Source of the DNA: Kordia jejudonensis
GTDB lineage: Bacteria > Bacteroidota > Bacteroidia > Flavobacteriales > Flavobacteriaceae
Assembly: GCF_001005315.1 (NCBI RefSeq)
Contig: NZ_LBMG01000041.1
Coordinates: 1-63,649, forward strand
Length of the DNA stretch: 63,649 nucleotides
Direction: 5' to 3'
The position numbers and the translations under genes are program-made. Numbering within the stretch: position 1 is the first letter of the stretch; each line of letters begins with the position of its first letter. Positions 1 to 63,649 of this stretch are shown in pieces. The notes under the pieces are model-generated. The model was not told where the DNA came from. It searched no databases and was given only the letters and a program-made list of their open reading frames with translations.

Positions 1-3000
1 TTACTGGAACTGATGCTGAGCCGCCGTCTTCTGCGATGGTTACATCTCCAACGCTCATGGCTGGCACCACACATGCGGTACTATCTCCACTATCTGTTAC
101 TGCTGTTGTTGTTGATTGTTGCGCTGAAGAACCTCCTACTTGTGGAATACCGCTTCCATCAACATTATCACCTAAACTGTCGTCTGTACCAGGATTTACT
201 AAATCTGATAAATCAAAAGTTCCAGCTCCTTCGATTGCATCTGCACAACCATCTCCGTCACTATCTGTATCAAAAGCATCAGGGATACCATCTGCATCAG
301 AGTTTCTATCAATACAATATGCGATGTTATATATTTGAAGCGTAATGTTTGCGCTATTTGCACCATTTTTTCCAACAGTAATTACAACTTGATCAACTGG
401 TGATGTAATTGAAAAACCTACAGAGTTACTTGGTGCATTTGCTCCTCCATTATCACTTCTTACTGCATTATTTCCTATTGGAATGTAGTTTCCTGCTGTA
501 ATGTTGATATTTGTTATGTTTGCTTGTGTTACAGGCACTTCTTCTCCTTCGTAAAAGGCTTGAAATTGAACAATATCTCCATTATCTAAACCTCCCATTC
601 TGAATGAAAGATTTGTTACAGCTGATGTTACTCCTGATCGATTAAAATCCATTGTATAGACACCAACGTCTCCATTTTGGAAGTTTGTATTGTCTGGTTG
701 AAGATTTATGTAATCTCCATCAGGATTTATTGCTCCATTGTTTAGAATTTGAACTCCACTATTCCATGTTGCAGTTCCTTGTAACACATACGATAAGTCT
801 ATATCTGTTCCGTTGTAAGCCGCTAAATCTGGCAATGAAGAACCTGAAAAGTCTGCACCTAATGTATAACCTGCTGTATTAATTGCTGTTGGATTTGGCG
901 AACAATCGCTTTCATCAACATCTAAGATACCATCATTATCATCATCTAAATCGCAGCCATCTGGCACTGAATCACCATCATTGTCTGCAGCATCATCATA
1001 TCCATTACATTGATCATTATCATTTACAACTCCGTCATTATCATCATCACATTGCCCTGCTGTTGTAGTATCATCTTTAGCGCTTCCTGCTCCTTGACCT
1101 GTTGTTGTATTTACATTATTTGGAACTCCTGTTGTAGGTTCTACCGTTCCGTTTAGCATATCGCTTCCATCAATAGAAGTTGCTGCCAAATTATCGGCTC
1201 CTTCTAGTGCATCTGGACAACCATCGCCATCACTATCGGTATCTAAGAAATCTGGAATTGTATCTGCATCAGTATCTACAATTGGACAAGCATCGAAAGT
1301 CATTTCTAACACATCTGAACCTGTACCATCTATACCTTCTCCTGTAACTTGGAAGGTTAGTGTTGTTACTCTACCGTAGATTTGAATACTTCCTGCCGCT
1401 GTCCCAAGTCCTGCACTGTCTGCTTCTCCTGAGAGTACGATAGGCGAGCTTGTTCCTAGATTTTGATTGACATCTCTGTAGAATTGTTTTGGCGTAACTA
1501 TTAGTTGATTGTTTCCAGAAATTTTCCCCATTGAAAGATCTGCATTTTGCAGCGTCCATAAAGAGGTATTTGATATAAAGTTTCCAGATAATATTTGATT
1601 GTTTCCTCCAAGTCTATCGATATGTATTATTGGATTGTAGACTGGTTGATCGTATGTTATTGTAATTGTTCCTGTGACACGATCATCAGAAGCTGCATCA
1701 AGTGATTCTGAAGAAGTATCCCATGCGAATAGAAATTCTAAAGAGTTTGATCCTTCTACTGCGGCATCAGAGAAAAAAGAGTTTGTGGTCATTGTTCCAT
1801 TTGGCGTGTATGCAATGAGTCCGCCTGTTGGAATGGTACTATTGTAGCTTATTCCTACTGGTCCTGCACTGTTTGTATATGGCAAACTTCCTGTCCAAGT
1901 ACCACTCGTTAATGGTCTTGACGCACATACATTTTCATTATCATCAATGATTCCGTCGTTATCATTATCGATATCAATATTATCTTGAACTGAGTCGTTA
2001 TCAGTATCTGTAAACGTAGAACTAGAACATGTAGCTGGTGGCGTAACAACAACATTTGTAAGTTGACACGAACCGTCAGAATCATCTGTTATTGTGAATG
2101 TTAGGTTTCCTCCTGATATTGAGAATGGTCCAAATTGTTGTGGCAAACTGTATGAAACATTTGCCTGAGTAATATCTCCTGATACGCTATAAGTAGAACC
2201 TAATAAATTCCCATTAGGGCTCATATAGAAAGTAAATGTGTCATCGGAATCGTTTGTAGGTGTTCCATTGTTATCACAGAATATTGCTGTTATGGAAGCA
2301 CTTAAAATTTCACATGAATCACAAGCTACTGTATTTCCTGAGTTTGTTACTGCTAAATCTGTTCCTGTGTATCCGCCTTGTCCTGTTACTCTACCATTTG
2401 AAGAATTGACTGTTACTGGAGAATTTCCTAATATTCCGTCGTCGTCGTCGTCGTCATGTCCAGCTTCAAGTGCATCAGCACAACCGTCGTTATCACTATC
2501 ATCATCAAGCGAATTGATTATTCCATCATTATCTGTATCTAAGCTTGCACATACTCCATTTGCATTTAATGCACAGAAATCTGAATCTTGATAATTGATA
2601 ATTCCATCGCCGTCAGCATCTCCCATTGGATCATCTGACAGACAACTGAAAGGGTTTGTTACAATTGTATTTACAAGAAAGTTATCTGATTGAGAAGTAG
2701 TGGTTGTATCAGTTGGCGAACCGAAAGTACGGTTTATGACTGTGGTACCATCTACAATTATTCGATATGAATTTCCTTGAATACCATCTCCAAATGTGTC
2801 TGTTATTACAAAAAAGTAATTTCCATTTTCGGTAATCGTAATATCCTGCGATTCTGTTGTGTTTGATGTTGTATAAGTTCCTGTAGGTACACTTGCTACA
2901 GTAGATCCTCCAAGCGATAATGTCCAACCAACTTCAGTAGAAAATTGGTCTACGTCTATTTCAATTCGTATTATTGAATCTGGATTTAGCGTTACTGGAT

Positions 3001-4771
3001 CCGTACCGCACTGCTCTTGCGTATCTAATATACCATCATTGTCGTCATCTTCATCGCAGTAATCTGCTACACCATCTAAATCACTATCAACATTTCCTGT
3101 AATTGATAGATCACAAAAATCTATATCACAGTTACTTTGTTGTACTGTTGTTGTAGTTGTACATGTTCCAGTTGTATCATCAGTAATGGTAATTGTGTAC
3201 AATGTATTATTTGCAGAACCATTTTGTAAACTAAAACTTGTTGCAGCACCGTATGTTCCTGTTGTTGGAGAGATTACTCCACCATTGTCTACAGATACTG
3301 TATATGTTGTTCCTAAGTCTGTTCCTGTTGGATTTAAATCAAAACTCACAAAATCGTCGGAACGATCACGTGTTAGGTTATTGTTACATGTTTCATTTGT
3401 TTTTCCTGCATCTGCTAAAGAACAATTTAAACATTCTAGTGTAAAGGTAGATGTTATTCCTGAATCTGTAACGACTCTACCAGCTGCTCCAGCTCTTGCA
3501 CCGTTCCCTACAGGGATATTACCACTATTTACATTTGTTGTTGTTATTGCTGAAGAACTGATTACAAATCCTCCACCACCTGGTCCACCATATTCAATGA
3601 ATACTGGCGACGATCCAGTTTGTATTGTAGCATTTCCTCCACGGGCAAAAGCTCTTACTTGAGAATTTATTGAATTCGCTTGTACAACAATGTATCCTGC
3701 TCCACCAGCTCCACCTGTTACATTTGAAGCATCTCCTGCGAAACTGTAGGTTCCTGTGTTTGGTCCATCGTTACCATCACTTGAAATATCTCTATTGGAT
3801 CCGTTTGTTGTGATATTGTTTGCTAAAACGATAACAATTCCTCCACCATTTCCTACGGCTGGCGCCCATTCTGCTTCAGAACCTCCTGAAGCTCCCATAA
3901 ATAATCGTAAGTTACTTGCATTACTGAACACGTTTCCTGTAGCTGGTGCTGCTGATCCTGAGATTGTTGTTCCAGCTCCTCCACTGGTACCACCACCACC
4001 GTAGCCACCACCACCACCACCAGAACCTAGTGTGATGTCTGTAGAGTTTGCTCCATCTCCTCCAACTCCGGCACCACCGTCTGGCGCACCTTGAGATCCG
4101 TTACATCCACCGTGTCCTCCACGACCTGTTCCTCCAGATAATGGTGCAGCAACTCCAAAGTCTCCTCCAAAGTATGCTGGATCTGTTCCCCAATTTTCAT
4201 CAGGCGTATTTAGTAAACCAGAAGAATCTCCACAGTTATTTACTGCAAAGTTTCCAGTTGTATTTCTTCCAAAAAAACCATCACCTGTTGCGCTAATGTT
4301 AGCATTCATGGTAATGTTATTATCACATGCATCTATAAAAACTACTCCTCCTGTACTTCCGTTCCATGGCTGAGCTGACACCGTTCCAGTGACTGTTACA
4401 TCACTTGTAAATTTTGCAATTCCAACCAACTGTACACTTTCCGTAGCTGGCGTAAATGTTTTTGTAACTGCTGTATCAATGGTCAGCGTATTTCCTGCAA
4501 TGTTTGTTATTTTTGCCAAATGGAAATTACCCGCACCATTGTCGGCTCCACCAGTATTACCACCACCACTAATACCTGTCATTTGAATAATCATCACAGG
4601 ATCATTGATCGCTAAACCAGCACTACTTCCAACATTAACAGTTGTTCCACTGATAGAGGATACTGTAGTATATGTGTTTACTACTCCTGATATGTTTTGT
4701 GCACTAGCGCTGAAAAAAAATAATAATGACACTACAAGTGTTACTAGTATTTTTGGTGTAATATTTTTCAT
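1..4771 (-). CDS. Giant secreted Asp/Gly-rich surface protein, partial (C-terminus beyond left edge)
   Basis: An open frame of 1,590 codons runs off the window at base 1, so the C-terminus is unseen. Residues 1-22 form a signal peptide (Lys-rich start, hydrophobic run, ASAQ end). Residues about 150-350 are extremely Gly-rich (GGGGGGYGGG). From about residue 560, Asp-rich calcium-binding repeats of thrombospondin type-3 style (for example DEDDDNDGILD) occur near residues 560-590, 717-785, 920-948, 1163-1190, 1237-1290 and 1487-1513, with beta-rich segments between them. The last visible residues (VTIAEDGGSASVPV) resemble the start of a Calx-beta segment. ATG 4771 was chosen; an in-frame ATG two codons upstream (4777) is equally possible. 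Large Bacteroidota proteins of this build are usually surface adhesins exported by the type IX system; that is inference, because the sorting domain would lie outside. It follows the 282-residue exported protein by 11-17 bases, so the two are probably co-transcribed. Confidence 0.85.
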   Translation of the reverse strand, partial: MKNITPKILVTLVVSLLFFFSASAQNISGVVNTYTTVSSISGTTVNVGSSAGLAINDPVMIIQMTGISGGGNTGGADNGAGNFHLAKITNIAGNTLTIDTAVTKTFTPATESVQLVGIAKFTSDVTVTGTVSAQPWNGSTGGVVFIDACDNNITMNANISATGDGFFGRNTTGNFAVNNCGDSSGLLNTPDENWGTDPAYFGGDFGVAAPLSGGTGRGGHGGCNGSQGAPDGGAGVGGDGANSTDITLGSGGGGGGYGGGGTSGGAGTTISGSAAPATGNVFSNASNLRLFMGASGGSEAEWAPAVGNGGGIVIVLANNITTNGSNRDISSDGNDGPNTGTYSFAGDASNVTGGAGGAGYIVVQANSINSQVRAFARGGNATIQTGSSPVFIEYGGPGGGGFVISSSAITTTNVNSGNIPVGNGARAGAAGRVVTDSGITSTFTLECLNCSLADAGKTNETCNNNLTRDRSDDFVSFDLNPTGTDLGTTYTVSVDNGGVISPTTGTYGAATSFSLQNGSANNTLYTITITDDTTGTCTTTTTVQQSNCDIDFCDLSITGNVDSDLDGVADYCDEDDDNDGILDTQEQCGTDPVTLNPDSIIRIEIDVDQFSTEVGWTLSLGGSTVASVPTGTYTTSNTTESQDITITENGNYFFVITDTFGDGIQGNSYRIIVDGTTVINRTFGSPTDTTTTSQSDNFLVNTIVTNPFSCLSDDPMGDADGDGIINYQDSDFCALNANGVCASLDTDNDGIINSLDDDSDNDGCADALEAGHDDDDDDGILGNSPVTVNSSNGRVTGQGGYTGTDLAVTNSGNTVACDSCEILSASITAIFCDNNGTPTNDSDDTFTFYMSPNGNLLGSTYSVSGDITQANVSYSLPQQFGPFSISGGNLTFTITDDSDGSCQLTNVVVTPPATCSSSTFTDTDNDSVQDNIDIDNDNDGIIDDNENVCASRPLTSGTWTGSLPYTNSAGPVGISYNSTIPTGGLIAYTPNGTMTTNSFFSDAAVEGSNSLEFLFAWDTSSESLDAASDDRVTGTITITYDQPVYNPIIHIDRLGGNNQILSGNFISNTSLWTLQNADLSMGKISGNNQLIVTPKQFYRDVNQNLGTSSPIVLSGEADSAGLGTAAGSIQIYGRVTTLTFQVTGEGIDGTGSDVLEMTFDACPIVDTDADTIPDFLDTDSDGDGCPDALEGADNLAATSIDGSDMLNGTVEPTTGVPNNVNTTTGQGAGSAKDDTTTAGQCDDDNDGVVNDNDQCNGYDDAADNDGDSVPDGCDLDDDNDGILDVDESDCSPNPTAINTAGYTLGADFSGSSLPDLAAYNGTDIDLSYVLQGTATWNSGVQILNNGAINPDGDYINLQPDNTNFQNGDVGVYTMDFNRSGVTSAVTNLSFRMGGLDNGDIVQFQAFYEGEEVPVTQANITNINITAGNYIPIGNNAVRSDNGGANAPSNSVGFSITSPVDQVVITVGKNGANSANITLQIYNIAYCIDRNSDADGIPDAFDTDSDGDGCADAIEGAGTFDLSDLVNPGTDDSLGDNVDGSGIPQVGGSSAQQSTTTAVTDSGDSTACVVPAMSVGDVTIAEDGGSASVPV

Positions 4772-4788
4772 AGTCATGAAACTTTATT

Positions 4789-5637
4789 TTATAGATATGT
4801 AAGGTTAATTCTTGAGGTTGTAACTGGAATCGACGTTATTCTGTATAACTCTTTCTTTTCCTCGTTATATACATAACCTGCAAGATTAATCTTATGATTT
4901 ATCGAAATTTGGTTGTTTAATTCTTTGAGTGTAATCCCTTTTCTTCCATCACAGCTGTATACTATTGGAATTTTAACTGCTAGTTTGGATTTTGCTGGTA
5001 AGCTAAAAGTTGCTCTACCATTACTAATGTAATTGAAAGCAACTTTTTGTTTTTTATTTATTGATTTTTTTATTTCATCATTTGATTTCGGGAAGTTAAT
5101 AATTTTCCCTGCTTCGAGTTCAATTTCTGCACTAACTGGATATTCATTTTTATTCTCTATACTGAGCGTTAGTTCGTCGTTGAATTTTTCACAAACCGTT
5201 AATTGCTGACTTATCTTGGTTGTTACTGTAATGTAGTTTTGTATATCGTCAACCAAGTATACTTGTACGGGAAGTTTCCGCATGTATCGTTCCCAGCGTT
5301 TGTGCGCTTCATGTTTTTTATCTCTGCTAGTTTCAATCGCCTTTTGTTCCATAGGATACAATGTTGGATTGTCTAACACATGTTTTCTAAGTTTTGCAAC
5401 ACCTGTAAGATGTGGCACTATTTTTTGGAAAGAAATGATTCCGTCTGCTGTAGTTTCGTTTAGTTTTAAGTCTTGCACATCGTAGATTGTTTTTTCTTGC
5501 GCAAGCGTACTTTGTGTATGTAGTATAAAAAACCACATCACTGAAATGAGGGATAACCTTTTAAAAGTATGTATAACATAAGAGTAGCTGATTGAGTTTT
5601 TGGGACTCAACAGCATACTAATAGTAATGTTGTTCAT
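4789..5637 (-). CDS. Exported protein of unknown function (282 aa)
   Basis: I do not recognise a family. The N-terminus carries a hydrophobic stretch (SLISVMWFFILHTQSTLAQ) that reads as a signal peptide ending at AQ, about residue 47. The signal is long if the first Met is used, so an internal Met could be the true start. The mature part is Lys-rich, mixed alpha/beta, with only two Cys (in VCEKF and SCDGR), which could form one disulphide. It ends in a beta-rich tail. It lies just upstream of the giant surface protein on the same strand with less than 20 bases between them, so an operon is likely. A role in secretion, anchoring or folding of that protein is possible but only suggested by position. 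Confidence 0.7.
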   Translation of the reverse strand: MNNITISMLLSPKNSISYSYVIHTFKRLSLISVMWFFILHTQSTLAQEKTIYDVQDLKLNETTADGIISFQKIVPHLTGVAKLRKHVLDNPTLYPMEQKAIETSRDKKHEAHKRWERYMRKLPVQVYLVDDIQNYITVTTKISQQLTVCEKFNDELTLSIENKNEYPVSAEIELEAGKIINFPKSNDEIKKSINKKQKVAFNYISNGRATFSLPAKSKLAVKIPIVYSCDGRKGITLKELNNQISINHKINLAGYVYNEEKKELYRITSIPVTTSRINLTYL

Positions 5638-5894
5638 TCAAGTATTTTTAAGGCAGTTATAGGAAATAACAGTCACTTATTCCTTTAACACATTTTAACA
5701 AATGTAACGACTGACAATTATATATACGTAGTCATATAGCTTAAAGGATTTGTTTTTTCGTTAAAATGTAAGCTTTTTTCGTTCAAGTGTTTACTCGCTG
5801 TTTTTATACAAAATCTCAGTTTTTTAGTTAAAAAGTTGCATTTTTCTCAAGCAAACTTGTTATTAACTTTATGTTTTATTTGATTAAAAAATGA

Positions 5895-5902
5895 TATTTT
5901 TG
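5895..5902 (+). promoter_or_regulatory. Candidate -7 element (TATTTTTG) for prfC
   Basis: TATTTTTG fits the Bacteroidota -7 consensus TAnnTTTG and ends 19 bases before the prfC ATG. No convincing TTG element is seen about 20 bases upstream. The rest of the 284-base divergent gap (5638-5921) is AT-rich with no gene. Confidence 0.5.
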
Positions 5903-5921
5903 CCAACTATAAATACTTCAA

Positions 5922-7508
5922 ATGAGCATACAACAAGAAATAGCAAAACGAAGAACTTTTGGAATTATATCACATCCAGATGCTGGAAAAACAACTTTAA
6001 CAGAGAAGTTATTATTGTTTGGTGGCGCAATTCAGGAAGCGGGAGCTGTTAAGAATAATAAGATTAAAAAAGGAGCTACGAGTGACTTTATGGAAATTGA
6101 ACGCCAAAGAGGAATTTCGGTAGCTACTTCCGTACTTGCTTTTATTTATAAAGATAAGAAAATCAACATTTTAGACACGCCTGGTCACAAGGATTTTGCA
6201 GAAGATACATTCCGAACTTTGAGTGCTGTTGATAGCGTTATTGTGGTCATTGATGTTGCTAAAGGTGTAGAGGAACAGACTGAAAAGTTAGTAGCAGTTT
6301 GTCGTATGCGAAAGATTCCAATTATTGTTTTTATTAATAAATTGGATAGAGAAGGAAAAGATGCTTTTGACTTGTTAGATGAAGTGGAACAAAAACTTGG
6401 TTTGCGTGTTACACCGTTGAGTTTTCCAATAGGAATGGGATACGATTTTAAAGGTATTTATAATATTTGGGAGAAAAATATTAATTTATTTACAGGAGAA
6501 AATAAGCAGACGATTTCGGAAGCGATTCATTTTGAAGATGTTAATAATCCTGCATTGGAATCGCATATTGGAGAAAGTGCTGCGGAAACTTTACGAGAAG
6601 AATTGGAATTGGTGTATGAAGTGTATCCAAAGTTTGATAGAGAAGCATATTTGAAAAGTGAATTGCAACCTGTATTTTTTGGTTCAGCTTTGAATAATTT
6701 TGGTGTGAGAGAATTGCTCGATTGTTTTGTTGAAATTGCTCCAACTCCACTTCCAAAAGATTCTGACACACGTTTGGTAAATCCTAATGAAAAAGATTTT
6801 TCTGGTTTTGTGTTTAAGATTCATGCCAACATGGATCCCAAACATAGAGATCGTTTGGCGTTTATTAAAATTGTTTCAGGTGTTTTTAAACGAAATACAC
6901 CATATTTACATGTCCGTTTGGATAAGAAGCTTAAATTTTCAAGTCCGAATGCCTTTTTTGCAGAAAAGAAACAGATTGTAGATGAATCATTTCCTGGCGA
7001 TATTGTAGGGCTTCATGATACTGGAAACTTCAAAATTGGCGATACCTTAACTGCGGGAGAGAAGATGAATTACAAAGGTGTTCCGAGTTTTTCTCCTGAA
7101 CATTTTAGATATATCAACAATGCGGATCCTATGAAATCTAAGCAGTTGAATAAAGGAATCAACCAATTGATGGATGAAGGAGTTGCGCAGTTGTTCACGT
7201 TAGATTTGAATGGAAGAAAGATTATTGGAACCGTTGGAGCGCTTCAATATGAAGTAATTCAGTACCGATTGGAACACGAATATGGCGCAAAATGTACGTA
7301 TGAAAATTTGAATGTACACAAAGCATGTTGGATAGAAGTTAAAAACGAAAAAGATCCTGAGTTCTTAGATTTTAAACGTGTAAAGCAGAAATTTTTAGCT
7401 AGAGATAAGGAGAATAAACTCGTTTTCTTGGCCGATTCTTCTTTTTCACTTCAAATGACACAGCAGAAATATCCTAACATAAAGTTTCACTTTACGAGTG
7501 AATTTTGA
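5922..7508 (+). CDS. prfC: Peptide chain release factor 3 (RF3)
   Basis: Translational GTPase that removes RF1/RF2 from the ribosome after peptide release. The 528-residue length is normal for RF3. The G domain is clear: P-loop HPDAGKTT at residues 18-25, switch II DTPGHKDF near residue 87, and NKLD near residue 140. After it come the EF-Tu-like beta-barrel and the RF3 C-terminal domain (GALQYEVIQYRLEHEYGA, near residue 445). It is monocistronic: it has its own -7 element, diverges from the exported-protein pair on the left, and is followed by a clear terminator. LepA, EF-G and TypA were considered; the HPDAGKTT P-loop and overall length point to RF3. Confidence 0.96.
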   Translation: MSIQQEIAKRRTFGIISHPDAGKTTLTEKLLLFGGAIQEAGAVKNNKIKKGATSDFMEIERQRGISVATSVLAFIYKDKKINILDTPGHKDFAEDTFRTLSAVDSVIVVIDVAKGVEEQTEKLVAVCRMRKIPIIVFINKLDREGKDAFDLLDEVEQKLGLRVTPLSFPIGMGYDFKGIYNIWEKNINLFTGENKQTISEAIHFEDVNNPALESHIGESAAETLREELELVYEVYPKFDREAYLKSELQPVFFGSALNNFGVRELLDCFVEIAPTPLPKDSDTRLVNPNEKDFSGFVFKIHANMDPKHRDRLAFIKIVSGVFKRNTPYLHVRLDKKLKFSSPNAFFAEKKQIVDESFPGDIVGLHDTGNFKIGDTLTAGEKMNYKGVPSFSPEHFRYINNADPMKSKQLNKGINQLMDEGVAQLFTLDLNGRKIIGTVGALQYEVIQYRLEHEYGAKCTYENLNVHKACWIEVKNEKDPEFLDFKRVKQKFLARDKENKLVFLADSSFSLQMTQQKYPNIKFHFTSEF

Positions 7509-7628
7509 TACGATTAAAAAGATTGAAAGATTGAATCATTAAAAAATTCAACGATTAAATGATTTAAAGAATAAACGCTTTATTTCTAAAAATAATCATT
7601 TTAAAGCCTTTTAACGGGTTTATAAAAA

Positions 7629-7659
7629 AAAGACATCAACTTATATTGGTGTCTTTTTT
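7629..7659 (+). terminator. Rho-independent terminator after prfC
   Basis: An 11-bp stem (AAAGACATCAA with TTGGTGTCTTT, one G-T wobble) and a six-base loop are followed by a T run. It lies 120 bases after the prfC stop. Confidence 0.8.
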
Positions 7660-7761
7660 GTATGTCTTACAATTAAAATATAGAAGTCATTATTTTAAAT
7701 AAAATAGTTAAAATTTATTTTATAAAAAATAGTATAGATTTTTCAAATAGTATTGGAAATT

Positions 7762-7793
7762 AAAAAACCTCAATTCGAAAATTGAGGTTTTTT
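7762..7793 (-). terminator. Terminator of the rpoBC operon
   Basis: A symmetrical hairpin (AACCTCAATT with AATTGAGGTT) is flanked by A and T runs. It starts a few bases beyond the stop of the DUF3467 gene in the minus direction, so it ends the long secE-rpoC-DUF3467 transcription unit. It could also work on the plus strand. Confidence 0.85.
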
Positions 7794-7796
7794 ATA

Positions 7797-8108
7797 TTAA
7801 GCTTCTCCAGTTGGTCCAAAATTCATTGGAATTGGAGGTTGTTCAAAATCTGTGATTTTTCCATTAGCCTTTTCAAAGCGATGTATATTTTCACCTAATG
7901 CCTTCATTAATCGTTTTGCATGTTGTGGTGTTAATATAATTCTAGATTTCACTTTTGCCTTTGGTCTCCCAGGCATAATGTTTACAAAATCTACTACAAA
8001 TTCAGACGGTGAGTGATTGATGATGGCTAAGTTGGAATATATTCCTTCCGCCGTAGCGTCATCTAACTCAATGTTAATTTGCTTTTCTTTAGCTTTGTCC
8101 TGATTCAT
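7797..8108 (-). CDS. DUF3467 family protein
   Basis: A 103-residue protein matching the DUF3467 family in the segments IELDDATAEGIYSNL, HSPSEFVVDFVNIMPG and SRIILTPQHAKRLMKAL. It is probably cytosolic, with no signal or membrane segment. The function is not established. In Bacteroidota this small gene commonly follows rpoC, as here with only three bases between the rpoC stop and its start, so it is co-expressed with RNA polymerase. A link to transcription is therefore plausible but unproven. A strong terminator follows immediately. Confidence 0.88.
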   Translation of the reverse strand: MNQDKAKEKQINIELDDATAEGIYSNLAIINHSPSEFVVDFVNIMPGRPKAKVKSRIILTPQHAKRLMKALGENIHRFEKANGKITDFEQPPIPMNFGPTGEA

Positions 8109-8111
8109 GTA

Positions 8112-11100
8112 TTAAAAGTTAATTTCATGCTTCGCAGCCATGATTTCATTGTATTCTTCTCTTGATCCTACAATAATATCATCGTACTTACGCATTCCTG
8201 TTCCTGCTGGTATTTTATGCCCAACAATTACATTTTCTTTTAATCCTTCTAATGCATCCACTTTACCACTTACGGCTGCCTCGTTCAGTACTTTTGTAGT
8301 TTCCTGGAACGATGCTGCTGAGATAAATGATTTCGTCTGTAATGAAGCTCTTGTAATACCTTGTAAGATTGGTGTTGCCGTTGCTGGCACTACGTCTCTT
8401 GCAGATACTAATTGCTTGTCAGCTCTTCTTAATACAGAATTCTCGTCTCTTAATTCTCTTGGCGAAACAATTTGTCCTGGCTTGAAGTTTTCTGACTCAC
8501 CTGCATCTTCAATTACTTTTTGACCGTAAAGGTTGTCGTTTTCTCTAATGAAATCAGACTTGTGAATTAGTTGGTTTTCTAGGAAGATTGTATCTCCTGG
8601 ATCTCCAATTCTTACTTTACGCATCATTTGACGAACAATTACTTCAAAGTGCTTGTCATTAATTTTCACACCTTGTAAACGATATACTTCTTGTACTTCA
8701 TTTACTAAGTATTGTTGTACTGCAGAAGGTCCTTTGATATTTAAAATATCATTTGGTGTTATAGAACCATCTGAAAGTGGCATTCCTGCACGTACGTAAT
8801 CATTTTCCTGAACTAAGATTTGGTTTGAAAGTTTTACTAAATACTTTCTAACATCTTCAAATTTAGATTCAACAATGATTTCACGGTTACCTCTTTTAAT
8901 TTTACCAAAAGAAACAACTCCGTCAATCTCAGATACAACCGCTGGGTTAGAAGGGTTACGTGCTTCGAATAATTCTGTTACACGTGGTAAACCTCCTGTA
9001 ATATCTCCAGATTTAGCAGATTTACGTGGAATTTTCACTAATACTTTACCAACTCTAATCTTTTCACTATCGTCTACCATTAAGTGAGAACCTACTGGTA
9101 AGTTGTATGAACGTTGTACTTCGCCTTTACTATTTAAAATTTGAAGTGTTGGAATTAATTTTTTATTTCTTGATTCAGAAATTACTTTTTCTTGGAATCC
9201 TGTTTGCTCATCAATCTCTACTTGGAACGTAACACCTTGTTCGATGTTTTCGTATTTAATTTTCCCAGCAAATTCAGAGATAATTACACCGTTATATGGA
9301 TCCCACTGACAAATCGCTTGATCTTGCTTCACTGTATCTCCGTTTTTCACAAAGATTGTAGATCCGTAAGGAATGTTATTTGTACTTAAGGTAATTCCTG
9401 TTTTCTTATCGATTATTTTAATTTCAGAAGTACGAGAAATTACAATTTCAGAAAGATTTCCATCGGCGTCTTCACCTTGAACTGTTTTTAGTTCTTCGAT
9501 TTCAGCGACACCGGCAAATTTAGCTTTTAATTGGTTTTCTTCAGAAATGTTACTTGCTGTTCCTCCCATGTGGAATGTACGAAGCGTTAACTGTGTACCA
9601 GGTTCTCCAATAGATTGTGCAGCAACAACTCCTACAGCTTCTCCAATTTGAACCATTTTGTTTGTAGAAAGGTTACGTCCATAACATTTAGCACAAATAC
9701 CTTTTGGTGCTTCACATGTTAATGGAGAACGAACTTCTACTGATTCTACTGGAGAGTTTTCAATAGCTTGTGCAATTTCTTCATCTATTTCTGCTCCTGC
9801 AGCTACTAGAATTTCTTCCGTTAACGGATTGTATACATCGTGTAGAGAAATTCTACCTAGGATACGATCTTTTAATGGTTCAACTACATCTTCGTTTTTC
9901 TTTAATGCTTTTACTTCAACACCTCTTAATGTTTCACAATCGTGAATGTTCACAATTACATCCTGCGATACATCTACTAAACGACGTGTTAAGTATCCTG
10001 CATCGGCAGTTTTTAATGCGGTATCGGCAAGACCTTTACGTGCACCGTGAGTTGAGATAAAGTATTCTAAGATCGATAGTCCTTCTTTAAAGTTAGAAAG
10101 AATCGGGTTTTCAATAATTTCTCCACCACCTGCAGTCGATTTTTTCGGCTTCGCCATTAATCCACGCATTCCAGTTAACTGACGAATTTGCTCTTTTGAA
10201 CCACGGGCTCCAGAATCAAGCATCATATACACAGAGTTAAATCCTTGTTGATCTTCACTAATGTGCTTCATTGACAACTCAGTTAAGTTAGCATTTGTTG
10301 TCGTCCACTTGTCAATTACCTGATTGTAACGCTCGTTGTTTGTGATAAGTCCCATGTTATAGTTCATGGTAATTGTATCAACTTCCGCGTTTGCTTTGTC
10401 AATTAACGATTGCTTTTCTTTTGGAATGATGATATCTCCTAAACTGAATGATAATCCACCTCTAAAGGCAAATCCGTATCCAAGACTCTTAATATCATCT
10501 AAGAAAGCAGATGTTGTAGGTATGTCTGTTACTTTTAAGATTCCACCAATGATATTACGTAACGATTTTTTCGTTAATACTTCATTGATAAATCCTGCTT
10601 GTGCTGGCACTTTTTCGTTGAAAAGTACACGACCTACCGTTGTTTCTATAATTTGTGGCACTAATTCTCCCTCTTCATTGAAGTCAATTGCTCTAATTTT
10701 CATTGAAGCATTTAATTCAATCTTCTTCTCGTTGTATGCCATTACTACTTCTTCTGCTGAGTAGAATGTTAATCCTTCTCCTTTGATTTTTCGCTCTGGA
10801 GTAGATTTACGCAACTTCGTCATATAGTATAAACCTAATACCATATCCTGAGAAGGTACTGTAATTGGCGATCCATTTGCTGGGTTCAGAATGTTCTGAG
10901 AAGCTAGCATTAATAATTGTGCTTCTAAGATTGCTTCTGGACCTAATGGTAAATGCACTGCCATTTGATCTCCATCAAAATCGGCGTTGAATGCCGTACA
11001 TGCTAATGGGTGTAATTGTATTGCTTTCCCTTCAATAAGTTTTGGCTGGAATGCCTGAATACCTAATCGGTGAAGCGTTGGCGCACGGTTTAGTAATACT

Positions 11101-12410
11101 GGATGCCCTTTAATAACGTTATCCAAGATATCCCAAACTACTGGCTCTTTTTTGTCTATAATTTTCTTTGCAGATTTTACAGTTTTTACAATTCCTCTTT
11201 CAATTAGTTTACGAATTACAAAAGGTTTGTATAATTCTGCTGCCATATTTTTTGGCAATCCACATTCGTATAATTTTAATTCTGGACCAACAACAATTAC
11301 TGAACGTGCTGAATAATCCACACGTTTTCCAAGTAAGTTTTGACGGAAACGTCCTTGCTTACCTTTTAAGGAATCAGATAATGATTTTAACGGTCTGTTA
11401 GAATCTGTTTTTACGGCTGATGATTTACGCGTGTTATCGAATAATGAATCTACAGATTCTTGAAGCATACGCTTCTCGTTACGTAAGATTACTTCAGGAG
11501 CTTTGATCTCCATTAATCTTTTTAAACGATTGTTTCTGATGATTACTCTACGGTATAAATCATTTAAATCAGACGTTGCAAAACGACCACCATCTAATGG
11601 TACTAACGGACGTAATTCTGGTGGAATTACAGGAACAACTTTCATGATCATCCATTCTGGACGGTTTTCACGATTTTTGTTCGCATCACGTAATGATTCA
11701 ACAACTTGCAAACGTTTTAATGCTTCCGTTTTACGTTGTTTAGAAGTTTCGTTGTTTGCTTTGTGGCGTAAGTCGAATGATAATTGGTCTAAATCAATTC
11801 TTGATAACAATTCAATTAAACATTCAGCTCCCATTTTAGCGATAAACTTGTTAGGGTCGTTATCGTCTAGGTATAGGTTTTCTTGCGGAAGTGATTCAAG
11901 AATGTTTAAGTATTCTTCTTCCGTAAGGAAATCCATTTTTTGAACTGGCTCACCCGCTTCATTTTTAGCTTCACCTGGCTGAATTACTACGTAACGTTCG
12001 TAGTAAATGATCATGTCTAATTTCTTAGATGGTAACCCTAAAAGGTATCCTATTTTGTTTGGTAAAGAACGGAAATACCAAATGTGCGCTACTGGTACTA
12101 CTAAGTTGATATGACCAACTCTGTCTCTACGTACTTTCTTTTCTGTAACTTCAACACCACAACGGTCACAAACGATTCCTTTGTAACGAATTCTCTTGTA
12201 TTTTCCACAAGCACATTCGTAATCCTTTACAGGACCAAAGATACGCTCACAGAATAATCCGTCACGCTCTGGTTTGTGTGTACGATAGTTGATGGTTTCA
12301 GGTTTTAGCACTTCACCTTTTGATGCTGCTAATATAGACTCCGGAGAGGCTAAACCTATTGAGATTTTATTAAATCTCTTTACAGTATTCTTATCTTTAT
12401 TTCTTGCCAT
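8112..12410 (-). CDS. rpoC: DNA-directed RNA polymerase subunit beta'
   Basis: Catalytic subunit of RNA polymerase, 1,432 residues, full length for Bacteroidota. The N-terminal zinc site is present ([20 protein letters not shown], about residues 66-85). The invariant metal-binding loop NADFDGDQ is near residue 470. The bridge-helix/trigger-loop region ([18 protein letters not shown]) and the second zinc cluster ([13 protein letters not shown]) are also seen. It lies downstream of rpoB with a 69-base gap holding a hairpin, and upstream of DUF3467. ATG 12410 gives the expected N-terminus MARNKDKN. Confidence 0.98.
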
Positions 12411-12444
12411 ACTAATGGTTGATAATGAATTATGTGTAATTGTA

Positions 12445-12470
12445 GCCGTGCAACTGTGAAGTTACACGGC
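12445..12470 (-). other. Hairpin in the rpoB-rpoC gap
   Basis: GCCGTG and CACGGC pair, continuing across one mismatch into AACT/AGTT with a GTGA loop. There is no T run on either side, so it is not an ordinary terminator. An RNA processing or stability site is possible; nothing in the sequence proves a role. Confidence 0.5.
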
Positions 12471-12479
12471 ATTTATAAT

Positions 12480-15400
12480 TTATTCCTCTAATCTAATGTC
12501 TAATCCAAGACCTTTCAATTCATGCATTAATACATTGAATGATTCAGGTAATCCTGGTTCTGGCATTGGTTCACCTTTTACGATTGCTTCGTATGTTTTG
12601 GCTCTTCCAATGACATCATCAGATTTTACAGTCAATATTTCTCTTAGTGTACTTGATGCACCATATGCTTCTAGTGCCCAAACTTCCATTTCTCCAAAAC
12701 GCTGTCCACCAAACTGAGCTTTACCTCCTAATGGTTGTTGCGTAATTAACGAGTATGGTCCTATTGAACGTGCATGCATTTTATCGTCTACCATGTGACC
12801 AAGTTTCAGCATGTAAATAATACCTACTGTTGCTGGCTGATCAAAACGTTCTCCAGTTCCACCATCATATAGATAGGTGTGTCCAAATCTTGGAACTCCT
12901 GCTTCGTCAGTGATTTCGTTGATTTGATCTAATGAAGCTCCGTCAAAAATTGGCGTTGCATATTTTTTATCAAGTTTTTCTCCTGCCCATCCTAATACCG
13001 TTTCATAAATCTGACCGATATTCATACGAGAAGGTACACCTAATGGATTTAATACGATATCAACTGGCGTTCCGTCTTCTAAGAAAGGCATATCTTCTTG
13101 ACGCACAATACGTGCTACAATACCTTTGTTACCGTGACGACCTGCCATTTTATCTCCTACTTTTAGTTTACGTTTCTTAGCGATGTAAACTTTAGCAAGT
13201 TTTAAGATTCCTGCTGGCAATTCATCTCCAACTGAGATTGTAAATTTATCTCTTCTTAATGCTCCTTGAAGGTCATTAAGTTTGATTTTGTAGTTGTGTA
13301 CTAAATCTGCAACAGCGCTATTTGTATCATCATCTGTAGTCCAAGTTCCACCTGTTAAATGTGCATAATCTTCAACAGCATTTAGCATTTTTAGGGTAAA
13401 CTTCTTTCCTTTTGGCAATACTTCTTCACCTAGATCATTTTGAACTCCTTGCGAAGTTTTTCCATTTACTATTGTGAATAGCTTTTCTATTAAGATACTT
13501 CTTAATTCTTCAAATTTTGTAGCGTATTCAAGTTCTAAAGTTGCGATTTCCTCTTTGTCTTTAGCTCTTTTGCGCTTGTCTTTGATTGCTCTTGAGAATA
13601 ATTTTTTATTAATTACAACTCCGTGTAATGATGGAGACGCTTTTAATGAAGCATCTTTTACATCACCTGCTTTGTCTCCGAAGATTGCACGTAATAGTTT
13701 TTCTTCTGGTGTAGGATCAGATTCTCCTTTTGGTGTAATTTTACCAATTAGGATATCTCCAGGTTTTACTTCAGCACCAATTCTGATCATTCCGTTTTCA
13801 TCTAAGTCTTTTGTAGCTTCTTCTGAAACGTTTGGAATGTCATTTGTTAATTCTTCAGCACCTAGTTTTGTATCTCTTACATCCATTGAATATTCATCGA
13901 TGTGGATAGACGTAAAGATATCTTCACGAACTACTTTTTCAGAGATTACAATTGCATCCTCAAAGTTGTATCCTTTCCATGGCATGAAGGCAACCTTCAT
14001 GTTTCGTCCAAGAGCCAATTCACCTTTTTGAGTTGCGTATCCTTCACAAAGTACTTGTCCTTTTTTAACTCGGTCACCTTTTCTTACGATTGGTTTTAAG
14101 TTAATAGAGGTACTTTGGTTTGTTTTACGGAATTTGATAAGGTTGTATGTTTTTGAGTCTCCGTCAAAACTTACTAATCTTTCCTCATCCGTACGATCAT
14201 ATTTGATTGTAATTTTGTTTGCATCTACATATTCAGCGTATCCATCTCCTTCTGCATTAATCAATACTCTTGAATCAGAAGCTACTTGACGCTCTAATCC
14301 TGTTCCTACGATTGGAGATTGTGGACGCAATAATGGTACTGCCTGACGCATCATGTTTGATCCCATCAATGCACGGTTGGCATCATCATGTTCCAAGAAA
14401 GGAATTAAAGATGCTGAGATTGATGCAATTTGATTTGGAGCAACATCCGTGTAATCTACTTCAGATGGAGAAACCACTGGGAAATCTCCTTCTTCACGAG
14501 CAATTACTTTTTCAACACTTATGGTACCATCTTCAGTGGTCGGAATGTTTGCTTGAGAAATTTTCATTCCTTCTTCTTCCTCTGCACTTAAGTATGAAAA
14601 TTTGTTGATGTCAACTTTTCCGTTTTCTACTTTACGATATGGTGTTTCTAAGAATCCCATAGAGTTCACTTTTGCGAATACTCCAAGAGATGATATTAGT
14701 CCAATGTTTGGTCCTTCTGGTGTTTCAATAGGACATAAACGACCGTAATGTGTATAGTGAACATCACGTACCTCAAAACCAGCTCTTTCTCTTGAAAGTC
14801 CTCCAGGTCCTAAAGCCGATAAACGACGTTTGTGTGTAATTTCTGCTAATGGATTTGTTTGATCCATGAACTGAGATAACTGATTCGTTCCGAAGAAAGA
14901 ATTAATTACAGATGACAAGGTTTTTGCATTAATCAAGTCGATTGGTGTAAATACCTCATTATCTCTAACGTTCATACGCTCACGGATTGTTCTTGCCATA
15001 CGAGCAAGTCCAACACCGAATTGTTGCGCTAATTGTTCTCCTACGGTACGAACACGTCTGTTAGATAAGTGATCAATATCATCAATTTCTGCTTTAGAGT
15101 TAATTAACTCAATCAAATATTTGATGATTGTGATGATATCTTCTTTTGTTAAGACTTGCTTATCCATATCGATATTCAATCCTAACTTTTTATTCATACG
15201 GTAACGACCTACTCCACCAAGGTTATAACGTTGGTCAGAGAAGAATAATTTATCGATGATACCACGTGCTGTTTCCTCATCTGGCGGTTCAGCATTACGA
15301 AGTTGACGATAAATATGCTCTACAGCTTCTTTTTCAGAGTTTGTAGGGTCTTTTTGTAATGTATTATGGATAATCGCGTAATCACCAGCTTGGTTTTCTT

Positions 15401-16289
15401 CTTTGTGTAAAAGAATAGTTTTTACACCAGCTTCCACGATTTCTTCTATGTGTTCTTTTTCTAGGATAGTATCACGATCCAAAACGATTTCGTTACGTTC
15501 GATAGATACTACTTCTCCTGTGTCTTCATCAACGAAGTCTTCATGCCATGTGTTTAATACACGTGCGGCTAACTTACGACCCAATACTTTTTTGAGTCCA
15601 CTTTTAGAAACTTTCACTTCTTCCGCAAGGTCAAATATCTCAAGGATATCTTTATCACTTTCGAAACCGATTGCTCTAAATAATGTAGTTACAGGTAATT
15701 TTTTCTTTCTATCAATATATGCATACATTACACTATTGATATCTGTTGCAAATTCTATCCAAGAACCTTTAAAAGGAATTACTCTGGCAGAATACAACTT
15801 AGTTCCATTTGCATGGAAAGATTGTCCAAAAAATACTCCTGGCGAACGGTGTAATTGGGAAACTACTACACGTTCTGCTCCGTTGATACAGAAAGTTCCA
15901 CTTGGAGTCATGTAAGGAATAGTTCCTAAATATACATCTTGTACAATAGTTTCAAAGTCTTCGTGCTCTGGATCTGTACAGTATAATTTTAGACGTGCTT
16001 TTAACGGCACACTATACGTTAATCCTCTTTCAATACACTCTTGAATATTGTATCGTGGTGGATCGACAAAGTAATCGAGGAATTCTAATACGAATTGATT
16101 ACGCGTGTCTGTAATTGGAAAGTTTTCTTGGAAGGTATTGTATAATCCTTCTTCGCCACGTTCTTCTGATTTCGTTTCTAATTGAAAGAAATCTTGAAAC
16201 GATTTGATCTGAATATCTAGAAAATCTGGATAATCAGGTGTGTGTTTTGCCGAGGCGAAATTTAATCTTTCAGTCTGATTTGTGAACAT
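12480..16289 (-). CDS. rpoB: DNA-directed RNA polymerase subunit beta
   Basis: RNA polymerase beta subunit, 1,269 residues. The N-terminus [13 protein letters not shown] matches the Flavobacteriia form, which decides the ATG at 16289; one codon upstream is an in-frame TTG that is not needed. The rifampicin pocket is intact and wild type by comparison with E. coli ([29 protein letters not shown]). GRHGNKG (near residue 1020) and the C-terminal clamp segment [18 protein letters not shown] are present. It sits between rplL and rpoC in the conserved order rplKAJL-rpoBC, and a long hairpin separates it from rplL. Confidence 0.98.
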
Positions 16290-16354
16290 CAATGGACAAT
16301 ATTATGATTAAAATAAAATAAAATAAAACGTATTCACGCTTATATACACAAAAG

Positions 16355-16391
16355 GGTTTAGGTCTCAGGGACTACCCCAAAGACCTAAACC
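16355..16391 (-). terminator. Attenuator-like hairpin between rplL and rpoB
   Basis: An 11-bp perfect stem (GGTTTAGGTCT with AGACCTAAACC) has an inner GGG/CCC pairing. On the minus strand it is followed only by a short TTTT. This is the usual place for partial termination that lowers rpoBC relative to ribosomal protein transcripts. The attenuation role is inferred from position. Confidence 0.6.
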
Positions 16392-16413
16392 AAGTTTTTA
16401 TAGCTTGGTAAGC

Positions 16414-16788
16414 TTACTTAAGCTCAACCTCTGCTCCTGCTTCTTCTAAAGATGCTTTAAGACCTTCTGCCTCGTCTTTAGATACTCCTTCTTTGATTGG
16501 AGCTGGTGCTGAATCAACAATACCTTTAGCCTCTTTAAGACCTAATCCTGTTAATTCTTTTACTAATTTAACTACTGCTAATTTAGATCCACCTGCAGCT
16601 TTAAGGATAACGTCAAACTCAGTTTGCTCTTCTGCATCGTCTCCACCAGCAGCTGGTCCAGCAGTAACTACTGCAGCAGCAGCAGCAGGCTCGATACCGT
16701 ACTCGTCTTTTAATATATCTGCTAATTCGTTAACTTCTTTTACTGTTAAGTTAACTAATTGTTCTGCGAATTCTTTTAAATCTGCCAT
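16414..16788 (-). CDS. rplL: 50S ribosomal protein L7/L12 (bL12)
   Basis: Stalk protein that recruits translational GTPases, 124 residues. The N-terminal dimerisation helices ([20 protein letters not shown]) are followed by an Ala/Gly hinge ([15 protein letters not shown], residues about 35-50). The C-terminal domain contains EKTEFDVIL-like [31 protein letters not shown] and [12 protein letters not shown]. It is downstream of rplJ with a 66-base gap and upstream of the rpoB hairpin. Its C-terminal domain is a useful internal comparison for the unusual 353-residue protein at 34249-35310. Confidence 0.98.
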
Positions 16789-16854
16789 TTTCTATCGTTT
16801 TAAAATAATGTGTTTTTGTTAAATATTTGTTTTATTAAGTGCGTACTTTTTGAA

Positions 16855-17376
16855 TTATCTTTCAGATAATGTTTTTAAGATACCTGCTAGTTTACCACCT
16901 CCAGATTGAAGTGCAGAAACAACGTTCTTAGCTGGAGATTGTAATAATCCAATGATTTCTCCAATAAGCTCTTCTCTAGATTTGATATCAACTAAGACAT
17001 CTAATTGATCATCTCCAACATATACTGCTGTTTCGATGAATGCTCCTTTTAAAAGTGGCTTTTCAGATTTCTTTTTCTTTCTGAATTCTTTGATTAATTT
17101 CGCAGGAGCGTTTCCAGTTTCTGAAAGCATTAACGAAGTGTTTCCTTTTAATACTTCAGGAAGGTCTCCGAAATCTTTGTCAGAAGCTTCCATTGCTTTT
17201 GCAAGCAATGTGTTCTTGATTACTGCAAGTTTAATATTTTCTTTGAAACATGCTCTACGTAAGTCTGATGTTGCATCAGCATTTAAACCAGAGATATCTG
17301 TTAAGTAAATATTTGTATTTTCAGCTAACTGTGCAGTTAATTCGTCTATTACTACTGATTTTTCTTCTTTAGTCAT
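16855..17376 (-). CDS. rplJ: 50S ribosomal protein L10 (uL10)
   Basis: Base of the ribosomal stalk that binds 23S rRNA and L12 dimers, 173 residues. Recognised by the N-terminal segment (MTKEEKSVVIDELTAQLAEN, LTDISGLNADATSDLRRACF), the KNTLLAKAM motif, and a C-terminal helix for L12 binding (AGILKTL). It follows rplA by 20 bases and precedes rplL. In other bacteria L10-L12 represses its own messenger; with so short a gap here any leader site would have to lie in or near the end of rplA. None is clear to me. Confidence 0.97.
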   Translation of the reverse strand: MTKEEKSVVIDELTAQLAENTNIYLTDISGLNADATSDLRRACFKENIKLAVIKNTLLAKAMEASDKDFGDLPEVLKGNTSLMLSETGNAPAKLIKEFRKKKKSEKPLLKGAFIETAVYVGDDQLDVLVDIKSREELIGEIIGLLQSPAKNVVSALQSGGGKLAGILKTLSER

Positions 17377-17396
17377 GATAAAATCTTTTTAACTAC

Positions 17397-18089
17397 CTAT
17401 GCAATTGTTTTTGGATCAACAGCTACACTTGGGCTCATAGTACTAGACATGTAAATACTTTTAATGTATGTACCTTTTGCCGCAGTTGGCTTTAATTTCA
17501 TTAATGTTTGTAATAATTCAGCTGCATTCCCTTGAATTTTTTCAGCAGAGAATGAAGACTTACCTATTGCTGCATGAACGATTCCTGTTTTATCAACTTT
17601 AAAGTCAATTTTACCAGCTTTCACTTCTTTTACAGCTTTAGCAACGTCCATTGTTACAGTACCTGTTTTTGGGTTAGGCATTAATCCTCTTGGTCCTAAT
17701 ATTCTACCTAAAGGACCTAATTTACCCATTACACTTGGCATTGTGATGATAACATCAACATCTGTCCAACCTGCTTTGATTTTCTGAAGGTACTCATCTA
17801 ATCCAACATAATCAGCTCCTGCTTCAGTAGCATCGGCTTCTTTATCTGGAGTTACTAATGCTAAAACTTTTACGTCTTTACCAGTTCCGTGAGGTAATGT
17901 TACTACACCTCTTACCATTTGATTTGCTTTACGAGGATCAACTCCTAGTCTTACCGCTATATCAACAGACGCATCAAATTTTACATTTGTTATTTCTTTC
18001 ACTAAGCTTGATGCTTCAGCGACAGAATATAATTTATTCTTATCAACTTTAGCTAAAGCTTCTTTTTGCTTTTTTGTTACTCGTGCCAT
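17397..18089 (-). CDS. rplA: 50S ribosomal protein L1 (uL1)
   Basis: L1-stalk ribosomal protein, 230 residues, normal length. Signature segments include [40 protein letters not shown] and a C-terminal [17 protein letters not shown]. It binds the 23S L1 stalk and helps E-site tRNA release. The gene lies 12 bases after rplK and 20 before rplJ, in the standard rplK-rplA-rplJ-rplL order. Confidence 0.98.
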
Positions 18090-18101
18090 TGTTCTTACGA
18101 T

Positions 18102-18539
18102 TTAAAAAGGTTTATCTCCAGATACAGTTAATCCCATAGATCTTGCAGTTCCTGCAACCATACTCATTGCTGATTCAACTGTAAATGCATTTAAATCTTG
18201 CATTTTGTCTTCTGCAATTGCTTTTACTTGATCCCAAGTAACGCTTGCTACTTTTTTACGGTTTGGTTCTCCTGATCCTTTTTTAATCTTTGCCGCTTCC
18301 ATTAGCTGAACTGCTGCTGGCGCTGTTTTCACTACAAAGTCAAATGATTTGTCTTTGTATACAGAAATAACAACTGGTACTACTTTACCTTGTTTATCTT
18401 GTGTTCTTGCATTGAATTGCTTACAGAACTCCATGATATTAACTCCGGCAGCACCTAAAGCGGGTCCAACCGGTGGCGACGGATTCGCTGCACCTCCCCT
18501 AACTTGTAGTTTAACTACTTTACTTAATTCTTTTGCCAT
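18102..18539 (-). CDS. rplK: 50S ribosomal protein L11 (uL11)
   Basis: GTPase-centre ribosomal protein, 145 residues. N-terminal [20 protein letters not shown] and [20 protein letters not shown] are diagnostic; the C-terminal RNA-binding domain contains [20 protein letters not shown] and GTARSMGL. Its usual methyltransferase gene, prmA, is also in this window at 43437-44276. It follows nusG after an 84-base gap and precedes rplA. Confidence 0.98.
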
Positions 18540-18623
18540 TTTCTTGTTTTTAAATGTATAACATCTTTAATTGGAAGCTAAAAATGTCTACGTATATATA
18601 ATGTGTAACAATTATATTCTTAC

Positions 18624-19175
18624 TTATACTTTTTCTACTTGCATGTAACTTAATTCTAATGGTGTTTTTCTTCCAAAGATTTTAACCATTACTTCAAGTT
18701 TCCTTTTCTCTTCGTTGATCTTTTCTACTGTTCCATTAAAACCATTGAAAGGACCATCAATTACTTTCACTGTTTCCCCTAATGTAAATGGAATTGCAAC
18801 ATTATCTGTTTTCACAGCTAACTCATCTACTTTTCCTAACATTCTATTTACTTCTGATTGTCTTAATGGAACTGGATCTCCTCCTTTTACTTCTCCTAAG
18901 AAACCAATCACATTGGTAACAGATTTTATAACGTGTGTTACTTCTCCAGCAATATTTGCTTTTATCATAATATACCCTGGAAAGTATACTCTTTCTTTAT
19001 TTATTTTTTTTCCATTACGGATTTGGATAACCTTTTCCGTTGGAACTAAAACTTCCTCTACATAATCCTCTAGACCAAGTCTTGTTATTTCACTTTCAAT
19101 GTAAGCTTTAACTTTGTTTTCCTGTCCACTAACAGCTCTTACAACATACCACTTCTTTACATTAGAATCCGCCAT
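18624..19175 (-). CDS. nusG: Transcription termination/antitermination protein NusG
   Basis: Universal elongation factor that binds the RNA polymerase clamp, 183 residues. The NGN domain starts with KKWYVVRAVSGQENKVKAYI. Further motifs are FPGYIMIKA and, in the C-terminal KOW domain, VKVIDGPFNGFNGTVEKINE. It lies directly after secE (27-base gap), the classical secE-nusG pair, and upstream of rplK. Rho, its usual partner, is encoded at 56581-58296. The RfaH paralogue is excluded by operon context and by the canonical KOW motif. Confidence 0.97.
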   Translation of the reverse strand: MADSNVKKWYVVRAVSGQENKVKAYIESEITRLGLEDYVEEVLVPTEKVIQIRNGKKINKERVYFPGYIMIKANIAGEVTHVIKSVTNVIGFLGEVKGGDPVPLRQSEVNRMLGKVDELAVKTDNVAIPFTLGETVKVIDGPFNGFNGTVEKINEEKRKLEVMVKIFGRKTPLELSYMQVEKV

Positions 19176-19202
19176 AATACGTATATTTTTAAAGAATTGT
19201 TA

Positions 19203-19406
19203 TTAAACTTGTCCAGCTACTACATCATACACAAGACCTAGCAATTTTGAGAAAGCTGTATCTACTCCCCATATTGCCAATGAAAACAAGATAGAAAAGA
19301 TCGCTACAACTATAGTCAAACGTTGCACTTCAGACCAGCTAGTCCAAGTGACATTAGTCCTTAGCTCTTCAAAAGATTCTTTAACATAATTTACTATACC
19401 AGCCAT
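19203..19406 (-). CDS. secE: Preprotein translocase subunit SecE
   Basis: Essential small subunit of SecYEG in the inner membrane, 67 residues with one transmembrane helix (LTIVVAIFSILFSLAIWGVD, about residues 28-47). It is preceded by the conserved amphipathic helix (VKESFEELRTNVTWTSWSE). This is the short single-helix SecE usual outside enterobacteria. It sits between tRNA-Trp and nusG, the standard place. Confidence 0.95.
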   Translation of the reverse strand: MAGIVNYVKESFEELRTNVTWTSWSEVQRLTIVVAIFSILFSLAIWGVDTAFSKLLGLVYDVVAGQV

Positions 19407-19422
19407 ATTGTGATTTTATTAG

Positions 19423-19495
19423 CACGGGTTGAGAGGCTCGAACTCCCGACACCTGGTTTTGGAGACCAGTGCTCTACCAACTGAGCTAAACCCGT
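19423..19495 (-). tRNA. tRNA-Trp (CCA)
   Basis: A 73-nt cloverleaf on the minus strand: acceptor ACGGGTT/AACCCGT, anticodon loop CTCCAAA giving CCA, and T-arm GTTCGAG. The 3' CCA is not encoded. It lies between the tuf terminator and secE, as in many Bacteroidota. Confidence 0.95.
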
Positions 19496-19502
19496 ATTTT
19501 AT

Positions 19503-19531
19503 AAAAAGGCGTCCCGTAAAACGGGACACCT
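19503..19531 (-). terminator. Terminator after tuf
   Basis: A GTCCCGT/ACGGGAC stem, extended by AGG/CCT, is followed by TTTTTAT on the minus strand. It lies between tuf and tRNA-Trp, so secE-nusG transcription may depend partly on readthrough or on a promoter near tRNA-Trp. Confidence 0.8.
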
Positions 19532-19558
19532 CTGTATTATTTAATTGTTGATTCTTAA

Positions 19559-20743
19559 TTATAAGATTTCAGTTACCTGACCTGCACCAACAGTTCTACC
19601 ACCTTCACGGATTGCAAAACGCAAACCTACGTTCATTGCAATTGTGTTTAACAACTCAACAGTAATTGTTAAGTTATCTCCTGGCATAACCATCTCTACT
19701 CCTTCTGGTAAACTAATCGTTCCTGTTACATCCGTTGTACGAACGTAGAATTGAGGACGGTAGTTATTGTGGAATGGAGTGTGACGTCCACCTTCTTCTT
19801 TCTTAAGTACATATACCTCAGCTTTGAATTTATCGTGCGGAGTTACAGAACCTGGCTTACAGATTACCATACCTCTTTTGATATCAGTTTTTTCAATACC
19901 TCTCAATAAGATACCAACGTTATCTCCAGCTTCTCCTCTATCAAGGATTTTACGGAACATCTCAACTCCTGTAATTGTAGAAGTTAATTTTTCAGCTCCC
20001 ATACCGATAATATCTACAGCATCTCCTGTGTTAGCTACACCAGTTTCAATACGACCTGTTGCAACAGTACCACGACCTGTAATTGAGAATACATCTTCGA
20101 TTGGCATTAAGAAATCTTTATCAACCTCTCTTAATGGCTCTTCAATCCAGCTATCAACAGCATCCATTAATTCCATTACAGTATCAACCCACTGCTTTTC
20201 TCCGTTTAAAGCTCCTAAAGCAGATCCTTGGATAACTGGTCCGTTATCACCATCATACTCATAGAAAGAAAGTAAATCTCTTACTTCCATATCAACAAGC
20301 TCTAATAATTCCTCATCATCTACCATATCACATTTATTCAAGAATACAACGATTCTTGGAATACCAACCTGGCGTCCTAATAAGATGTGCTCACGAGTTT
20401 GCGGCATTGGTCCATCTGTAGCAGCAACTACTAAGATAGCTCCATCCATTTGAGCAGCTCCCGTTACCATGTTCTTTACGTAATCGGCGTGACCTGGACA
20501 GTCAACGTGTGCGTAGTGACGGTTTGACGTTTCATACTCAACGTGCGCAGTGTTAATAGTAATACCTCTTTCTTTTTCTTCAGGAGCGTTATCGATAGTA
20601 TCGAAGTCTCTTGCTTCAGAAAGACCAGCATCAGCCAATACTTTTGTAATAGCTGCTGTTAATGTAGTTTTACCGTGATCTACGTGTCCAATAGTACCAA
20701 TATTTAAGTGCGGTTTGGAACGATCAAAAGTTTCCTTTGCCAT
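19559..20743 (-). CDS. tuf: Elongation factor Tu
   Basis: GTPase that delivers aminoacyl-tRNA to the ribosome, 394 residues. P-loop GHVDHGKT at residues 19-26, [16 protein letters not shown], and the two beta-barrel domains ending in [14 protein letters not shown] are all intact. It is preceded on the minus strand by four tRNA genes and followed by a terminator. This is the tRNA-tuf-tRNA-Trp-secE layout common in Bacteroidota and chlamydiae-like genomes. It is the only tuf copy in this window. Confidence 0.98.
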
Positions 20744-20802
20744 GATTTAATAATTTTTTTTAATCTTAGTTATATATTAGTGTTCAATTTATACATTCTA
20801 TG

Positions 20803-20874
20803 AGCCAATGACGGGATTTGAACCCGTGACCTCTTCCTTACCAAGGAAACACTCTACCCCTGAGCTACACCGGC
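20803..20874 (-). tRNA. tRNA-Thr (GGT)
   Basis: A 72-nt cloverleaf with acceptor GCCGGTG/CATTGGC, anticodon loop TTGGTAA giving GGT, and T-loop GTTCAAATC. It is the last of four tRNAs before tuf. CCA is not encoded. Confidence 0.95.
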
Positions 20875-20887
20875 AAGAAATATATAG

Positions 20888-20960
20888 AGCGAAAGACCGG
20901 GTTCGAACCGGCGACATTCAGCTTGGAAGGCTGACGCTCTACCAACTGAGCTACTTTCGC
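20888..20960 (-). tRNA. tRNA-Gly (TCC)
   Basis: A 73-nt cloverleaf with acceptor GCGAAAG/CTTTCGC, anticodon stem TCAGC/GCTGA and loop CTTCCAA giving TCC. It lies 13 bases from tRNA-Thr(GGT). Confidence 0.95.
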
Positions 20961-20970
20961 TTTTATTTAG

Positions 20971-21052
<82 letters not shown>

Positions 21053-21127
21053 AATAAATGTTCAATATTTCAAAAATTTCACGAGCAGTTTATTAAAAAA
21101 CATTCTTCTAATAAACTTTTACTTTTG

Positions 21128-21201
21128 AGCCGATGGAGGGACTCGAACCCACGACCTGCTGATTACAAATCAGCTGCTCTAGCCAGCTGAGCTACATCGG
21201 C
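21128..21201 (-). tRNA. tRNA-Thr (TGT)
   Basis: A 74-nt cloverleaf with acceptor GCCGATG/CATCGGC, anticodon stem GCTGA/TCAGC and loop TTTGTAA giving TGT. First tRNA of the cluster after the hpf terminator. Confidence 0.95.
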
Positions 21202-21211
21202 TTTTGCTCAT

Positions 21212-21239
21212 AAAAAAAGTCCGCTATTTCTAACGGACT
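21212..21239 (-). terminator. Terminator after hpf
   Basis: An AGTCCG/CGGACT stem is followed by seven T on the minus strand, between hpf and the tRNA cluster. Confidence 0.75.
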
Positions 21240-21295
21240 GCAAATGTAGAGATTATTTTTTTTAATCAAAACAATTTTTGAAAAATTTTTACTTA

Positions 21296-21604
21296 TCAAT
21301 GTGCTCTGACTTTTTCTTTTCTTTTTAGCAAGGCTCTTTGGAGTGATTTTGTTGCTTCATCGGCGGCTTCTTCAAATGTTTTGCATGTTTTTTTTACCAC
21401 AATATCGTCGCCAGGAATGTTTACTCTTATTTCGGCTATTTTGTTTTCTTTTGCACTAGTGTTTTCTACTTTGAGATATACGTCTGCATCTATTACTTTG
21501 TCATAGTAGTTTTCTAGTTTATCCATCTTTCTTTGAATGAAATCTACCAGTTTACGATCAACCGTAAAATTTACGGACTGCATGTTTACTTTCATACGCG
21601 ACAT
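21296..21604 (-). CDS. hpf: Ribosome hibernation-promoting factor, HPF/RaiA family (short form)
   Basis: A 102-residue protein of the S30AE fold that binds the 30S decoding site and inactivates ribosomes in stationary phase. Seen: VNFTVDRKLVDFIQRKMDKL at the start, the second helix FEEAADEATKSLQRALLKRKE and a basic tail. The length fits the short form without the dimerising C-terminal domain of long HPF. A Met at residue 4 could also be the start. It lies 40 bases downstream of the recombinase gene and is followed by a terminator. The rpsU-xerC-hpf-tRNA-tuf order is conserved in Flavobacteriia as far as I know. Confidence 0.92.
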   Translation of the reverse strand: MSRMKVNMQSVNFTVDRKLVDFIQRKMDKLENYYDKVIDADVYLKVENTSAKENKIAEIRVNIPGDDIVVKKTCKTFEEAADEATKSLQRALLKRKEKVRAH

Positions 21605-21643
21605 TTTAAAAGGTTATTGTTTAGGTTTTTTCTGCTAAAGAAG

Positions 21644-22531
21644 TTACTTTTTGTTTCTAGGATGTGCTTTGGCATATACATTTTTGAGTTCGGCTAAACT
21701 GTTATGTGTATATACTTGTGTAGAAGCTAAGCTAGCATGACCAAGTAATTCTTTTACAGCATTTAAGTCTGCACCTTGATTGAGTAAATGAGTTGCAAAT
21801 GTATGTCTCAGCATATGTGGACTCTTTTTTACTTTCGTAGATGCCATACTAAAATAATCATTTATTAGACGATAAACAAGAGTCGGATACATTTTATTTC
21901 CTTTTGCGGTTAAAAATAATTCTTCCTTTTGGTTACTGTCAACTTGTTGACGATGTAGCGTGTATTGTTTTAATTGAGTTTCTAGTTTTTGTAAGAGTGG
22001 AACGATCCTTTCTTTGTTTCTTTTTCCGAGAATTTTGATTGTTTTTTTTGCATAATCTATATCTGATTGTTTCAGATTGATTAATTCTGCTCTACGCATT
22101 CCTGTCGCATACAGCATTTCTATAATGGTTTTGTTTCGTATGCCTTCAAAATCATTATTAAAGTTCATATTTACCAATACCATCTGCATTTCCTTTTCTG
22201 AGAATGGTACTTGTATTTTTTTAGCCGTTTTTAGTGCTTTGTGTTTTACTAATGGACTTACTGTGATTTGTTTTGTTTTGAGTAAGTATTTGTAATAGGT
22301 TTTTAGTGAAGATATTTTACGGTTTATGGTTGCGTTTTGCAAACCACTATTGACTAAGGAAACAATCCAGTTTCGAATTTGAACGTAATGTACTTGATTG
22401 ATGTTGGTATTTTGGTATTCTTCTTCACAAAATTTAGAAAATGTAACTAGATCGTTTTGATACGCTGTAACCGTATGATCGGAATAGTTTTTTTCTAGTT
22501 TTAGATATTCTGTGAATGAAGTGAAAGTCAT
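21644..22531 (-). CDS. xerC: Tyrosine recombinase, XerC/XerD family
   Basis: A 295-residue tyrosine recombinase, probably the chromosomal dimer-resolution enzyme. The N-terminal SAM-like domain (FTEYLKLEKNYSDHTVTAYQ) is followed by the catalytic domain with the full set of residues: Arg in GMRRAELINL, Lys in ILGKRNKERIVPL, HxxR in HMLRHTFATHLL, His in LLGHASL, and Tyr in TQVYTHNS. I chose ATG 22531. An in-frame extension to 22564 would be translated from a heptamer minisatellite (NPIPNTQHPT) and is unlikely to be real. Core-gene neighbours argue against a phage integrase. Confidence 0.9.
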   Translation of the reverse strand: MTFTSFTEYLKLEKNYSDHTVTAYQNDLVTFSKFCEEEYQNTNINQVHYVQIRNWIVSLVNSGLQNATINRKISSLKTYYKYLLKTKQITVSPLVKHKALKTAKKIQVPFSEKEMQMVLVNMNFNNDFEGIRNKTIIEMLYATGMRRAELINLKQSDIDYAKKTIKILGKRNKERIVPLLQKLETQLKQYTLHRQQVDSNQKEELFLTAKGNKMYPTLVYRLINDYFSMASTKVKKSPHMLRHTFATHLLNQGADLNAVKELLGHASLASTQVYTHNSLAELKNVYAKAHPRNKK

Positions 22532-22533
22532 TG

Positions 22534-22582
22534 TTGGGTGTTGGGTGTTGGGTATTGGGTTCAAGGTTCAAGGTTCAAGGTT
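22534..22582. repeat. Heptamer minisatellite upstream of xerC
   Basis: Tandem 7-base units: TTGGGTG/TTGGGTA four times, then TTCAAGG three times. It sits directly before the xerC start codon, where a promoter or leader would be expected. Similar heptamer arrays occur at 23130-23200 and 49473-49490. Confidence 0.75.
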
Positions 22583-22709
22583 ATTCAATGTTTCTCTTGC
22601 TTTTGAAATTTGGCAATAGTTTCATAATTCTGAATTCATAATTCATAATTATATTGATTTGTGAATTTAAAGTTACTAAAGAATATAGCAATCTCTAAAT
22701 TTTGAGCAT

Positions 22710-22740
22710 AAAAAAAGGTTTCCAAAATGGAAACCTTTTT
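22710..22740 (-). terminator. Terminator after rpsU
   Basis: An AAAAAGGTTTCC / GGAAACCTTTTT stem with a short A-rich loop and T runs on both strands. It ends rpsU transcription before xerC. Confidence 0.85.
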
Positions 22741-22758
22741 ATTTTTTTTGAGAACATC

Positions 22759-22953
22759 TTAGATTTCTTCTTGATCTCTAAGGTGCTGTATGTATTGCGC
22801 TTTTTGTATTTGCGCTCTACGAGCTACTGACGGCTTTGTGAAATGCTTTCTAGCTCTTAACTGACGCATTCCTCCTGTACGATCAAATTTTCTTTTGAAA
22901 CGTTTCAGCGCTCTGTCTATATTTTCTCCTTCTTTTACTGGTATTATTAACAT
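22759..22953 (-). CDS. rpsU: 30S ribosomal protein S21 (bS21)
   Basis: A 64-residue basic ribosomal protein (MLIIPVKEGENIDRALKRFK, ARKHFTKPSVARRAQIQKA). ATG 22953 was chosen because it gives the standard N-terminus and is preceded by a perfect Shine-Dalgarno sequence nine bases away. A longer in-frame reading to 22992 would be an artefact. In Bacteroidota, bS21 with bS18 and bS6 holds the 3' end of 16S rRNA so that ordinary genes are read without Shine-Dalgarno pairing. Its own strong Shine-Dalgarno is thought to give feedback: ribosomes lacking bS21 translate rpsU best. The sequence fits this model. Confidence 0.95.
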   Translation of the reverse strand: MLIIPVKEGENIDRALKRFKRKFDRTGGMRQLRARKHFTKPSVARRAQIQKAQYIQHLRDQEEI

Positions 22954-22962
22954 AGTACGTAA

Positions 22963-22968
22963 CCTCCT
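22963..22968 (-). promoter_or_regulatory. Strong Shine-Dalgarno (AGGAGG) of rpsU
   Basis: AGGAGG lies nine bases before the rpsU ATG on the minus strand, within AGAGGAGGTT. Most other genes here show no such motif. It decides the rpsU start and is the expected autoregulatory element for bS21. Confidence 0.9.
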
Positions 22969-23046
22969 CTCTTTTAGATTTTGTGGGTGCAAATATAAAG
23001 ACTATTTTTTAATTTCAAACTTTATAGGTGAATTTATTTTGCATTA

Positions 23047-23108
23047 GCGATAGAGGCGGCATCCTCCCGATTGCTCGGGAGATATAGCCGAAAGCGCGGC
23101 CGCTTTTT
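23047..23108. repeat. GC-rich structured intergenic element
   Basis: A strikingly GC-rich 60-base island in AT-rich DNA. It contains an inverted repeat CTCCCGA-TTGC-TCGGGAG (23064-23081) and AAAGCG-CGGC-CGCTTT (23091-23106), which includes a NotI-like GCGGCCGC. From memory, similar GCGATAGA...ATATAGCCGAAAG elements are scattered between genes in many Flavobacteriia; I cannot check this. No coding potential seen. Confidence 0.55.
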
Positions 23109-23129
23109 CTGCGGAATGCCATTTATAAA

Positions 23130-23200
23130 TTGGGTGTTGTGTATTTGGGCATTTGGGTTTTGGGTGTTGGGCATTAGGTATTAGGTATTGGGTATTAGTT
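23130..23200. repeat. Degenerate heptamer repeat tract
   Basis: Repeats of TTGGGTG/TTGGGCA/TTAGGTA type with a mostly seven-base period, between rpsU and the amylase gene. Same family as the array at 22534-22582. Confidence 0.65.
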
Positions 23201-23273
23201 GTTGATTTGTCCATTTGTAGGTTCTTTTGAAAATAGCTAACATCTGAAACTCCAAAACCTAAAGCCTATTTTG

Positions 23274-24656
23274 TTATTTTACCGACCAAACAGAGTAACT
23301 TTTTGGTGGTGCCTGAATTTTTACCCATTTTCCGCCTTGCGTTACAGGTTCCCAACCAGAATGTCCTGTGTAGTCTTTGATGCGCGTGTTGGACCAATTG
23401 GTTTCTACCCAACGTTCTTTCCAGCTGTTGGAGTTGTTGATATATACAACTATTCCTGCACTGTTGTTCCCGTTTCGTCGCGCAACGTATTCGTCATTGT
23501 CTACATATAGAATGGATGTGTTTCCGCTTGCAAGATTGTTGTGAATCCATATAAGATTGTTTAGCTTGTTTTTATCTAACCAGTCTTCGTAATCTCTGTA
23601 AAAGATTGTTGGATAACCTTCATGCGTTAGAATATATGCATAGGCTAATATTTTATTGTTTATGATTTCGTCCGTATCATGATTTGTTACAAAAGTTACT
23701 GCTTTTGACGCGTTTCGTTTCCAAAGCATGTCATCATTTAGTCGATTTAGGTTGTTTCCTTGAAATGCATCTCGCATTCTGTAGTAGCATGCAAAATCGA
23801 AGGCACTTACTTCTGCTTGTCCTGACCACCAATCGAGTGTAGCGGCGTTTCCGTCCCAGTATTCTCCAACTGAGAATCCGCCGACCGCATTTTTCCAGTC
23901 TTTTACTACCCAAGCGCCAAATCCTTTTACGTAGTCAAATCGCCAACCGTCGAAACCAAAGTTTTTATAGTATTTGGCAACTGAGTTTGATCGTCCCCAA
24001 AGCCAGTCGCGAACATAGCTTTTGCTATGTGATAAATCTGCAAATCCTCCAAATACGCCTTCATCACTTGCTTGTGCATCATTTGGATGAAAGTCGTAGT
24101 AACTTCTATTGAATAAACCAGACATTGGTTGATAGTCAGTGTATGTGTTTGTTCCTTTGAACGGATTGTACTCGCTGTTTCCTCCGCTGTTATGGTTTAA
24201 AACAATATCCGCAATGACACTTAGGCGATTGTTGTGTGCAGTGTTGATTAAACTTTGTAATTCGGTTGTTGAGCCAAATCGTGTTTCAACACTTCCCATT
24301 TGGTTGTACTCGCCAAAATCGTAGTAATCGAAAGGATCGTATCCCATGGAGAATGGTCCGTTTTGTGCTTTTGACGCTGGCGGCAACCAAATGGCGTCGA
24401 TTCCTGCGTTGCTCCAAGCGGCAACTTTGCCTTTTACGACATTCCACCAGGTTCCTCCTGCGGGCACGTCCCAATAGAAGGCTTGCATCATTACGCCTGA
24501 ACCTATGGGTTTTAGGTTTGCTCTGTTTTTAGCCGAGTTTACAGGCTCTTTTTCTACTGTTGTACTTTGTTCTTTTTCTTGAAATACCTCATCGTTAGAA
24601 CAGCTTATAAAGAATAAGCTCATCAAAAAGAAGTATAAAATTTTACTTGTTTTCAT
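23274..24656 (-). CDS. Alpha-amylase lipoprotein (GH13)
   Basis: A 460-residue secreted glycoside hydrolase that should cut alpha-1,4 glucans. The signal peptide ends in a lipobox with Cys at residue 19 (FFISC), so it is probably tethered to a membrane. GH13 regions are clear: region I DIVLNH (150-155), region II GWRFDYVKG with the nucleophile Asp241, region III GEYWD with the acid/base Glu265, and region IV VTNHDTDE with Asp327. A C-terminal beta domain ends in YSVWSVK. It stands alone, without SusCD or other polysaccharide-utilisation genes, and is not linked to neighbours. A palindromic LacI-type site lies 67 bases upstream. Closest in style to liquefying amylases; exact specificity is not visible. 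Confidence 0.92.
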   Translation of the reverse strand: MKTSKILYFFLMSLFFISCSNDEVFQEKEQSTTVEKEPVNSAKNRANLKPIGSGVMMQAFYWDVPAGGTWWNVVKGKVAAWSNAGIDAIWLPPASKAQNGPFSMGYDPFDYYDFGEYNQMGSVETRFGSTTELQSLINTAHNNRLSVIADIVLNHNSGGNSEYNPFKGTNTYTDYQPMSGLFNRSYYDFHPNDAQASDEGVFGGFADLSHSKSYVRDWLWGRSNSVAKYYKNFGFDGWRFDYVKGFGAWVVKDWKNAVGGFSVGEYWDGNAATLDWWSGQAEVSAFDFACYYRMRDAFQGNNLNRLNDDMLWKRNASKAVTFVTNHDTDEIINNKILAYAYILTHEGYPTIFYRDYEDWLDKNKLNNLIWIHNNLASGNTSILYVDNDEYVARRNGNNSAGIVVYINNSNSWKERWVETNWSNTRIKDYTGHSGWEPVTQGGKWVKIQAPPKSYSVWSVK

Positions 24657-24723
24657 GGTGTTTTGGTTATGGTTATCTTTTAATGTAAATATTTATTTGA
24701 GAGTACAATAATCACAGGACTAG

Positions 24724-24737
24724 CGAAAACGTTTTCG
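24724..24737. promoter_or_regulatory. Palindromic LacI-family-like operator upstream of the amylase
   Basis: CGAAAACGTTTTCG is a 14-base perfect palindrome with the central CG typical of LacI/GalR-family operators. It lies 67 bases upstream of the amylase ATG. It is the only notable element I see in the gene-free stretch 24657-25019, which otherwise is AT-rich. No regulator gene of this family is in the window. Confidence 0.5.
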
Positions 24738-25019
24738 TGTTGATAAGTTTATGATATGTATGGTTTTACCGTAATCTATGTGAGCTTTCCCATGCTTTGA
24801 ATTGTGGAAGATCATTTTGTTCTTTTTAAAAAAAATTTAGCCATATATATTTACTAGGCAATGTAGCATGTAACAAACTGTATAGAAATTGAATGTATTT
24901 TTATGGAATAATTATTGATGCTTCACTACATTTTTTAGGTAACATATTTTTAAATCAGGTACTGTGTTATATGTACTTTTTTTTACACTTTAAAAAACAA
25001 CTAACTTAATATATTTCTT

Positions 25020-25583
25020 ATGAGAAAAATTGCGTGTACACTCCTTTTTTGCTTTTGTACTGTCATTGTAAATTCGCAAACGGCAAGTGTTGAAAAATCT
25101 GTTTTTGGAATACAAACTGGTTTTTTGGGTATTTGGGCACATAATGAATCTAGATTATCCTCTGAAATCGCCTTACGAACCGAGTTAGGCTTAGATACAG
25201 GATTTTTTGGAAGTGCTTTGTATGATGTCAGTGGCTTTTTATTAGCTCCGACAATAACACTAGAGCCGCGTTGGTATTATAATCTTGAAAAGCGCCAATC
25301 AAAATCGAGACGAATTGATGGAAATAGCGGAAATTTTCTTGCGCTTAAAATTACGTATCATCCTGATTGGTTTGTGATTTCCAATGAACCCAACATTAAC
25401 TTTATTAGTGATCTTTCTATTGTTCCTACTTGGGGAATTCGCAGGCATATTGGCAAGCATTTTACATATGAAACTGGTATTGGTATTGGCTATATTCATT
25501 ATTTCGATGATGATATTATAACGATTGCAGAAAACGCTGATGTTACTGTAAATTTACATCTACGTATTGGCTATCGTTTTTAG
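25020..25583 (+). CDS. Exported outer-membrane beta-barrel candidate (187 aa)
   Basis: I do not recognise a named family. The N-terminus is a signal peptide (MRKIACTLLFCFCTVIVNSQ). The mature part has alternating hydrophobic/polar strands (FGIQTGFLGIWAH, PTITLEPRWYYNL, HFTYETGIGIGYIHYF, VTVNLHLRIGYRF) and ends in Phe, the classical outer-membrane-barrel C-terminal signature. The size suits an eight-stranded barrel. It converges with the ten-gene operon across a shared terminator and diverges from the amylase. Function unknown. Confidence 0.75.
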   Translation: MRKIACTLLFCFCTVIVNSQTASVEKSVFGIQTGFLGIWAHNESRLSSEIALRTELGLDTGFFGSALYDVSGFLLAPTITLEPRWYYNLEKRQSKSRRIDGNSGNFLALKITYHPDWFVISNEPNINFISDLSIVPTWGIRRHIGKHFTYETGIGIGYIHYFDDDIITIAENADVTVNLHLRIGYRF

Positions 25584-25607
25584 CCTTTTCAACAATATAA
25601 AACGCAT

Positions 25608-25638
25608 AAAAACCCTAACACAAACGGTTAGGGTTTTT
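25608..25638. terminator. Bidirectional terminator
   Basis: A perfect AAAAACCCTAAC / GTTAGGGTTTTT stem with a seven-base loop. It serves both the plus-strand barrel gene and the minus-strand ten-gene operon. Confidence 0.9.
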
Positions 25639-25668
25639 ACATAATTAATCATTTTAATATACATGCAA

Positions 25669-26316
25669 TTACTCCAAGATAATTACATCATCCGCACGGA
25701 TAAGACGTGGTTTGTCTGTATCAAATGCTGGAAGCTGGCTGGTAAAGGTTGACTCGTCTGTGATGGTTTCTTCATCTACAGATTCGGCAAATGTGTATCC
25801 TAAACCATATGCTGTTAGTAGTGTTTTTATTTCGGCAAACGTTCTTTTGTCAGTATCATTTTTATAGATAACATTTGGTAAGAACCGAATGATTTGTGCA
25901 TCTGTTGGTGGCACAGGAACAATATCAAATTGTATTTCTGCCGTTGCGTTTAAACCCAAATTGTATTTATTACTGTTTGATGCATTTACGGGTGTTGCAT
26001 ACATTTTTGGTCGAAATGAACGTTCATTTTGAATGGAACTGCTCGTGCTTTGTTGCGATATTGACAATGAAATTTTGGCTTTTGCGGTCGTTTTCGGAAT
26101 GGTATAAAACGTTGGTTGATATCCTACTTCTCGTAGCATTTTCAAAGTTTCCGAACCGCTATCTGGATCACTGTTATATATTTCTAAGGTTTGTCGCAAC
26201 GAACCTTCATCAAGTGCTGCTTGTGCTTCTCCAACGCCTTCTCCGATAGCAGCTATAAAATCTCCTAATGGTGCTGCGAACGCATCTTTTACATAATCGT
26301 ATGAATTGCTTGACAT
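25669..26316 (-). CDS. Operon gene 10: shared AQxALD/PTFY domain protein with extra C-terminal domain (215 aa)
   Basis: Member of the paralogous set in this operon. Residues 15-40 (APLGDFIAAIGEGVGEAQAALDEGS) align, split here as APLGDFIAAIG and VGEAQAALDEGS, with the helix of the other members. Residues 61-74 (LREVGYQPTFYTIP) match their PTFY strand, followed by a beta strand KAKISLSIS and a second one AEIQFDIVPVPP (125-137). Residues about 143-215 are an extra C-terminal part (FLPNVIYKND, LLTAYGLGYTFAES) that recalls a PASTA-like fold; weak. There is no signal peptide. Last gene of the operon, seven bases after the coiled-coil/PASTA gene, then the terminator. Function unknown. Confidence 0.75.
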   Translation of the reverse strand: MSSNSYDYVKDAFAAPLGDFIAAIGEGVGEAQAALDEGSLRQTLEIYNSDPDSGSETLKMLREVGYQPTFYTIPKTTAKAKISLSISQQSTSSSIQNERSFRPKMYATPVNASNSNKYNLGLNATAEIQFDIVPVPPTDAQIIRFLPNVIYKNDTDKRTFAEIKTLLTAYGLGYTFAESVDEETITDESTFTSQLPAFDTDKPRLIRADDVIILE

Positions 26317-26323
26317 AATTTTT

Positions 26324-27805
26324 TTAGTTTATTGGTTTTGCGAAAATTACTATAACTTCTTGTCCTTCTATAATGCTTGCATCTGGCGCTGGCGATTGTT
26401 TAAATGATTGTCCTGCAACTAAGTTTTCATTGGTTGTCGGATGGTATACTGCATCTAATTTTAATCCGTTGTTGAGCAATATTTTTCGAACCGCCGTTTC
26501 TGTTAAACCAAGAATATTTGGCATTTTCTGACTCACATTTGCAGTGGTATTTCCTGTGGGAACAATATCAATACTAATGTCACTTATTGCCGCGCCGTTG
26601 ATTCCTTTTGCCGTTTCAAAATCTAACAAACCAAATACAGTTCCTTCTGGTCCTTTTTCAACCGTAGTTTTTAGGTTTAAAGATACATTTGCTAGTTTGT
26701 AGCGTGAATTGATCAACTCCTCATCAGCTTTGATGACATCTTTTACAATACTTCCGTAGACTTTACTCGCAGATAATTTATTTGGATGTTCCGTCGCATT
26801 GAAATCTTTAACTTCTTCTAATTCTTGCTGCAATTTTGAATTTTGACGCTCTAGCGATGTTACCAATACTTGTTTGTTTTGCAATTCGGTATCTTTGGCT
26901 TGTGTAAGAAGTTTTTCTTGCTGCACCTCATCTTGCAGTTGTGAAATACTCATTAAAAATGAATCTCGTTCTTGTGTTAGGTTGTCATTCTGAATTGTAA
27001 TATCTGAAACTTGCTGTTGTAAATCTTGATATAATACTTCAAAATTATTAGCCGTATTTGCAGAAGCTTCATAGGTTTCTAACTGTTCTTGCTGTGTTGC
27101 CAATTGTGTTGCTAACACTTGCTGATTCGCTTCAAGCGATGCTCTCAACAATTTTTCGCTTTCATACTCAGCTTGCAACGTTTGCATGTTGGTATTCAAG
27201 GTAGAAACTTCCTCATCTCTAGTTGCAACAGTATTTTGTACAGTACTGAGTTGCGTTTTTAATACTTCACGTTCGTTTGCTAACGATGTAATTGTCGTAT
27301 TGAGTTCTTCAAGTTGTGCTGTTGCTTCCTCTTTTTGCGCTTCAATTTCTTTAATGGAATTCATTAATTCAAACATTGGCACTTCTGAAGCAATGACAAC
27401 ATGATCGTTTTTTACAATAATTCGATCATCTTTTAACAACCAACTTTTCCCAAAATTGATGGTAAGTATTCCATCGCCTTCAATTTTTGCATCAAAGTTT
27501 ACGGCAATGACTTGAGGAATTTTGTCTGCTGCATCTTCTTTAACGATTCTGAACGAAGGCATTCCGCCATATTTTAATACTTCTCTAACCACACGAATGG
27601 TTTGATCGCTGGTTGAAATTCGTGATGGAATGGTTAATTGATATGAAAATTTACCATTTACAATCTTAATTCCATCTGTTAATGATAGCCACGATTTCAG
27701 GTTCACATTGTAAAACTGAATTATTACTTTTTCACCATTTGCAGGCGCATCGGAAGCATCAAATAGAATATGTTTGAATGCTATATATTTTATAGTTACT
27801 GCCAT
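26324..27805 (-). CDS. Operon gene 9: coiled-coil protein with C-terminal PASTA-like domain (493 aa)
   Basis: Residues 1-130 form a beta-rich N-terminal domain (VIIQFYNVNLKSWLSL, GKFSYQLTIPSRI). Residues about 145-335 are a long coiled coil rich in Glu, Gln and Leu. Residues 346-385 (YGSIVKDVIKADEELINSRY and LANVSLNLKTTVEK) may be a divergent copy of the operon's shared helix-strand domain. Residues 427-489 look like a PASTA domain (MPNILGLTETAVRKILLNNG, QSPAPDASIIEGQEVIV). PASTA domains usually bind peptidoglycan or muropeptides outside the cell, but no signal peptide or membrane segment is present. A structural rod or tether is plausible. It starts three bases after the preceding gene. No protein kinase is fused or nearby. 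Confidence 0.75.
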   Translation of the reverse strand: MAVTIKYIAFKHILFDASDAPANGEKVIIQFYNVNLKSWLSLTDGIKIVNGKFSYQLTIPSRISTSDQTIRVVREVLKYGGMPSFRIVKEDAADKIPQVIAVNFDAKIEGDGILTINFGKSWLLKDDRIIVKNDHVVIASEVPMFELMNSIKEIEAQKEEATAQLEELNTTITSLANEREVLKTQLSTVQNTVATRDEEVSTLNTNMQTLQAEYESEKLLRASLEANQQVLATQLATQQEQLETYEASANTANNFEVLYQDLQQQVSDITIQNDNLTQERDSFLMSISQLQDEVQQEKLLTQAKDTELQNKQVLVTSLERQNSKLQQELEEVKDFNATEHPNKLSASKVYGSIVKDVIKADEELINSRYKLANVSLNLKTTVEKGPEGTVFGLLDFETAKGINGAAISDISIDIVPTGNTTANVSQKMPNILGLTETAVRKILLNNGLKLDAVYHPTTNENLVAGQSFKQSPAPDASIIEGQEVIVIFAKPIN

Positions 27806-27808
27806 GAT

Positions 27809-28513
27809 TTATTTTTGAATTGAGATTTTAGTGAGCACATTTCCCACATTGACTTCCACGATTAAAATGTGACCGTTTGCAAAATCGACACTATCAACTG
27901 TGACTTGTGTTTTGGTTTTTCCGTTAGCATCTGTGCGAATTTCGCTTGTGTTTAAAAATGATGTACCATGATTTAGTGTTGCATTCGGATTCAACAATTC
28001 CGTTTTTGCTTGATTGTAATTGAATTCTACCAACGCATCCGATATATTTTCGCCTGCGGCATTGAAAACCTCCACTTCAACATCAAATACATGAATGTTA
28101 TTTGTTGGTTTTGGCGTGGCATTGATAATCATTTGCGGCAATCCTTCGTTGGGTACAACGGCGATAAATCGACCAGAAATTGTACTCGTAACTTTATTGG
28201 TTTCTTTCGTATCCGTTGTGGTGTTTGCAACTGGTTTAAAAGCCAACGCTCTTTCATATCCTTTTTGATACGATCGTGCATACGGAAGCGATTCAGGACT
28301 TTGAGAAGTTTGTGTTTCTGAACTTGTTTCTTTTTCAAATTCGGCTTCTACTTGCAAGTTAAAATCTAAATATGGTAAGGTATATAATGTGTTTGGTCTT
28401 CCAAATTCATCGTAGGGTTTTACATTCCTGAGATGATTTTGTGCTTCATTCAAACTATCGGAAATTCCCAATAGGATTTGCTTTAGCGTTAATGCGTTAT
28501 TTGTTGTGCTCAT
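27809..28513 (-). CDS. Operon gene 8: divergent shared-domain protein with Ig-like region (234 aa)
   Basis: Residues 10-28 (KQILLGISDSLNEAQNHLR) resemble the AQxALD helix of the paralogues, and residues 42-60 (TLYTLPYLDFNLQVEAEFE) resemble their PTFY strand plus the next strand. The strand STISGRFIAVVPNEGLP matches the conserved C-terminal strand ending in prolines. Residues about 140-234 read as a single Ig-like or invasin-like beta domain (VEVEVFNAAGENISDALVEF). No signal peptide. It lies between the basic protein and the coiled-coil protein with gaps of 11 and 3 bases. Function unknown. Confidence 0.7.
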   Translation of the reverse strand: MSTTNNALTLKQILLGISDSLNEAQNHLRNVKPYDEFGRPNTLYTLPYLDFNLQVEAEFEKETSSETQTSQSPESLPYARSYQKGYERALAFKPVANTTTDTKETNKVTSTISGRFIAVVPNEGLPQMIINATPKPTNNIHVFDVEVEVFNAAGENISDALVEFNYNQAKTELLNPNATLNHGTSFLNTSEIRTDANGKTKTQVTVDSVDFANGHILIVEVNVGNVLTKISIQK

Positions 28514-28524
28514 TGTGTATATTT

Positions 28525-29889
28525 TTAAAATGAGAAACTGTCTTTTTTCTTCTTTGCTTCGTTCAAAATGCCAATACCTTTTTTGATATTTTTAATGGTT
28601 TTGATTGCATTGATTGCAACATTTAACTTCTTGTTTGCAACAGTAAAGCTTGTTGTTTCTTCTTTTTTTGTTTCTTGTTTTTGAATAAAATCAAAATCGA
28701 AAGCATTATTCGTTTTGGTATCTTTTGCGCTGATAAAATCGACTGCTTTGAGTTTTTTCTGAAATAGACTCGTTACAGCTTGTGTTTTTTCCAAATGCTT
28801 GTTGGCGGTATTGAATACTTTATCGACCTTTTTTATTTTGTTCCCAACTTTATTGACAATTTCAGTTCCTTTGGTTAGTTTTTTGCCCAATGATTTTAAT
28901 TCTGGAGAAGCAACTACGGAGTTTAGTTTTTCAATTCCTGTTTGGACATCATTTCCAGTTTTCTGAATGGTCTGAAATGTATGGTTTACCTTTTTTACTT
29001 TTTTGGTAACTTTTTGAAAAGTTTCAAGATGCTCGGAAGCTTTTTTAACGATGGGTTGTACAGTTGCAATCGGTTTTGATTTTGTTGTATTTGTCACAAA
29101 ATCATGTAGCTTTTCTTTGCTTTTTATAGCTACTTTAGAAACCTCTTTCTTGCGTTTTTGTTGTGCGCCAATTACACTGCTAACTTTGCGTTTAGCGATT
29201 GTTTGTAAACCTGTTTTTTCTTGCCTTTTTGGGTTTTGCTTTTTTTCCTTTTGGGTTGATTTTTTTGGTTTTTGTATAAAATCGTCTATGCTTTTAGCTG
29301 CTTTTTGAATCTTTTCACCATATTCAATAATCGTTGTCGGTTGCTTTTTTTTCTTGGCAACTCGCTTTGGTTGTTGAACTTTTTTAGGAGTTTTCGGAAG
29401 TTTTGGAAGCGTTGCAACAGGATTTCTTGCTTTTTTCTTATGTAATAATTCTGTGTTTGGTTTCGCTTTTTTCCTTTGCTCAGCAATAGCAGGAATTGTT
29501 GAACTATTTTTCTTTTTTAGTGTAAAAGAAGGTGTTACGTCCCAACGTTCATCTTGTTTTTTTCGATGATTTTCCTTTCGTTTTTGTCGCTTTGCTGCGG
29601 CTGCTTTTTCTTCTTTCTTCTTCTGGTCGATTGTTTTTATGTCATTCTCATACCTTTTATCAGTGTTTGATGCTGTCTTTTTTCCTGTCAGTTCTGCCAT
29701 TTGATCTTCGAGCTGTTTTTGCTCTTCAATCAATGACTTCAAACTCGAATTAAATTCGGCTACATCTTCTAAAGATTTGTCAGACGGTTTTCCTTCTTTG
29801 GAAAGTAACGAACCAATGTCTTCTAGTTCTTTGTCTTCCTTTTTCGGAGTTTCTTCTTTTTTAACAAAGCTTTTCCAATGTTTAGCCAT
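28525..29889 (-). CDS. Operon gene 7: very basic Lys-rich protein (454 aa)
   Basis: No family recognised. Lys and Arg dominate throughout (KKKEEKAAAAKRQKRKENHR, VAKKKKQPTTIIEYGEK). The N-terminal 60 residues are acidic/mixed (KKEDKELEDIGSLLSKEGK), the middle about 60-290 is basic and probably disordered, and the C-terminal part about 290-454 is helical with amphipathic repeats (KVNHTFQTIQKTGNDVQTGI). Together with the coiled-coil protein it looks like a scaffold, core filler or nucleic-acid/anionic-polymer binder; this is inference. It starts three bases after the 162-residue paralogue and precedes gene 8 by 11 bases. Its lack of Cys and its composition differ sharply from neighbours. Confidence 0.7.
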   Translation of the reverse strand: MAKHWKSFVKKEETPKKEDKELEDIGSLLSKEGKPSDKSLEDVAEFNSSLKSLIEEQKQLEDQMAELTGKKTASNTDKRYENDIKTIDQKKKEEKAAAAKRQKRKENHRKKQDERWDVTPSFTLKKKNSSTIPAIAEQRKKAKPNTELLHKKKARNPVATLPKLPKTPKKVQQPKRVAKKKKQPTTIIEYGEKIQKAAKSIDDFIQKPKKSTQKEKKQNPKRQEKTGLQTIAKRKVSSVIGAQQKRKKEVSKVAIKSKEKLHDFVTNTTKSKPIATVQPIVKKASEHLETFQKVTKKVKKVNHTFQTIQKTGNDVQTGIEKLNSVVASPELKSLGKKLTKGTEIVNKVGNKIKKVDKVFNTANKHLEKTQAVTSLFQKKLKAVDFISAKDTKTNNAFDFDFIQKQETKKEETTSFTVANKKLNVAINAIKTIKNIKKGIGILNEAKKKKDSFSF

Positions 29890-29892
29890 CTT

Positions 29893-30381
29893 TTATTGAT
29901 TTGAAGTTATTGCTTGTCTTTTGCTTTCCAATTCGTTTTGAATCATTGCCTGTAAACGCTGTTCAAAAACGGGTGGATTTGGAACGGTTACTAGTTTGGT
30001 TCTCACTAGTGAACTTGCTTCTGCGGAGTACTGATATTTTTGCGAATAGCTTGCTGAAACGGAAGCACTTACAGCTGCAAATCCTACATTAAATCCTGCA
30101 CTTACCGAAACGGAAGCTCCAAATTCTTTTGATTCCATCATGGAAACAGACATTTTACATTCAAAAAATGTATCTACAAATTGGTAAAAGGTTGGTGTAA
30201 AGCCTAATGATAGTAAGCTATATTCTTCACCGCCCATTTCTACTTTGGTGTTTACGAGTTCTTTTGCTAAATCCATTGAAACTCTGTCCAAAGCTTGTTG
30301 CGCTTTCGCGATCCCTACACCCAGAGATTGAATCATCTCTGGTAAGGGTGCGTTTTGTATTTCTCTGGTGATTCTACCCAT
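29893..30381 (-). CDS. Operon gene 6: minimal shared-domain protein (162 aa)
   Basis: This is the shortest and clearest form of the domain. Residues 11-35 hold the helix (APLPEMIQSLGVGIAKAQQA then LDRVS). Residues 55-70 hold SLLSLGFTPTFYQFVD. Then comes a strongly alternating small/hydrophobic hairpin, residues 86-112 (EFGASVSVSAGFNVG, FAAVSASVSASYS). Residues 112-137 hold the conserved YSQKYQYSAEASS and TKLVTVPNPP, and a short helix ends the protein. No signal peptide. The alternation resembles amphipathic beta-hairpins of pore or tube-forming proteins; this is a pattern, not proof. Five bases separate it from gene 5 and three from gene 7. Confidence 0.78.
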   Translation of the reverse strand: MGRITREIQNAPLPEMIQSLGVGIAKAQQALDRVSMDLAKELVNTKVEMGGEEYSLLSLGFTPTFYQFVDTFFECKMSVSMMESKEFGASVSVSAGFNVGFAAVSASVSASYSQKYQYSAEASSLVRTKLVTVPNPPVFEQRLQAMIQNELESKRQAITSNQ

Positions 30382-30386
30382 GGATA

Positions 30387-31280
30387 TTAGTTTTCAGCTT
30401 CTTCTCTCGCTAATTCCATTTGTAATTGAATACGTTCTTCTAGTGCTGCTGGTGGCGGAATCGGAACGAGTTTTGTTTGTAGCAAACTTGAACCTTCAGC
30501 CGAGTAACTATATTTTTGAGAATAGTTAGCATTTACCTGCGAAGTTGTCACGGTTTTGTTCGTTTTTAAACCTTTTCTCCAACTGAAACTTGCGCTTCTG
30601 TCTGTACTTTTAGAATCTCTTTTGTAGTTGAAAGAGGAAGATCCTTCTCGTTTAAATTTAATAGTAATTGCCACTTTGATAATGGTATCTACAAATTGGT
30701 AAAATGTTGGCGAGAAACCAAGTTCTAACATGGATAATCGTTGCGGAATGTAAATTGTTCTTTCTACTGTTCCAGATTTTAATGCTACACTCGTTGTGGT
30801 TGGTGTTGCAATGGATGTGTATGCGCTTCCATCATATTCAAACCACTCCGTAGCACTTTTTCTGTAGTATACTTCTGTGTTTACTTTGTTGTCTGGCGTA
30901 AATACTGCGCTATTGTCTGTTGGCGCTTTATCTACATTCACAACAGGTTTGTCATACAACGGTTCTACATCATCTTTAATTTTATCATTAATAGAAGCTC
31001 TGTATGCCTCGTCTCTGCTGGCATTGTATGATTCTACAGCACCGGCAAGCGATACTTTTTCTTTTCCAAAGAATACACGACTGTCTTTGAAGTTGATAAA
31101 TTCTTTTCCGTTGATTTCTGATTTTACAGGACTTAATCCTCCCATCATTTCTGCAACTTCAATGGAATTAGAGTCTAATGCCATTTGTGCGTTGGCTATT
31201 GATATAGCCATACTTTCTATCATTTCTCCCATAGGAACGTTTAGTAACTCCTGTCCTATTTCTGGATTATTTTTTAACAT
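30387..31280 (-). CDS. Operon gene 5: shared-domain protein with 140-residue insertion (297 aa)
   Basis: Residues 13-40 carry the helix (NVPMGEMIESMAISIANAQM, ALDSNSI). Instead of continuing directly, an insertion of about 140 residues (about 48-180) follows, with a beta-rich end (VYYRKSATEWFEYDGSAYTS). The domain then resumes at residues 184-198 (MLELGFSPTFYQFVD), the hairpin is long and charged, and residues 252-280 carry YSQKYSYSAEGSSLLQTKLV and PIPPPAALEER. No signal peptide. Sequence is closest to gene 6 in the C-terminal motif. It lies 22 bases after gene 4. Function unknown. Confidence 0.75.
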   Translation of the reverse strand: MLKNNPEIGQELLNVPMGEMIESMAISIANAQMALDSNSIEVAEMMGGLSPVKSEINGKEFINFKDSRVFFGKEKVSLAGAVESYNASRDEAYRASINDKIKDDVEPLYDKPVVNVDKAPTDNSAVFTPDNKVNTEVYYRKSATEWFEYDGSAYTSIATPTTTSVALKSGTVERTIYIPQRLSMLELGFSPTFYQFVDTIIKVAITIKFKREGSSSFNYKRDSKSTDRSASFSWRKGLKTNKTVTTSQVNANYSQKYSYSAEGSSLLQTKLVPIPPPAALEERIQLQMELAREEAEN

Positions 31281-31302
31281 ATAGTATAATTTTTAAAATT
31301 TG

Positions 31303-31842
31303 TTATTTTTCAGTGTTGATTGTTGATTTTAGTATTTCAAAATAAATATCAGGTGCAGGCAAAGACACTATTTTTGCCGCAATTGATGATGAGCCTTCTG
31401 CCGATGTTGAATATTTACGCGCATAATGTGCCGAAACTGACACTCCAAACATTTGTGTAGATGTGGAATCTTTACTAGCACTATTGCTGCTGGAACCGTT
31501 ACTAGCACTTGCGCTTACATTGCTATTGGAACTATTGCTATTTCCATAGCTGAATCCTAATGCGCCTCCGTAGCTTTCAGATTCAGCCATAGAAAATTCC
31601 ATTTTCATTTCTACAGAAGCTTCTGTAAAAGCGTAAAATGTTGGTGCAAAACCAAGGCTTAATAAATTATATTCTTCATCGCCTATATTAATTTTTACCG
31701 CAGCCAATTCGTTTGCCAACCGAATGGAATTTGCATCTAAAGCCGATTGCGCATTGGCAATTGACATTCCGAGCTTTTCCAACATGAAAGGCAATGGAGC
31801 ATTGGTAATTTGTTGTATTACTTTAGGCGCTGTACTCATCAA
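31303..31842 (-). CDS. Operon gene 4: shared-domain protein with Ser/Asn-rich hairpin (179 aa)
   Basis: Same layout as gene 6: helix at residues 14-40 (NAPLPFMLEKLGMSIANAQS, ALDANSI), NLLSLGFAPTFYAF at 59-72, a strand EMKMEFSMAESESYGG, and the C-terminal HYARKYSTSAEGSSSIAAK with IVSLPAPD at 139-164. Between the strands lies a low-complexity Ser/Asn tract (residues about 98-130, SNSSNSNVSASASNGSSSNS) that probably forms a flexible loop. No signal peptide. Three bases separate it from gene 3. The two starting Met codons leave a one-codon start ambiguity. Confidence 0.77.
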   Translation of the reverse strand: MMSTAPKVIQQITNAPLPFMLEKLGMSIANAQSALDANSIRLANELAAVKINIGDEEYNLLSLGFAPTFYAFTEASVEMKMEFSMAESESYGGALGFSYGNSNSSNSNVSASASNGSSSNSASKDSTSTQMFGVSVSAHYARKYSTSAEGSSSIAAKIVSLPAPDIYFEILKSTINTEK

Positions 31843-31845
31843 TAA

Positions 31846-33681
31846 TTAGTTTGAAGTTGTATTAGTGTTTGTCAATGATTGAATGTAGTTTTCTAATGCT
31901 GTTGGTGGCGGCACAGAGATCATTCGAGCCGAAACCGAAGCATTTCCTTCTACAGACATGTTAAATTGACGTGCATATCGTACATCTAATGAACCACTAA
32001 TTGCTACCGATCGATCGCCTTGAAGGTCTTGACTCGATTGCTTTAGTTTTGTAAATTCATTTTGCGTTTCCCCAACGTAAATTTCCGTTGATTCTTTGTC
32101 CATCGTGGTTGAAGATTCATTTTTTACTTTTACATCCAATTCTTTGTTTTCTTTGGAATGAATGAAGTAGTTAATTTTTGTTTCTTCATGCAACAGATAA
32201 TACGTTTCGTTTACTTTTTCAATGTATGATTCTAGAATTTTCCCTTTGCTGTTATTTAGTGTAGTTAATAAATTACTAGAAGCATCACGTATGGTGTATT
32301 GAACACCTCCGTATGTGAAAATTATTTCAGCATTTGCTGGTGTTGGTGTATTATCAGCAGCTACGTATACAAAATAGTCTGGTGGATTAGGGTTTGAAGT
32401 TGTCTTTTTAGGGTTTGCTGAAACTCCTATTTCTCCTCCATTGAAAAGAATATAGTCGGACGCGCCCGTTGGGAATTCTACCGTAATTTTACGAATGACT
32501 GCATCTTTTGCAGAACTTCCATTGGCTAAAGATTCTCCTTCTGTTTCTACGATTACGCGTGTATCTGTAAATGTTACACCTGCAATTTTGCTTAGTTCGC
32601 TTCTGAATGCTTCTGCTCGTTTTTTACCGAGTTTTTGATTGTAATCTGCGTTTTGTTGACTGGTACTTCCGCTTCCGTCAGTAAATCCTTTTACGGTTAC
32701 CACTAGCGAAGTATCTCTTTTTAACAACATTGCCAAAGCGGTCATGTCAGCTTCAATTATAGCATCGGCTTTTACGCCTGCAGAATATCCATAGTTGATG
32801 TCGTATTTATCCCAACCAAAGTAGAATTCATATACTTTTTTTCCAGCAACTCTGTGAATTCCTTCTGAATTGATTCCAACGACAGTTCCACCATTTAAAG
32901 TTCTTGCATTTGCTAATGTTGTTGCAAAATCGACTTCTTTGTTGAATTCCTTATTAGGACTCCCCGTTTTTACTGTTATTTTTGGAATTGACGAACTCGA
33001 AAGTGGTACATACGTAGCATCTAGTTTTAGTAAACCTTCTATATCGGTATGAATGTATGGTTCTCTAATGACTACATAACCGCCTTCTTTTGCAATGTAC
33101 ACTTCCGAAGCTGTAATGCTTTCCAATATTCTTTCGTCTTGAATTACACTTTCGGCACGAAGTTCACTACTTTCATCGCGCATTTGCTCTTTTGCTTTTT
33201 CAACTTTAGAATACGAACCTTCTTCTTTGTGAATTTTGAACGATTTTTCATTAATACTAATGTCTTCAGAAGTTTTTGCTTTTAGGGCAATGTCTTTTTG
33301 CGTTTTGGAATACTGACTTAGCGATTCTTTTTTGCTGTCTTTTAAATCATCAAAGAATTTTTCGTTGAATGTTTTGTTATTAGTGTATTCTACAGAGAGA
33401 CTAAAGTCAACTTCCACTTCTTCTTTGACGGCCATTTTTAAGCTAATGGACGCTGAAATATCAGCATAATCAAAGGCATAAAATGCAGGTTGAAATCCTA
33501 GTTCTAATAATGATCTTCCGGCTACTTTACTTTCGGAAAGCCGAATGAGCTGCGATACGGAATTCGTATCGAGTCGCTCTTGTGCTTCTGCTATTCCTAG
33601 AGCGAGCGCTGTTACCATACTACTCACGTCTACGTTTTGCAGTATTTTTGATCCTTGATCAAATGTTTTAATGTCTGCCAT
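31846..33681 (-). CDS. Operon gene 3: shared-domain protein with inserted OmpA-like module (611 aa)
   Basis: The ends carry the shared domain: helix at residues 20-41 (SSMVTALALGIAEAQERLDT), SLLELGFQPAFYAF at 57-70, strands to about 100, and the closing SLDVRYARQFNMSVEGNAS with RMISVPPPTALE at 564-597. About 460 residues are inserted in the hairpin between them. The insert contains an OmpA-like domain (about 284-403) with FYFGWDKYDIN, VKGFTDGSGS and YNQKLGKKRAEAF, keeping the Asp and Arg that normally bind diaminopimelate in peptidoglycan. There is no signal peptide or membrane segment, so how it would meet the cell wall is unclear. It follows gene 2 by 22 bases. MotB-like proteins were excluded because no membrane helix is present. 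Confidence 0.8.
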   Translation of the reverse strand: MADIKTFDQGSKILQNVDVSSMVTALALGIAEAQERLDTNSVSQLIRLSESKVAGRSLLELGFQPAFYAFDYADISASISLKMAVKEEVEVDFSLSVEYTNNKTFNEKFFDDLKDSKKESLSQYSKTQKDIALKAKTSEDISINEKSFKIHKEEGSYSKVEKAKEQMRDESSELRAESVIQDERILESITASEVYIAKEGGYVVIREPYIHTDIEGLLKLDATYVPLSSSSIPKITVKTGSPNKEFNKEVDFATTLANARTLNGGTVVGINSEGIHRVAGKKVYEFYFGWDKYDINYGYSAGVKADAIIEADMTALAMLLKRDTSLVVTVKGFTDGSGSTSQQNADYNQKLGKKRAEAFRSELSKIAGVTFTDTRVIVETEGESLANGSSAKDAVIRKITVEFPTGASDYILFNGGEIGVSANPKKTTSNPNPPDYFVYVAADNTPTPANAEIIFTYGGVQYTIRDASSNLLTTLNNSKGKILESYIEKVNETYYLLHEETKINYFIHSKENKELDVKVKNESSTTMDKESTEIYVGETQNEFTKLKQSSQDLQGDRSVAISGSLDVRYARQFNMSVEGNASVSARMISVPPPTALENYIQSLTNTNTTSN

Positions 33682-33703
33682 TTTTTGTTTCTGTTTTTAA
33701 GAG

Positions 33704-34246
33704 TTAGAAAGGAGAAACGCCCTCAGGTAAATCCATGGCAATTTTTGGATTCACTGATTCTTTTCTCACAATGAAATAATTATGTTTTTTTTGTAATCGT
33801 GTTAATTGATCTTTATTTACTTTGTAGCCTCTTTGCAACCAACCTAAAAGTTCATCTGTAATCGGTTGTTTTCCTTTTCCTAAATCTTGCTGCACTTCTT
33901 GTAGCAATTCTTTAGCTTCTTCTTGTTCTCCTTTTAAAACATGTTGAATAGCTTGACGTTCGCTTACAAAAGCATTGTGCTTTCTTACCAAAACATCTTG
34001 CTCTTTGTCTTGTAAAAAAGAACGATAGTTTTCACAGAACGAAATCACTTGATCGTGCGCACCTGAGAGTTCTAAAGACTCCATTACACATTGACTGTAA
34101 TGTTGGTAAAACAATTCGCTGTCTTGCTCTTGTTGCGTAAGTTTCATTGCTTCTTTGTAATGGCGTAATGCTTCTTTATGATTTTTGTCAATAGCGTGCA
34201 TTTTTCCACGTTCAGCAATTCGGTAGTGTAACATTTGTACTTCCAT
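33704..34246 (-). CDS. Operon gene 2: helical TPR-like protein (180 aa)
   Basis: No named family recognised. The N-terminal 110 residues are all-helical with a TPR-like pattern (HKEALRHYKEAMKLTQQEQD, FYQHYSQCVMESLELSGAHD). A further helix pair (EAKELLQEVQQDLGKG) and a short C-terminal tail (PKIAMDLPEGVSPF) follow. No signal peptide. Such small helical-repeat proteins often act as chaperones or adaptors for neighbouring subunits; that is inference from position. It starts two bases after gene 1 and ends 22 bases before the OmpA-like member. Confidence 0.72.
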   Translation of the reverse strand: MEVQMLHYRIAERGKMHAIDKNHKEALRHYKEAMKLTQQEQDSELFYQHYSQCVMESLELSGAHDQVISFCENYRSFLQDKEQDVLVRKHNAFVSERQAIQHVLKGEQEEAKELLQEVQQDLGKGKQPITDELLGWLQRGYKVNKDQLTRLQKKHNYFIVRKESVNPKIAMDLPEGVSPF

Positions 34247-34248
34247 GA

Positions 34249-35310
34249 TTAGTTGATGATTTCAGGGTTACACGTTACTTGTTCTAATTGTGCTAACAGA
34301 TATCTGGCAATTAATGGCGGCACTTCGTCATTGCTTGTCCAATTGGTTGTTTTCGCTTTTGGAAGGTTTTTTTCTGGAATAAATTGTCCTAAGATTTGAG
34401 TTACTTTTTCAAGATCTTCAATGTCATTAACTTGTAGTTTTTTCTTGAAGTTGAAATCTTTTTCGAGTGTAGTTGTTAATCCAATTGAAGTACAATCTGC
34501 AAGAACAGTTTCTGCATTTTTTCTGTTTAAATTTTCAAATAATACAATTGGAAGTGCTGCATGTACCTCTTCTAAAATTTCTGTTGGCATTCCTACGTTT
34601 TCTACTAAAAATGCAGCATGCGCTTGGTTAGTAACATCAAAATCTTGCAACATTACTGAGACCAATTGATGATTTTGATTTAATAGTTTTACCGCTTTGT
34701 TAGATTGGTACTGTCGCCATAATAATTGAGAATTATCATACGAAACATCTTCAATTACGTATGCACTTGCTGTTTCGTATGCTTTTGTTTTTAATACTTT
34801 TTCAATACTTCGCAACTGTGTATTTTCAGCTTCTTTGCTAATCAATATTGTATAAAAGTCTTTGCGAGGATTTGAAAAATGCACATTTGCATCCGTACGT
34901 TTTTGAAGTGCTTTTGCAGTAGCTACAGATACATTTCCAAGTACAATACTTGGTTCGTTTAGCATTAAGGTTAGTACTTCTGATTGTTTGCAACCTAAAA
35001 ATTCGGCAAGTTGTTCCGTTACTTTTGGCAGTAATAAAACGTTATTTAAACTCACGCTGATATCGATTAATTCTGTAGTTAAATCGATTTCGTCTTCTGG
35101 TGTACAAATTGAAACATCTAAGCCTAGTTTTGTTAGTGTGTTTTCAGCTTTTTGCGCAGTATCTTCATCTACTTTTTGGAATAAGATAGAAGGTGCATTG
35201 TACAATAGTTTTAAGATGTAATCTTGTGGAACTTTTAGCGCATCCGACAGCACTTTGGACGCTCCTGGAGTAGCGGTTCCAATAGAATTGATAATTACTG
35301 TGTTTTCCAT
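34249..35310 (-). CDS. Operon gene 1: protein with three bL12-C-terminal-like repeats (353 aa)
   Basis: No named family recognised. Three similar segments are visible, at residues about 14-70, 90-148 and 217-286. Each has a helix, a Pro-containing turn (NAPSILFQKV, NEPSIVLGNV, ALPIVLFENL), a helix with a conserved Ala (TAQKAENTL, TAKALQKRT, NAETVLADC) and a final strand (LGLDVSI, ANVHFSN, IGLTTTL). Over 44 positions the first repeat aligns without gaps to the C-terminal domain of bL12 encoded at 16414-16788 ([16 protein letters not shown]). A ClpS/bL12-like fold, normally a protein-protein binding module, is the inference. No signal peptide. It is first in the ten-gene operon; its promoter should lie in 35311-35612, where I see no strong TAnnTTTG. 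Confidence 0.72.
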   Translation of the reverse strand: MENTVIINSIGTATPGASKVLSDALKVPQDYILKLLYNAPSILFQKVDEDTAQKAENTLTKLGLDVSICTPEDEIDLTTELIDISVSLNNVLLLPKVTEQLAEFLGCKQSEVLTLMLNEPSIVLGNVSVATAKALQKRTDANVHFSNPRKDFYTILISKEAENTQLRSIEKVLKTKAYETASAYVIEDVSYDNSQLLWRQYQSNKAVKLLNQNHQLVSVMLQDFDVTNQAHAAFLVENVGMPTEILEEVHAALPIVLFENLNRKNAETVLADCTSIGLTTTLEKDFNFKKKLQVNDIEDLEKVTQILGQFIPEKNLPKAKTTNWTSNDEVPPLIARYLLAQLEQVTCNPEIIN

Positions 35311-35612
35311 TTGGTATGAATTTTATTAAAATGATTTGGTAAAATTAGCTAGCCAACAATGGAGAAATAGGTGTGAAATTCCTTTTTATGATACCGTGTT
35401 TTTACCCTTTTAGAAAAGGTGCTTATTGGAAGAAATCGTAAAAATATACCGCACGCTGAATGAGTTCGCTTACAGACAAAATACGTTAATATGTAAAGTG
35501 CAAATTGTAACTATTTGATAGATTGAATGTTGTATGATTTTACAGTTCAACGTAAAGTGAACGTACTTTTGTAATCAAACTGGGAAAGAAGTACTTTTTT
35601 AAAAAAAAGCAT
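35311..35612. other. Gene-free stretch upstream of the ten-gene operon
   Basis: No coding potential on either strand. AT-rich, presumably the promoter region of the minus-strand operon beginning at 35310. Only weak matches to the Bacteroidota -7 element are seen on the minus strand. Confidence 0.5.
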
Positions 35613-35640
35613 AAAAAAAAGTGAACCGAAGTCCACTTTT
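35613..35640 (-). terminator. Terminator after the lanthipeptide-type gene
   Basis: A hairpin AAAAGTG...CACTTTT (extended to GAAC/GTCC with one mismatch) is followed by eight T on the minus strand, 22 bases after the stop of the small peptide gene. Confidence 0.7.
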
Positions 35641-35661
35641 ATACATTTATGTGTCTATTTT

Positions 35662-35847
35662 CTACAAACACTTACATTGTGATGCATCATCATTTGTTGG
35701 TGCTGGACCTGTTGTGCCACAACCACCTTGTAATGAGCAGTATACTGAACATAGGTTAGACGTTCTTGTTCCTCCTGTTAATGCTGTAGATCTAAAGCTT
35801 GAGATTTTCTTTTTCCCTAATGCTAATTTAAAATTTTTCTTTTTCAT
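35662..35847 (-). CDS. Class I lanthipeptide-type precursor peptide (61 aa)
   Basis: ATG 35847 gives MKKKNFKLALGKKKISSF, which fits the Bacteroidota class I lanthipeptide leader (a Lys-rich start, then LxLxKxxIS). An in-frame reading to 35886 would only add an unlikely extension. The core is rich in Ser/Thr and Cys (STALTGGTRTSNLCSVYCSL, GGCGTTGPAPT, ASQCKCL), with five Cys able to form thioether rings. No LanB dehydratase, LanC cyclase or transporter is in the window, so the gene is an orphan here. Such orphans are common in Kordia-like genomes as I recall. A rSAM-modified or plain disulphide peptide is the main alternative. Confidence 0.72.
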   Translation of the reverse strand: MKKKNFKLALGKKKISSFRSTALTGGTRTSNLCSVYCSLQGGCGTTGPAPTNDDASQCKCL

Positions 35848-36016
35848 GATTATTTTTTTTGTTTTTGTAAAGATACTGATAAACAATTGTAGGATAAAGA
35901 ATATAAACTCGTAAAGGCAAAATTTATAAAATGATTAACTTTTTTTTAGACTTTATGTTAAATATTACAAATTACACATCATTAACTCTTAATAATCAGT
36001 ATTTTATATTAAAAAA

Positions 36017-36502
36017 TCAATATGGGTTTTTATATGTATAAAAGTCTTCTAAATGCGCCTTTACTTTCTCTAACGGAATATGAAATAGTGATTCTGAAAG
36101 TACGATTGGAGTTCCAAATCGTTTTACATTAACATGCATTATTTTCGTAACAATATTCGTTTTATCTTCAAAGAATCGTTCTTGATCAGTTATCATAATG
36201 ACGATCGCTGTAAAATTTATACCTTTTTTAATTTCAAAACCTGTAATGAATTCCCAAGGAATAAATCCCATACCATTTCCACTACTTTTTATTCCTTCTT
36301 CAGTAACCGTAACGGTTGGTTTGCGTACTGCTAAACGAAGCAATACATACGAACCCAAGAAAAATAAAAATCCAAAAAACACGTAACTTAGAATTCCTGA
36401 AAAAAAGTACATCATACTTCCCGATACAGATAGTACCGCTATTGCAATGAAAATTTGTCGTATCGTATGTTTTCGTTGTTGATAAAAAAGTAATGGCTCC
36501 AT
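36017..36502 (-). CDS. STM3941-like two-helix membrane protein (161 aa)
   Basis: Two transmembrane helices near the N-terminus (FIAIAVLSVSGSMMYFFSG; YVFFGFLFFLGSYVLLRLAV) are followed by a cytosolic beta-rich domain with the pattern TVTVTEEGIKSSGNGMGFIP and WEFITGFEI. That layout (two helices then a PH-like domain) fits the STM3941 family of unknown function. It stands alone, diverging from the PhoD-like gene on its right. I am only moderately sure of the family name. Confidence 0.7.
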   Translation of the reverse strand: MEPLLFYQQRKHTIRQIFIAIAVLSVSGSMMYFFSGILSYVFFGFLFFLGSYVLLRLAVRKPTVTVTEEGIKSSGNGMGFIPWEFITGFEIKKGINFTAIVIMITDQERFFEDKTNIVTKIMHVNVKRFGTPIVLSESLFHIPLEKVKAHLEDFYTYKNPY

Positions 36503-36632
36503 TGATTTATTTTTTTAATTCTTGCGTTCTAAAATAGAGTTAATTTTGAATAGATTGTTTATAATTTATACGCTAAATTTCATATGAAAGTACTTTTTTA
36601 TGTTGAAATTTGTATTCTAAACAATTCATATA

Positions 36633-37958
36633 ATGAAAAAGATCGTATTGTCATTCCTTTTTGTGTGGTGTTCTTTTGTGAGCATTGCACAAGAATCTTT
36701 ATTGCAATCTGGGCCAATGGTTGGATATTCAGATTTTCGAGAAGCTTTAATTTGGGTACAAACCACTGAGCCAGCTTCCGTGAAAATAGGATATTTCACT
36801 GCAGGTGAAACTGAAAAATTCACAAAAGAAGTACAAACAACAGTTGAAGGCGATTTGATTGCCAAGCTATTTCCAAATGAAGTTGATTATGGAAAAACGT
36901 ACACCTACAAACTTTATATTAACGATCAGTATGTTCCGCGAGATTATAAGTTAACGTTTCAAACACAGACATTGTGGCAATTCCGAACGGATCCGCCAAA
37001 TTTTAAGATTGCGTTGGGTTCGTGTAGTTTTATCAATGAGAAAAAAGATGATCGTCCAAAACCTTATGGAGCTAAGTATCAAATTTTTAATTCTATCCTA
37101 GCTAAAAATCCGGATTTAATGTTGTGGGTTGGCGATAATATGTATTTACGAACGCCTGATTTTATGACCGAAACAGGCATTCGTCATCGATACAGACATA
37201 CGCGTGCAACACCTGAATTGCAAGCGCTACTCGGAAGTGTACATCATTACGCAACGTGGGACGATCATGATTTTGGTCCAAACGATGCCGATCGAAGTTA
37301 CGTAAACAAAAAACTTACCGAACAAACCTTTAATGATTATTGGGGCAACTTAAATACAAATGCGGCTGGAAATGGTGGCGTTACACAACATTTTGCTTGG
37401 AATGATGTAGAATTTTTTATGTTAGACGATCGATATCACAGAGCGCCAAATAAAGATCCTAACCAAGATAAAGCCTATTTAGGAACGCAACAACTCAATT
37501 GGTTGATAGATGCATTGACCACGAGTAAAGCTACCTTTAAAATTGTGATTAATGGCGGACAAGTGGTAAGTGATGTTGCAAAGTTTGAAAATTATGCAAT
37601 GTATCCTACAGAACGTGCCGAACTTTTTAAACGTTTGCATGATGCAAAGATTGAAGGTGTTATCTTTTTGAGTGGCGATAGACATCATACAGAAATTTCA
37701 CGATTGGAGCGTGTAGGTGCGTATCCGTTAATTGATATTACCTGTTCTCCACTAACTGCGGGAACCCATAAACCAAGAGACGAAGGCAATACGTTGCAAG
37801 TAAAAGGTAAAACATTTTACAATCGTAATTTTGGAATTATTGAAGTTTCAGGAAAACGTCGTGAACGTGTGTTGGTATTGACGATTTACGATTCTGATGG
37901 AACCAAAGCATTTGATTATACGATTACTGCACAAGATGTTCGTTATCCGAGAAAATAG
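36633..37958 (+). CDS. PhoD-like alkaline phosphatase/phosphodiesterase
   Basis: A 441-residue exported metallo-phosphoesterase. The signal peptide (MKKIVLSFLFVWCSFVSIAQ) is followed by an N-terminal beta domain (residues about 25-120) and the PhoD catalytic domain: ALGSCSFIN, LMLWVGDNMY, HYATWDDHDFGPND and GVIFLSGDRHHTE, which supply the metal ligands. It should release phosphate from phosphodiesters or monoesters in the periplasm or outside. No Pho-box is recognised in the short upstream gap. It is followed by its own terminator. Related Bacteroidota proteins are of the same length. Confidence 0.9.
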   Translation: MKKIVLSFLFVWCSFVSIAQESLLQSGPMVGYSDFREALIWVQTTEPASVKIGYFTAGETEKFTKEVQTTVEGDLIAKLFPNEVDYGKTYTYKLYINDQYVPRDYKLTFQTQTLWQFRTDPPNFKIALGSCSFINEKKDDRPKPYGAKYQIFNSILAKNPDLMLWVGDNMYLRTPDFMTETGIRHRYRHTRATPELQALLGSVHHYATWDDHDFGPNDADRSYVNKKLTEQTFNDYWGNLNTNAAGNGGVTQHFAWNDVEFFMLDDRYHRAPNKDPNQDKAYLGTQQLNWLIDALTTSKATFKIVINGGQVVSDVAKFENYAMYPTERAELFKRLHDAKIEGVIFLSGDRHHTEISRLERVGAYPLIDITCSPLTAGTHKPRDEGNTLQVKGKTFYNRNFGIIEVSGKRRERVLVLTIYDSDGTKAFDYTITAQDVRYPRK

Positions 37959-37980
37959 CTTCAACATACAAGGCATATAC

Positions 37981-38019
37981 CAAAACCGTCAATAATTCAT
38001 ATTGGTGGTTTTGTTTTTA
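37981..38019 (+). terminator. Terminator between the PhoD-like gene and nfi
   Basis: A 14-bp stem with two G-T wobbles (CAAAACCGTCAATA with TATTGGTGGTTTTG) and a TTTTT tail. Confidence 0.75.
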
Positions 38020-38036
38020 TATAGTAATTTTATGCT

Positions 38037-38549
38037 ATGATTTTAGCCACCGATATTCATTACAAAGAAACCTATGCAAAAGCTGTTTGTATTATATTTG
38101 ATTGGGAAGATGCCATTCCTGAGAAAATATATACGACAACTATTGATGAAGTAGCTCCATATGTTCCTGGCGAATTTTACAAACGAGAACTTCCGTGTAT
38201 TTTAAAAGTGTTAGCTCAAATTGATTTAGATCATATTGAAGCAATTATTGTTGATGGACATGTTTTTATCCATGATGATAAAAGTTACGGCTTGGGCGGT
38301 TATTTGTGGGAAGCACTTGATCGAAAAATTCCAATTATTGGGATAGCTAAAAAATCATTTATAAATACTTCACAAGTTGCGACACCAATTTTACGAGGTT
38401 CAAGCGAAAAACCATTGTTTGTTTCGTGTATTGGAATTGCAAAAGAAATTGTTCTTGAAAAAGTAAAACTATTACATGGAGAACATCGTATGCCAACTAT
38501 TTTAAAACTTTTGGATGTAGTTACCAAAACGGAAAAAGACACCGAATAG
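38037..38549 (+). CDS. nfi: Endonuclease V, short Bacteroidota form (170 aa)
   Basis: Repair endonuclease that cuts next to deaminated adenine (hypoxanthine). Motifs seen: ATDIHY (catalytic Asp6), VPGEFYKRELP (Glu of the active site and the Tyr/Pro region that opens the strand), IIVDGH (second Asp, about residue 75), GLGGYLWEAL, IPIIGIAKK and GEHRMPTILKLLD (His). It is about 50 residues shorter than E. coli EndoV; the part before the first catalytic Asp is missing, and a stop codon just upstream shows that no longer start exists. All catalytic acids remain, so it is probably functional. It stands alone between a terminator and a gene-free hairpin-rich region. Confidence 0.85.
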   Translation: MILATDIHYKETYAKAVCIIFDWEDAIPEKIYTTTIDEVAPYVPGEFYKRELPCILKVLAQIDLDHIEAIIVDGHVFIHDDKSYGLGGYLWEALDRKIPIIGIAKKSFINTSQVATPILRGSSEKPLFVSCIGIAKEIVLEKVKLLHGEHRMPTILKLLDVVTKTEKDTE

Positions 38550-38678
38550 ACTCTTTAAAACCGCTTTTTCAATCGCTTATATTTTAGATCGCTTATTTAT
38601 GGTTTTCTGAAATATATTTCAAATAAAAGAAGAAGCTTTTCATTAAGAAGCGCAAAAAACTTCAAAAAAGGTATAAAT

Positions 38679-38714
38679 AAAAAAAGAATCCTCAGGGCAA
38701 AGGATTCTTTTTTT
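38679..38714. repeat. Hairpin unit 1 (terminator-like, 14-bp stem)
   Basis: The stem AAAAAAAGAATCCT/AGGATTCTTTTTTT is perfect, with loop CAGGGCAA sharing GGGCA with unit 2. It is symmetrical, so it could end transcripts from both sides, including nfi. Confidence 0.75.
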
Positions 38715-38910
38715 ATTTTTAATACAATTTATCAGATTGTTAACACTAGTAATACTAAATATTAATAGTATAAAAATACTATAGTTACATTTTTTACCGT
38801 CACAAAGTCGATGAAATTACAACTAAGTATAGATAAGTGGTCGTTTTATATCGATAAGCTTACAAAGCTTTTATATTTTTTTTAGATAATACTTGGATTC
38901 AAAACAAAAA

Positions 38911-38940
38911 AAAGAACTTTTGGGGGCACAAAAGTTCTTT
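38911..38940. repeat. Hairpin unit 2 (11-bp stem)
   Basis: AAAGAACTTTT/AAAAGTTCTTT with loop GGGGGCAC, followed by the second copy of the 41-base repeat. Confidence 0.7.
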
Positions 38941-39122
38941 ATCTTATACAATTTACCAGATTGTAATTTATCGTAATACTAAATATTCTTTGTAAATATA
39001 AGCTTCTAAGTTAAAGCACTTTAGTAAAAGTCGTTCAGATTAGCCTATAGTGTAGACGAATGACACTATTGAGACGTTTAAGCTTCAAAAATTGATTTTC
39101 CATCAGTAAATCAAGCACTTAA

Positions 39123-39148
39123 GTTGTAAAAATAAGGATATTTACAAC
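39123..39148. repeat. Small hairpin before unit 3
   Basis: GTTGTAAA (39123-39130) pairs with TTTACAAC (39141-39148). Confidence 0.5.
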
Positions 39149-39174
39149 TATATCATAAATTTAGTACAAAAGCA

Positions 39175-39200
39175 AAAGGAGTGTTCCCCAACACTCCTTT
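39175..39200. repeat. Hairpin unit 3 (AAAGGAGTGTT / AACACTCCTTT)
   Basis: An 11-bp perfect stem with a CCCC loop. It differs from unit 4 (39340-39365) by a single base over 26. Confidence 0.75.
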
Positions 39201-39337
39201 CTGATTGTAGAATAATAAACCTCAACAAATACTCATTGAAACTTGGTTCGAAAATACTAAAACGACTTGATGTATGCCGTGTATTTTTTGTAAGCGTAGC
39301 TAAAATTTTGTAAACGTTGAAAAAAGTGTAGAAAAGT

Positions 39338-39367
39338 AAAAAGGAGTGTCCCCCAACACTCCTTTTT
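39338..39367. repeat. Hairpin unit 4 (near-identical to unit 3)
   Basis: A 12-bp stem AAAAAGGAGTGT/ACACTCCTTTTT with loop CCCCCA. The flanks differ from unit 3, so the hairpin itself is what is conserved or copied. Confidence 0.75.
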
Positions 39368-39570
39368 CATAAGAAATTATATTCTTCTTTTCATGGAATA
39401 AAATACCCAGTTTGAAATTTTATTGAAGAATAAATAACCTAAAAAACCTGTGGTAAACTTAGCTATTGTAGCTATAATATAAAAGAATTAGCATACGTAA
39501 TTTATAAATTACGTACGTCTAAATTCATATGTAAATTATTGATAAACAACAGCTAACATATATTTTTTTA

Positions 39571-39594
39571 GCAATTTTTTAGAACAAAAATTGC
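39571..39594. repeat. Small hairpin near the TerB-like gene
   Basis: A nine-bp stem GCAATTTTT/AAAAATTGC with loop TAGAAC. Confidence 0.5.
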
Positions 39595-39640
39595 TTGGTA
39601 TATTTAATCTAAAATATGGCATTTGTTCATTAGAAACCAT

Positions 39641-39664
39641 AAAAAAAGCGAGCATGAGCTCGCT
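39641..39664 (-). terminator. Terminator of the zinc-ribbon/TerB-like gene
   Basis: AGCGAGC-ATGA-GCTCGCT followed by seven T on the minus strand, 22 bases after the stop. Confidence 0.85.
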
Positions 39665-39686
39665 AGATAATCAATATTTTTTGTAT

Positions 39687-40352
39687 TTAATTGACTTCTT
39701 GAATCTCTTTTACTTGCAATTTATCAATTAATGTTTTGTACATATCTTTTGGAAGTCCGCAAGCAATTAAATATTCTTTCATCAACTCTTCTTCCGCTTT
39801 GTCAATAATTCCATCTGCCAATAATACAACGCCAGCTTGAGCCAAAATATTCATGATAGCTTCCGCAGATAATTCCGTTCGTGCTTCATTTAATAAGTTA
39901 AAGACAAAATTATCTTTGTTTTGATCACGTTTTACACGTTCCATAATTTCCGTTAATTCTGCTTTGATATCATCAAACTGTTCTATGGCTTCTTTAATTT
40001 CACGTTCTTCTTCAATAGCAAAATTACCATCAATCACTGACATATGCGTCATGGTTGCAATTAATGCTTTTGCATAAATATAACGAGCTTGATGTTGGGC
40101 ATTATCACGCACCGATTGCGATTGTCCTAAAATGTCTTTGATCTTTTCATTGTAAGCACTTTTACAATTTGTACATTCATAAAAACGATCTACAACATCT
40201 AATGGAATTACAGGAATAAAAAATAAGGTAAACCAACGTCGGTATAACTTATTTACTAAACTTCCGCTATCGCAATTAGGACAACTATTCTCTAAGACAG
40301 GACTCTCACTTACCGTATGCTTGATTCCTCTTGTTCCAAAAATTATAAACAT
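39687..40352 (-). CDS. Zinc-ribbon and TerB-like domain protein (221 aa)
   Basis: N-terminal zinc ribbon with two Cys pairs (CPNCDSG, residues 24-30; CTNC, about residue 60) surrounding a hydrophobic stretch (WFTLFFIPVIPLDVV) typical of zinc-ribbon_15 proteins. Residues about 85-215 are an all-helical TerB-like domain with acidic metal-binding segments (MTHMSVIDGNFAIEEEREIK; VVLLADGIIDKAEEELM). No signal peptide. TerB-like proteins are linked to metal or envelope stress in other bacteria; no ter operon is present here. It is monocistronic and has its own terminator. Confidence 0.78.
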   Translation of the reverse strand: MFIIFGTRGIKHTVSESPVLENSCPNCDSGSLVNKLYRRWFTLFFIPVIPLDVVDRFYECTNCKSAYNEKIKDILGQSQSVRDNAQHQARYIYAKALIATMTHMSVIDGNFAIEEEREIKEAIEQFDDIKAELTEIMERVKRDQNKDNFVFNLLNEARTELSAEAIMNILAQAGVVLLADGIIDKAEEELMKEYLIACGLPKDMYKTLIDKLQVKEIQEVN

Positions 40353-40555
40353 ATGAATTCATTTTTTGTAAATATAACATAATTTATATGGTAAAACATA
40401 ATTGTATCGATTGGTCACTTTATGTAAAAGTATAAATCTCATAAAATAAGTTTTCCCCAGAAACCTCTTCATTATTATGAAATTCGCAATAAATCACTTT
40501 TATTTTTAACAAATAAATACAATGCAAGCACAGTATGTATACTAGCAATCTTTGT

Positions 40556-40563
40556 TATATTTG
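40556..40563 (+). promoter_or_regulatory. Candidate -7 element (TATATTTG)
   Basis: A perfect TAnnTTTG match 18 bases before ATG 40582. Since the element is downstream of the alternative start at 40552, it supports the shorter protein. Confidence 0.6.
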
Positions 40564-40581
40564 TACTGTAAATTCAGCATT

Positions 40582-41988
40582 ATGAAGATTGAACAAATTT
40601 ATACGAGTTGCCTTGCACAAGGTGCTTATTATATAGAATCTAAGGGAGAAGTTGCTATTATTGATCCACTTCGAGAAACCAAAGCATATATTGAAAAAGC
40701 AAAGGCTAACAATGCCAAAATTACTTATGTTTTTGAAACACATTTTCATGCAGATTTTGTTTCGGGTCATATTGATTTAGCGAAAGCAACTGGCGCCACC
40801 ATCGTTTTTGGTCCAAACGCAACTACAAGCTATGACATCTACAATGCCAAAGATGAAGAAGTATTTACTATTGGCGATATTAAAATAAAAGTATTGCACA
40901 CACCAGGACATACGTTAGAATCTACTACGTATTTACTATTGGATGAAAACGGTAAGGAACATGCTATATTTTCAGGAGATACCTTGTTTTTAGGCGATGT
41001 GGGACGACCTGATTTAGCCATTAAAAGCGACTTAACAAAAGAAGATTTGGCAGGAATGTTGTACGATTCGCTTCGTACTAAAATAATGACATTGCCAGAC
41101 GATGTTATTGTATATCCTGCACACGGAGCTGGTTCGGCTTGTGGAAAAAACCTAAGCAAAGAAACTGTTGGAATTCTTGGCGAACAAAAGAAAACCAATT
41201 ATGCGTTGCGCGCTGATATGACAAAAGAAGAGTTTGTAAAAGAAGTTTTGGATGGTATTGCGCCTCCACCACAGTATTTTTCAAAAAATGCCATGATGAA
41301 CAAATCTGGTTATACTTCTTTTGAAAATGTATTAAAAAAAGGAAATATTCCACTCACACCAGAAGCTTTTGAAGCAATTGCTAATGAAGAACATGCATTG
41401 GTGTTAGATGTACGTCATCAAAAAGATTTCTTGGAAGCACATATTCCAAATAGTGTTTTTATTGGTTTACATGGTGGATTTGCGCCTTGGGTTGGCGCCC
41501 TAATTACAGATTTGCAACAACCAATATTATTAGTTGTTCCAGAAGGAAAATCTGCGGAAGCAATCACTCGTTTATCTCGTGTTGGATACGATAATACACT
41601 TGGTTATTTAGAAGGCGGAATAAATGCTTGGAACGCTTCAGGAAGAGAAACTGATAGCATTGCCTCTATTTCTGCGGAAGAATTTGCAACACGTTTTAAA
41701 AACGATATCAATGTGTTGGATGTACGTAAAGACGGAGAATATAAAGCAAAACATATTGAAGATGTGCAGCATTTTGCATTAGACTATATTAATGAAAACA
41801 TGCACGAAATTGATCCAGATACAGAATATCACATTCACTGTGCTGGTGGTTACCGTTCTGTAATTGCTGCTTCAATTTTAAAAGCACGTGGATTTCACAA
41901 GGTTATTGATGTTGCTGGCGGATTTGGCGCTATTAAAAAGACCGATTTGCCTTTGACTGAATTTGTGTGTCCGTCTACACTTTCGTAA
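40582..41988 (+). CDS. Metallo-beta-lactamase fold/rhodanese fusion (persulfide dioxygenase-like)
   Basis: A 468-residue cytosolic protein. The MBL domain (1-~240) has the metal motif THFHADFVSGHID, LHTPGHTLEST, FSGDTLFLGDVGRPDL and YPAHGAGSACG, resembling ETHE1-like persulfide dioxygenases. Two rhodanese domains follow. The first (LVLDVRHQKDFLEAHIPNSV) lacks a catalytic Cys (LLVVPEGKSAEAI). The second (INVLDVRKDGEYKAKHIE) keeps it in HCAGGYRS. A role in sulfide or persulfide oxidation is inferred from the family. Start ATG 40582 was chosen over 40552 because a -7 element overlaps the longer reading. Confidence 0.88.
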   Translation: MKIEQIYTSCLAQGAYYIESKGEVAIIDPLRETKAYIEKAKANNAKITYVFETHFHADFVSGHIDLAKATGATIVFGPNATTSYDIYNAKDEEVFTIGDIKIKVLHTPGHTLESTTYLLLDENGKEHAIFSGDTLFLGDVGRPDLAIKSDLTKEDLAGMLYDSLRTKIMTLPDDVIVYPAHGAGSACGKNLSKETVGILGEQKKTNYALRADMTKEEFVKEVLDGIAPPPQYFSKNAMMNKSGYTSFENVLKKGNIPLTPEAFEAIANEEHALVLDVRHQKDFLEAHIPNSVFIGLHGGFAPWVGALITDLQQPILLVVPEGKSAEAITRLSRVGYDNTLGYLEGGINAWNASGRETDSIASISAEEFATRFKNDINVLDVRKDGEYKAKHIEDVQHFALDYINENMHEIDPDTEYHIHCAGGYRSVIAASILKARGFHKVIDVAGGFGAIKKTDLPLTEFVCPSTLS

Positions 41989-42013
41989 CATTTTAGAAAA
42001 TATATAAATAGCA

Positions 42014-42036
42014 AAAAGGCGCTGGTTAGGCGCCTT
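42014..42036 (-). terminator. Terminator of the metalloprotease gene
   Basis: AAGGCGC/GCGCCTT stem with TTTTT on the minus strand; there is no T run on the plus strand. Confidence 0.65.
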
Positions 42037-42093
42037 GTGTATGTTAAAAATCACTCGTGAGTTTGATTTACTATGTTATTGTTTCCTTATATA

Positions 42094-42930
42094 TTAGTAT
42101 AAGAAATTTAAAGCAGTGATGTCATTGTTATTGAATTCACCATTTACACCTGAGTTGAAACATGCTAACATGATTGATGTAGAATCATATCCTGTTGGAG
42201 TTCCTGGAATGTGAATTGCACCAACACCAGCGCTTCCTTCATTTGTGTTTTGTCCACAACTTTGTCTGCTGAAGTAATCTGTGTGACGGAATCCAACTGA
42301 GTGACCAATTTCGTGTGTAATTACATGTTCATTTACGTTTGTACTAAAGCTATCTAATCCTGAAAAGATTTGTACAAATTTAAATGGATTTCCTCCTGAA
42401 GGGAAACCTGCTTGTCCTCCTGATTGTCCGTTAGGTACTAAATATACAACCATATCAGCCGCTTGGAAGTTAGTTCCGAACGTTAAGTTAAAGTTGATAT
42501 CTAAGTTTAATCTGTTATAGTTATTTACAGCCCATTGTAAAGCTGTTCTCATTTTACTAGTTAATGCATTGCTACCACCAGTGTATCCAAGAATATTGAT
42601 TGTTCCAGGAGATACTAAGTTATTTGTTCGGTATTGCTTGGTTGTGATGTCTCCACCAAGCTGCATATTCATTAATTGATCATGCGTCATAATGATGTCA
42701 CCTTCCATCAAATAAGCCTCTTCGATTTTACCGTTTGGCTTTTCAAAAGTAGTCAACTGCATGTCATCTGTATTGAAGTGAAGAGATCTTGCTTTTTCAA
42801 GAACATCTTGCGAAATTCCGATTGCTGTGTCTTGCTCCTCATCTACTACGGCAGTATCTTTACTACATGATACAACCATTAATCCTAAAGCTAGGGCGAA
42901 TACTAAGGTTAAGTTTTTAAAATTTTTCAT
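42094..42930 (-). CDS. HEIGH metallopeptidase lipoprotein (M57-like)
   Basis: A 278-residue lipoprotein with signal peptide and lipobox (LGLMVVSCSKD). The zinc motif HEIGHSVGFRHTD (about residue 206) matches HExxHxxGxxH metzincins of the M57 HEIGH type. A Met-turn-like SIMLACF follows near residue 255. The region 25-100 is probably a propeptide. It should degrade proteins or peptides at the cell surface or periplasm. It stands alone, with a candidate promoter upstream and a terminator downstream. Confidence 0.88.
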   Translation of the reverse strand: MKNFKNLTLVFALALGLMVVSCSKDTAVVDEEQDTAIGISQDVLEKARSLHFNTDDMQLTTFEKPNGKIEEAYLMEGDIIMTHDQLMNMQLGGDITTKQYRTNNLVSPGTINILGYTGGSNALTSKMRTALQWAVNNYNRLNLDINFNLTFGTNFQAADMVVYLVPNGQSGGQAGFPSGGNPFKFVQIFSGLDSFSTNVNEHVITHEIGHSVGFRHTDYFSRQSCGQNTNEGSAGVGAIHIPGTPTGYDSTSIMLACFNSGVNGEFNNNDITALNFLY

Positions 42931-42985
42931 TTTTAAAGTTTTTGGTTTATGTTACTAAAAGTTTGGAGCGATTTTTAACACATTC

Positions 42986-42993
42986 CAAAAGTA
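42986..42993 (-). promoter_or_regulatory. Candidate -7 element for the metalloprotease
   Basis: TACTTTTG on the minus strand fits TAnnTTTG, 55 bases upstream of the ATG. No clear TTG element accompanies it. Confidence 0.4.
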
Positions 42994-43086
42994 ATAATAA
43001 GATTAATAAATTGCTAATGAAATGTTAAAAAAACTGAGAATAATTAAAAAATTAACACTTTATGTACGTTTTGTTAAATATTTATC

Positions 43087-43123
43087 AAAAAAATAAGCGC
43101 CTCATAAAAGGCGCTTATTTTTT
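43087..43123 (-). terminator. Terminator of the clpS operon
   Basis: AAATAAGCGCC/GGCGCTTATTT with a T run; it ends the tpiA-prmA-clpS run and could act in both directions. Confidence 0.88.
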
Positions 43124-43150
43124 CTTAATGTACTAAAAATCTTTATGTTA

Positions 43151-43426
43151 CTAAATAATTTCTGCTGAAAGACCAGCTTGAAGTAGTTTACTACATCTTG
43201 GTTTTAAATCTTCATATTCTCCAGTTTTCACTGTACATTTTCCTTTGTAATGCACAATTATGGAACATTGTTCCGCTTGTTCGGCAGTATGATCACAGGC
43301 ATATATTAAAGTCTGAATCACATGATCAAATGTATTTACATCGTCGTTGTACAATACAATTTCATTGTTTTTTTGCACATCTTCTAATGTTAATACTTCT
43401 TCTTTAATTTCTTCTTGTGTACTCAT
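43151..43426 (-). CDS. clpS: ATP-dependent Clp protease adaptor ClpS
   Basis: A 91-residue adaptor that brings N-degron substrates to ClpAP-type proteases. The ClpS core is clear: EIVLYNDDVNTFDHVIQTL, ACDHTAEQAEQCSIIVHYKG and the KPRCSKLLQAGLSAEII end. ATG 43426 was chosen; two codons upstream is an in-frame TTG (43432) that is not needed. It follows prmA by ten bases. In Flavobacteriia the pairing prmA-clpS is common. Confidence 0.93.
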   Translation of the reverse strand: MSTQEEIKEEVLTLEDVQKNNEIVLYNDDVNTFDHVIQTLIYACDHTAEQAEQCSIIVHYKGKCTVKTGEYEDLKPRCSKLLQAGLSAEII

Positions 43427-43436
43427 ATTCAATATT

Positions 43437-44276
43437 TTACTGCAAAATTACAAATTTTAAAGCTACCCAATTGTTTTTTTCCAGCGTATCCATCAATTTT
43501 AACTTGTTTTTAGCACATTCTTCTGTGATGATGGGAATATCTTCTGTGTAAAATCCGCTTAGAAATAAAATTCCATCCGTATTTAGACATGCTGCATATT
43601 GATGAATATCGCTTAATAATATGTTTCTGTTAATGTTTGCAATAACAATGTCATATTTTTTATCTTTCAATAAAGAAACATCGCCTTCATAGGTAGAAAT
43701 ATGTTTGCAATTGTTGCGTTCTACATTTTCCAATGTGTTTAGGTAGCACCAATTATCTATGTCAATGGCATCCAAAGGCTTTGCTCCGCGCATTTCAGCT
43801 AAGATTGCCAAAACACCAGTTCCGCAACCCATGTCTAGTACTTTTTTATCTTTGACGTCTGTTTTTAGAATATGTTGCAACATCATATGTGTGGTTTCAT
43901 GATGTCCCGTTCCAAAACTCATTTTAGGTTCGATGACAATATCATATTCCACCGCACGTTTTTCATGAAATGGTGCACGAACTACACATCTTCCGTCAAC
44001 TTCAATGGCTTCAAAATTCTTTTCCCATTCTTTATTCCAGTTTACTTGTGCAATTTCCTCATGCTCATAGCTAATGGTAAAGTCTTCATTTTTTAGAATT
44101 TGAATGTTTTCTAAGATAGCTTCATTCCATTCTTCTTTTTGAATGTATGCATTGACACCATCTTCATTTTCCACAAAACTTTCAAACCCTGCAAAACCTA
44201 ATTCTGCTATCAAAATTTCTACAGCAGGTTGTACAGGCGCTACTTTGAAGGTATATCCTATATATGTTGTTGACAT
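43437..44276 (-). CDS. prmA: Ribosomal protein L11 methyltransferase
   Basis: A 279-residue SAM-dependent methyltransferase that trimethylates L11. The N-terminal substrate domain (YIGYTFKVAPVQPAVEILIA) precedes the Rossmann domain with KVLDMGCGTGVLAI (about residue 143) and the NINRNILL motif, which contains the NxN catalytic-loop pattern. The substrate gene rplK is at 18102-18539. It lies five bases after tpiA and ten before clpS. Confidence 0.95.
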   Translation of the reverse strand: MSTTYIGYTFKVAPVQPAVEILIAELGFAGFESFVENEDGVNAYIQKEEWNEAILENIQILKNEDFTISYEHEEIAQVNWNKEWEKNFEAIEVDGRCVVRAPFHEKRAVEYDIVIEPKMSFGTGHHETTHMMLQHILKTDVKDKKVLDMGCGTGVLAILAEMRGAKPLDAIDIDNWCYLNTLENVERNNCKHISTYEGDVSLLKDKKYDIVIANINRNILLSDIHQYAACLNTDGILFLSGFYTEDIPIITEECAKNKLKLMDTLEKNNWVALKFVILQ

Positions 44277-44281
44277 TTAGT

Positions 44282-45031
44282 TTAGATTGCGTTTATAATG
44301 GCTACAAAATCTGCTGCTTTTAGCGCGGCTCCACCAATTAATCCGCCATCGACATCTTCCTTAGAAAATATTTCGGCAGCATTTGCAGGTTTTACACTTC
44401 CTCCATAAAGGATAGAAACATTATTTCCTACTTCGCTTCCAAAAGCTTCTGAAACTATTTTTCTAATGAATGCGTGCATTTCTTGCGCTTGCGCTGGAGA
44501 AGCAGTTTCGCCAGTTCCAATTGCCCAAACAGGTTCATATGCTAAAATGATATTTTTCCAATCTTCTTTCTGTAAATGAAATAGCGCATTTTTTAATTGT
44601 GCTTCTACAATAGCAAAGTGATTTTCTGCTTTTCTGTCTTCTAACTCTTCTCCAAAACAGAATACAACTTCCATGTCATTTGCTAACGCTGTATCAACTT
44701 TGGCAGCTAGTAATTCGTCAATTTCTCCAAAATAAGCTCTACGCTCGCTATGTCCGAGAATTACCGTATTTACACCAACGCTTTTAAGCATTTGTGCCGA
44801 AACTTCTCCTGTGTAGGCTCCTTTTTCAGCTTGATGCATATTTTGTGCTACCACTTCAATGTTGTGTCCTTTTAACACATTAAACGCTTGAAAAAGGTTT
44901 ACAAATGTTGGTGCAATCATTACACGCGCATCTGTTTGTGGCACTTGCGCTATTAAATCATTTAGTAATGCTTCCGTTTGCGAAAGATCATTGTTCATTT
45001 TCCAGTTTCCTGCAACTATTTTACGTCTCAT
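44282..45031 (-). CDS. tpiA: Triosephosphate isomerase
   Basis: Glycolytic TIM barrel of 249 residues. Catalytic Lys in AGNWKMN (residue 11), His in LGHSERR (about 96), and Glu in LAYEPVWAIGTG (about 167) are present, with the phosphate loop YGGSVKPAN and LIGGAAL. It is in the conserved TlpA-tpiA-prmA arrangement with short gaps. Confidence 0.97.
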   Translation of the reverse strand: MRRKIVAGNWKMNNDLSQTEALLNDLIAQVPQTDARVMIAPTFVNLFQAFNVLKGHNIEVVAQNMHQAEKGAYTGEVSAQMLKSVGVNTVILGHSERRAYFGEIDELLAAKVDTALANDMEVVFCFGEELEDRKAENHFAIVEAQLKNALFHLQKEDWKNIILAYEPVWAIGTGETASPAQAQEMHAFIRKIVSEAFGSEVGNNVSILYGGSVKPANAAEIFSKEDVDGGLIGGAALKAADFVAIINAI

Positions 45032-45042
45032 TGTATTATTAT

Positions 45043-45534
45043 TTATGGTTTGATTGCGATTTGCAATGCTTCATCGTTTGTTTTTACGGCTTCAAAAAGC
45101 TTGATACTTCCATCTGGATTGATAATCATGTATCTTGGAATCCAATCGAGTCCAATGGCTTTTCCAAAAGCACCTTTGAACCCTGTTGGCACAAAGTAAT
45201 GTTCTCCTTTTAAGTTGTACTTATTGATTCCTGCTTTCCAGCTTGTTTCTTTTCGGTCCAAAGATAAAAATAGGTATGTTAACTCAGGATTATTTTTTTG
45301 AATTTCTTTTACACCTGGAATTCCTTGCAAACAGTCGCCACACCAAGATGCCCAAATGTCTACAAATACTGTTTTGCCTTTGTATTTGGCTAATATTTCT
45401 TCAAAAGTTATGTCCTTTCCGTTTACTGTTCGCATGTTTTCTTGCAAAGCTTTTGGTGGAAATGCTGTGAGAATTTCTTTTTGACAACTAGTCAATAGAA
45501 ATCCTATTATACATATGTATATGAAGTTTTTCAT
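45043..45534 (-). CDS. TlpA-like thioredoxin-fold lipoprotein (163 aa)
   Basis: A lipoprotein (signal ending in LLTSCQKE) with a thioredoxin fold and the active-site pair WCGDC in IWASWCGDCLQGIPG, about residue 66. IPRYMIINPDGSI supplies the cis-Pro loop. It probably acts as a periplasmic thiol-disulphide reductase. The start overlaps the L,D-transpeptidase stop by one base (TAATG), so the two are translationally coupled. It may act together with the DoxX/thioredoxin protein upstream. Confidence 0.88.
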   Translation of the reverse strand: MKNFIYICIIGFLLTSCQKEILTAFPPKALQENMRTVNGKDITFEEILAKYKGKTVFVDIWASWCGDCLQGIPGVKEIQKNNPELTYLFLSLDRKETSWKAGINKYNLKGEHYFVPTGFKGAFGKAIGLDWIPRYMIINPDGSIKLFEAVKTNDEALQIAIKP

Positions 45535-46100
45535 TATTTTTGAATTGTAATTTTTGTTTGTTTTGTGATGTAAGGAAATAGTTCGTTTACATCACTATTT
45601 TTCATAGAAATACAACCTAATGTCCAATTGCGTTTGTCGTCAATTAAATGATCCATTCCGTCAGGTACGCCGTGAATTCCAACTTCGCCACCAATGGTTT
45701 CGCCTTCTTTGATGATTCCATCAGCTTTTCGTTGATTGAATTTCCGCCAAGAATCTGCATTCGGATAATCGATCCAAATAAATTTTGACCAACTTTTATG
45801 CGGATATTTGTCTCGCATTCCAAACACACCTTCTGGCGTACGTTTGTCGCCTTCTTTGTGTTTATCGTCAACGGGATTTCCTCCAAAAACAACATTGTAT
45901 TGTTTTACCAATGTATCTGCTGTAAATATGGATAGTGTGTAATCGCTTTTGTCAATAATTACATCTACAGAAGTATTTTTTGGCAATAATGGTTTTGCTA
46001 TTTCTTTTGTGTGTTTTTCAGCTTTTGACGATTCATCTTTACATGAATATATTATGAAAAATACACATATGTAGACGAAATATAGCGCTTTTACTTTCAT
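45534..46100 (-). CDS. L,D-transpeptidase (YkuD family) lipoprotein (188 aa)
   Basis: A 188-residue protein with a lipobox-like signal (FFIIYSCKD) and a YkuD catalytic domain: VGIHGVPDG and NWTLGCISMKNSDVNELF, with the nucleophile Cys in TLGC. It should form or edit 3-3 cross-links or attach lipoproteins in peptidoglycan. The His before GC in the standard motif is Leu here, as in several YafK/ErfK-like relatives. It is coupled to the TlpA-like gene and follows the permease by 11 bases. Confidence 0.88.
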   Translation of the reverse strand: MKVKALYFVYICVFFIIYSCKDESSKAEKHTKEIAKPLLPKNTSVDVIIDKSDYTLSIFTADTLVKQYNVVFGGNPVDDKHKEGDKRTPEGVFGMRDKYPHKSWSKFIWIDYPNADSWRKFNQRKADGIIKEGETIGGEVGIHGVPDGMDHLIDDKRNWTLGCISMKNSDVNELFPYITKQTKITIQK

Positions 46101-46111
46101 AAATGTATATT

Positions 46112-47188
46112 TTACTGCAATCGAATTTTAGGATCAAGCCAGCCATAAATAACGTCAACTAGAATATTAATTATGATGAACATAGCTGCAATAATTAGCA
46201 CAGAACCCATAATTATGGGCAAATCTTGACTGTTTAGTGCATCAACGATTTCTTTACCGAGTCCATTCCAACCAAATATGTATTCTACGAAAACAGCACC
46301 TGCCAACATCGAAGCAAACCAACCTGAAATTGCTGTAATTACAGGATTTAATGCATTTTTGACAGCATGTTTTTTGATGATTTGAAATTCACTCAATCCT
46401 TTAGCTCTTGCGGTTCGGATGTAATCTTGATTGAATACTTCCAATAACGAGTTTCGCATGAGTTGAATAACAACAGCTAACGGACGAATTCCAAGTACAA
46501 TGGCTGGTAAGATAAGATTTTTCCAGCGAATGCTGACGGATTCGCCAAAATCGTCAACTTCGTACAAACTTCCTGTCATGTTTAGGTTTGTGAATTCATG
46601 CAATAGAAATCCAAAAATCCATGCAAATAATATCGCACTAAAAAACGAAGGAACACTCATTCCTAATGTACTTATGATTTGAATGGTTTTGTCTATAAAC
46701 GTGTCTTTGTATAATGCCGAAATGATGCCAAAAATAATTCCGAGCAACATGGCAATACTAATCGCAGCAATTGCCAGCACAATGGTATTAGGTAAAGTTT
46801 CTCGAATAACTTGTGATACACTTTTTCCTGATTTTTGAAACGATTCACGCAAGTACGGAAGTTTAACAACTGTTGTGGTGTTTCCGATGGTAAATAACTT
46901 TGCTGCGCTGTATTTTCCAGTTGCTAAATAGGTATAATCGTTTTCTTTTGTGGAATGAAATGATATTGGCAACAAATCGTTGATATAATATGCATATTGC
47001 GTCAATATTGGCTTATCAAAACCATATTTTTTCTTTACAATTGCCACTTGTGCTGCTGTTTGATTTTGCCCAAGCATCATTTTTGCTGGATCGCCAGGCA
47101 ATATATTAAATAGGAAAAAAATGACCGTCACGACTCCAAAGAGTGTTAGAAATGCATATCCGATTTTATGTAAAATGTATGTTCCCAA
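46112..47188 (-). CDS. Dpp/Opp-type ABC transporter permease (DppB-like)
   Basis: A 358-residue inner-membrane protein with the classical DppB/OppB start (ILHKIGYAFLTLFGVVTVIF, LPGDPAKMMLGQ) and the EAA loop (RTARAKGLSEFQIIKKHAVK). The central part has an unusually long periplasmic insert (about residues 70-130). No ATP-binding, second permease or binding-protein gene is adjacent, so partners must lie elsewhere. Substrates are likely peptides by family. It follows the DoxX-type gene by 11 bases. Confidence 0.88.
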   Translation of the reverse strand: MGTYILHKIGYAFLTLFGVVTVIFFLFNILPGDPAKMMLGQNQTAAQVAIVKKKYGFDKPILTQYAYYINDLLPISFHSTKENDYTYLATGKYSAAKLFTIGNTTTVVKLPYLRESFQKSGKSVSQVIRETLPNTIVLAIAAISIAMLLGIIFGIISALYKDTFIDKTIQIISTLGMSVPSFFSAILFAWIFGFLLHEFTNLNMTGSLYEVDDFGESVSIRWKNLILPAIVLGIRPLAVVIQLMRNSLLEVFNQDYIRTARAKGLSEFQIIKKHAVKNALNPVITAISGWFASMLAGAVFVEYIFGWNGLGKEIVDALNSQDLPIIMGSVLIIAAMFIIINILVDVIYGWLDPKIRLQ

Positions 47189-47199
47189 AAAGTCGTTTT

Positions 47200-48303
47200 C
47201 TAAAATGTTACGTTTTCAAAATCGTTGTAATGCGCTTTGTCGATAATCGTTCCTTTTTCTAGTTTTAACACACCTGGATTGGAACGAATGATGGTTTTTA
47301 ATGCCGTTTCATCCGTTAAGTAAAATTCAAAATTATATTGCATTAGCGAAGCCAAATCTTGCAAATCGTTAGGATCAGAAGATGATAGTCCGATGACTTT
47401 GTAACCTGCTTGGATTGCTCTGTCTGTAATTGCTTTTACTTTTAGTAATCCTGCTTCTTCCGTTTTGTCTAAGCTATATATGACAATTATGACAAGTTTT
47501 TCTTCTGCCATCATTGCTTCCGTCATATCACCATCTTCTAAACTTTCAATACTAAAATCATGAATTGGTGGTTCATAACCTGGTATCAAAACTTCGCTAG
47601 TTACACTTACATACGTTCCGCCTTCTACTTCTGGATAGTTTGCTGAAGTGGTCACAATTTCTCGTTGCTCGCCATTGACATCAAAAATCCATTTGTACTG
47701 AAATACTGGTTTTTGCGCATCAGGAGGAACGGACATTCCTTCCATAATGTTTGCAGAAATTTTGTATGGACGAAAATCAAATGTTGGTAAATGATTGAGC
47801 ACGTGTCTTCCAAAAAGAATACAAGCCAATAAACTGACCACCGTGATTACTAAGTTTGTTTTGTTTGAAAATAACGGTTTTATGTATTTCTGACCAGCGA
47901 TAAGTACAATAATAAAGAAGAGTAATAGTAAATCCTTTTTAAAACTTTCCCAAGGTGTTAACTTCCAAAAATCACCAAAACAGCCGCAATCGGTTACTTT
48001 GTTATAGTATGCGGAATAAAAGGTAAGAAAGGTAAAGAAAACGATCAAACCTAATAACATTGCCAAAACTGGTTTTTTGAAATATCCGATAAGAATCATC
48101 ACACCAAGAATAACTTCAAGGATTACGACAAACAACGCAATTCCTAAAGCATATGGCGTTAAGAATTCCATATTCAATACATCTTCAGCGAAATAATCTG
48201 TCAGCTTAAAAGAGAATCCAACCGGATCATTCAGTTTTATAAATCCTGAAAATATAAATAATCCACCGACGAAGATTCTTGAAAGTGCTACAAGGTTTTT
48301 CAT
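47200..48303 (-). CDS. BT_3928-like protein: DoxX/MauE membrane domain plus thioredoxin-like domain (367 aa)
   Basis: The N-terminal half has four to five membrane helices of DoxX/MauE type (LSRIFVGGLFIFSGFIKLND; DCGCFGDFWKLTPW). The C-terminal half is a thioredoxin-like periplasmic domain (LVIIVIYSLDKTEEAG) without a CxxC. This layout corresponds to what is annotated as BT_3928 family in Bacteroidota. A role in redox or cell-envelope assembly is inferred. It is first in the minus-strand run leading to clpS and diverges from folP; a -7 element lies 52 bases upstream. Confidence 0.82.
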   Translation of the reverse strand: MKNLVALSRIFVGGLFIFSGFIKLNDPVGFSFKLTDYFAEDVLNMEFLTPYALGIALFVVILEVILGVMILIGYFKKPVLAMLLGLIVFFTFLTFYSAYYNKVTDCGCFGDFWKLTPWESFKKDLLLLFFIIVLIAGQKYIKPLFSNKTNLVITVVSLLACILFGRHVLNHLPTFDFRPYKISANIMEGMSVPPDAQKPVFQYKWIFDVNGEQREIVTTSANYPEVEGGTYVSVTSEVLIPGYEPPIHDFSIESLEDGDMTEAMMAEEKLVIIVIYSLDKTEEAGLLKVKAITDRAIQAGYKVIGLSSSDPNDLQDLASLMQYNFEFYLTDETALKTIIRSNPGVLKLEKGTIIDKAHYNDFENVTF

Positions 48304-48354
48304 GTGTTGTTCCGTTTTTGTCTATTAACTGTGAGATTTTATGTAAATTTCGCC

Positions 48355-48362
48355 CAAAATTA
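48355..48362 (-). promoter_or_regulatory. Candidate -7 element for the BT_3928-like operon
   Basis: TAATTTTG on the minus strand fits TAnnTTTG and lies 52 bases upstream of the ATG at 48303. Confidence 0.45.
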
Positions 48363-48412
48363 CCAATTTAGAAAAAGAAACGGACATAAGTTTGTTTTAA
48401 AGGTATATATGT

Positions 48413-49240
48413 ATGAAAAGTATCAATTGTAAAGGTCGTTTGGTAAGCTTAGAAACGCCAAAAGTGATGGGGATTTTGAATGTAACGCCTGATTCTTTTT
48501 TTGATGGAGGAAAGTACAAAGATGAAGTTTCTATGTTAACTCAGGTAGAAAAAATGTTGACAGATGGAGCTACTTTTATTGATATTGGTGCGTATAGTTC
48601 GCGCCCAAATGCACCGCATGTTTCCGAAACCGAAGAGAAACAACGTTTGCTTCCGATAGTTACAACCGTGTTGAAACATTTTCCTGAAACTATTATTTCT
48701 ATCGATACTTTTAGAAGTGCTGTTGCCAAAGAAGCTATTGAAGCTGGCGCGGCATTGATTAATGATATTTCTGCGGGAAATTTAGATGCGCACATGATGG
48801 AAACTGTTGGTATGCTTCGTGTTCCCTATATTATGATGCACATGCAAGGAACGCCGAAAACGATGCAAAACAATCCGAGTTATGAAAATATTGTAAAAGA
48901 GTTACTTCATTATTTTTCGGGTAAAATTGCGGAAGCGAAGTCACATAAAATAAACGATATTATTATTGATCCTGGATTTGGTTTTGGAAAAACGGTGGCA
49001 CATAATTATGAAATCCTGAAACAGCTTGAAGTATTTCAGTTACTTGATTTTCCAGTATTGGCTGGCGTTTCCAGAAAATCGATGATTTATAAAGTATTGG
49101 AAAATTCGCCACAAGAAGCCTTAAACGGAACTTCCGTGTTGCACACGATTGCCTTACAAAATGGCGCTTCTATTTTACGCGTTCATGATGTTAAAGAAGC
49201 AATGGAATGTGTGCGGTTGGTTGGAATGCTTGGTTGTTAG
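48413..49240 (+). CDS. folP: Dihydropteroate synthase
   Basis: Folate-pathway TIM barrel of 275 residues that joins p-aminobenzoate to a pterin diphosphate. Signature motifs are intact: MGILNVTPDSFFDGGK, DIGAYSSRP, ALINDISAG, MMHMQGTPKTMQ, DPGFGFGKT and LAGVSRKS. It diverges from the BT_3928-like gene and is followed by repeat-rich DNA. It is probably a single-gene transcript. It is the sulphonamide target; the residues visible look wild type. Confidence 0.97.
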   Translation: MKSINCKGRLVSLETPKVMGILNVTPDSFFDGGKYKDEVSMLTQVEKMLTDGATFIDIGAYSSRPNAPHVSETEEKQRLLPIVTTVLKHFPETIISIDTFRSAVAKEAIEAGAALINDISAGNLDAHMMETVGMLRVPYIMMHMQGTPKTMQNNPSYENIVKELLHYFSGKIAEAKSHKINDIIIDPGFGFGKTVAHNYEILKQLEVFQLLDFPVLAGVSRKSMIYKVLENSPQEALNGTSVLHTIALQNGASILRVHDVKEAMECVRLVGMLGC

Positions 49241-49287
49241 TGGCTTTGTTGGTTGGTTGCTTGTTGCTTTTTAAAAGTATTCTTTTC

Positions 49288-49344
49288 AATTTAAAATTTA
49301 ACATGTAACATTCAACATTTTAACTTCGTTGTTCGTTGTTCGTT
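49288..49344. repeat. 57-base direct repeat, copy 1
   Basis: AATTTAAAATTTAACATG... through the heptamer tail CGTTGTTCGTT; copy 2 is 101 bases downstream with about three mismatches. Gene-free stretch 49241-49613 holds little else. Confidence 0.75.
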
Positions 49345-49388
49345 GCTTGTTGCTTGTTGCTTGTTGCTGGTAGAAAGAACTACTTTCT

Positions 49389-49445
49389 AATTTAAAATTC
49401 AACATGTAGCATTCAACATTTTAACTTCGTTGTTCGTTGTTCGTT
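49389..49445. repeat. 57-base direct repeat, copy 2
   Basis: Second copy of the 49288 repeat. A third degenerate copy may run from about 49505 to 49561. Confidence 0.75.
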
Positions 49446-49472
49446 ATTCGTTATTCGATATTCGGTCTTGGG

Positions 49473-49490
49473 TCTTGGGTCTTGGGTCTG
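49473..49490. repeat. Heptamer repeat TTGGGTC x3
   Basis: Same heptamer family as the arrays near xerC and rpsU. Confidence 0.7.
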
Positions 49491-49570
49491 AAAAGTATTT
49501 TTCTTAATTTAACATTTAGCATTTTACATGTATAATTTCAAAATTCGTTGTTCGTTGCTAGTAAAAAAAC

Positions 49571-49606
49571 AAAAGTTGCCTGAAATGATATATTCAGACA
49601 ACTTTT
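49571..49606 (-). terminator. Terminator of the double-glycine-leader peptide gene
   Basis: AAAAGTTGCCTGAA/TTCAGACAACTTTT with one mismatch and a T run on the minus strand, a few bases after the stop codon. Confidence 0.75.
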
Positions 49607-49613
49607 TTACGTG

Positions 49614-49775
49614 TTAGAAATCGAAACAGTAACAACATTGTACTTCAGCACAATGATGTCCACAATCTGTACAAACACCACCGTTAAAACATTTGGCACG
49701 ACCGCCATTAATTTTGTGCTGTTGTGATTTACTGATTTCTTCTGCGCCTTTTAGGCTTAAAATTTTGTGTAACAT
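49614..49775 (-). CDS. Double-glycine-leader Cys-rich peptide (53 aa), putative bacteriocin/RiPP precursor
   Basis: A short gene of 53 codons. The leader MLHKILSLKGAEEISKSQ ends in QHKINGG, the double-glycine processing site of peptides exported by C39-peptidase ABC transporters (close to the flavobacterial INGG leaders). The 28-residue core RAKCFNGGVCTDCGHHCAEV QCCYCFDF has seven Cys, so a disulphide-rich or modified peptide is expected. No C39 peptidase transporter or modifying enzyme is next to it. It is followed by a terminator and lies in repeat-rich DNA between folP and cdaA. Peptides of this type are easily missed in annotation because of their size. Confidence 0.68.
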   Translation of the reverse strand: MLHKILSLKGAEEISKSQQHKINGGRAKCFNGGVCTDCGHHCAEVQCCYCFDF

Positions 49776-49946
49776 AACTTGTTATTTTATGATTAATAAC
49801 TTTTAATGTACTAAATTGAGCATGGAAATTGGTAAGGTTTAGCCTTACAAATCTGTAGTTTCATTACAATCTTGAAAAAAAGCAGGTTTTCGCTTTACAT
49901 TCTATAATATTTGCTATTTTTACTCGAATCGTTTACCCAACTCATT

Positions 49947-50729
49947 TTGGATTTTTTAAGCTTTTTAAATTTTGGCTGGTTAGATTTCATTGAAATCATC
50001 TTGGTAGCAGTGCTTTTGTATTATGTATACAAGCTTGTGAAAGGAACTGCGGCTATTAATATTTTTATCGGAATCGTTATTATTTTCATCATTTGGAAAG
50101 TAACGGAAGCGCTTGAAATGAAAGTATTGAGTAATATTTTTGGCGGATTTATTAATGTTGGAATTATTGCACTGTTTATTGTTTTTCAACAAGAAATACG
50201 AAAGTTTTTGTTAATGATTGGTTCTACAAATTTTGCCACAAAACGAAGTTTTATCAAGCATTTTAAGTTTTTGAAACAAGATATCAATACTGAAACCGAT
50301 GTGGAAGCAATTGTGACAGCTTGCGCTAGAATGGCTAGCACTAAAACAGGAGCTATTATTGTGATTGAACGCAGTAATTCGTTAGATTTTGTAAAAGATT
50401 CTGGTGACAAAATGGGCATGGACGTTAATATTCCTACCTTAGAAAGTATCTTTTTTAAAAATAGTCCGTTGCATGATGGCGCTGTTATTATTCAAGGAAA
50501 TCGTGTGACTGCCACGCGTGTTATTTTGCCTATTTCAAAAGAAACTATTATTCCACAACGTTTTGGATTACGACATAGAGCCGCCGTTGGAATTACCGAG
50601 AAAACAGATGCGCTAGTATTAGTCGTTTCAGAAGAAACTGGACAAATTTCATATATTAGAAATGGCGAATTTGTATTGTACGAAGATATTACAATACTAG
50701 CAGAAATGGTTCAAAATGATCTGAGTTAA
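49947..50729 (+). CDS. cdaA: Diadenylate cyclase CdaA (c-di-AMP synthase)
   Basis: Membrane-bound enzyme that makes cyclic di-AMP. Three helices (IEIILVAVLLYYVYKL; INIFIGIVIIFIIWKV; NVGIIALFIVF) precede the DAC domain with the motifs PLHDGAVII and FGLRHRAAVGI. No ATG is available at the start. TTG 49947 (giving MDFLSFLNFGWLDFIEI) was chosen because it gives the usual length of about 260 residues; a TTG at 49911 would overlap a near-consensus -7 element AATATTTG (49906-49913). Bacteroidota cdaA genes often sit near folP, as here. c-di-AMP controls potassium and osmotic balance in most bacteria. Confidence 0.9.
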   Translation: MDFLSFLNFGWLDFIEIILVAVLLYYVYKLVKGTAAINIFIGIVIIFIIWKVTEALEMKVLSNIFGGFINVGIIALFIVFQQEIRKFLLMIGSTNFATKRSFIKHFKFLKQDINTETDVEAIVTACARMASTKTGAIIVIERSNSLDFVKDSGDKMGMDVNIPTLESIFFKNSPLHDGAVIIQGNRVTATRVILPISKETIIPQRFGLRHRAAVGITEKTDALVLVVSEETGQISYIRNGEFVLYEDITILAEMVQNDLS

Positions 50730-50822
50730 TTCCCGCCAAGGGTAACATTTTACACATTGCACAACTAAAAGAGTATATAAACCTGATTTCCCTCATAACC
50801 AACTTAGGCTAAAACCAAGCTT

Positions 50823-51647
50823 ATGAATTGTAAAAACTGTACACTCCAACTTAAAGTTGAAAATAAATTTTGTTCAAATTGTGGCGCGAAAGTGATTCAC
50901 AATCGATTGACATTGAAAAGTTTGTGGAACGAATTTTCACAACGGTTTCTAAATTATGACAATACGTTTTTTAAAACTGTTCGTCATTTGTTTACCAAAC
51001 CCGAAGTTGTGATTGATAGTTATATCAATGGAACGCGAAAAAAGTATTTGAACGTTTTCAATTATTTTGCAATTTCACTTACCATTACAGGTTTTTTTAC
51101 GTTTATCTTTTTAAAGTTTTTTCCTGAAGTTTATACAGGAGCGATGGATTATATGAACGCATCGCAACAGACAGAAGTGCAGAAAGAAATGTTTTCGAAT
51201 TTGATGGCTACCATTTTTGATTACCAATCATTGATGTATTTTTTATTGATTCCGATACTTGCATTGATTTCGAAAATTGTATTTTATAATTATAAGAAAT
51301 ATAACTACACCGAACATGCCATTATTTATTTGTATGCCTACTCACATACGTTGGCATTTTTGAATATTTTGTATTTGATAACGATTGTTATTTACGATCC
51401 TTTTTTGAGCTATTTAACTATTTTATCTATTCCAATCAGCATACTTTATGTAGCATACGTATTGAAACGATTGTTTGAATTGAGCTTTAAGAAAATCTTT
51501 TTGAAAACAATGCTCTTTACTGTAGTTGGCTTGGTATTCTACATTGTAATTTCCTTATTTTTTGGACTCATCATGATCGTTTCCATGGTATTAGACGGAA
51601 GTTTTATAGAAATGGTAAAACAACAACAAGAATTAAAAGGCAAGTAA
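50823..51647 (+). CDS. DUF3667 family membrane protein (274 aa)
   Basis: N-terminal zinc ribbon (CKNCTLQLKVENKFCSNCG) followed by LTLKSLWNEFSQRFLNYDNT and four to five membrane helices. This is the DUF3667 layout, function unknown. It lies 93 bases after cdaA on the same strand; co-transcription is possible. It converges with the ABC exporter gene, whose stop abuts its own. Confidence 0.85.
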   Translation: MNCKNCTLQLKVENKFCSNCGAKVIHNRLTLKSLWNEFSQRFLNYDNTFFKTVRHLFTKPEVVIDSYINGTRKKYLNVFNYFAISLTITGFFTFIFLKFFPEVYTGAMDYMNASQQTEVQKEMFSNLMATIFDYQSLMYFLLIPILALISKIVFYNYKKYNYTEHAIIYLYAYSHTLAFLNILYLITIVIYDPFLSYLTILSIPISILYVAYVLKRLFELSFKKIFLKTMLFTVVGLVFYIVISLFFGLIMIVSMVLDGSFIEMVKQQQELKGK

Positions 51648-53417
51648 CTAAGCCGTTTCTTGCTGAATAAATTGTACTTCGTATAAATTTTTGTAATAGC
51701 CGTTTTCGAGTTGCAATAACTCGTCATGCGAACCTTGTTCTACAATGTTTCCAGCGTCCATTACAATAATTGTATCTGCTTTTTTAATGGTTGCCAATCG
51801 GTGCGCAATTACAATGGAAGTTCTTCCTTGTGTAATGGTATCCGTTGCGTTTTGAATGAGTTGCTCCGAATACGAATCTACCGAAGAAGTTGCTTCATCC
51901 AAAATTAAAATCCTAGGATTGGTTACGTACGCACGCAGAAATGAAATCAATTGTCGTTGTCCTGAAGAAAGCATTCCGCCACGTTCTTTTACGTTATAAT
52001 CGTAGTTATTTGGCAAACTCATAATGAAATCGTGTACACCAATTTGTTTGGCAGCTTTTTCAACTGTTTCACGACTGATTTCAGGATTTTCTAAGGTAAT
52101 GTTGTTTAAAATTGTATCTGCAAATAGAAAAACATCTTGCAATACGACAGCTATTTTTGTGCGTAATGCCTCTAATTTGACATTATTTATATCCGTTTCA
52201 TCTATGTAAATGGTTCCTGAATCTATTTCGTAAAAACGATTTAACAGATTGATAATGGTCGATTTTCCCGCGCCTGTTGCCCCAACAATTGCTACGGTTT
52301 GTCCTTGTTGCACATCAAATGAAATTCCGTGCAATACTTCTTCTCCTTTGACATATGAAAAACGTACATCTTTGAAACTGATATCGCCTTTGATATCAAT
52401 TGAAGTCATTTTTCCTTCATCGTTAATAGTGCTTTCTGTGTCTAAAATATCAAATACACGACCAGCCGCGACCATTCCCATTTGTAAAGTATTGAATTTG
52501 TCTGCAATTTGTCGTAAGGGTCTAAAAAGCATTCCGATCATCATAATGAACGCCATGACATCTCCTAATAATACTAAGGAGTTTTGCTCTACAGCCATTA
52601 ATCCGCCATACCAAACAACCAAACCAATAGCAATAGAGTTCGCCAATTCTGGAATTGGAAAGAATATAGAGTTATACCAAACCGTTCGTAACCAACCTTT
52701 TTTGTGCTTTTCGTTTATTTCTTTAAAGTTGTTGTATTCTGTTTTTTCTCTTGAAAATAGTTGTACAATCTTCATTCCTGTCACACGTTCTTGTACAAAC
52801 GAGTTTAGATTTGATATTTGTGTACGTACTTCTTCAAATGCTGATTTCATTGCTTTTTGAAATACACGTGTTGCGTAAATGATGAATGGAAGTATGGCGA
52901 AAACGATGAGTGATAGTTTCCAACTCATCCACAACATTACGCCCATTACAACTAACATTTTGAGCAAATCGGCAATGATGACAAAAAGTCCTTGACTGAA
53001 GATACTTGCAATGGTTTCAATATCGCTCACGGCTCTAGTTACCAAACGTCCAACCGAAGATTTATCATAATATGCCATTTTAAAATTGAGCATATGATTG
53101 AAGAGTTTCTGACGAATATCTTTTATGATGGTTTGTCCAAGCCAATTTGCATAGAAAACAAATAGAAACTGAAATACAACTTCAAATACCAAAACGCCTA
53201 ACATTGCCAATATGAGCATTAACAATCCGTATTCGTCTTTGGTCAGAATATATTCGTTTACTGTAATTTTTAGTAAAATTGGTCGTGTAACCGCAAAAGC
53301 AGCTAGTAAAATTGCAGCCAACGCCACAAAATACAACGTGATTTTGTAGGGATTTGTATAGACCATTAATCTTTTAAAAAGACCTACGTCGAATACTTTT
53401 CCTGTTACTTTAGCCAT
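51648..53417 (-). CDS. MsbA-like ABC exporter (fused membrane and ATPase domains)
   Basis: A 589-residue half-transporter that should work as a homodimer. Six membrane helices (about residues 20-310) include the coupling-helix segment NSFVQERVTGMKIVQLFSRE. The ATPase domain has the Walker A GATGAGKST (about 380), the signature SSGQRQLISFLRA, Walker B RILILDEATSSVD and the H-loop VIAHRLATI. Substrate unknown; lipid or drug export by family. Its start overlaps the truA stop by eight bases, showing translational coupling. Confidence 0.93.
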   Translation of the reverse strand: MAKVTGKVFDVGLFKRLMVYTNPYKITLYFVALAAILLAAFAVTRPILLKITVNEYILTKDEYGLLMLILAMLGVLVFEVVFQFLFVFYANWLGQTIIKDIRQKLFNHMLNFKMAYYDKSSVGRLVTRAVSDIETIASIFSQGLFVIIADLLKMLVVMGVMLWMSWKLSLIVFAILPFIIYATRVFQKAMKSAFEEVRTQISNLNSFVQERVTGMKIVQLFSREKTEYNNFKEINEKHKKGWLRTVWYNSIFFPIPELANSIAIGLVVWYGGLMAVEQNSLVLLGDVMAFIMMIGMLFRPLRQIADKFNTLQMGMVAAGRVFDILDTESTINDEGKMTSIDIKGDISFKDVRFSYVKGEEVLHGISFDVQQGQTVAIVGATGAGKSTIINLLNRFYEIDSGTIYIDETDINNVKLEALRTKIAVVLQDVFLFADTILNNITLENPEISRETVEKAAKQIGVHDFIMSLPNNYDYNVKERGGMLSSGQRQLISFLRAYVTNPRILILDEATSSVDSYSEQLIQNATDTITQGRTSIVIAHRLATIKKADTIIVMDAGNIVEQGSHDELLQLENGYYKNLYEVQFIQQETA

Positions 53418-54162
53418 GTGTTATAAATATTTCTGCTGGGTATGTTACCGCGGTTAAATATAATGCTTTTCCAGGTACAGAAGTTCCTGCATTATTTCGA
53501 TTTCTCGATGCTATAATTTGTTTAAATTCGTCAATAGTTAGTTTGCCCAATCCGACTTCTATGAGTGTTCCTACGATGGCACGCACCATATTTCGCAAGA
53601 AACGATCTGCTTTGATGGTAAATACAAACAATTCATTTCGTTGTTCCCAAACTGCTTTTTCAATCGTACATAGATACGTTTTTACATCCGTGTGCGTTTT
53701 TGAAAAACATTTAAAATCTTCATAATTGAACAATTCGTTCGCTGCTTTATTCATCAAATTAACATCTAAGTTTTTGTAAACTAAATGTGCTGATTGATTG
53801 TGAAACGGATTTTTCTCTGTAACAATCCAATATTCATACGTCCGTGCAGTTGCGTCAAATCGTGCATGTGCATCTTCTTTTACACTATGAATATCTTGAA
53901 TAGCAATATCTTTTGGTAAAAATGAATTGAGTTTAAATATCAATTCCGTTGTATTTATTGCAGTTCCTACATCAAAATGTGCAAACATTTGCTTTGCATG
54001 TACACCAGCATCTGTTCTGCCTGCGCCTACAATTGAAATTTCTTTTCGCAATAGTGTTGACAATGCTTTTTCGAGAACTTCTTGTACAGAAATAGCGTTT
54101 GGTTGATTTTGCCAACCATGATAATTTTCGCCATTATAAGAAAGTTCTATGAAGTATCTCAA
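53410..54162 (-). CDS. truA: tRNA pseudouridine(38-40) synthase TruA
   Basis: A 250-residue enzyme that makes pseudouridine in the anticodon stem-loop. The catalytic Asp is in GAGRTDAGVHAKQM (about residue 52), with ELSYNGENYHGWQNQPNA at the start and FLRNMVRAIVGTLIEVG near the C-terminus. It is first of a two-gene unit with the ABC exporter and diverges from the YfcE-like phosphoesterase. Confidence 0.95.
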   Translation of the reverse strand: MRYFIELSYNGENYHGWQNQPNAISVQEVLEKALSTLLRKEISIVGAGRTDAGVHAKQMFAHFDVGTAINTTELIFKLNSFLPKDIAIQDIHSVKEDAHARFDATARTYEYWIVTEKNPFHNQSAHLVYKNLDVNLMNKAANELFNYEDFKCFSKTHTDVKTYLCTIEKAVWEQRNELFVFTIKADRFLRNMVRAIVGTLIEVGLGKLTIDEFKQIIASRNRNNAGTSVPGKALYLTAVTYPAEIFITHG

Positions 54163-54345
54163 GGTAATATTTGCTACTTTTGTTTCAGACTCACAAAGAT
54201 AAGTTTTAATTCACTATTTTACTTGAATTCACAATTATTTAGCAAAGTTTAACTCGATAATCGAGATTTATAGAAACCAATGCTTGATTCAATGTTTTTA
54301 AAGGTGGATTTCTCAGTATGTTTAACAAGATGTCCAAAATATTTT

Positions 54346-54843
54346 ATGAAGAAAATTTTATTGTTATCAGATACGCATAGTCACATAGACGATCAGATTT
54401 TGAAACATGTACAGTATGCTGATGAAGTATGGCATGCTGGCGATATTGGCGATTTGTCTGTGACGGACACCATTCAAAAATTAAAACCATTGCGCGGTGT
54501 GTATGGAAATATTGATGATGATAAAGCACGAATGGAATTTCCAGAACACAATCGGTTTATGTGCGAAGGTGTGGATGTTTGGATAACACATATTGGCGGC
54601 TATCCACATAAATATAATGTGCGTGTACGTGAAGAAATTCAGCAAAATCCTCCAAAATTGTTTATTTGTGGACATTCACATATTTTAAAAGTGATGTTTG
54701 ATAAAAAATTGGATTTGTTACACATGAATCCTGGCGCATGCGGAAAACATGGTTTTCATAAAGTACGGACCATGTTGCGCTTTGTGATTGATCAGGATAA
54801 AATTAAAGATTTGGAAATCATTGAACTTGCCAATCGATATTAG
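54346..54843 (+). CDS. YfcE/MJ0936-like metallophosphoesterase (165 aa)
   Basis: A calcineurin-fold phosphodiesterase with SDTHSH, HAGDIGD, GNIDDDKAR, WITHIGGYPHK and CGHSHILK supplying metal ligands, and NPGACGKHGFH. ATG 54346 (MKKILLLSDTHSH) fits the family start; an upstream in-frame reading to 54280 adds a spurious N-terminus. Cytosolic. Exact substrate unknown. Confidence 0.9.
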   Translation: MKKILLLSDTHSHIDDQILKHVQYADEVWHAGDIGDLSVTDTIQKLKPLRGVYGNIDDDKARMEFPEHNRFMCEGVDVWITHIGGYPHKYNVRVREEIQQNPPKLFICGHSHILKVMFDKKLDLLHMNPGACGKHGFHKVRTMLRFVIDQDKIKDLEIIELANRY

Positions 54844-54848
54844 AGGAT

Positions 54849-55208
54849 TTATTTTTTTACAACATCTTTTGCAACTTGATCGCCCCAATCTGCTATAGCT
54901 TTCACTACTGGAATCAACGTTTTTCCGAAATCTGTTAATGAATATACTACTTTTAAAGGTGGTTTTGTAGTATATACGGTGCGTGTAATTAATCCATCTT
55001 CTTCTAGTGATTTCAGCTGCAAACTTAGTGTGCGTTCGGTAACTGTTGGCATTACCTTTCTTAGTTCACTATATCGCAATTGTGTAGTTTGCAAGTGATA
55101 TAAAATTACAGTTTTCCACTTTCCGCCGATGACTCCCATTGTTAAACTTGTGCAACATGGATATTCTTTGTCATTAAAAATCAATATTTTAGATGTATTA
55201 TCTTTCAT
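54849..55208 (-). CDS. HxlR-family transcriptional regulator (119 aa)
   Basis: Winged-helix regulator of the MarR/DUF24-like HxlR family. Cys in the N-terminal YPCCTSLTMGVIGGKWKTVI, the helix TQLRYSELRKVMPTVTERTL and the wing EEDGLITRTVYTTKPPLKV match. HxlR proteins often sense aldehydes, quinones or redox stress through a Cys. It is divergently paired with the nitroreductase gene and a palindrome in the gap. Confidence 0.93.
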   Translation of the reverse strand: MKDNTSKILIFNDKEYPCCTSLTMGVIGGKWKTVILYHLQTTQLRYSELRKVMPTVTERTLSLQLKSLEEDGLITRTVYTTKPPLKVVYSLTDFGKTLIPVVKAIADWGDQVAKDVVKK

Positions 55209-55236
55209 AAATATGCACTATCATTTTTGACCGTTA

Positions 55237-55267
55237 TTGCAAAGGTAACAAACTATACTTATTTTTG
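55237..55267 (+). promoter_or_regulatory. Promoter of the nitroreductase gene
   Basis: TTG at 55237-55239, a 20-base spacer, and TATTTTTG at 55260-55267 fit the Bacteroidota TTG/TAnnTTTG promoter. It is next to the palindromic operator. Confidence 0.65.
55240..55247 (-). promoter_or_regulatory. Candidate -7 element of the hxlR gene
   Basis: TACCTTTG on the minus strand, 32 bases upstream of the HxlR ATG, fits TAnnTTTG. Confidence 0.5.
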
Positions 55268-55268
55268 C

Positions 55269-55287
55269 TACTATAAAAAATATAGTA
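55269..55287. promoter_or_regulatory. Palindromic operator in the hxlR-nitroreductase gap
   Basis: A perfect inverted repeat TACTATA-AAAAA-TATAGTA starts two bases after the nitroreductase -7 element, where a repressor would block transcription. Confidence 0.65.
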
Positions 55288-55311
55288 TAAAATTTTAAAA
55301 AATAGAATCCA

Positions 55312-55911
55312 ATGAGTTTTATTACATCAATGCAACAACGCTATACTACAAAAAAGTATAATGATTCAAAAAAGATTGCTGTTGAAAAAATAGAGGAATT
55401 AAAAGAAATTTTACGGCTAAGTCCTTCTTCTATAAACAGTCAACCATGGAAATTTACATTTGTTTCCGATAGTGAAGTCAAAGAAAAACTTTCAAAAGTT
55501 TCATGGCTTAATACTGAAAAAGTAGTGGATAGTGACACTGTAATTGTTTTTAGCAGAATTGACGATACTTCACTTTTTGAGCAACAAATTGAAGCAACAC
55601 TTCCAAAAGGTGCGGTAGATTATTACAAGGAATTTATAAAACCGAAGCCTGATGCAGAAATTAAAGCATGGTTTGACAAACAAGTGTATTTGTCCTTAGG
55701 TATTTTATTAAGTGCTTGCGCCGAAATGGGTATTGATGCTACGCCGATGGAAGGTATTGAACCTGACAATTATGATAAAATTTTAGGAATTAAAAATTAC
55801 AAAACATTGGCTGCGGTTGCTATAGGATATCGTCATGAAGATGATGGAAATCAACCAAGTAAAAATCCAAAATCTAGAAGAAATATCAGTGAAGTAGTTA
55901 AAACTGTTTAA
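55312..55911 (+). CDS. Nitroreductase family NAD(P)H oxidoreductase (199 aa)
   Basis: FMN-dependent oxidoreductase of the NfsB type. N-terminal RYTTKKYNDSKK, FMN motif LSPSSINSQPWKFTFVSD, and GIDATPMEGIEPDNYDKILG with AVAIGYRHEDD are typical. It should reduce nitroaromatics, quinones or flavins with two electrons. It is divergently paired with an HxlR regulator, a frequent combination for quinone or aldehyde response. A terminator follows. Confidence 0.92.
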   Translation: MSFITSMQQRYTTKKYNDSKKIAVEKIEELKEILRLSPSSINSQPWKFTFVSDSEVKEKLSKVSWLNTEKVVDSDTVIVFSRIDDTSLFEQQIEATLPKGAVDYYKEFIKPKPDAEIKAWFDKQVYLSLGILLSACAEMGIDATPMEGIEPDNYDKILGIKNYKTLAAVAIGYRHEDDGNQPSKNPKSRRNISEVVKTV

Positions 55912-55927
55912 AAATTAGCTGTTCATA

Positions 55928-55958
55928 AAAAAACTCCAAAGTTTTCACTTTGGAGTTT
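55928..55958. terminator. Bidirectional terminator between nitroreductase and DUF4293 genes
   Basis: AAACTCCAAAG/CTTTGGAGTTT with a six-base loop; the T run is better on the minus strand. Confidence 0.8.
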
Positions 55959-55989
55959 CTTACGCACTAATATTACTAAGATGTTAGGT

Positions 55990-56400
55990 TTATCGTAATC
56001 GATCTACAGATTTTACAAGATCTTCATCCTTTTTTATTGCTCGGTTTGCGAGCACTAATAAAACGATAGAAATAATAGGTAGAATGATCCCAATACCTTT
56101 CTCTGAGATTTCCATCTCTCCAGATAAATTTAGCATTCGATATACAAATACTCCTAATAAAATAAGGTTAAATATGTTGTTGAAACGATTCAACACAAAT
56201 TGTAATTTTCTATTTTTAAACATAAAGATAGTGATCAGGGCAAGTACCGCTGAAGCCATGAACAAACCTAATAACAAAAGGTCATCTTTTGCAAAAACGA
56301 TTGTTCCATCTGCTAGTGTATATAAACTGAATATAAATGTCAGTCCACCACTAATTGCAGCAACTAATAACATGTAAACAGTTTGTATTCTTTGGATCAT
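55990..56400 (-). CDS. DUF4293 family membrane protein (136 aa)
   Basis: Four membrane helices and the N-terminal MIQRIQTVYMLLVAAISGGL are the hallmark of DUF4293, a Bacteroidota family of unknown role that is usually beside rho, as here (divergent). The C-terminal tail ANRAIKKDEDLVKSVDRLR is typical of the family. Confidence 0.9.
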   Translation of the reverse strand: MIQRIQTVYMLLVAAISGGLTFIFSLYTLADGTIVFAKDDLLLLGLFMASAVLALITIFMFKNRKLQFVLNRFNNIFNLILLGVFVYRMLNLSGEMEISEKGIGIILPIISIVLLVLANRAIKKDEDLVKSVDRLR

Positions 56401-56417
56401 ATCTTAAAATTGGATCA

Positions 56418-56425
56418 CAAAAATA
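56418..56425 (-). promoter_or_regulatory. Candidate -7 element for the DUF4293 gene
   Basis: TATTTTTG on the minus strand, 18 bases before the ATG. Confidence 0.5.
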
Positions 56426-56463
56426 ATAGTTCTTTTCATAAAATACTATTTTGTTTATTAAAA

Positions 56464-56471
56464 TAAATTTG
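56464..56471 (+). promoter_or_regulatory. Candidate -7 element for rho
   Basis: TAAATTTG fits TAnnTTTG and would leave a leader of about 100 bases before rho, room for autoregulation. Confidence 0.45.
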
Positions 56472-56580
56472 TATTATTGCATAGACATATCATAATCTAT
56501 TGCTACTAATAGATTTACACACTTCATACGAGTATTTTATCACTCAATTTTTCAAACTATAATTCATTACAGCCATATAA

Positions 56581-58296
56581 ATGTTAGAAATTTCAGAATT
56601 AAAGAGCAAAAAGCTTCCAGAATTGCAGGAAATTGCCAAGACTTTATCCGTTCCAAAATACAGAACTTTAAAGAAATTAGATTTAATTTATAAAATATTA
56701 GATCTTCAAGCTAGCAATCCTGAATCGGTAGCGCCAATTACAAAATCTGAATCAAAACCTACGGAAGATTCAACTCCAAAACAGCGAAAGCGAATCAAAA
56801 GAGAGCCAAATCAACGTACTGAGAAAAAACCAACTACACAAGCAGCGCCACAACAAAGCAAACCTGAAGTTAAAGTTGAAGCTAAAACTGAAACTAAAGC
56901 TGCTGAAAAGCCAAGTGCACCGCAAGCACCAAAACAAAACAAACCTGTTCGTAAGCAAGCTGATAAGAGTCAAAAAAATACAGCGCCACATTCTAAAAAG
57001 GATGATAACAAAAAAGCTGGAAACGATTCTTCAGATACTAATAATAAGCAACAGAACAACAACAATCAAAAGCACAACAATAAAAAAGATCATTCTAACA
57101 AACACAACAAGAAAGATCATTCTAACAAAAATAATGGAAACAAAGATCAGCGCAACCGTTACCGCGAGCCTGATTTTGAGTTTGATGGTATTATAGAAAG
57201 TGAAGGTGTGTTAGACATCATGCAAGATGGTTATGGTTTTCTAAGATCATCTGATTACAACTATTTATCGTCTCCTGATGATATTTATGTATCACAATCG
57301 CAAATTCGTTTGTTCGGATTGAAGACAGGAGATACGGTTTTAGGAATTGTACGACCTCCAAAAGAAGGAGAAAAATATTTCCCTTTAATTAAAGTGAGTA
57401 AAATTAACGGTTTGGATCCGCAAGTTGTACGAGATAGAGTTGCATTTGAGCATTTGACACCATTATTTCCAGATGAAAAATTCAATTTAGCAGAACGTCA
57501 AAGTACTATATCGACACGTATTATTGATTTGTTTTCTCCTATCGGGAAAGGACAAAGAGGAATGATTGTATCGCAACCAAAAACGGGTAAAACCATGTTA
57601 TTGAAAGATGTTGCAAATGCAATTGCGGCAAATCATCCTGAAGTATATCAAATTATTCTACTGATTGACGAACGTCCTGAAGAAGTTACAGACATGCAAC
57701 GTAATGTAAAAGGAGAAGTAATTGCCTCTACATTTGATAAAGAAGCAACAGATCACGTAAAAGTGGCTAATATTGTATTGGAAAAAGCAAAACGCTTGGT
57801 AGAATGTGGGCATGATGTAGTAATCTTATTAGATTCTATTACACGACTTGCTAGAGCCTACAATACAGTGCAACCTGCTTCTGGTAAAATATTGAGTGGT
57901 GGTGTGGATGCAAATGCATTACACAAGCCAAAACGATTCTTTGGAGCCGCTAGAAATATTGAAGGCGGCGGATCATTATCTATCATTGCAACAGCATTGA
58001 CGGAAACTGGTTCTAAGATGGATGAAGTAATCTTTGAAGAATTCAAAGGAACTGGTAACATGGAACTTCAATTGGATCGTAAGATTTCTAACCGAAGAAT
58101 TTTCCCTGCTATTGACCTTACTTCTTCAAGTACACGTAGAGATGATTTATTACTCAATGAAAACACCATTCAGCGTATGTGGGTAATGCGTAAATACTTG
58201 GCAGATATGAATCCTGTTGAAGCAATGGAATTCATTAACCAACGTATAAAACAAACTAGAAACAACGAAGAGTTTTTACTCTCTATGAATGCGTAG
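56581..58296 (+). CDS. rho: Transcription termination factor Rho
   Basis: RNA-dependent ATPase helicase of 571 residues, longer than E. coli Rho (419). The Rho N-terminal helical part ([20 protein letters not shown]) is followed by a disordered, Lys/Asn/Gln-rich insert (about residues 55-195, with [16 protein letters not shown]) before the RNA-binding cold-shock domain ([20 protein letters not shown]). The ATPase core has Walker [10 protein letters not shown] and [16 protein letters not shown]. Such long basic inserts are typical in Bacteroidota and may aid RNA binding or phase separation. It is followed by a strong terminator. Confidence 0.97.
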
Positions 58297-58422
58297 CATT
58301 TAGGAAAAATGATAATGAATTTTTTCGTTCCGTAGCGCTGCTATGAGACAAAAAAATCTTTCAACAGAACTTAGAACTGCTAATTTTCGTCTAAATCCGA
58401 AAAGTTTAAACGAGTTCAATAT

Positions 58423-58459
58423 AAAAAAGCTACTTACAATTGTGTAAGTAGCTTTTTTT
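58423..58459 (+). terminator. Terminator after rho
   Basis: AAAGCTACTTACA/TGTAAGTAGCTTT with ATTG loop, flanked by A and T runs. Confidence 0.88.
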
Positions 58460-58491
58460 GTATTCTAGGTTTTTTAGGTAAAGTGTACGCA

Positions 58492-58518
58492 TAAAAAAAA
58501 CTCCAACTAAGTTGGAGT
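58492..58518 (-). terminator. Terminator of rpsT
   Basis: ACTCCAAC-TAA-GTTGGAGT followed by eight T on the minus strand. Confidence 0.85.
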
Positions 58519-58550
58519 CATTGTATATCTAAGTAAACGTTATAATACTC

Positions 58551-58802
58551 TTATAATGCGCCTACGTGCTTAGCAAGTTTCGATTTTAAGTTAGCTGCTT
58601 TATTATCATGGATAATGTTACGCTTTGCTAATTTATCAATCATAGAAGCTACTGAAGAAAATAAAGTTTCAGCTTCTTTCTTATCTGTAACGCTTCTCAA
58701 TTTCTTAATTGCATTACGAGTTGTTTTGTGCTGATACTTGTTTCTTAAACGCTTAGACTCGTTGCTTCTAATTCTTTTTAATGCTGACTTGTGATTTGCC
58801 AT
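58551..58802 (-). CDS. rpsT: 30S ribosomal protein S20 (bS20)
   Basis: An 83-residue helical basic protein ([57 protein letters not shown]) that binds 16S rRNA. It lies 40 bases downstream of two tRNA-Glu genes on the same strand. Confidence 0.96.
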
Positions 58803-58841
58803 CTCTCTTTTTAATTAATCTTTTTTAAACTAAATGTTTAG

Positions 58842-58913
58842 TAGCCCGTAGGGGATTCGAACCCCTGTTACCAGGATGAAAACCTGGCGTCCTAACCCCT
58901 AGACGAACGGGCC
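58842..58913 (-). tRNA. tRNA-Glu (TTC), copy 2 in transcription order
   Basis: A 72-nt cloverleaf, acceptor GGCCCGT/ACGGGCT with G-U at the first pair, anticodon stem CCAGG/CCTGG with loop TTTTCAT giving TTC. Identical to the copy at 58986. Confidence 0.95.
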
Positions 58914-58985
58914 ATCATTTTTCAATGAGGATGCAAATTTAATTTAATAATTAATATTTGCAAATAAACTGACAGAAAAAATTTG

Positions 58986-59057
58986 TAGCCCGTAGGGGAT
59001 TCGAACCCCTGTTACCAGGATGAAAACCTGGCGTCCTAACCCCTAGACGAACGGGCC
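58986..59057 (-). tRNA. tRNA-Glu (TTC), copy 1 in transcription order
   Basis: Identical 72-nt gene 72 bases from the other copy. Tandem identical tRNA genes suggest recent duplication or gene conversion. Confidence 0.95.
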
Positions 59058-59134
59058 ATTATTTCTGTTAGCGGATGCAAAAATACAACTATTTTTATAT
59101 GCTCCAAGTATTTTTAAAAGTTTTTTTCTTTTTT

Positions 59135-60613
59135 TTAATATGCCTTGGCAAATAAAACTCTTTTCGTTGAATTCTGACCCGAATATACACATTTTCCTTC
59201 TTCTTCCAAAGCTTCTAATGGAATACATCTAATTGTTGCTTTTGTAAGCTCTTTAATCTTGTTTTCCGTTTCAGCAGTTCCATCCCAATGCGCAGATACG
59301 AAACCTCCCTTAGTATCAATGACTTGCTTAAATTCTTCGAAGGTATCTACGCTAGTTGTATGAGCTGTTTGATAGTTTTTAGCTTTGTTAAATAATTCTT
59401 CTTGAATTGTTTCTAAAAGACTTAAAACTGTCTCAACAGCATCTTTTTGTGCTACCGATTGTTTTTCAAATGTATCTCTTCTGGCAATTTCCAGTGTTCC
59501 ATTTTCTAAATCTCTTGCTCCTAAAGCAACTCGTAATGGCACACCTTTTAATTCCCATTCAGCAAATTTGGCTCCTGGACGTAGCGTGTCTCGCTTATCA
59601 AACTTAATTGAAACTCCTTTTGCTTTTAACGCATCCCCTATTTCATTTACTTTTTCGGCAATAGCTTCAAATTGTTCTTCGTTTTTATATATAGGAACAA
59701 ATACAACTTGTATTGGCGCTAATTTTGGAGGTAATACCAATCCTGCATCATCACTATGTGTCATGATCAAACCGCCCATTAATCGCGTAGAAACTCCCCA
59801 AGAAGTTGCCCAGACTAATTCTTGTTTTCCTTCTTTCGTTACATATTTTACATCAAAGGCCTCTGCGAAGTTTTGTCCTAAAAAGTGTGATGTTCCTGCC
59901 TGTAACGCTTTTCCATCTTGCATTAAAGCTTCTATAGTATACGTTTCTAGTGCGCCTGCAAAACGTTCACTTTCCGTCTTTACTCCTTTTACGACTGGCA
60001 TTGCCATAAAATCTTCAGCAAACTCAGCATATACTCTTTGCATTTGTGCTGACTCGGCTACTGCTTCGGCTTTAGTTGCATGCGCAGTATGTCCTTCTTG
60101 CCATAAAAATTCAGCAGTTCTTAAAAATAAACGTGTTCGCATTTCCCAACGCACAACATTTGCCCACTGATTAATTAAAATAGGTAAATCTCTATAGGAT
60201 TGAATCCAATTTTTATAAGTATTCCAAATAATGGCTTCACTTGTAGGTCTAACAATAAGCTCTTCTTGAAGTTTTGCTTCAGGATCAACCATCAGCTTTC
60301 CTTCTTCATCTGGATTTGTTTTTAATCGATAATGTGTCACTACTGCACACTCTTTTGCAAAGCCTTCTGCGTTTTTTTCTTCCGCTTCAAAAAGGCTTTT
60401 TGGCACAAATAATGGAAAATATGCATTTTCATGTCCTGTTTCTTTAAACATTTTATCAAGTTGAGCTTGCATTTTTTCCCAAATTGCATAGCCATATGGC
60501 TTAATTACCATACAACCTCTTACTGCTGAATTCTCAGCTAAATCAGCCTTTACGACCAGTTCATTATACCATTTTGAGTAATCGTCACTTCGCTTTGTTA
60601 ATTTCTTGCTCAT
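59135..60613 (-). CDS. proS: Prolyl-tRNA synthetase (archaeal/eukaryote-like type)
   Basis: A 492-residue class II synthetase lacking the large editing insertion of the bacterial type. Motif 2 and 3 segments are visible ([37 protein letters not shown]), with [20 protein letters not shown] and the C-terminal Tyr of the eukaryote-like form (KAY). It attaches proline to tRNA. Bacteroidota normally have this type. It diverges from the lipoprotein gene. Confidence 0.95.
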
Positions 60614-60677
60614 TCTTAGTAGTTTGGCACAAATATTGTGATTATGTTAAATAAAAAATAGTTTCGACAAAACTAAC

Positions 60678-60685
60678 TATTTTTG
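60678..60685 (+). promoter_or_regulatory. Candidate -7 element (TATTTTTG) for the Gly-rich lipoprotein
   Basis: A perfect TAnnTTTG match 27 bases before ATG 60713; it overlaps a spurious TTG start at 60683 and so supports the ATG. Confidence 0.6.
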
Positions 60686-60712
60686 TATTGTTCAACAATT
60701 AATTTTAGGAAT

Positions 60713-61702
60713 ATGCGAGTTATTTACTATTTACAAAACAACATAAGAGCTATACATATTTTAGCCATCTCATTTTTGACCTTAACATCGTGCGGAACTT
60801 ATCAACAAGCCTCGTATGATGATGACGGAATTTACGGTTCTGAGCAGCAACGCAGACAAACTACAGAAGTTGCAAATACGAATAATAACAATAATAATGC
60901 ATATCAAAATTATTTTGAACAGAAGTCTTTAGAAGCGGATGATCGTTACGGAGAAGTATTTACGGATATAGACTCCTACTCTAGTCAAGAAAATTTAGAT
61001 GCACAAACAGATACGGAAGCTGTTGGTTACTCTGAAGGATATTCTCCTTGGGGAGATGAAACTGATGATGTAATCATTAATGTATATTCAAATCCAATTG
61101 GTTTTGGAGGAGGATGGGGCTTTAATCGTTGGGGCTGGGGCTTCAATAGATGGGGCTTTAATGGTTTTGGAAATAACTGGGGATTTGGTTTCGGTGGAGC
61201 TTTTTGGGATCCATTCTGGGATCCTTTCTGGGGACCTGGGTTATTTAATCCATATTTTGGGTATGGCGGATTTTACGGACGTCCATTTTTTAATAACCGC
61301 TTTGGAAATGGAGGATATTATGCATTCAACAGAGGAAGAAGAGGGAATTATTATAGAAATGGGAATTTAGTTGGTAGAAACGGAAACTCAGCATATTCAA
61401 GAAGAGGAAATAACAACTATAGCAGAAGATATAATGCTTCTCGCTCATCAAGAAGAAATAACGCTCGTGCAACTCGCTCAAACACACGAACGATAAGATC
61501 TACTCAAAATACAAGAACACGCAACAACACTAGAGTTACTCGAAACAATACACGTACACGATCGAATACTCGTTCAACTAGAAGCACAAGAAATAGTAAT
61601 TTTAGAAGCAATAGTTCATCGAGAAGTTCATCATTTAGATCATCAGGTGGTGGAAGATCCGGTGGTGGAAGATCTGGCGGCGGTCGTGGAGGAAGAGGTT
61701 AA
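60713..61702 (+). CDS. Gly/Asn/Arg-rich low-complexity lipoprotein (329 aa)
   Basis: The signal peptide ends in a lipobox (FLTLTSCGTYQQ). The mature part has an acidic/Gln-Asn N-terminal third (TEVANTNNNNNNAYQNYFEQ), an aromatic/Gly-rich middle (GFGGGWGFNRWGWGFNRWGF, about residues 130-210) and a strongly basic C-terminus of Arg/Ser/Asn/Gly (RRNNARATRSNTRTIRST; RSGGGRGGRG). No named family recognised; vitellogenin-like naming in databases is only compositional. It may be a surface or periplasmic adhesive protein. It is followed by the porin on the same strand after 56 bases and may share a transcript. ATG 60713 was chosen from the lipobox distance and promoter. Confidence 0.78.
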   Translation: MRVIYYLQNNIRAIHILAISFLTLTSCGTYQQASYDDDGIYGSEQQRRQTTEVANTNNNNNNAYQNYFEQKSLEADDRYGEVFTDIDSYSSQENLDAQTDTEAVGYSEGYSPWGDETDDVIINVYSNPIGFGGGWGFNRWGWGFNRWGFNGFGNNWGFGFGGAFWDPFWDPFWGPGLFNPYFGYGGFYGRPFFNNRFGNGGYYAFNRGRRGNYYRNGNLVGRNGNSAYSRRGNNNYSRRYNASRSSRRNNARATRSNTRTIRSTQNTRTRNNTRVTRNNTRTRSNTRSTRSTRNSNFRSNSSSRSSSFRSSGGGRSGGGRSGGGRGGRG

Positions 61703-61758
61703 ATCCAAGACTTCAAATTATAGTATCTTTTTAAAAATATAGAATCAAAAAACAAATT

Positions 61759-63279
61759 ATGAAAAAAGTATTCATGCTATTCATAGGTGTATTATCTATG
61801 CAAATAGGTAACGCCCAAAATATAAATGATGTCGTTCGCTTTTCAACTGAAAATATAAACGGAACAGCTCGTTTTAGAGCTATGAGTGGAGCTTTCGGAG
61901 CTCTAGGTGGAGATTTCTCTGCATTTACTATAAATCCTGCTGGATCTGCTGTTTTCTCAAATAGTGAAACCGCAATTACCTTAAGTAATTATAATAATGA
62001 TAACCAAACTTCTTATTTTGGAACACTTTCTAATAGAGAAGAATCAGAATTCGATTTGAATCAAGCTGGAATTGTTTTTGTTATCAATGATATAAGAGAT
62101 TCCAATTGGAATAAAATCACTTTGGGGATTAATGTTCAAAATAATGATAATTATTATAATAATTATTTTGCAACTGGACAAAATACATCAAGCGGAATAG
62201 GTGATTACTTTAATTTTTATGCAGATGGTCAATTGTTGGGAAATATTGCTCAATTACCTGGTGAGACAGACACGGAAACGTATTTAATTTTGGGAGAAGA
62301 TTTTGGATTTGCAGCACAACAAGCATTTTTAGGATATGAAGGATTTGTTATTAATCCTGATGATCCAAATGATACAAATACGGCCTACAGTCCTAATGCA
62401 AATTATGATGCTGGAGCGAATCATGACTATATCGTACAAACTTCAGGTTTTAACAGAAAATACACTTTTAATATTGGAGCACAATTTCAAAACAATTGGT
62501 ATTTTGGATTTAGCGTTAACTCTCATGATGTTGATTACAGAGAACGTAGAGTTTTAATTGAAACACCTGTAGATACAGACTCAGGATTACAATATGCTGA
62601 ATTTTCAAATGAATTATATACATTTGGTTCTGGTATTTCATTCCAATTTGGAGCTATTTATAAGTTAAAAAATCTTCGCGTAGGAGCATCATACCAATCT
62701 CCTACTTGGTATAATTTAAATGACGAATTGATTCAAGGATTAAGCACCGATTTTAGAGATCCTAATAGTACTAATGATATTTTAAGAAGAGATATTTTTC
62801 CTAATGTAGTAAACGCATATAGAGAACACCAAATAACTACTCCTGCAGTATTTACAGGAAGTTTAGCATACGTATTTGGCAAAAAAGGATTAATTAGTTT
62901 TGATTATGCCGTAAAAGATTTTGCGAATGCAAAGTTACGCCCTGACAATGATTTCTTTGTGGCAAATGGTAATATCGCTAATGAATTGCAAGCTGCCGCT
63001 ACTTATAGACTTGGTGGAGAATATAGAATAAAAAAGTTTAGCTTACGAGGTGGATATAGATTTCAAGAAAGTCCATACGAAAATGGAACAACAGTTGGAG
63101 ATTTAGAAGGATATTCTTTAGGATTAGGATATAATTTTGGAAGTATGTCCGTAGATATCGCCTACGATAGAAGCGAACAAACGAACAACACACAACTTTT
63201 TCAGGTTGGTTTAGTCGATACTGCTACAATCAATAACATAAATTCAAATATAGCTTTATCGCTTTCCTTTAAATTATAA
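61759..63279 (+). CDS. OmpP1/FadL-type outer-membrane transport protein (506 aa)
   Basis: Signal peptide MKKVFMLFIGVLSMQIGNAQ. The N-terminal ARFRAMSGAFGALGGDFSAF and NPAGSAVFSNSE are the OmpP1/FadL/TodX family signature (the hatch region). About fourteen strands follow and the protein ends in SLSFKL. It should let hydrophobic compounds cross the outer membrane. It ends just before a terminator. Confidence 0.9.
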   Translation: MKKVFMLFIGVLSMQIGNAQNINDVVRFSTENINGTARFRAMSGAFGALGGDFSAFTINPAGSAVFSNSETAITLSNYNNDNQTSYFGTLSNREESEFDLNQAGIVFVINDIRDSNWNKITLGINVQNNDNYYNNYFATGQNTSSGIGDYFNFYADGQLLGNIAQLPGETDTETYLILGEDFGFAAQQAFLGYEGFVINPDDPNDTNTAYSPNANYDAGANHDYIVQTSGFNRKYTFNIGAQFQNNWYFGFSVNSHDVDYRERRVLIETPVDTDSGLQYAEFSNELYTFGSGISFQFGAIYKLKNLRVGASYQSPTWYNLNDELIQGLSTDFRDPNSTNDILRRDIFPNVVNAYREHQITTPAVFTGSLAYVFGKKGLISFDYAVKDFANAKLRPDNDFFVANGNIANELQAAATYRLGGEYRIKKFSLRGGYRFQESPYENGTTVGDLEGYSLGLGYNFGSMSVDIAYDRSEQTNNTQLFQVGLVDTATINNINSNIALSLSFKL

Positions 63280-63307
63280 AACATACATATCAATTGAATA
63301 TGATAGA

Positions 63308-63340
63308 AGAGTCTCATTAAAATTATGAGGCTCTTTTTTT
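63308..63340 (+). terminator. Terminator after the OmpP1/FadL-like gene
   Basis: AGAGTCTCAT/ATGAGGCTCT, one wobble, followed by a T run. Confidence 0.85.
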
Positions 63341-63503
63341 ATCTACATACTTTTTTACTACGTATTATTAGAAAAAACAAAACCGTATTCTTTAATTTCA
63401 TCTACATCTAATAAATCTTAAATCATTACATATTGGAATCTTGAAACAACTAAAACATAATAGTGTTTAAAGAAAAAATCATATTCAAAATTTACTGTGA
63501 TAT

Positions 63504-63537
63504 AAAAAACCGAAGACAAAATGACTTCGGTTTTTTT
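63504..63537. terminator. Second terminator (likely for the minus-strand gene at the right edge)
   Basis: AAAAAACCGAAG/CTTCGGTTTTTT with a nine-base loop. The stretch 63280-63605 holds no gene. Confidence 0.75.
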
Positions 63538-63605
63538 ATGATTTCTCTTTTCTCTCTTTTCTTTATTCTTTATTCTTTTCTCTATTTTCTCACTTCAACA
63601 GAAAC

Positions 63606-63649
63606 CTATCGTTTTAATGTAAAATGATTGATAAACTCCTTTGGTGTTC
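63606..63649 (-). CDS. Last codons of a minus-strand gene at the right edge (partial)
   Basis: In one minus frame the edge reads TPKEFINHFTLKR followed by TAG at 63606-63608. A terminator further along in the minus direction supports a gene end here. Only 13 residues are visible, so no function can be given and the frame is uncertain. Confidence 0.3.
   Translation of the reverse strand, partial: TPKEFINHFTLKR

What the first reader, a model, noticed from the sequence alone, without database searches (positions are those of the whole stretch)
25669..35310. Ten-gene operon built on repeated copies of one unrecognised domain
Ten minus-strand genes with gaps of 2-22 bases lie between a bidirectional terminator and a gene-free upstream region. 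At least five members (genes 3, 4, 5, 6, 10) share a helix with the core IAxAQxALD, an LGFxPTFY strand, and (except gene 10) a closing motif YxxKYxxSAEGSS followed by a Pro-rich end. Genes 8 and 9 look like divergent copies. The other genes encode a bL12-like triple-repeat protein, a TPR-like helical protein and a very basic protein. No member has a signal peptide and none matches a family I know. Paralogue-rich operons like this usually encode multi-subunit assemblies such as tubes, rings or shells.
Basis: partly seen in the sequence, partly recalled or inferred. Interest (0 to 1): 0.85.

Follow-up and report, generated by a model that had tools for sequence, protein, structure and literature searches.

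The report
Unstudied ten-gene bacterial nanomachine operon
Ten neighbouring genes in a marine bacterium form an apparently undescribed system, found in the same gene order in distant kinds of bacteria, that probably builds a multi-protein assembly acting on the bacterial cell wall.

Summary
In detail: ten tightly packed minus-strand genes (25669-35310), five sharing one domain. The operon reaches far beyond the window. The same ten-gene order occurs in 62 of 84 loci examined (Bacteroidota, Pseudomonadota, Gemmatimonadota). The five shared-domain genes keep position-specific identity, which suggests a fixed hetero-oligomer. A reduced cluster occurs in Sphaerotilus and in a second Bacteroidota family. 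The shared domain has no significant Pfam, PHROGs, NCBIfam, PADLOC or PDB match; it is probably a distant relative of DUF2589, whose function is unknown. Gene 1 is a tandem of bL12/ClpS-like folds (confident model). Gene 3 carries an OmpA-like domain and gene 9 a PASTA domain. None of the ten has an obvious signal peptide or membrane helix. Beside the operon, 11 of 80 loci have a peptidoglycan hydrolase: four catalytic types in about eight lineages. None was detected at the other 69 loci or in the window. Best reading: a cytoplasm-built, sheath-less assembly that engages peptidoglycan or is released by lysis. The mechanism is inferred. Two phage collections gave no relative of the shared domain, although one unnamed viral structure model resembles it. 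Ten searches of an open-licence paper library found no description.

The parts
34249..35310 (-). g1: tandem bL12-CTD/ClpS-like folds (353 aa), putative adaptor or assembly chaperone
33704..34246 (-). g2: TPR-like helical protein (180 aa)
   Evidence: Pfam TPR_2 E 5e-4, below curated cut-off; orthologues in 78 of 84 loci
31846..33681 (-). g3: shared domain split by a long insert that holds an OmpA-like domain (611 aa)
   Evidence: Self-search; Pfam OmpA E 2.9e-6; alignment of 39 orthologues
32530..32754 (-). OmpA-like domain of g3 (residues 310-384)
   Evidence: Pfam; the D and R that bind peptidoglycan in OmpA (recalled) are D in 34 of 39 and R in 39 of 39 rows
31303..31842 (-). g4: shared-domain protein (179 aa)
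   Evidence: Self-search; position-specific best hits
30387..31280 (-). g5: shared domain with an insert between helix and first long strand (297 aa)
   Evidence: Self-search; position-specific best hits
29893..30381 (-). g6: shared-domain protein (162 aa); model helix, two strands of about 20 residues, helix
   Evidence: AlphaFold2 pLDDT 66.6
28525..29889 (-). g7: very basic (pI 10.1) protein with a conserved N-terminal motif (W near the start, then L..E...LE..M..LTG-like) and variable rest (454 aa)
27809..28513 (-). g8: possible divergent shared domain plus possible Ig-like C-terminal half (234 aa)
   Evidence: Pfam Big_1 E 0.12 only; hhalign to shared domain 90% and 3% in two runs
26324..27805 (-). 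g9: N-terminal domain, coiled coil, PASTA domain (493 aa), fibre-like architecture
   Evidence: an Anaerolineales relative has six Laminin_G_3 stretches N-terminally
26336..26527 (-). PASTA domain of g9 (residues 427-490)
   Evidence: Pfam E 1.2e-7
25669..26316 (-). g10: shared-domain protein (215 aa); some orthologues end in a PASTA domain, the window copy has no Pfam hit
   Evidence: Self-search; L091 orthologue PASTA E 1.6e-7; window copy
25605..25641 (-). intrinsic terminator downstream of g10

Best explanation
The ten genes encode one horizontally spread system: a cytoplasm-built hetero-oligomeric assembly that works on the peptidoglycan of an envelope. Shown: conserved ten-gene order; five position-specific shared-domain proteins; a bL12/ClpS-like and a TPR-like protein first in the operon; OmpA-like and PASTA domains on some members; no obvious signal peptides; peptidoglycan hydrolases beside the operon in part of the loci. 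Inferred: (1) g1 and g2 act as adaptors or chaperones during assembly; (2) the shared-domain subunits, each a long amphipathic two-stranded beta ribbon between two helices, pack side by side into a ring or tube at fixed places; (3) g9 is a fibre whose N-terminal domain is displayed at the end of a coiled coil; (4) the OmpA-like and PASTA domains bind peptidoglycan; (5) because no export signal is seen, the particle either leaves by lysis, like tailocins and extracellular injection particles, or is pushed through the wall with help of a hydrolase.
For: Exact ten-gene order in 62 of 84 loci (two pairs of loci, L013/L019 and L014/L023, are the same genomes); by my reading, 12 of the 22 others are cut by contig ends and 4 are gene-calling artefacts. 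Position-specific identity of the paralogues. OmpA and PASTA domains, with the OmpA binding residues mostly kept. Peptidoglycan hydrolases beside the operon in 11 of 80 loci, of four catalytic types, Amidase_2, CHAP, M15 and GH108; 8 of the 11 lie within 22 bases on the operon's strand. Nine of the eleven were checked by hydropathy and show no strong signal-peptide-like start. Controls: among third-gene-away neighbours (102 of 106 scanned) no hydrolase family is among the 25 listed of 135, and blastp with seven of the hydrolases against all ORFs of the 84 loci found only the adjacent ones. Beta-type moment of the hairpin region: mean z 3.2 (g4, 60 proteins) and 2.8 (g6, 62 proteins) over shuffles. 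Accessory distribution: 6 of 11 Kordia genomes, with differing neighbourhoods.
Against: No hydrolase was detected at the other 69 of 80 loci or beside the window's operon; not all loci have both flanks, ORFs were called greedily, and only 25 of 115 families of the near neighbours are listed. Unrelated families reach similar counts among the near neighbours (MFS_1 5, DctM 4), so the case rests on the variety of enzymes and lineages, not on the raw count. OmpA-like and PASTA domains can have other ligands. The shared-domain model is weak and its residues 81-120 unresolved. No oligomer was predicted. Holins were not searched for systematically. No ATPase or toxin-like family was found among the ten.
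Confidence: 0.5

Rival explanations
1. A purely intracellular scaffold or filament (in the way of gas-vesicle walls, R-bodies or bactofilins) whose subunits polymerise in the cytoplasm; the hydrolase neighbours are coincidental and the PASTA and OmpA-like folds bind protein partners.
For: No obvious export signal or membrane segment in the ten. The order helix-strand-strand-helix of the domain model is that of GvpA (recalled). No hydrolase was detected beside 69 of 80 operons.
Against: Two different peptidoglycan-type domains and four hydrolase types recur around one operon. No gas-vesicle, Reb or bactofilin Pfam match in the ten.
Confidence: 0.25
2. A pore-forming complex: the long amphipathic hairpins of several subunits form a membrane-inserted beta barrel.
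For: Long antiparallel strands with alternating residues and a low-confidence tip. Several pore-forming proteins appear among the non-significant Foldseek hits.
Confidence: 0.12
3. A sheath-less accessory of a contractile injection system or an R-body system encoded elsewhere in the genome.
For: Phage_sheath_1 matches in 20 of 34 operon genomes, 15 over the cut-off, and RebB in 9 of 34.
Against: 14 of 34 have no sheath match. All 11 Kordia genomes have sheath matches (9 over the cut-off), with or without the operon. No sheath or RebB family among the window's ten genes; linkage elsewhere was not measured.
Confidence: 0.07

Closest known systems
DUF2589 (PF11655)
   Same: Probable distant homology: an N-terminal helix with an AQ motif, a strand around a conserved proline, a late strand and a C-terminal helix after prolines. 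hhalign of the pooled g4+g6 profile 79% and 56%, against under 0.3% for g1, g2, g7. A DUF2589 profile hit 45 shared-domain proteins under E 0.01 and no reversed or shuffled copy.
   Different: Single-paralogue profiles score lower (g4 28% and 15%, g6 54% and 18%, g5 5% and 1%, g10 under 1%). The reverse test (shared-domain profile against DUF2589) did not separate real from reversed sequences, and DUF2589 is not among the families listed for 93 g4/g6 members. DUF2589 occurs in a three-gene operon in the window's genome and in all 11 Kordia genomes, not only those with the operon.
Phage tails, tailocins and extracellular contractile injection systems
   Same: Structural proteins without obvious signal peptides, a fibre-like protein with variable tip, endolysin-type neighbours in some loci, scattered distribution.
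   Different: No sheath, tube, spike, baseplate or AAA+ family at a usable E-value among the ten. No relative of the shared domain found in 50,697 phage records or IMG/VR.
R-bodies (reb operons)
   Same: Cytoplasmic operon of several paralogues; Kordia algicida is named among Reb-bearing bacteria (PMC5527310, passages seen).
   Different: No RebB match in the ten; RebB in only 9 of 34 operon genomes searched.
bL12 C-terminal domain and ClpS fold (g1 only)
   Different: Several such units in one protein; only two of them are matched to bL12 or ClpS directly.
OmpA-like and PASTA domains (g3, g9, g10)
   Same: Pfam matches over cut-off for g3 and g9; PASTA in 36 of 60 g8/g9/g10 orthologues scanned together (not split by gene).
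   Different: Carried by proteins without obvious signal peptide and embedded in, or beside, the shared domain.

Membership tests
DUF2589 (PF11655) | Match over Pfam's curated cut-off | tested here: not met
   None in the ten proteins; not among the 25 listed of 32 families for 93 g4/g6 members
DUF2589 (PF11655) | Profile-level homology | tested here: inconclusive
   hhalign 79% and 56%; one search direction positive against reversed and shuffled controls, the other not
Contractile injection system / phage tail | Sheath protein in the cluster | tested here: not met
   No sheath or tail family in the ten; sheath elsewhere in 20 of 34 genomes
Contractile injection system / phage tail | Baseplate/spike proteins or AAA+ ATPase in the cluster | tested here: not met
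   No such family at usable E-value
R-body system | RebB family subunits | tested here: not met
   None in the ten; RebB in 9 of 34 operon genomes
Gas vesicle cluster | GvpA family subunits | tested here: not met
   No gas-vesicle family in the Pfam scan of the ten
Known anti-phage defence system | PADLOC model match beyond coiled-coil similarity | tested here: not met
   Only coiled-coil type matches of g7 and g9
bL12-CTD/ClpS-like fold (g1) | Fold of the domain | tested here: met
OmpA-like domain (g3) | Match over cut-off and retained binding residues | tested here: met
   28 bits against 27.2; D 34 of 39, R 39 of 39 (identity of the residues recalled)
OmpA-like domain (g3) | Binding of peptidoglycan | not testable with these tools
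   Needs a pull-down
PASTA (g9) | Match over cut-off | tested here: met
   32.0 bits against 23.2

The most novel reading that the evidence does not exclude
A new class of bacterial nanomachine: a sheath-less ring or tube built from five to seven different subunits of one uncharacterised beta-ribbon domain, carrying peptidoglycan-binding domains and a coiled-coil fibre with exchangeable tip, made in the cytoplasm, and let out or through the wall with borrowed endolysins. It is unrelated to phage tails, secretion systems and R-bodies, and is shared by transfer between phyla.
Probability: 0.35. Interest if true: 0.92.

Novelty: categorically new. Interest (0 to 1): 0.8.

Why it matters
A strictly ordered ten-gene system in named, cultured genera (Caulobacter, Halomonas, Marinobacterium, Kordia) with no description found would be a rare thing. 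If it builds a particle that acts on cell walls, it adds a class beside phage-derived injection machines and gives a first functional setting for the DUF2589-like domain. Gene removal and electron microscopy can test it directly.

Tried and rejected
Phage origin: tblastn of g6 and of a g5 orthologue found nothing in 50,697 phage records; in IMG/VR 117 stretches matched a pattern and none was confirmed; PHROGs gave nothing usable for the shared domain. Against this, one unnamed BFVD model (A0A516MP19) resembles the g6 model (E 1.6e-6, TM 0.45 by query, 18% identity). I could not name its source, so a viral relative of the fold is not excluded.

R-body link: suggested by a paper listing, not supported (RebB in 9 of 34 genomes; L027 was not held). 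Sheath link: suggested by 20 of 34, not supported because all 11 Kordia have it regardless of the operon.

Foldseek and VIA for g6 against PDB: nothing at E 0.001; FliF rings and pore proteins are noise-level. That absence does not show a new fold.

DUF2589 controls in full (no filter): under E 1, 143 real, 18 reversed and 1 shuffled; under E 0.1, 84 real and 1 reversed; under E 0.01, 45 real and none else. g10 had no real hit under E 1; g8 one.

Regulators: response regulators lie near some loci (one broad cluster in 16 loci); not pursued.

Rows dropped or not looked at: 5 of 125 near and 4 of 106 far neighbours (900 aa or longer) were left out of the Pfam comparison and one partial hydrolase (L082) was added to the near set. 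The tree holds 63 of at most 85 rows, because the segment rule failed on the rest. A weak hit in G165 was read as false, in an unrelated long frame. G746 and G847, and the details of G509 and G528, were not examined. Only 80 of 162 confirmed relatives were kept by the scan. L052 lacks a recognisable g3 and L086 a recognisable g7.

Papers: ten searches gave no description of this operon; only open-licence PMC is held. Seen: listings with abstract starts, and passages of PMC5527310.
Full report
Observation. The ten ORFs, their strand, their spacing and the paralogy of genes 3, 4, 5, 6 and 10 are real. A 15-pair terminator follows gene 10. The upstream region is not empty: a short lanthipeptide-precursor-like ORF with its own terminator lies there. 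Two members match known domains: OmpA in gene 3 and PASTA in gene 9.

Extent. A scan of a collection of 84,980 species genomes with one conserved pattern gave 179 matching stretches, 162 confirmed as relatives, 80 kept. With the window, two re-fetched stretches and a Sphaerotilus plasmid this made 84 loci; L013/L019 and L014/L023 are the same two genomes, so the loci are not all independent. Iterated profiles found gene 1 in 75, gene 2 in 78, gene 7 in 78, gene 8 in 79 and gene 9 in 79 of 84 loci, and 408 to 412 shared-domain ORFs in all 84. The exact ten-gene order occurs in 62 of 84. By my reading, 12 of the other 22 are cut by contig ends and 4 are gene-calling artefacts. The remaining six are the Sphaerotilus mini cluster, L047 (Anaerolineales, other order), L091 and L095 (an extra shared-domain gene; a gene 7 equivalent is present), L052 (no recognisable gene 3) and L086 (no recognisable gene 7).

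Mini form. The Sphaerotilus plasmid and G310 (another family of the phylum) each have a small protein, two shared-domain proteins, and two further genes that resemble genes 8 and 9 only weakly (23% and 25% identity for Sphaerotilus). The family profiles recognised only the two shared-domain genes in Sphaerotilus.

Rarity and mobility. The shared domain was found in 4 of 199 genomes of the window's family, one of them a false match; in 4 of 395 of the phylum, the window's genome and three of one other family; and in 3 of 274 of the class of Halomonas, including the centre genome and two not examined. In Kordia 6 of 11 genomes have gene 1. The DNA to the right of the window's operon maps away from the operon in the other Kordia genomes that have it, except in the closest, G586, where it is adjacent; the left flank maps elsewhere in all of them. 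The operon behaves as an accessory unit.

Orthology. In the 62 complete loci each of the five paralogue positions finds its best hit in another locus at the same position (62 of 62 for each). A tree of 63 rows (117 columns) needs four changes for five labels, the least possible; g3, g5 and g10 are each one side of a branch with full support, while g3 branches from within g4 and g5 from within g6. The duplications are thus older than the spread, and the subunits seem not interchangeable. This is the main support for a hetero-oligomer with fixed places.

Shared domain. The g6 model (93 aligned sequences) shows helix 13-44, strands 65-85 and 114-133 and helix 137-160, with pLDDT 66.6 and residues 81-120 unresolved. 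The hairpin region alternates: mean z of the beta moment 3.2 for g4 (60 proteins) and 2.8 for g6 (62 proteins). No significant PDB sequence or fold match; one unnamed viral model is similar. A distant relation to DUF2589 is likely but not proved: hhalign with the pooled g4+g6 profile gave 79% and 56%, single paralogues less, and controls under 0.3%. A DUF2589 profile scored 45 shared-domain proteins under E 0.01 and no reversed or shuffled copy, and none of 792 decoys under E 1; but the reverse search failed to separate real from reversed DUF2589. In the window's genome DUF2589 sits in a three-gene operon, and all 11 Kordia have it, with or without the ten genes. One DUF2589 protein has a phage-baseplate-like insert before its proline strand, much as gene 5 has its insert.

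Neighbouring hydrolases. In 11 of 80 loci a peptidoglycan hydrolase lies beside the operon: L028 CHAP+PG_binding_1, 13 bases upstream; L039 Amidase_2+SH3, 16 upstream; L055 PG_binding_1+CHAP (CHAP below cut-off), 224 upstream, opposite strand; L073 and L079 PG_binding_1+M15, 414 and 290 upstream; L075 and L094 Amidase_2+SH3, 2 downstream; L082 (partial) and L089 CHAP, 19 and 17 upstream; L086 Amidase_2, 22 downstream; L095 GH108+PG_binding_3, 17 downstream. Nine of them were checked and show no strong signal-peptide-like start by simple hydropathy (L094 and the partial L082 were not checked). Counting close relatives once, this is about eight lineages and four catalytic types. Neighbours three genes away show no such family among the 25 listed of 135. 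Other families, such as MFS_1 with 5, reach similar raw counts among near neighbours, so the argument is the variety of enzymes and lineages and the short gaps. Recruitment of different wall-cutting enzymes suggests that cutting peptidoglycan helps whatever the operon makes. None was detected at the window locus or at the other 69 loci, some of which lack flank.

Reading. The parts list (adaptors, five or more positional subunits, a basic protein, a fibre, wall-binding type domains, sometimes an endolysin-type neighbour) and the lack of obvious export signals fit a particle assembled in the cytoplasm that meets peptidoglycan. I put this at 0.5. A purely internal scaffold is the main rival. No oligomer, particle or binding was shown here.

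Noticed in passing
window 35662-35847 (-): Short ORF of about 61 aa with a lysine-rich leader and a Cys/Ser/Thr-rich core, resembling a Bacteroidota class I lanthipeptide precursor (resemblance recalled), followed by a terminator at 35617-35640.
   Followed up: partly
L043 (CP034120.1, labelled Glaciecola amylolytica): Flanking genes cluster with those of Fluviicola-type loci L041, L042, L045, L049, L064, so the record may be mislabelled or contaminated.
   Followed up: no
L123 7696-8553 (-) (G582): A DUF2589 protein with an insert that matches phage baseplate-wedge and head-closure PHROGs families.
   Followed up: no
G000:C144:41716-41919 and G626:C18: One RebB (R-body) match in the window's genome, on another contig, and five in the genome of L023.
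   Followed up: no
G000:C174, C145, C185: Phage-sheath-like matches in the window's genome; all 11 Kordia genomes have one to three.
   Followed up: no
window 22532-22582, 23129-23196, 49325-49489: Tandem arrays of 7-base units; sequence from the first two has many short matches elsewhere in Kordia genomes.
   Followed up: no
MT839761.1 3329-3874: DUF2589-like stretch, 36% identical, in a 4-kb record labelled unverified bacteriophage from human faeces; possibly a bacterial contig.
   Followed up: no
L016, L041, L042, L044, L049, L080: Response-regulator genes near the operon in some loci, several of LytTR type.
   Followed up: no
L091 14796-15752 and L095 14201-15130: An eleventh, extra shared-domain gene after gene 10 with a longer C-terminal part; no Pfam match for the L095 copy.
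   Followed up: partly
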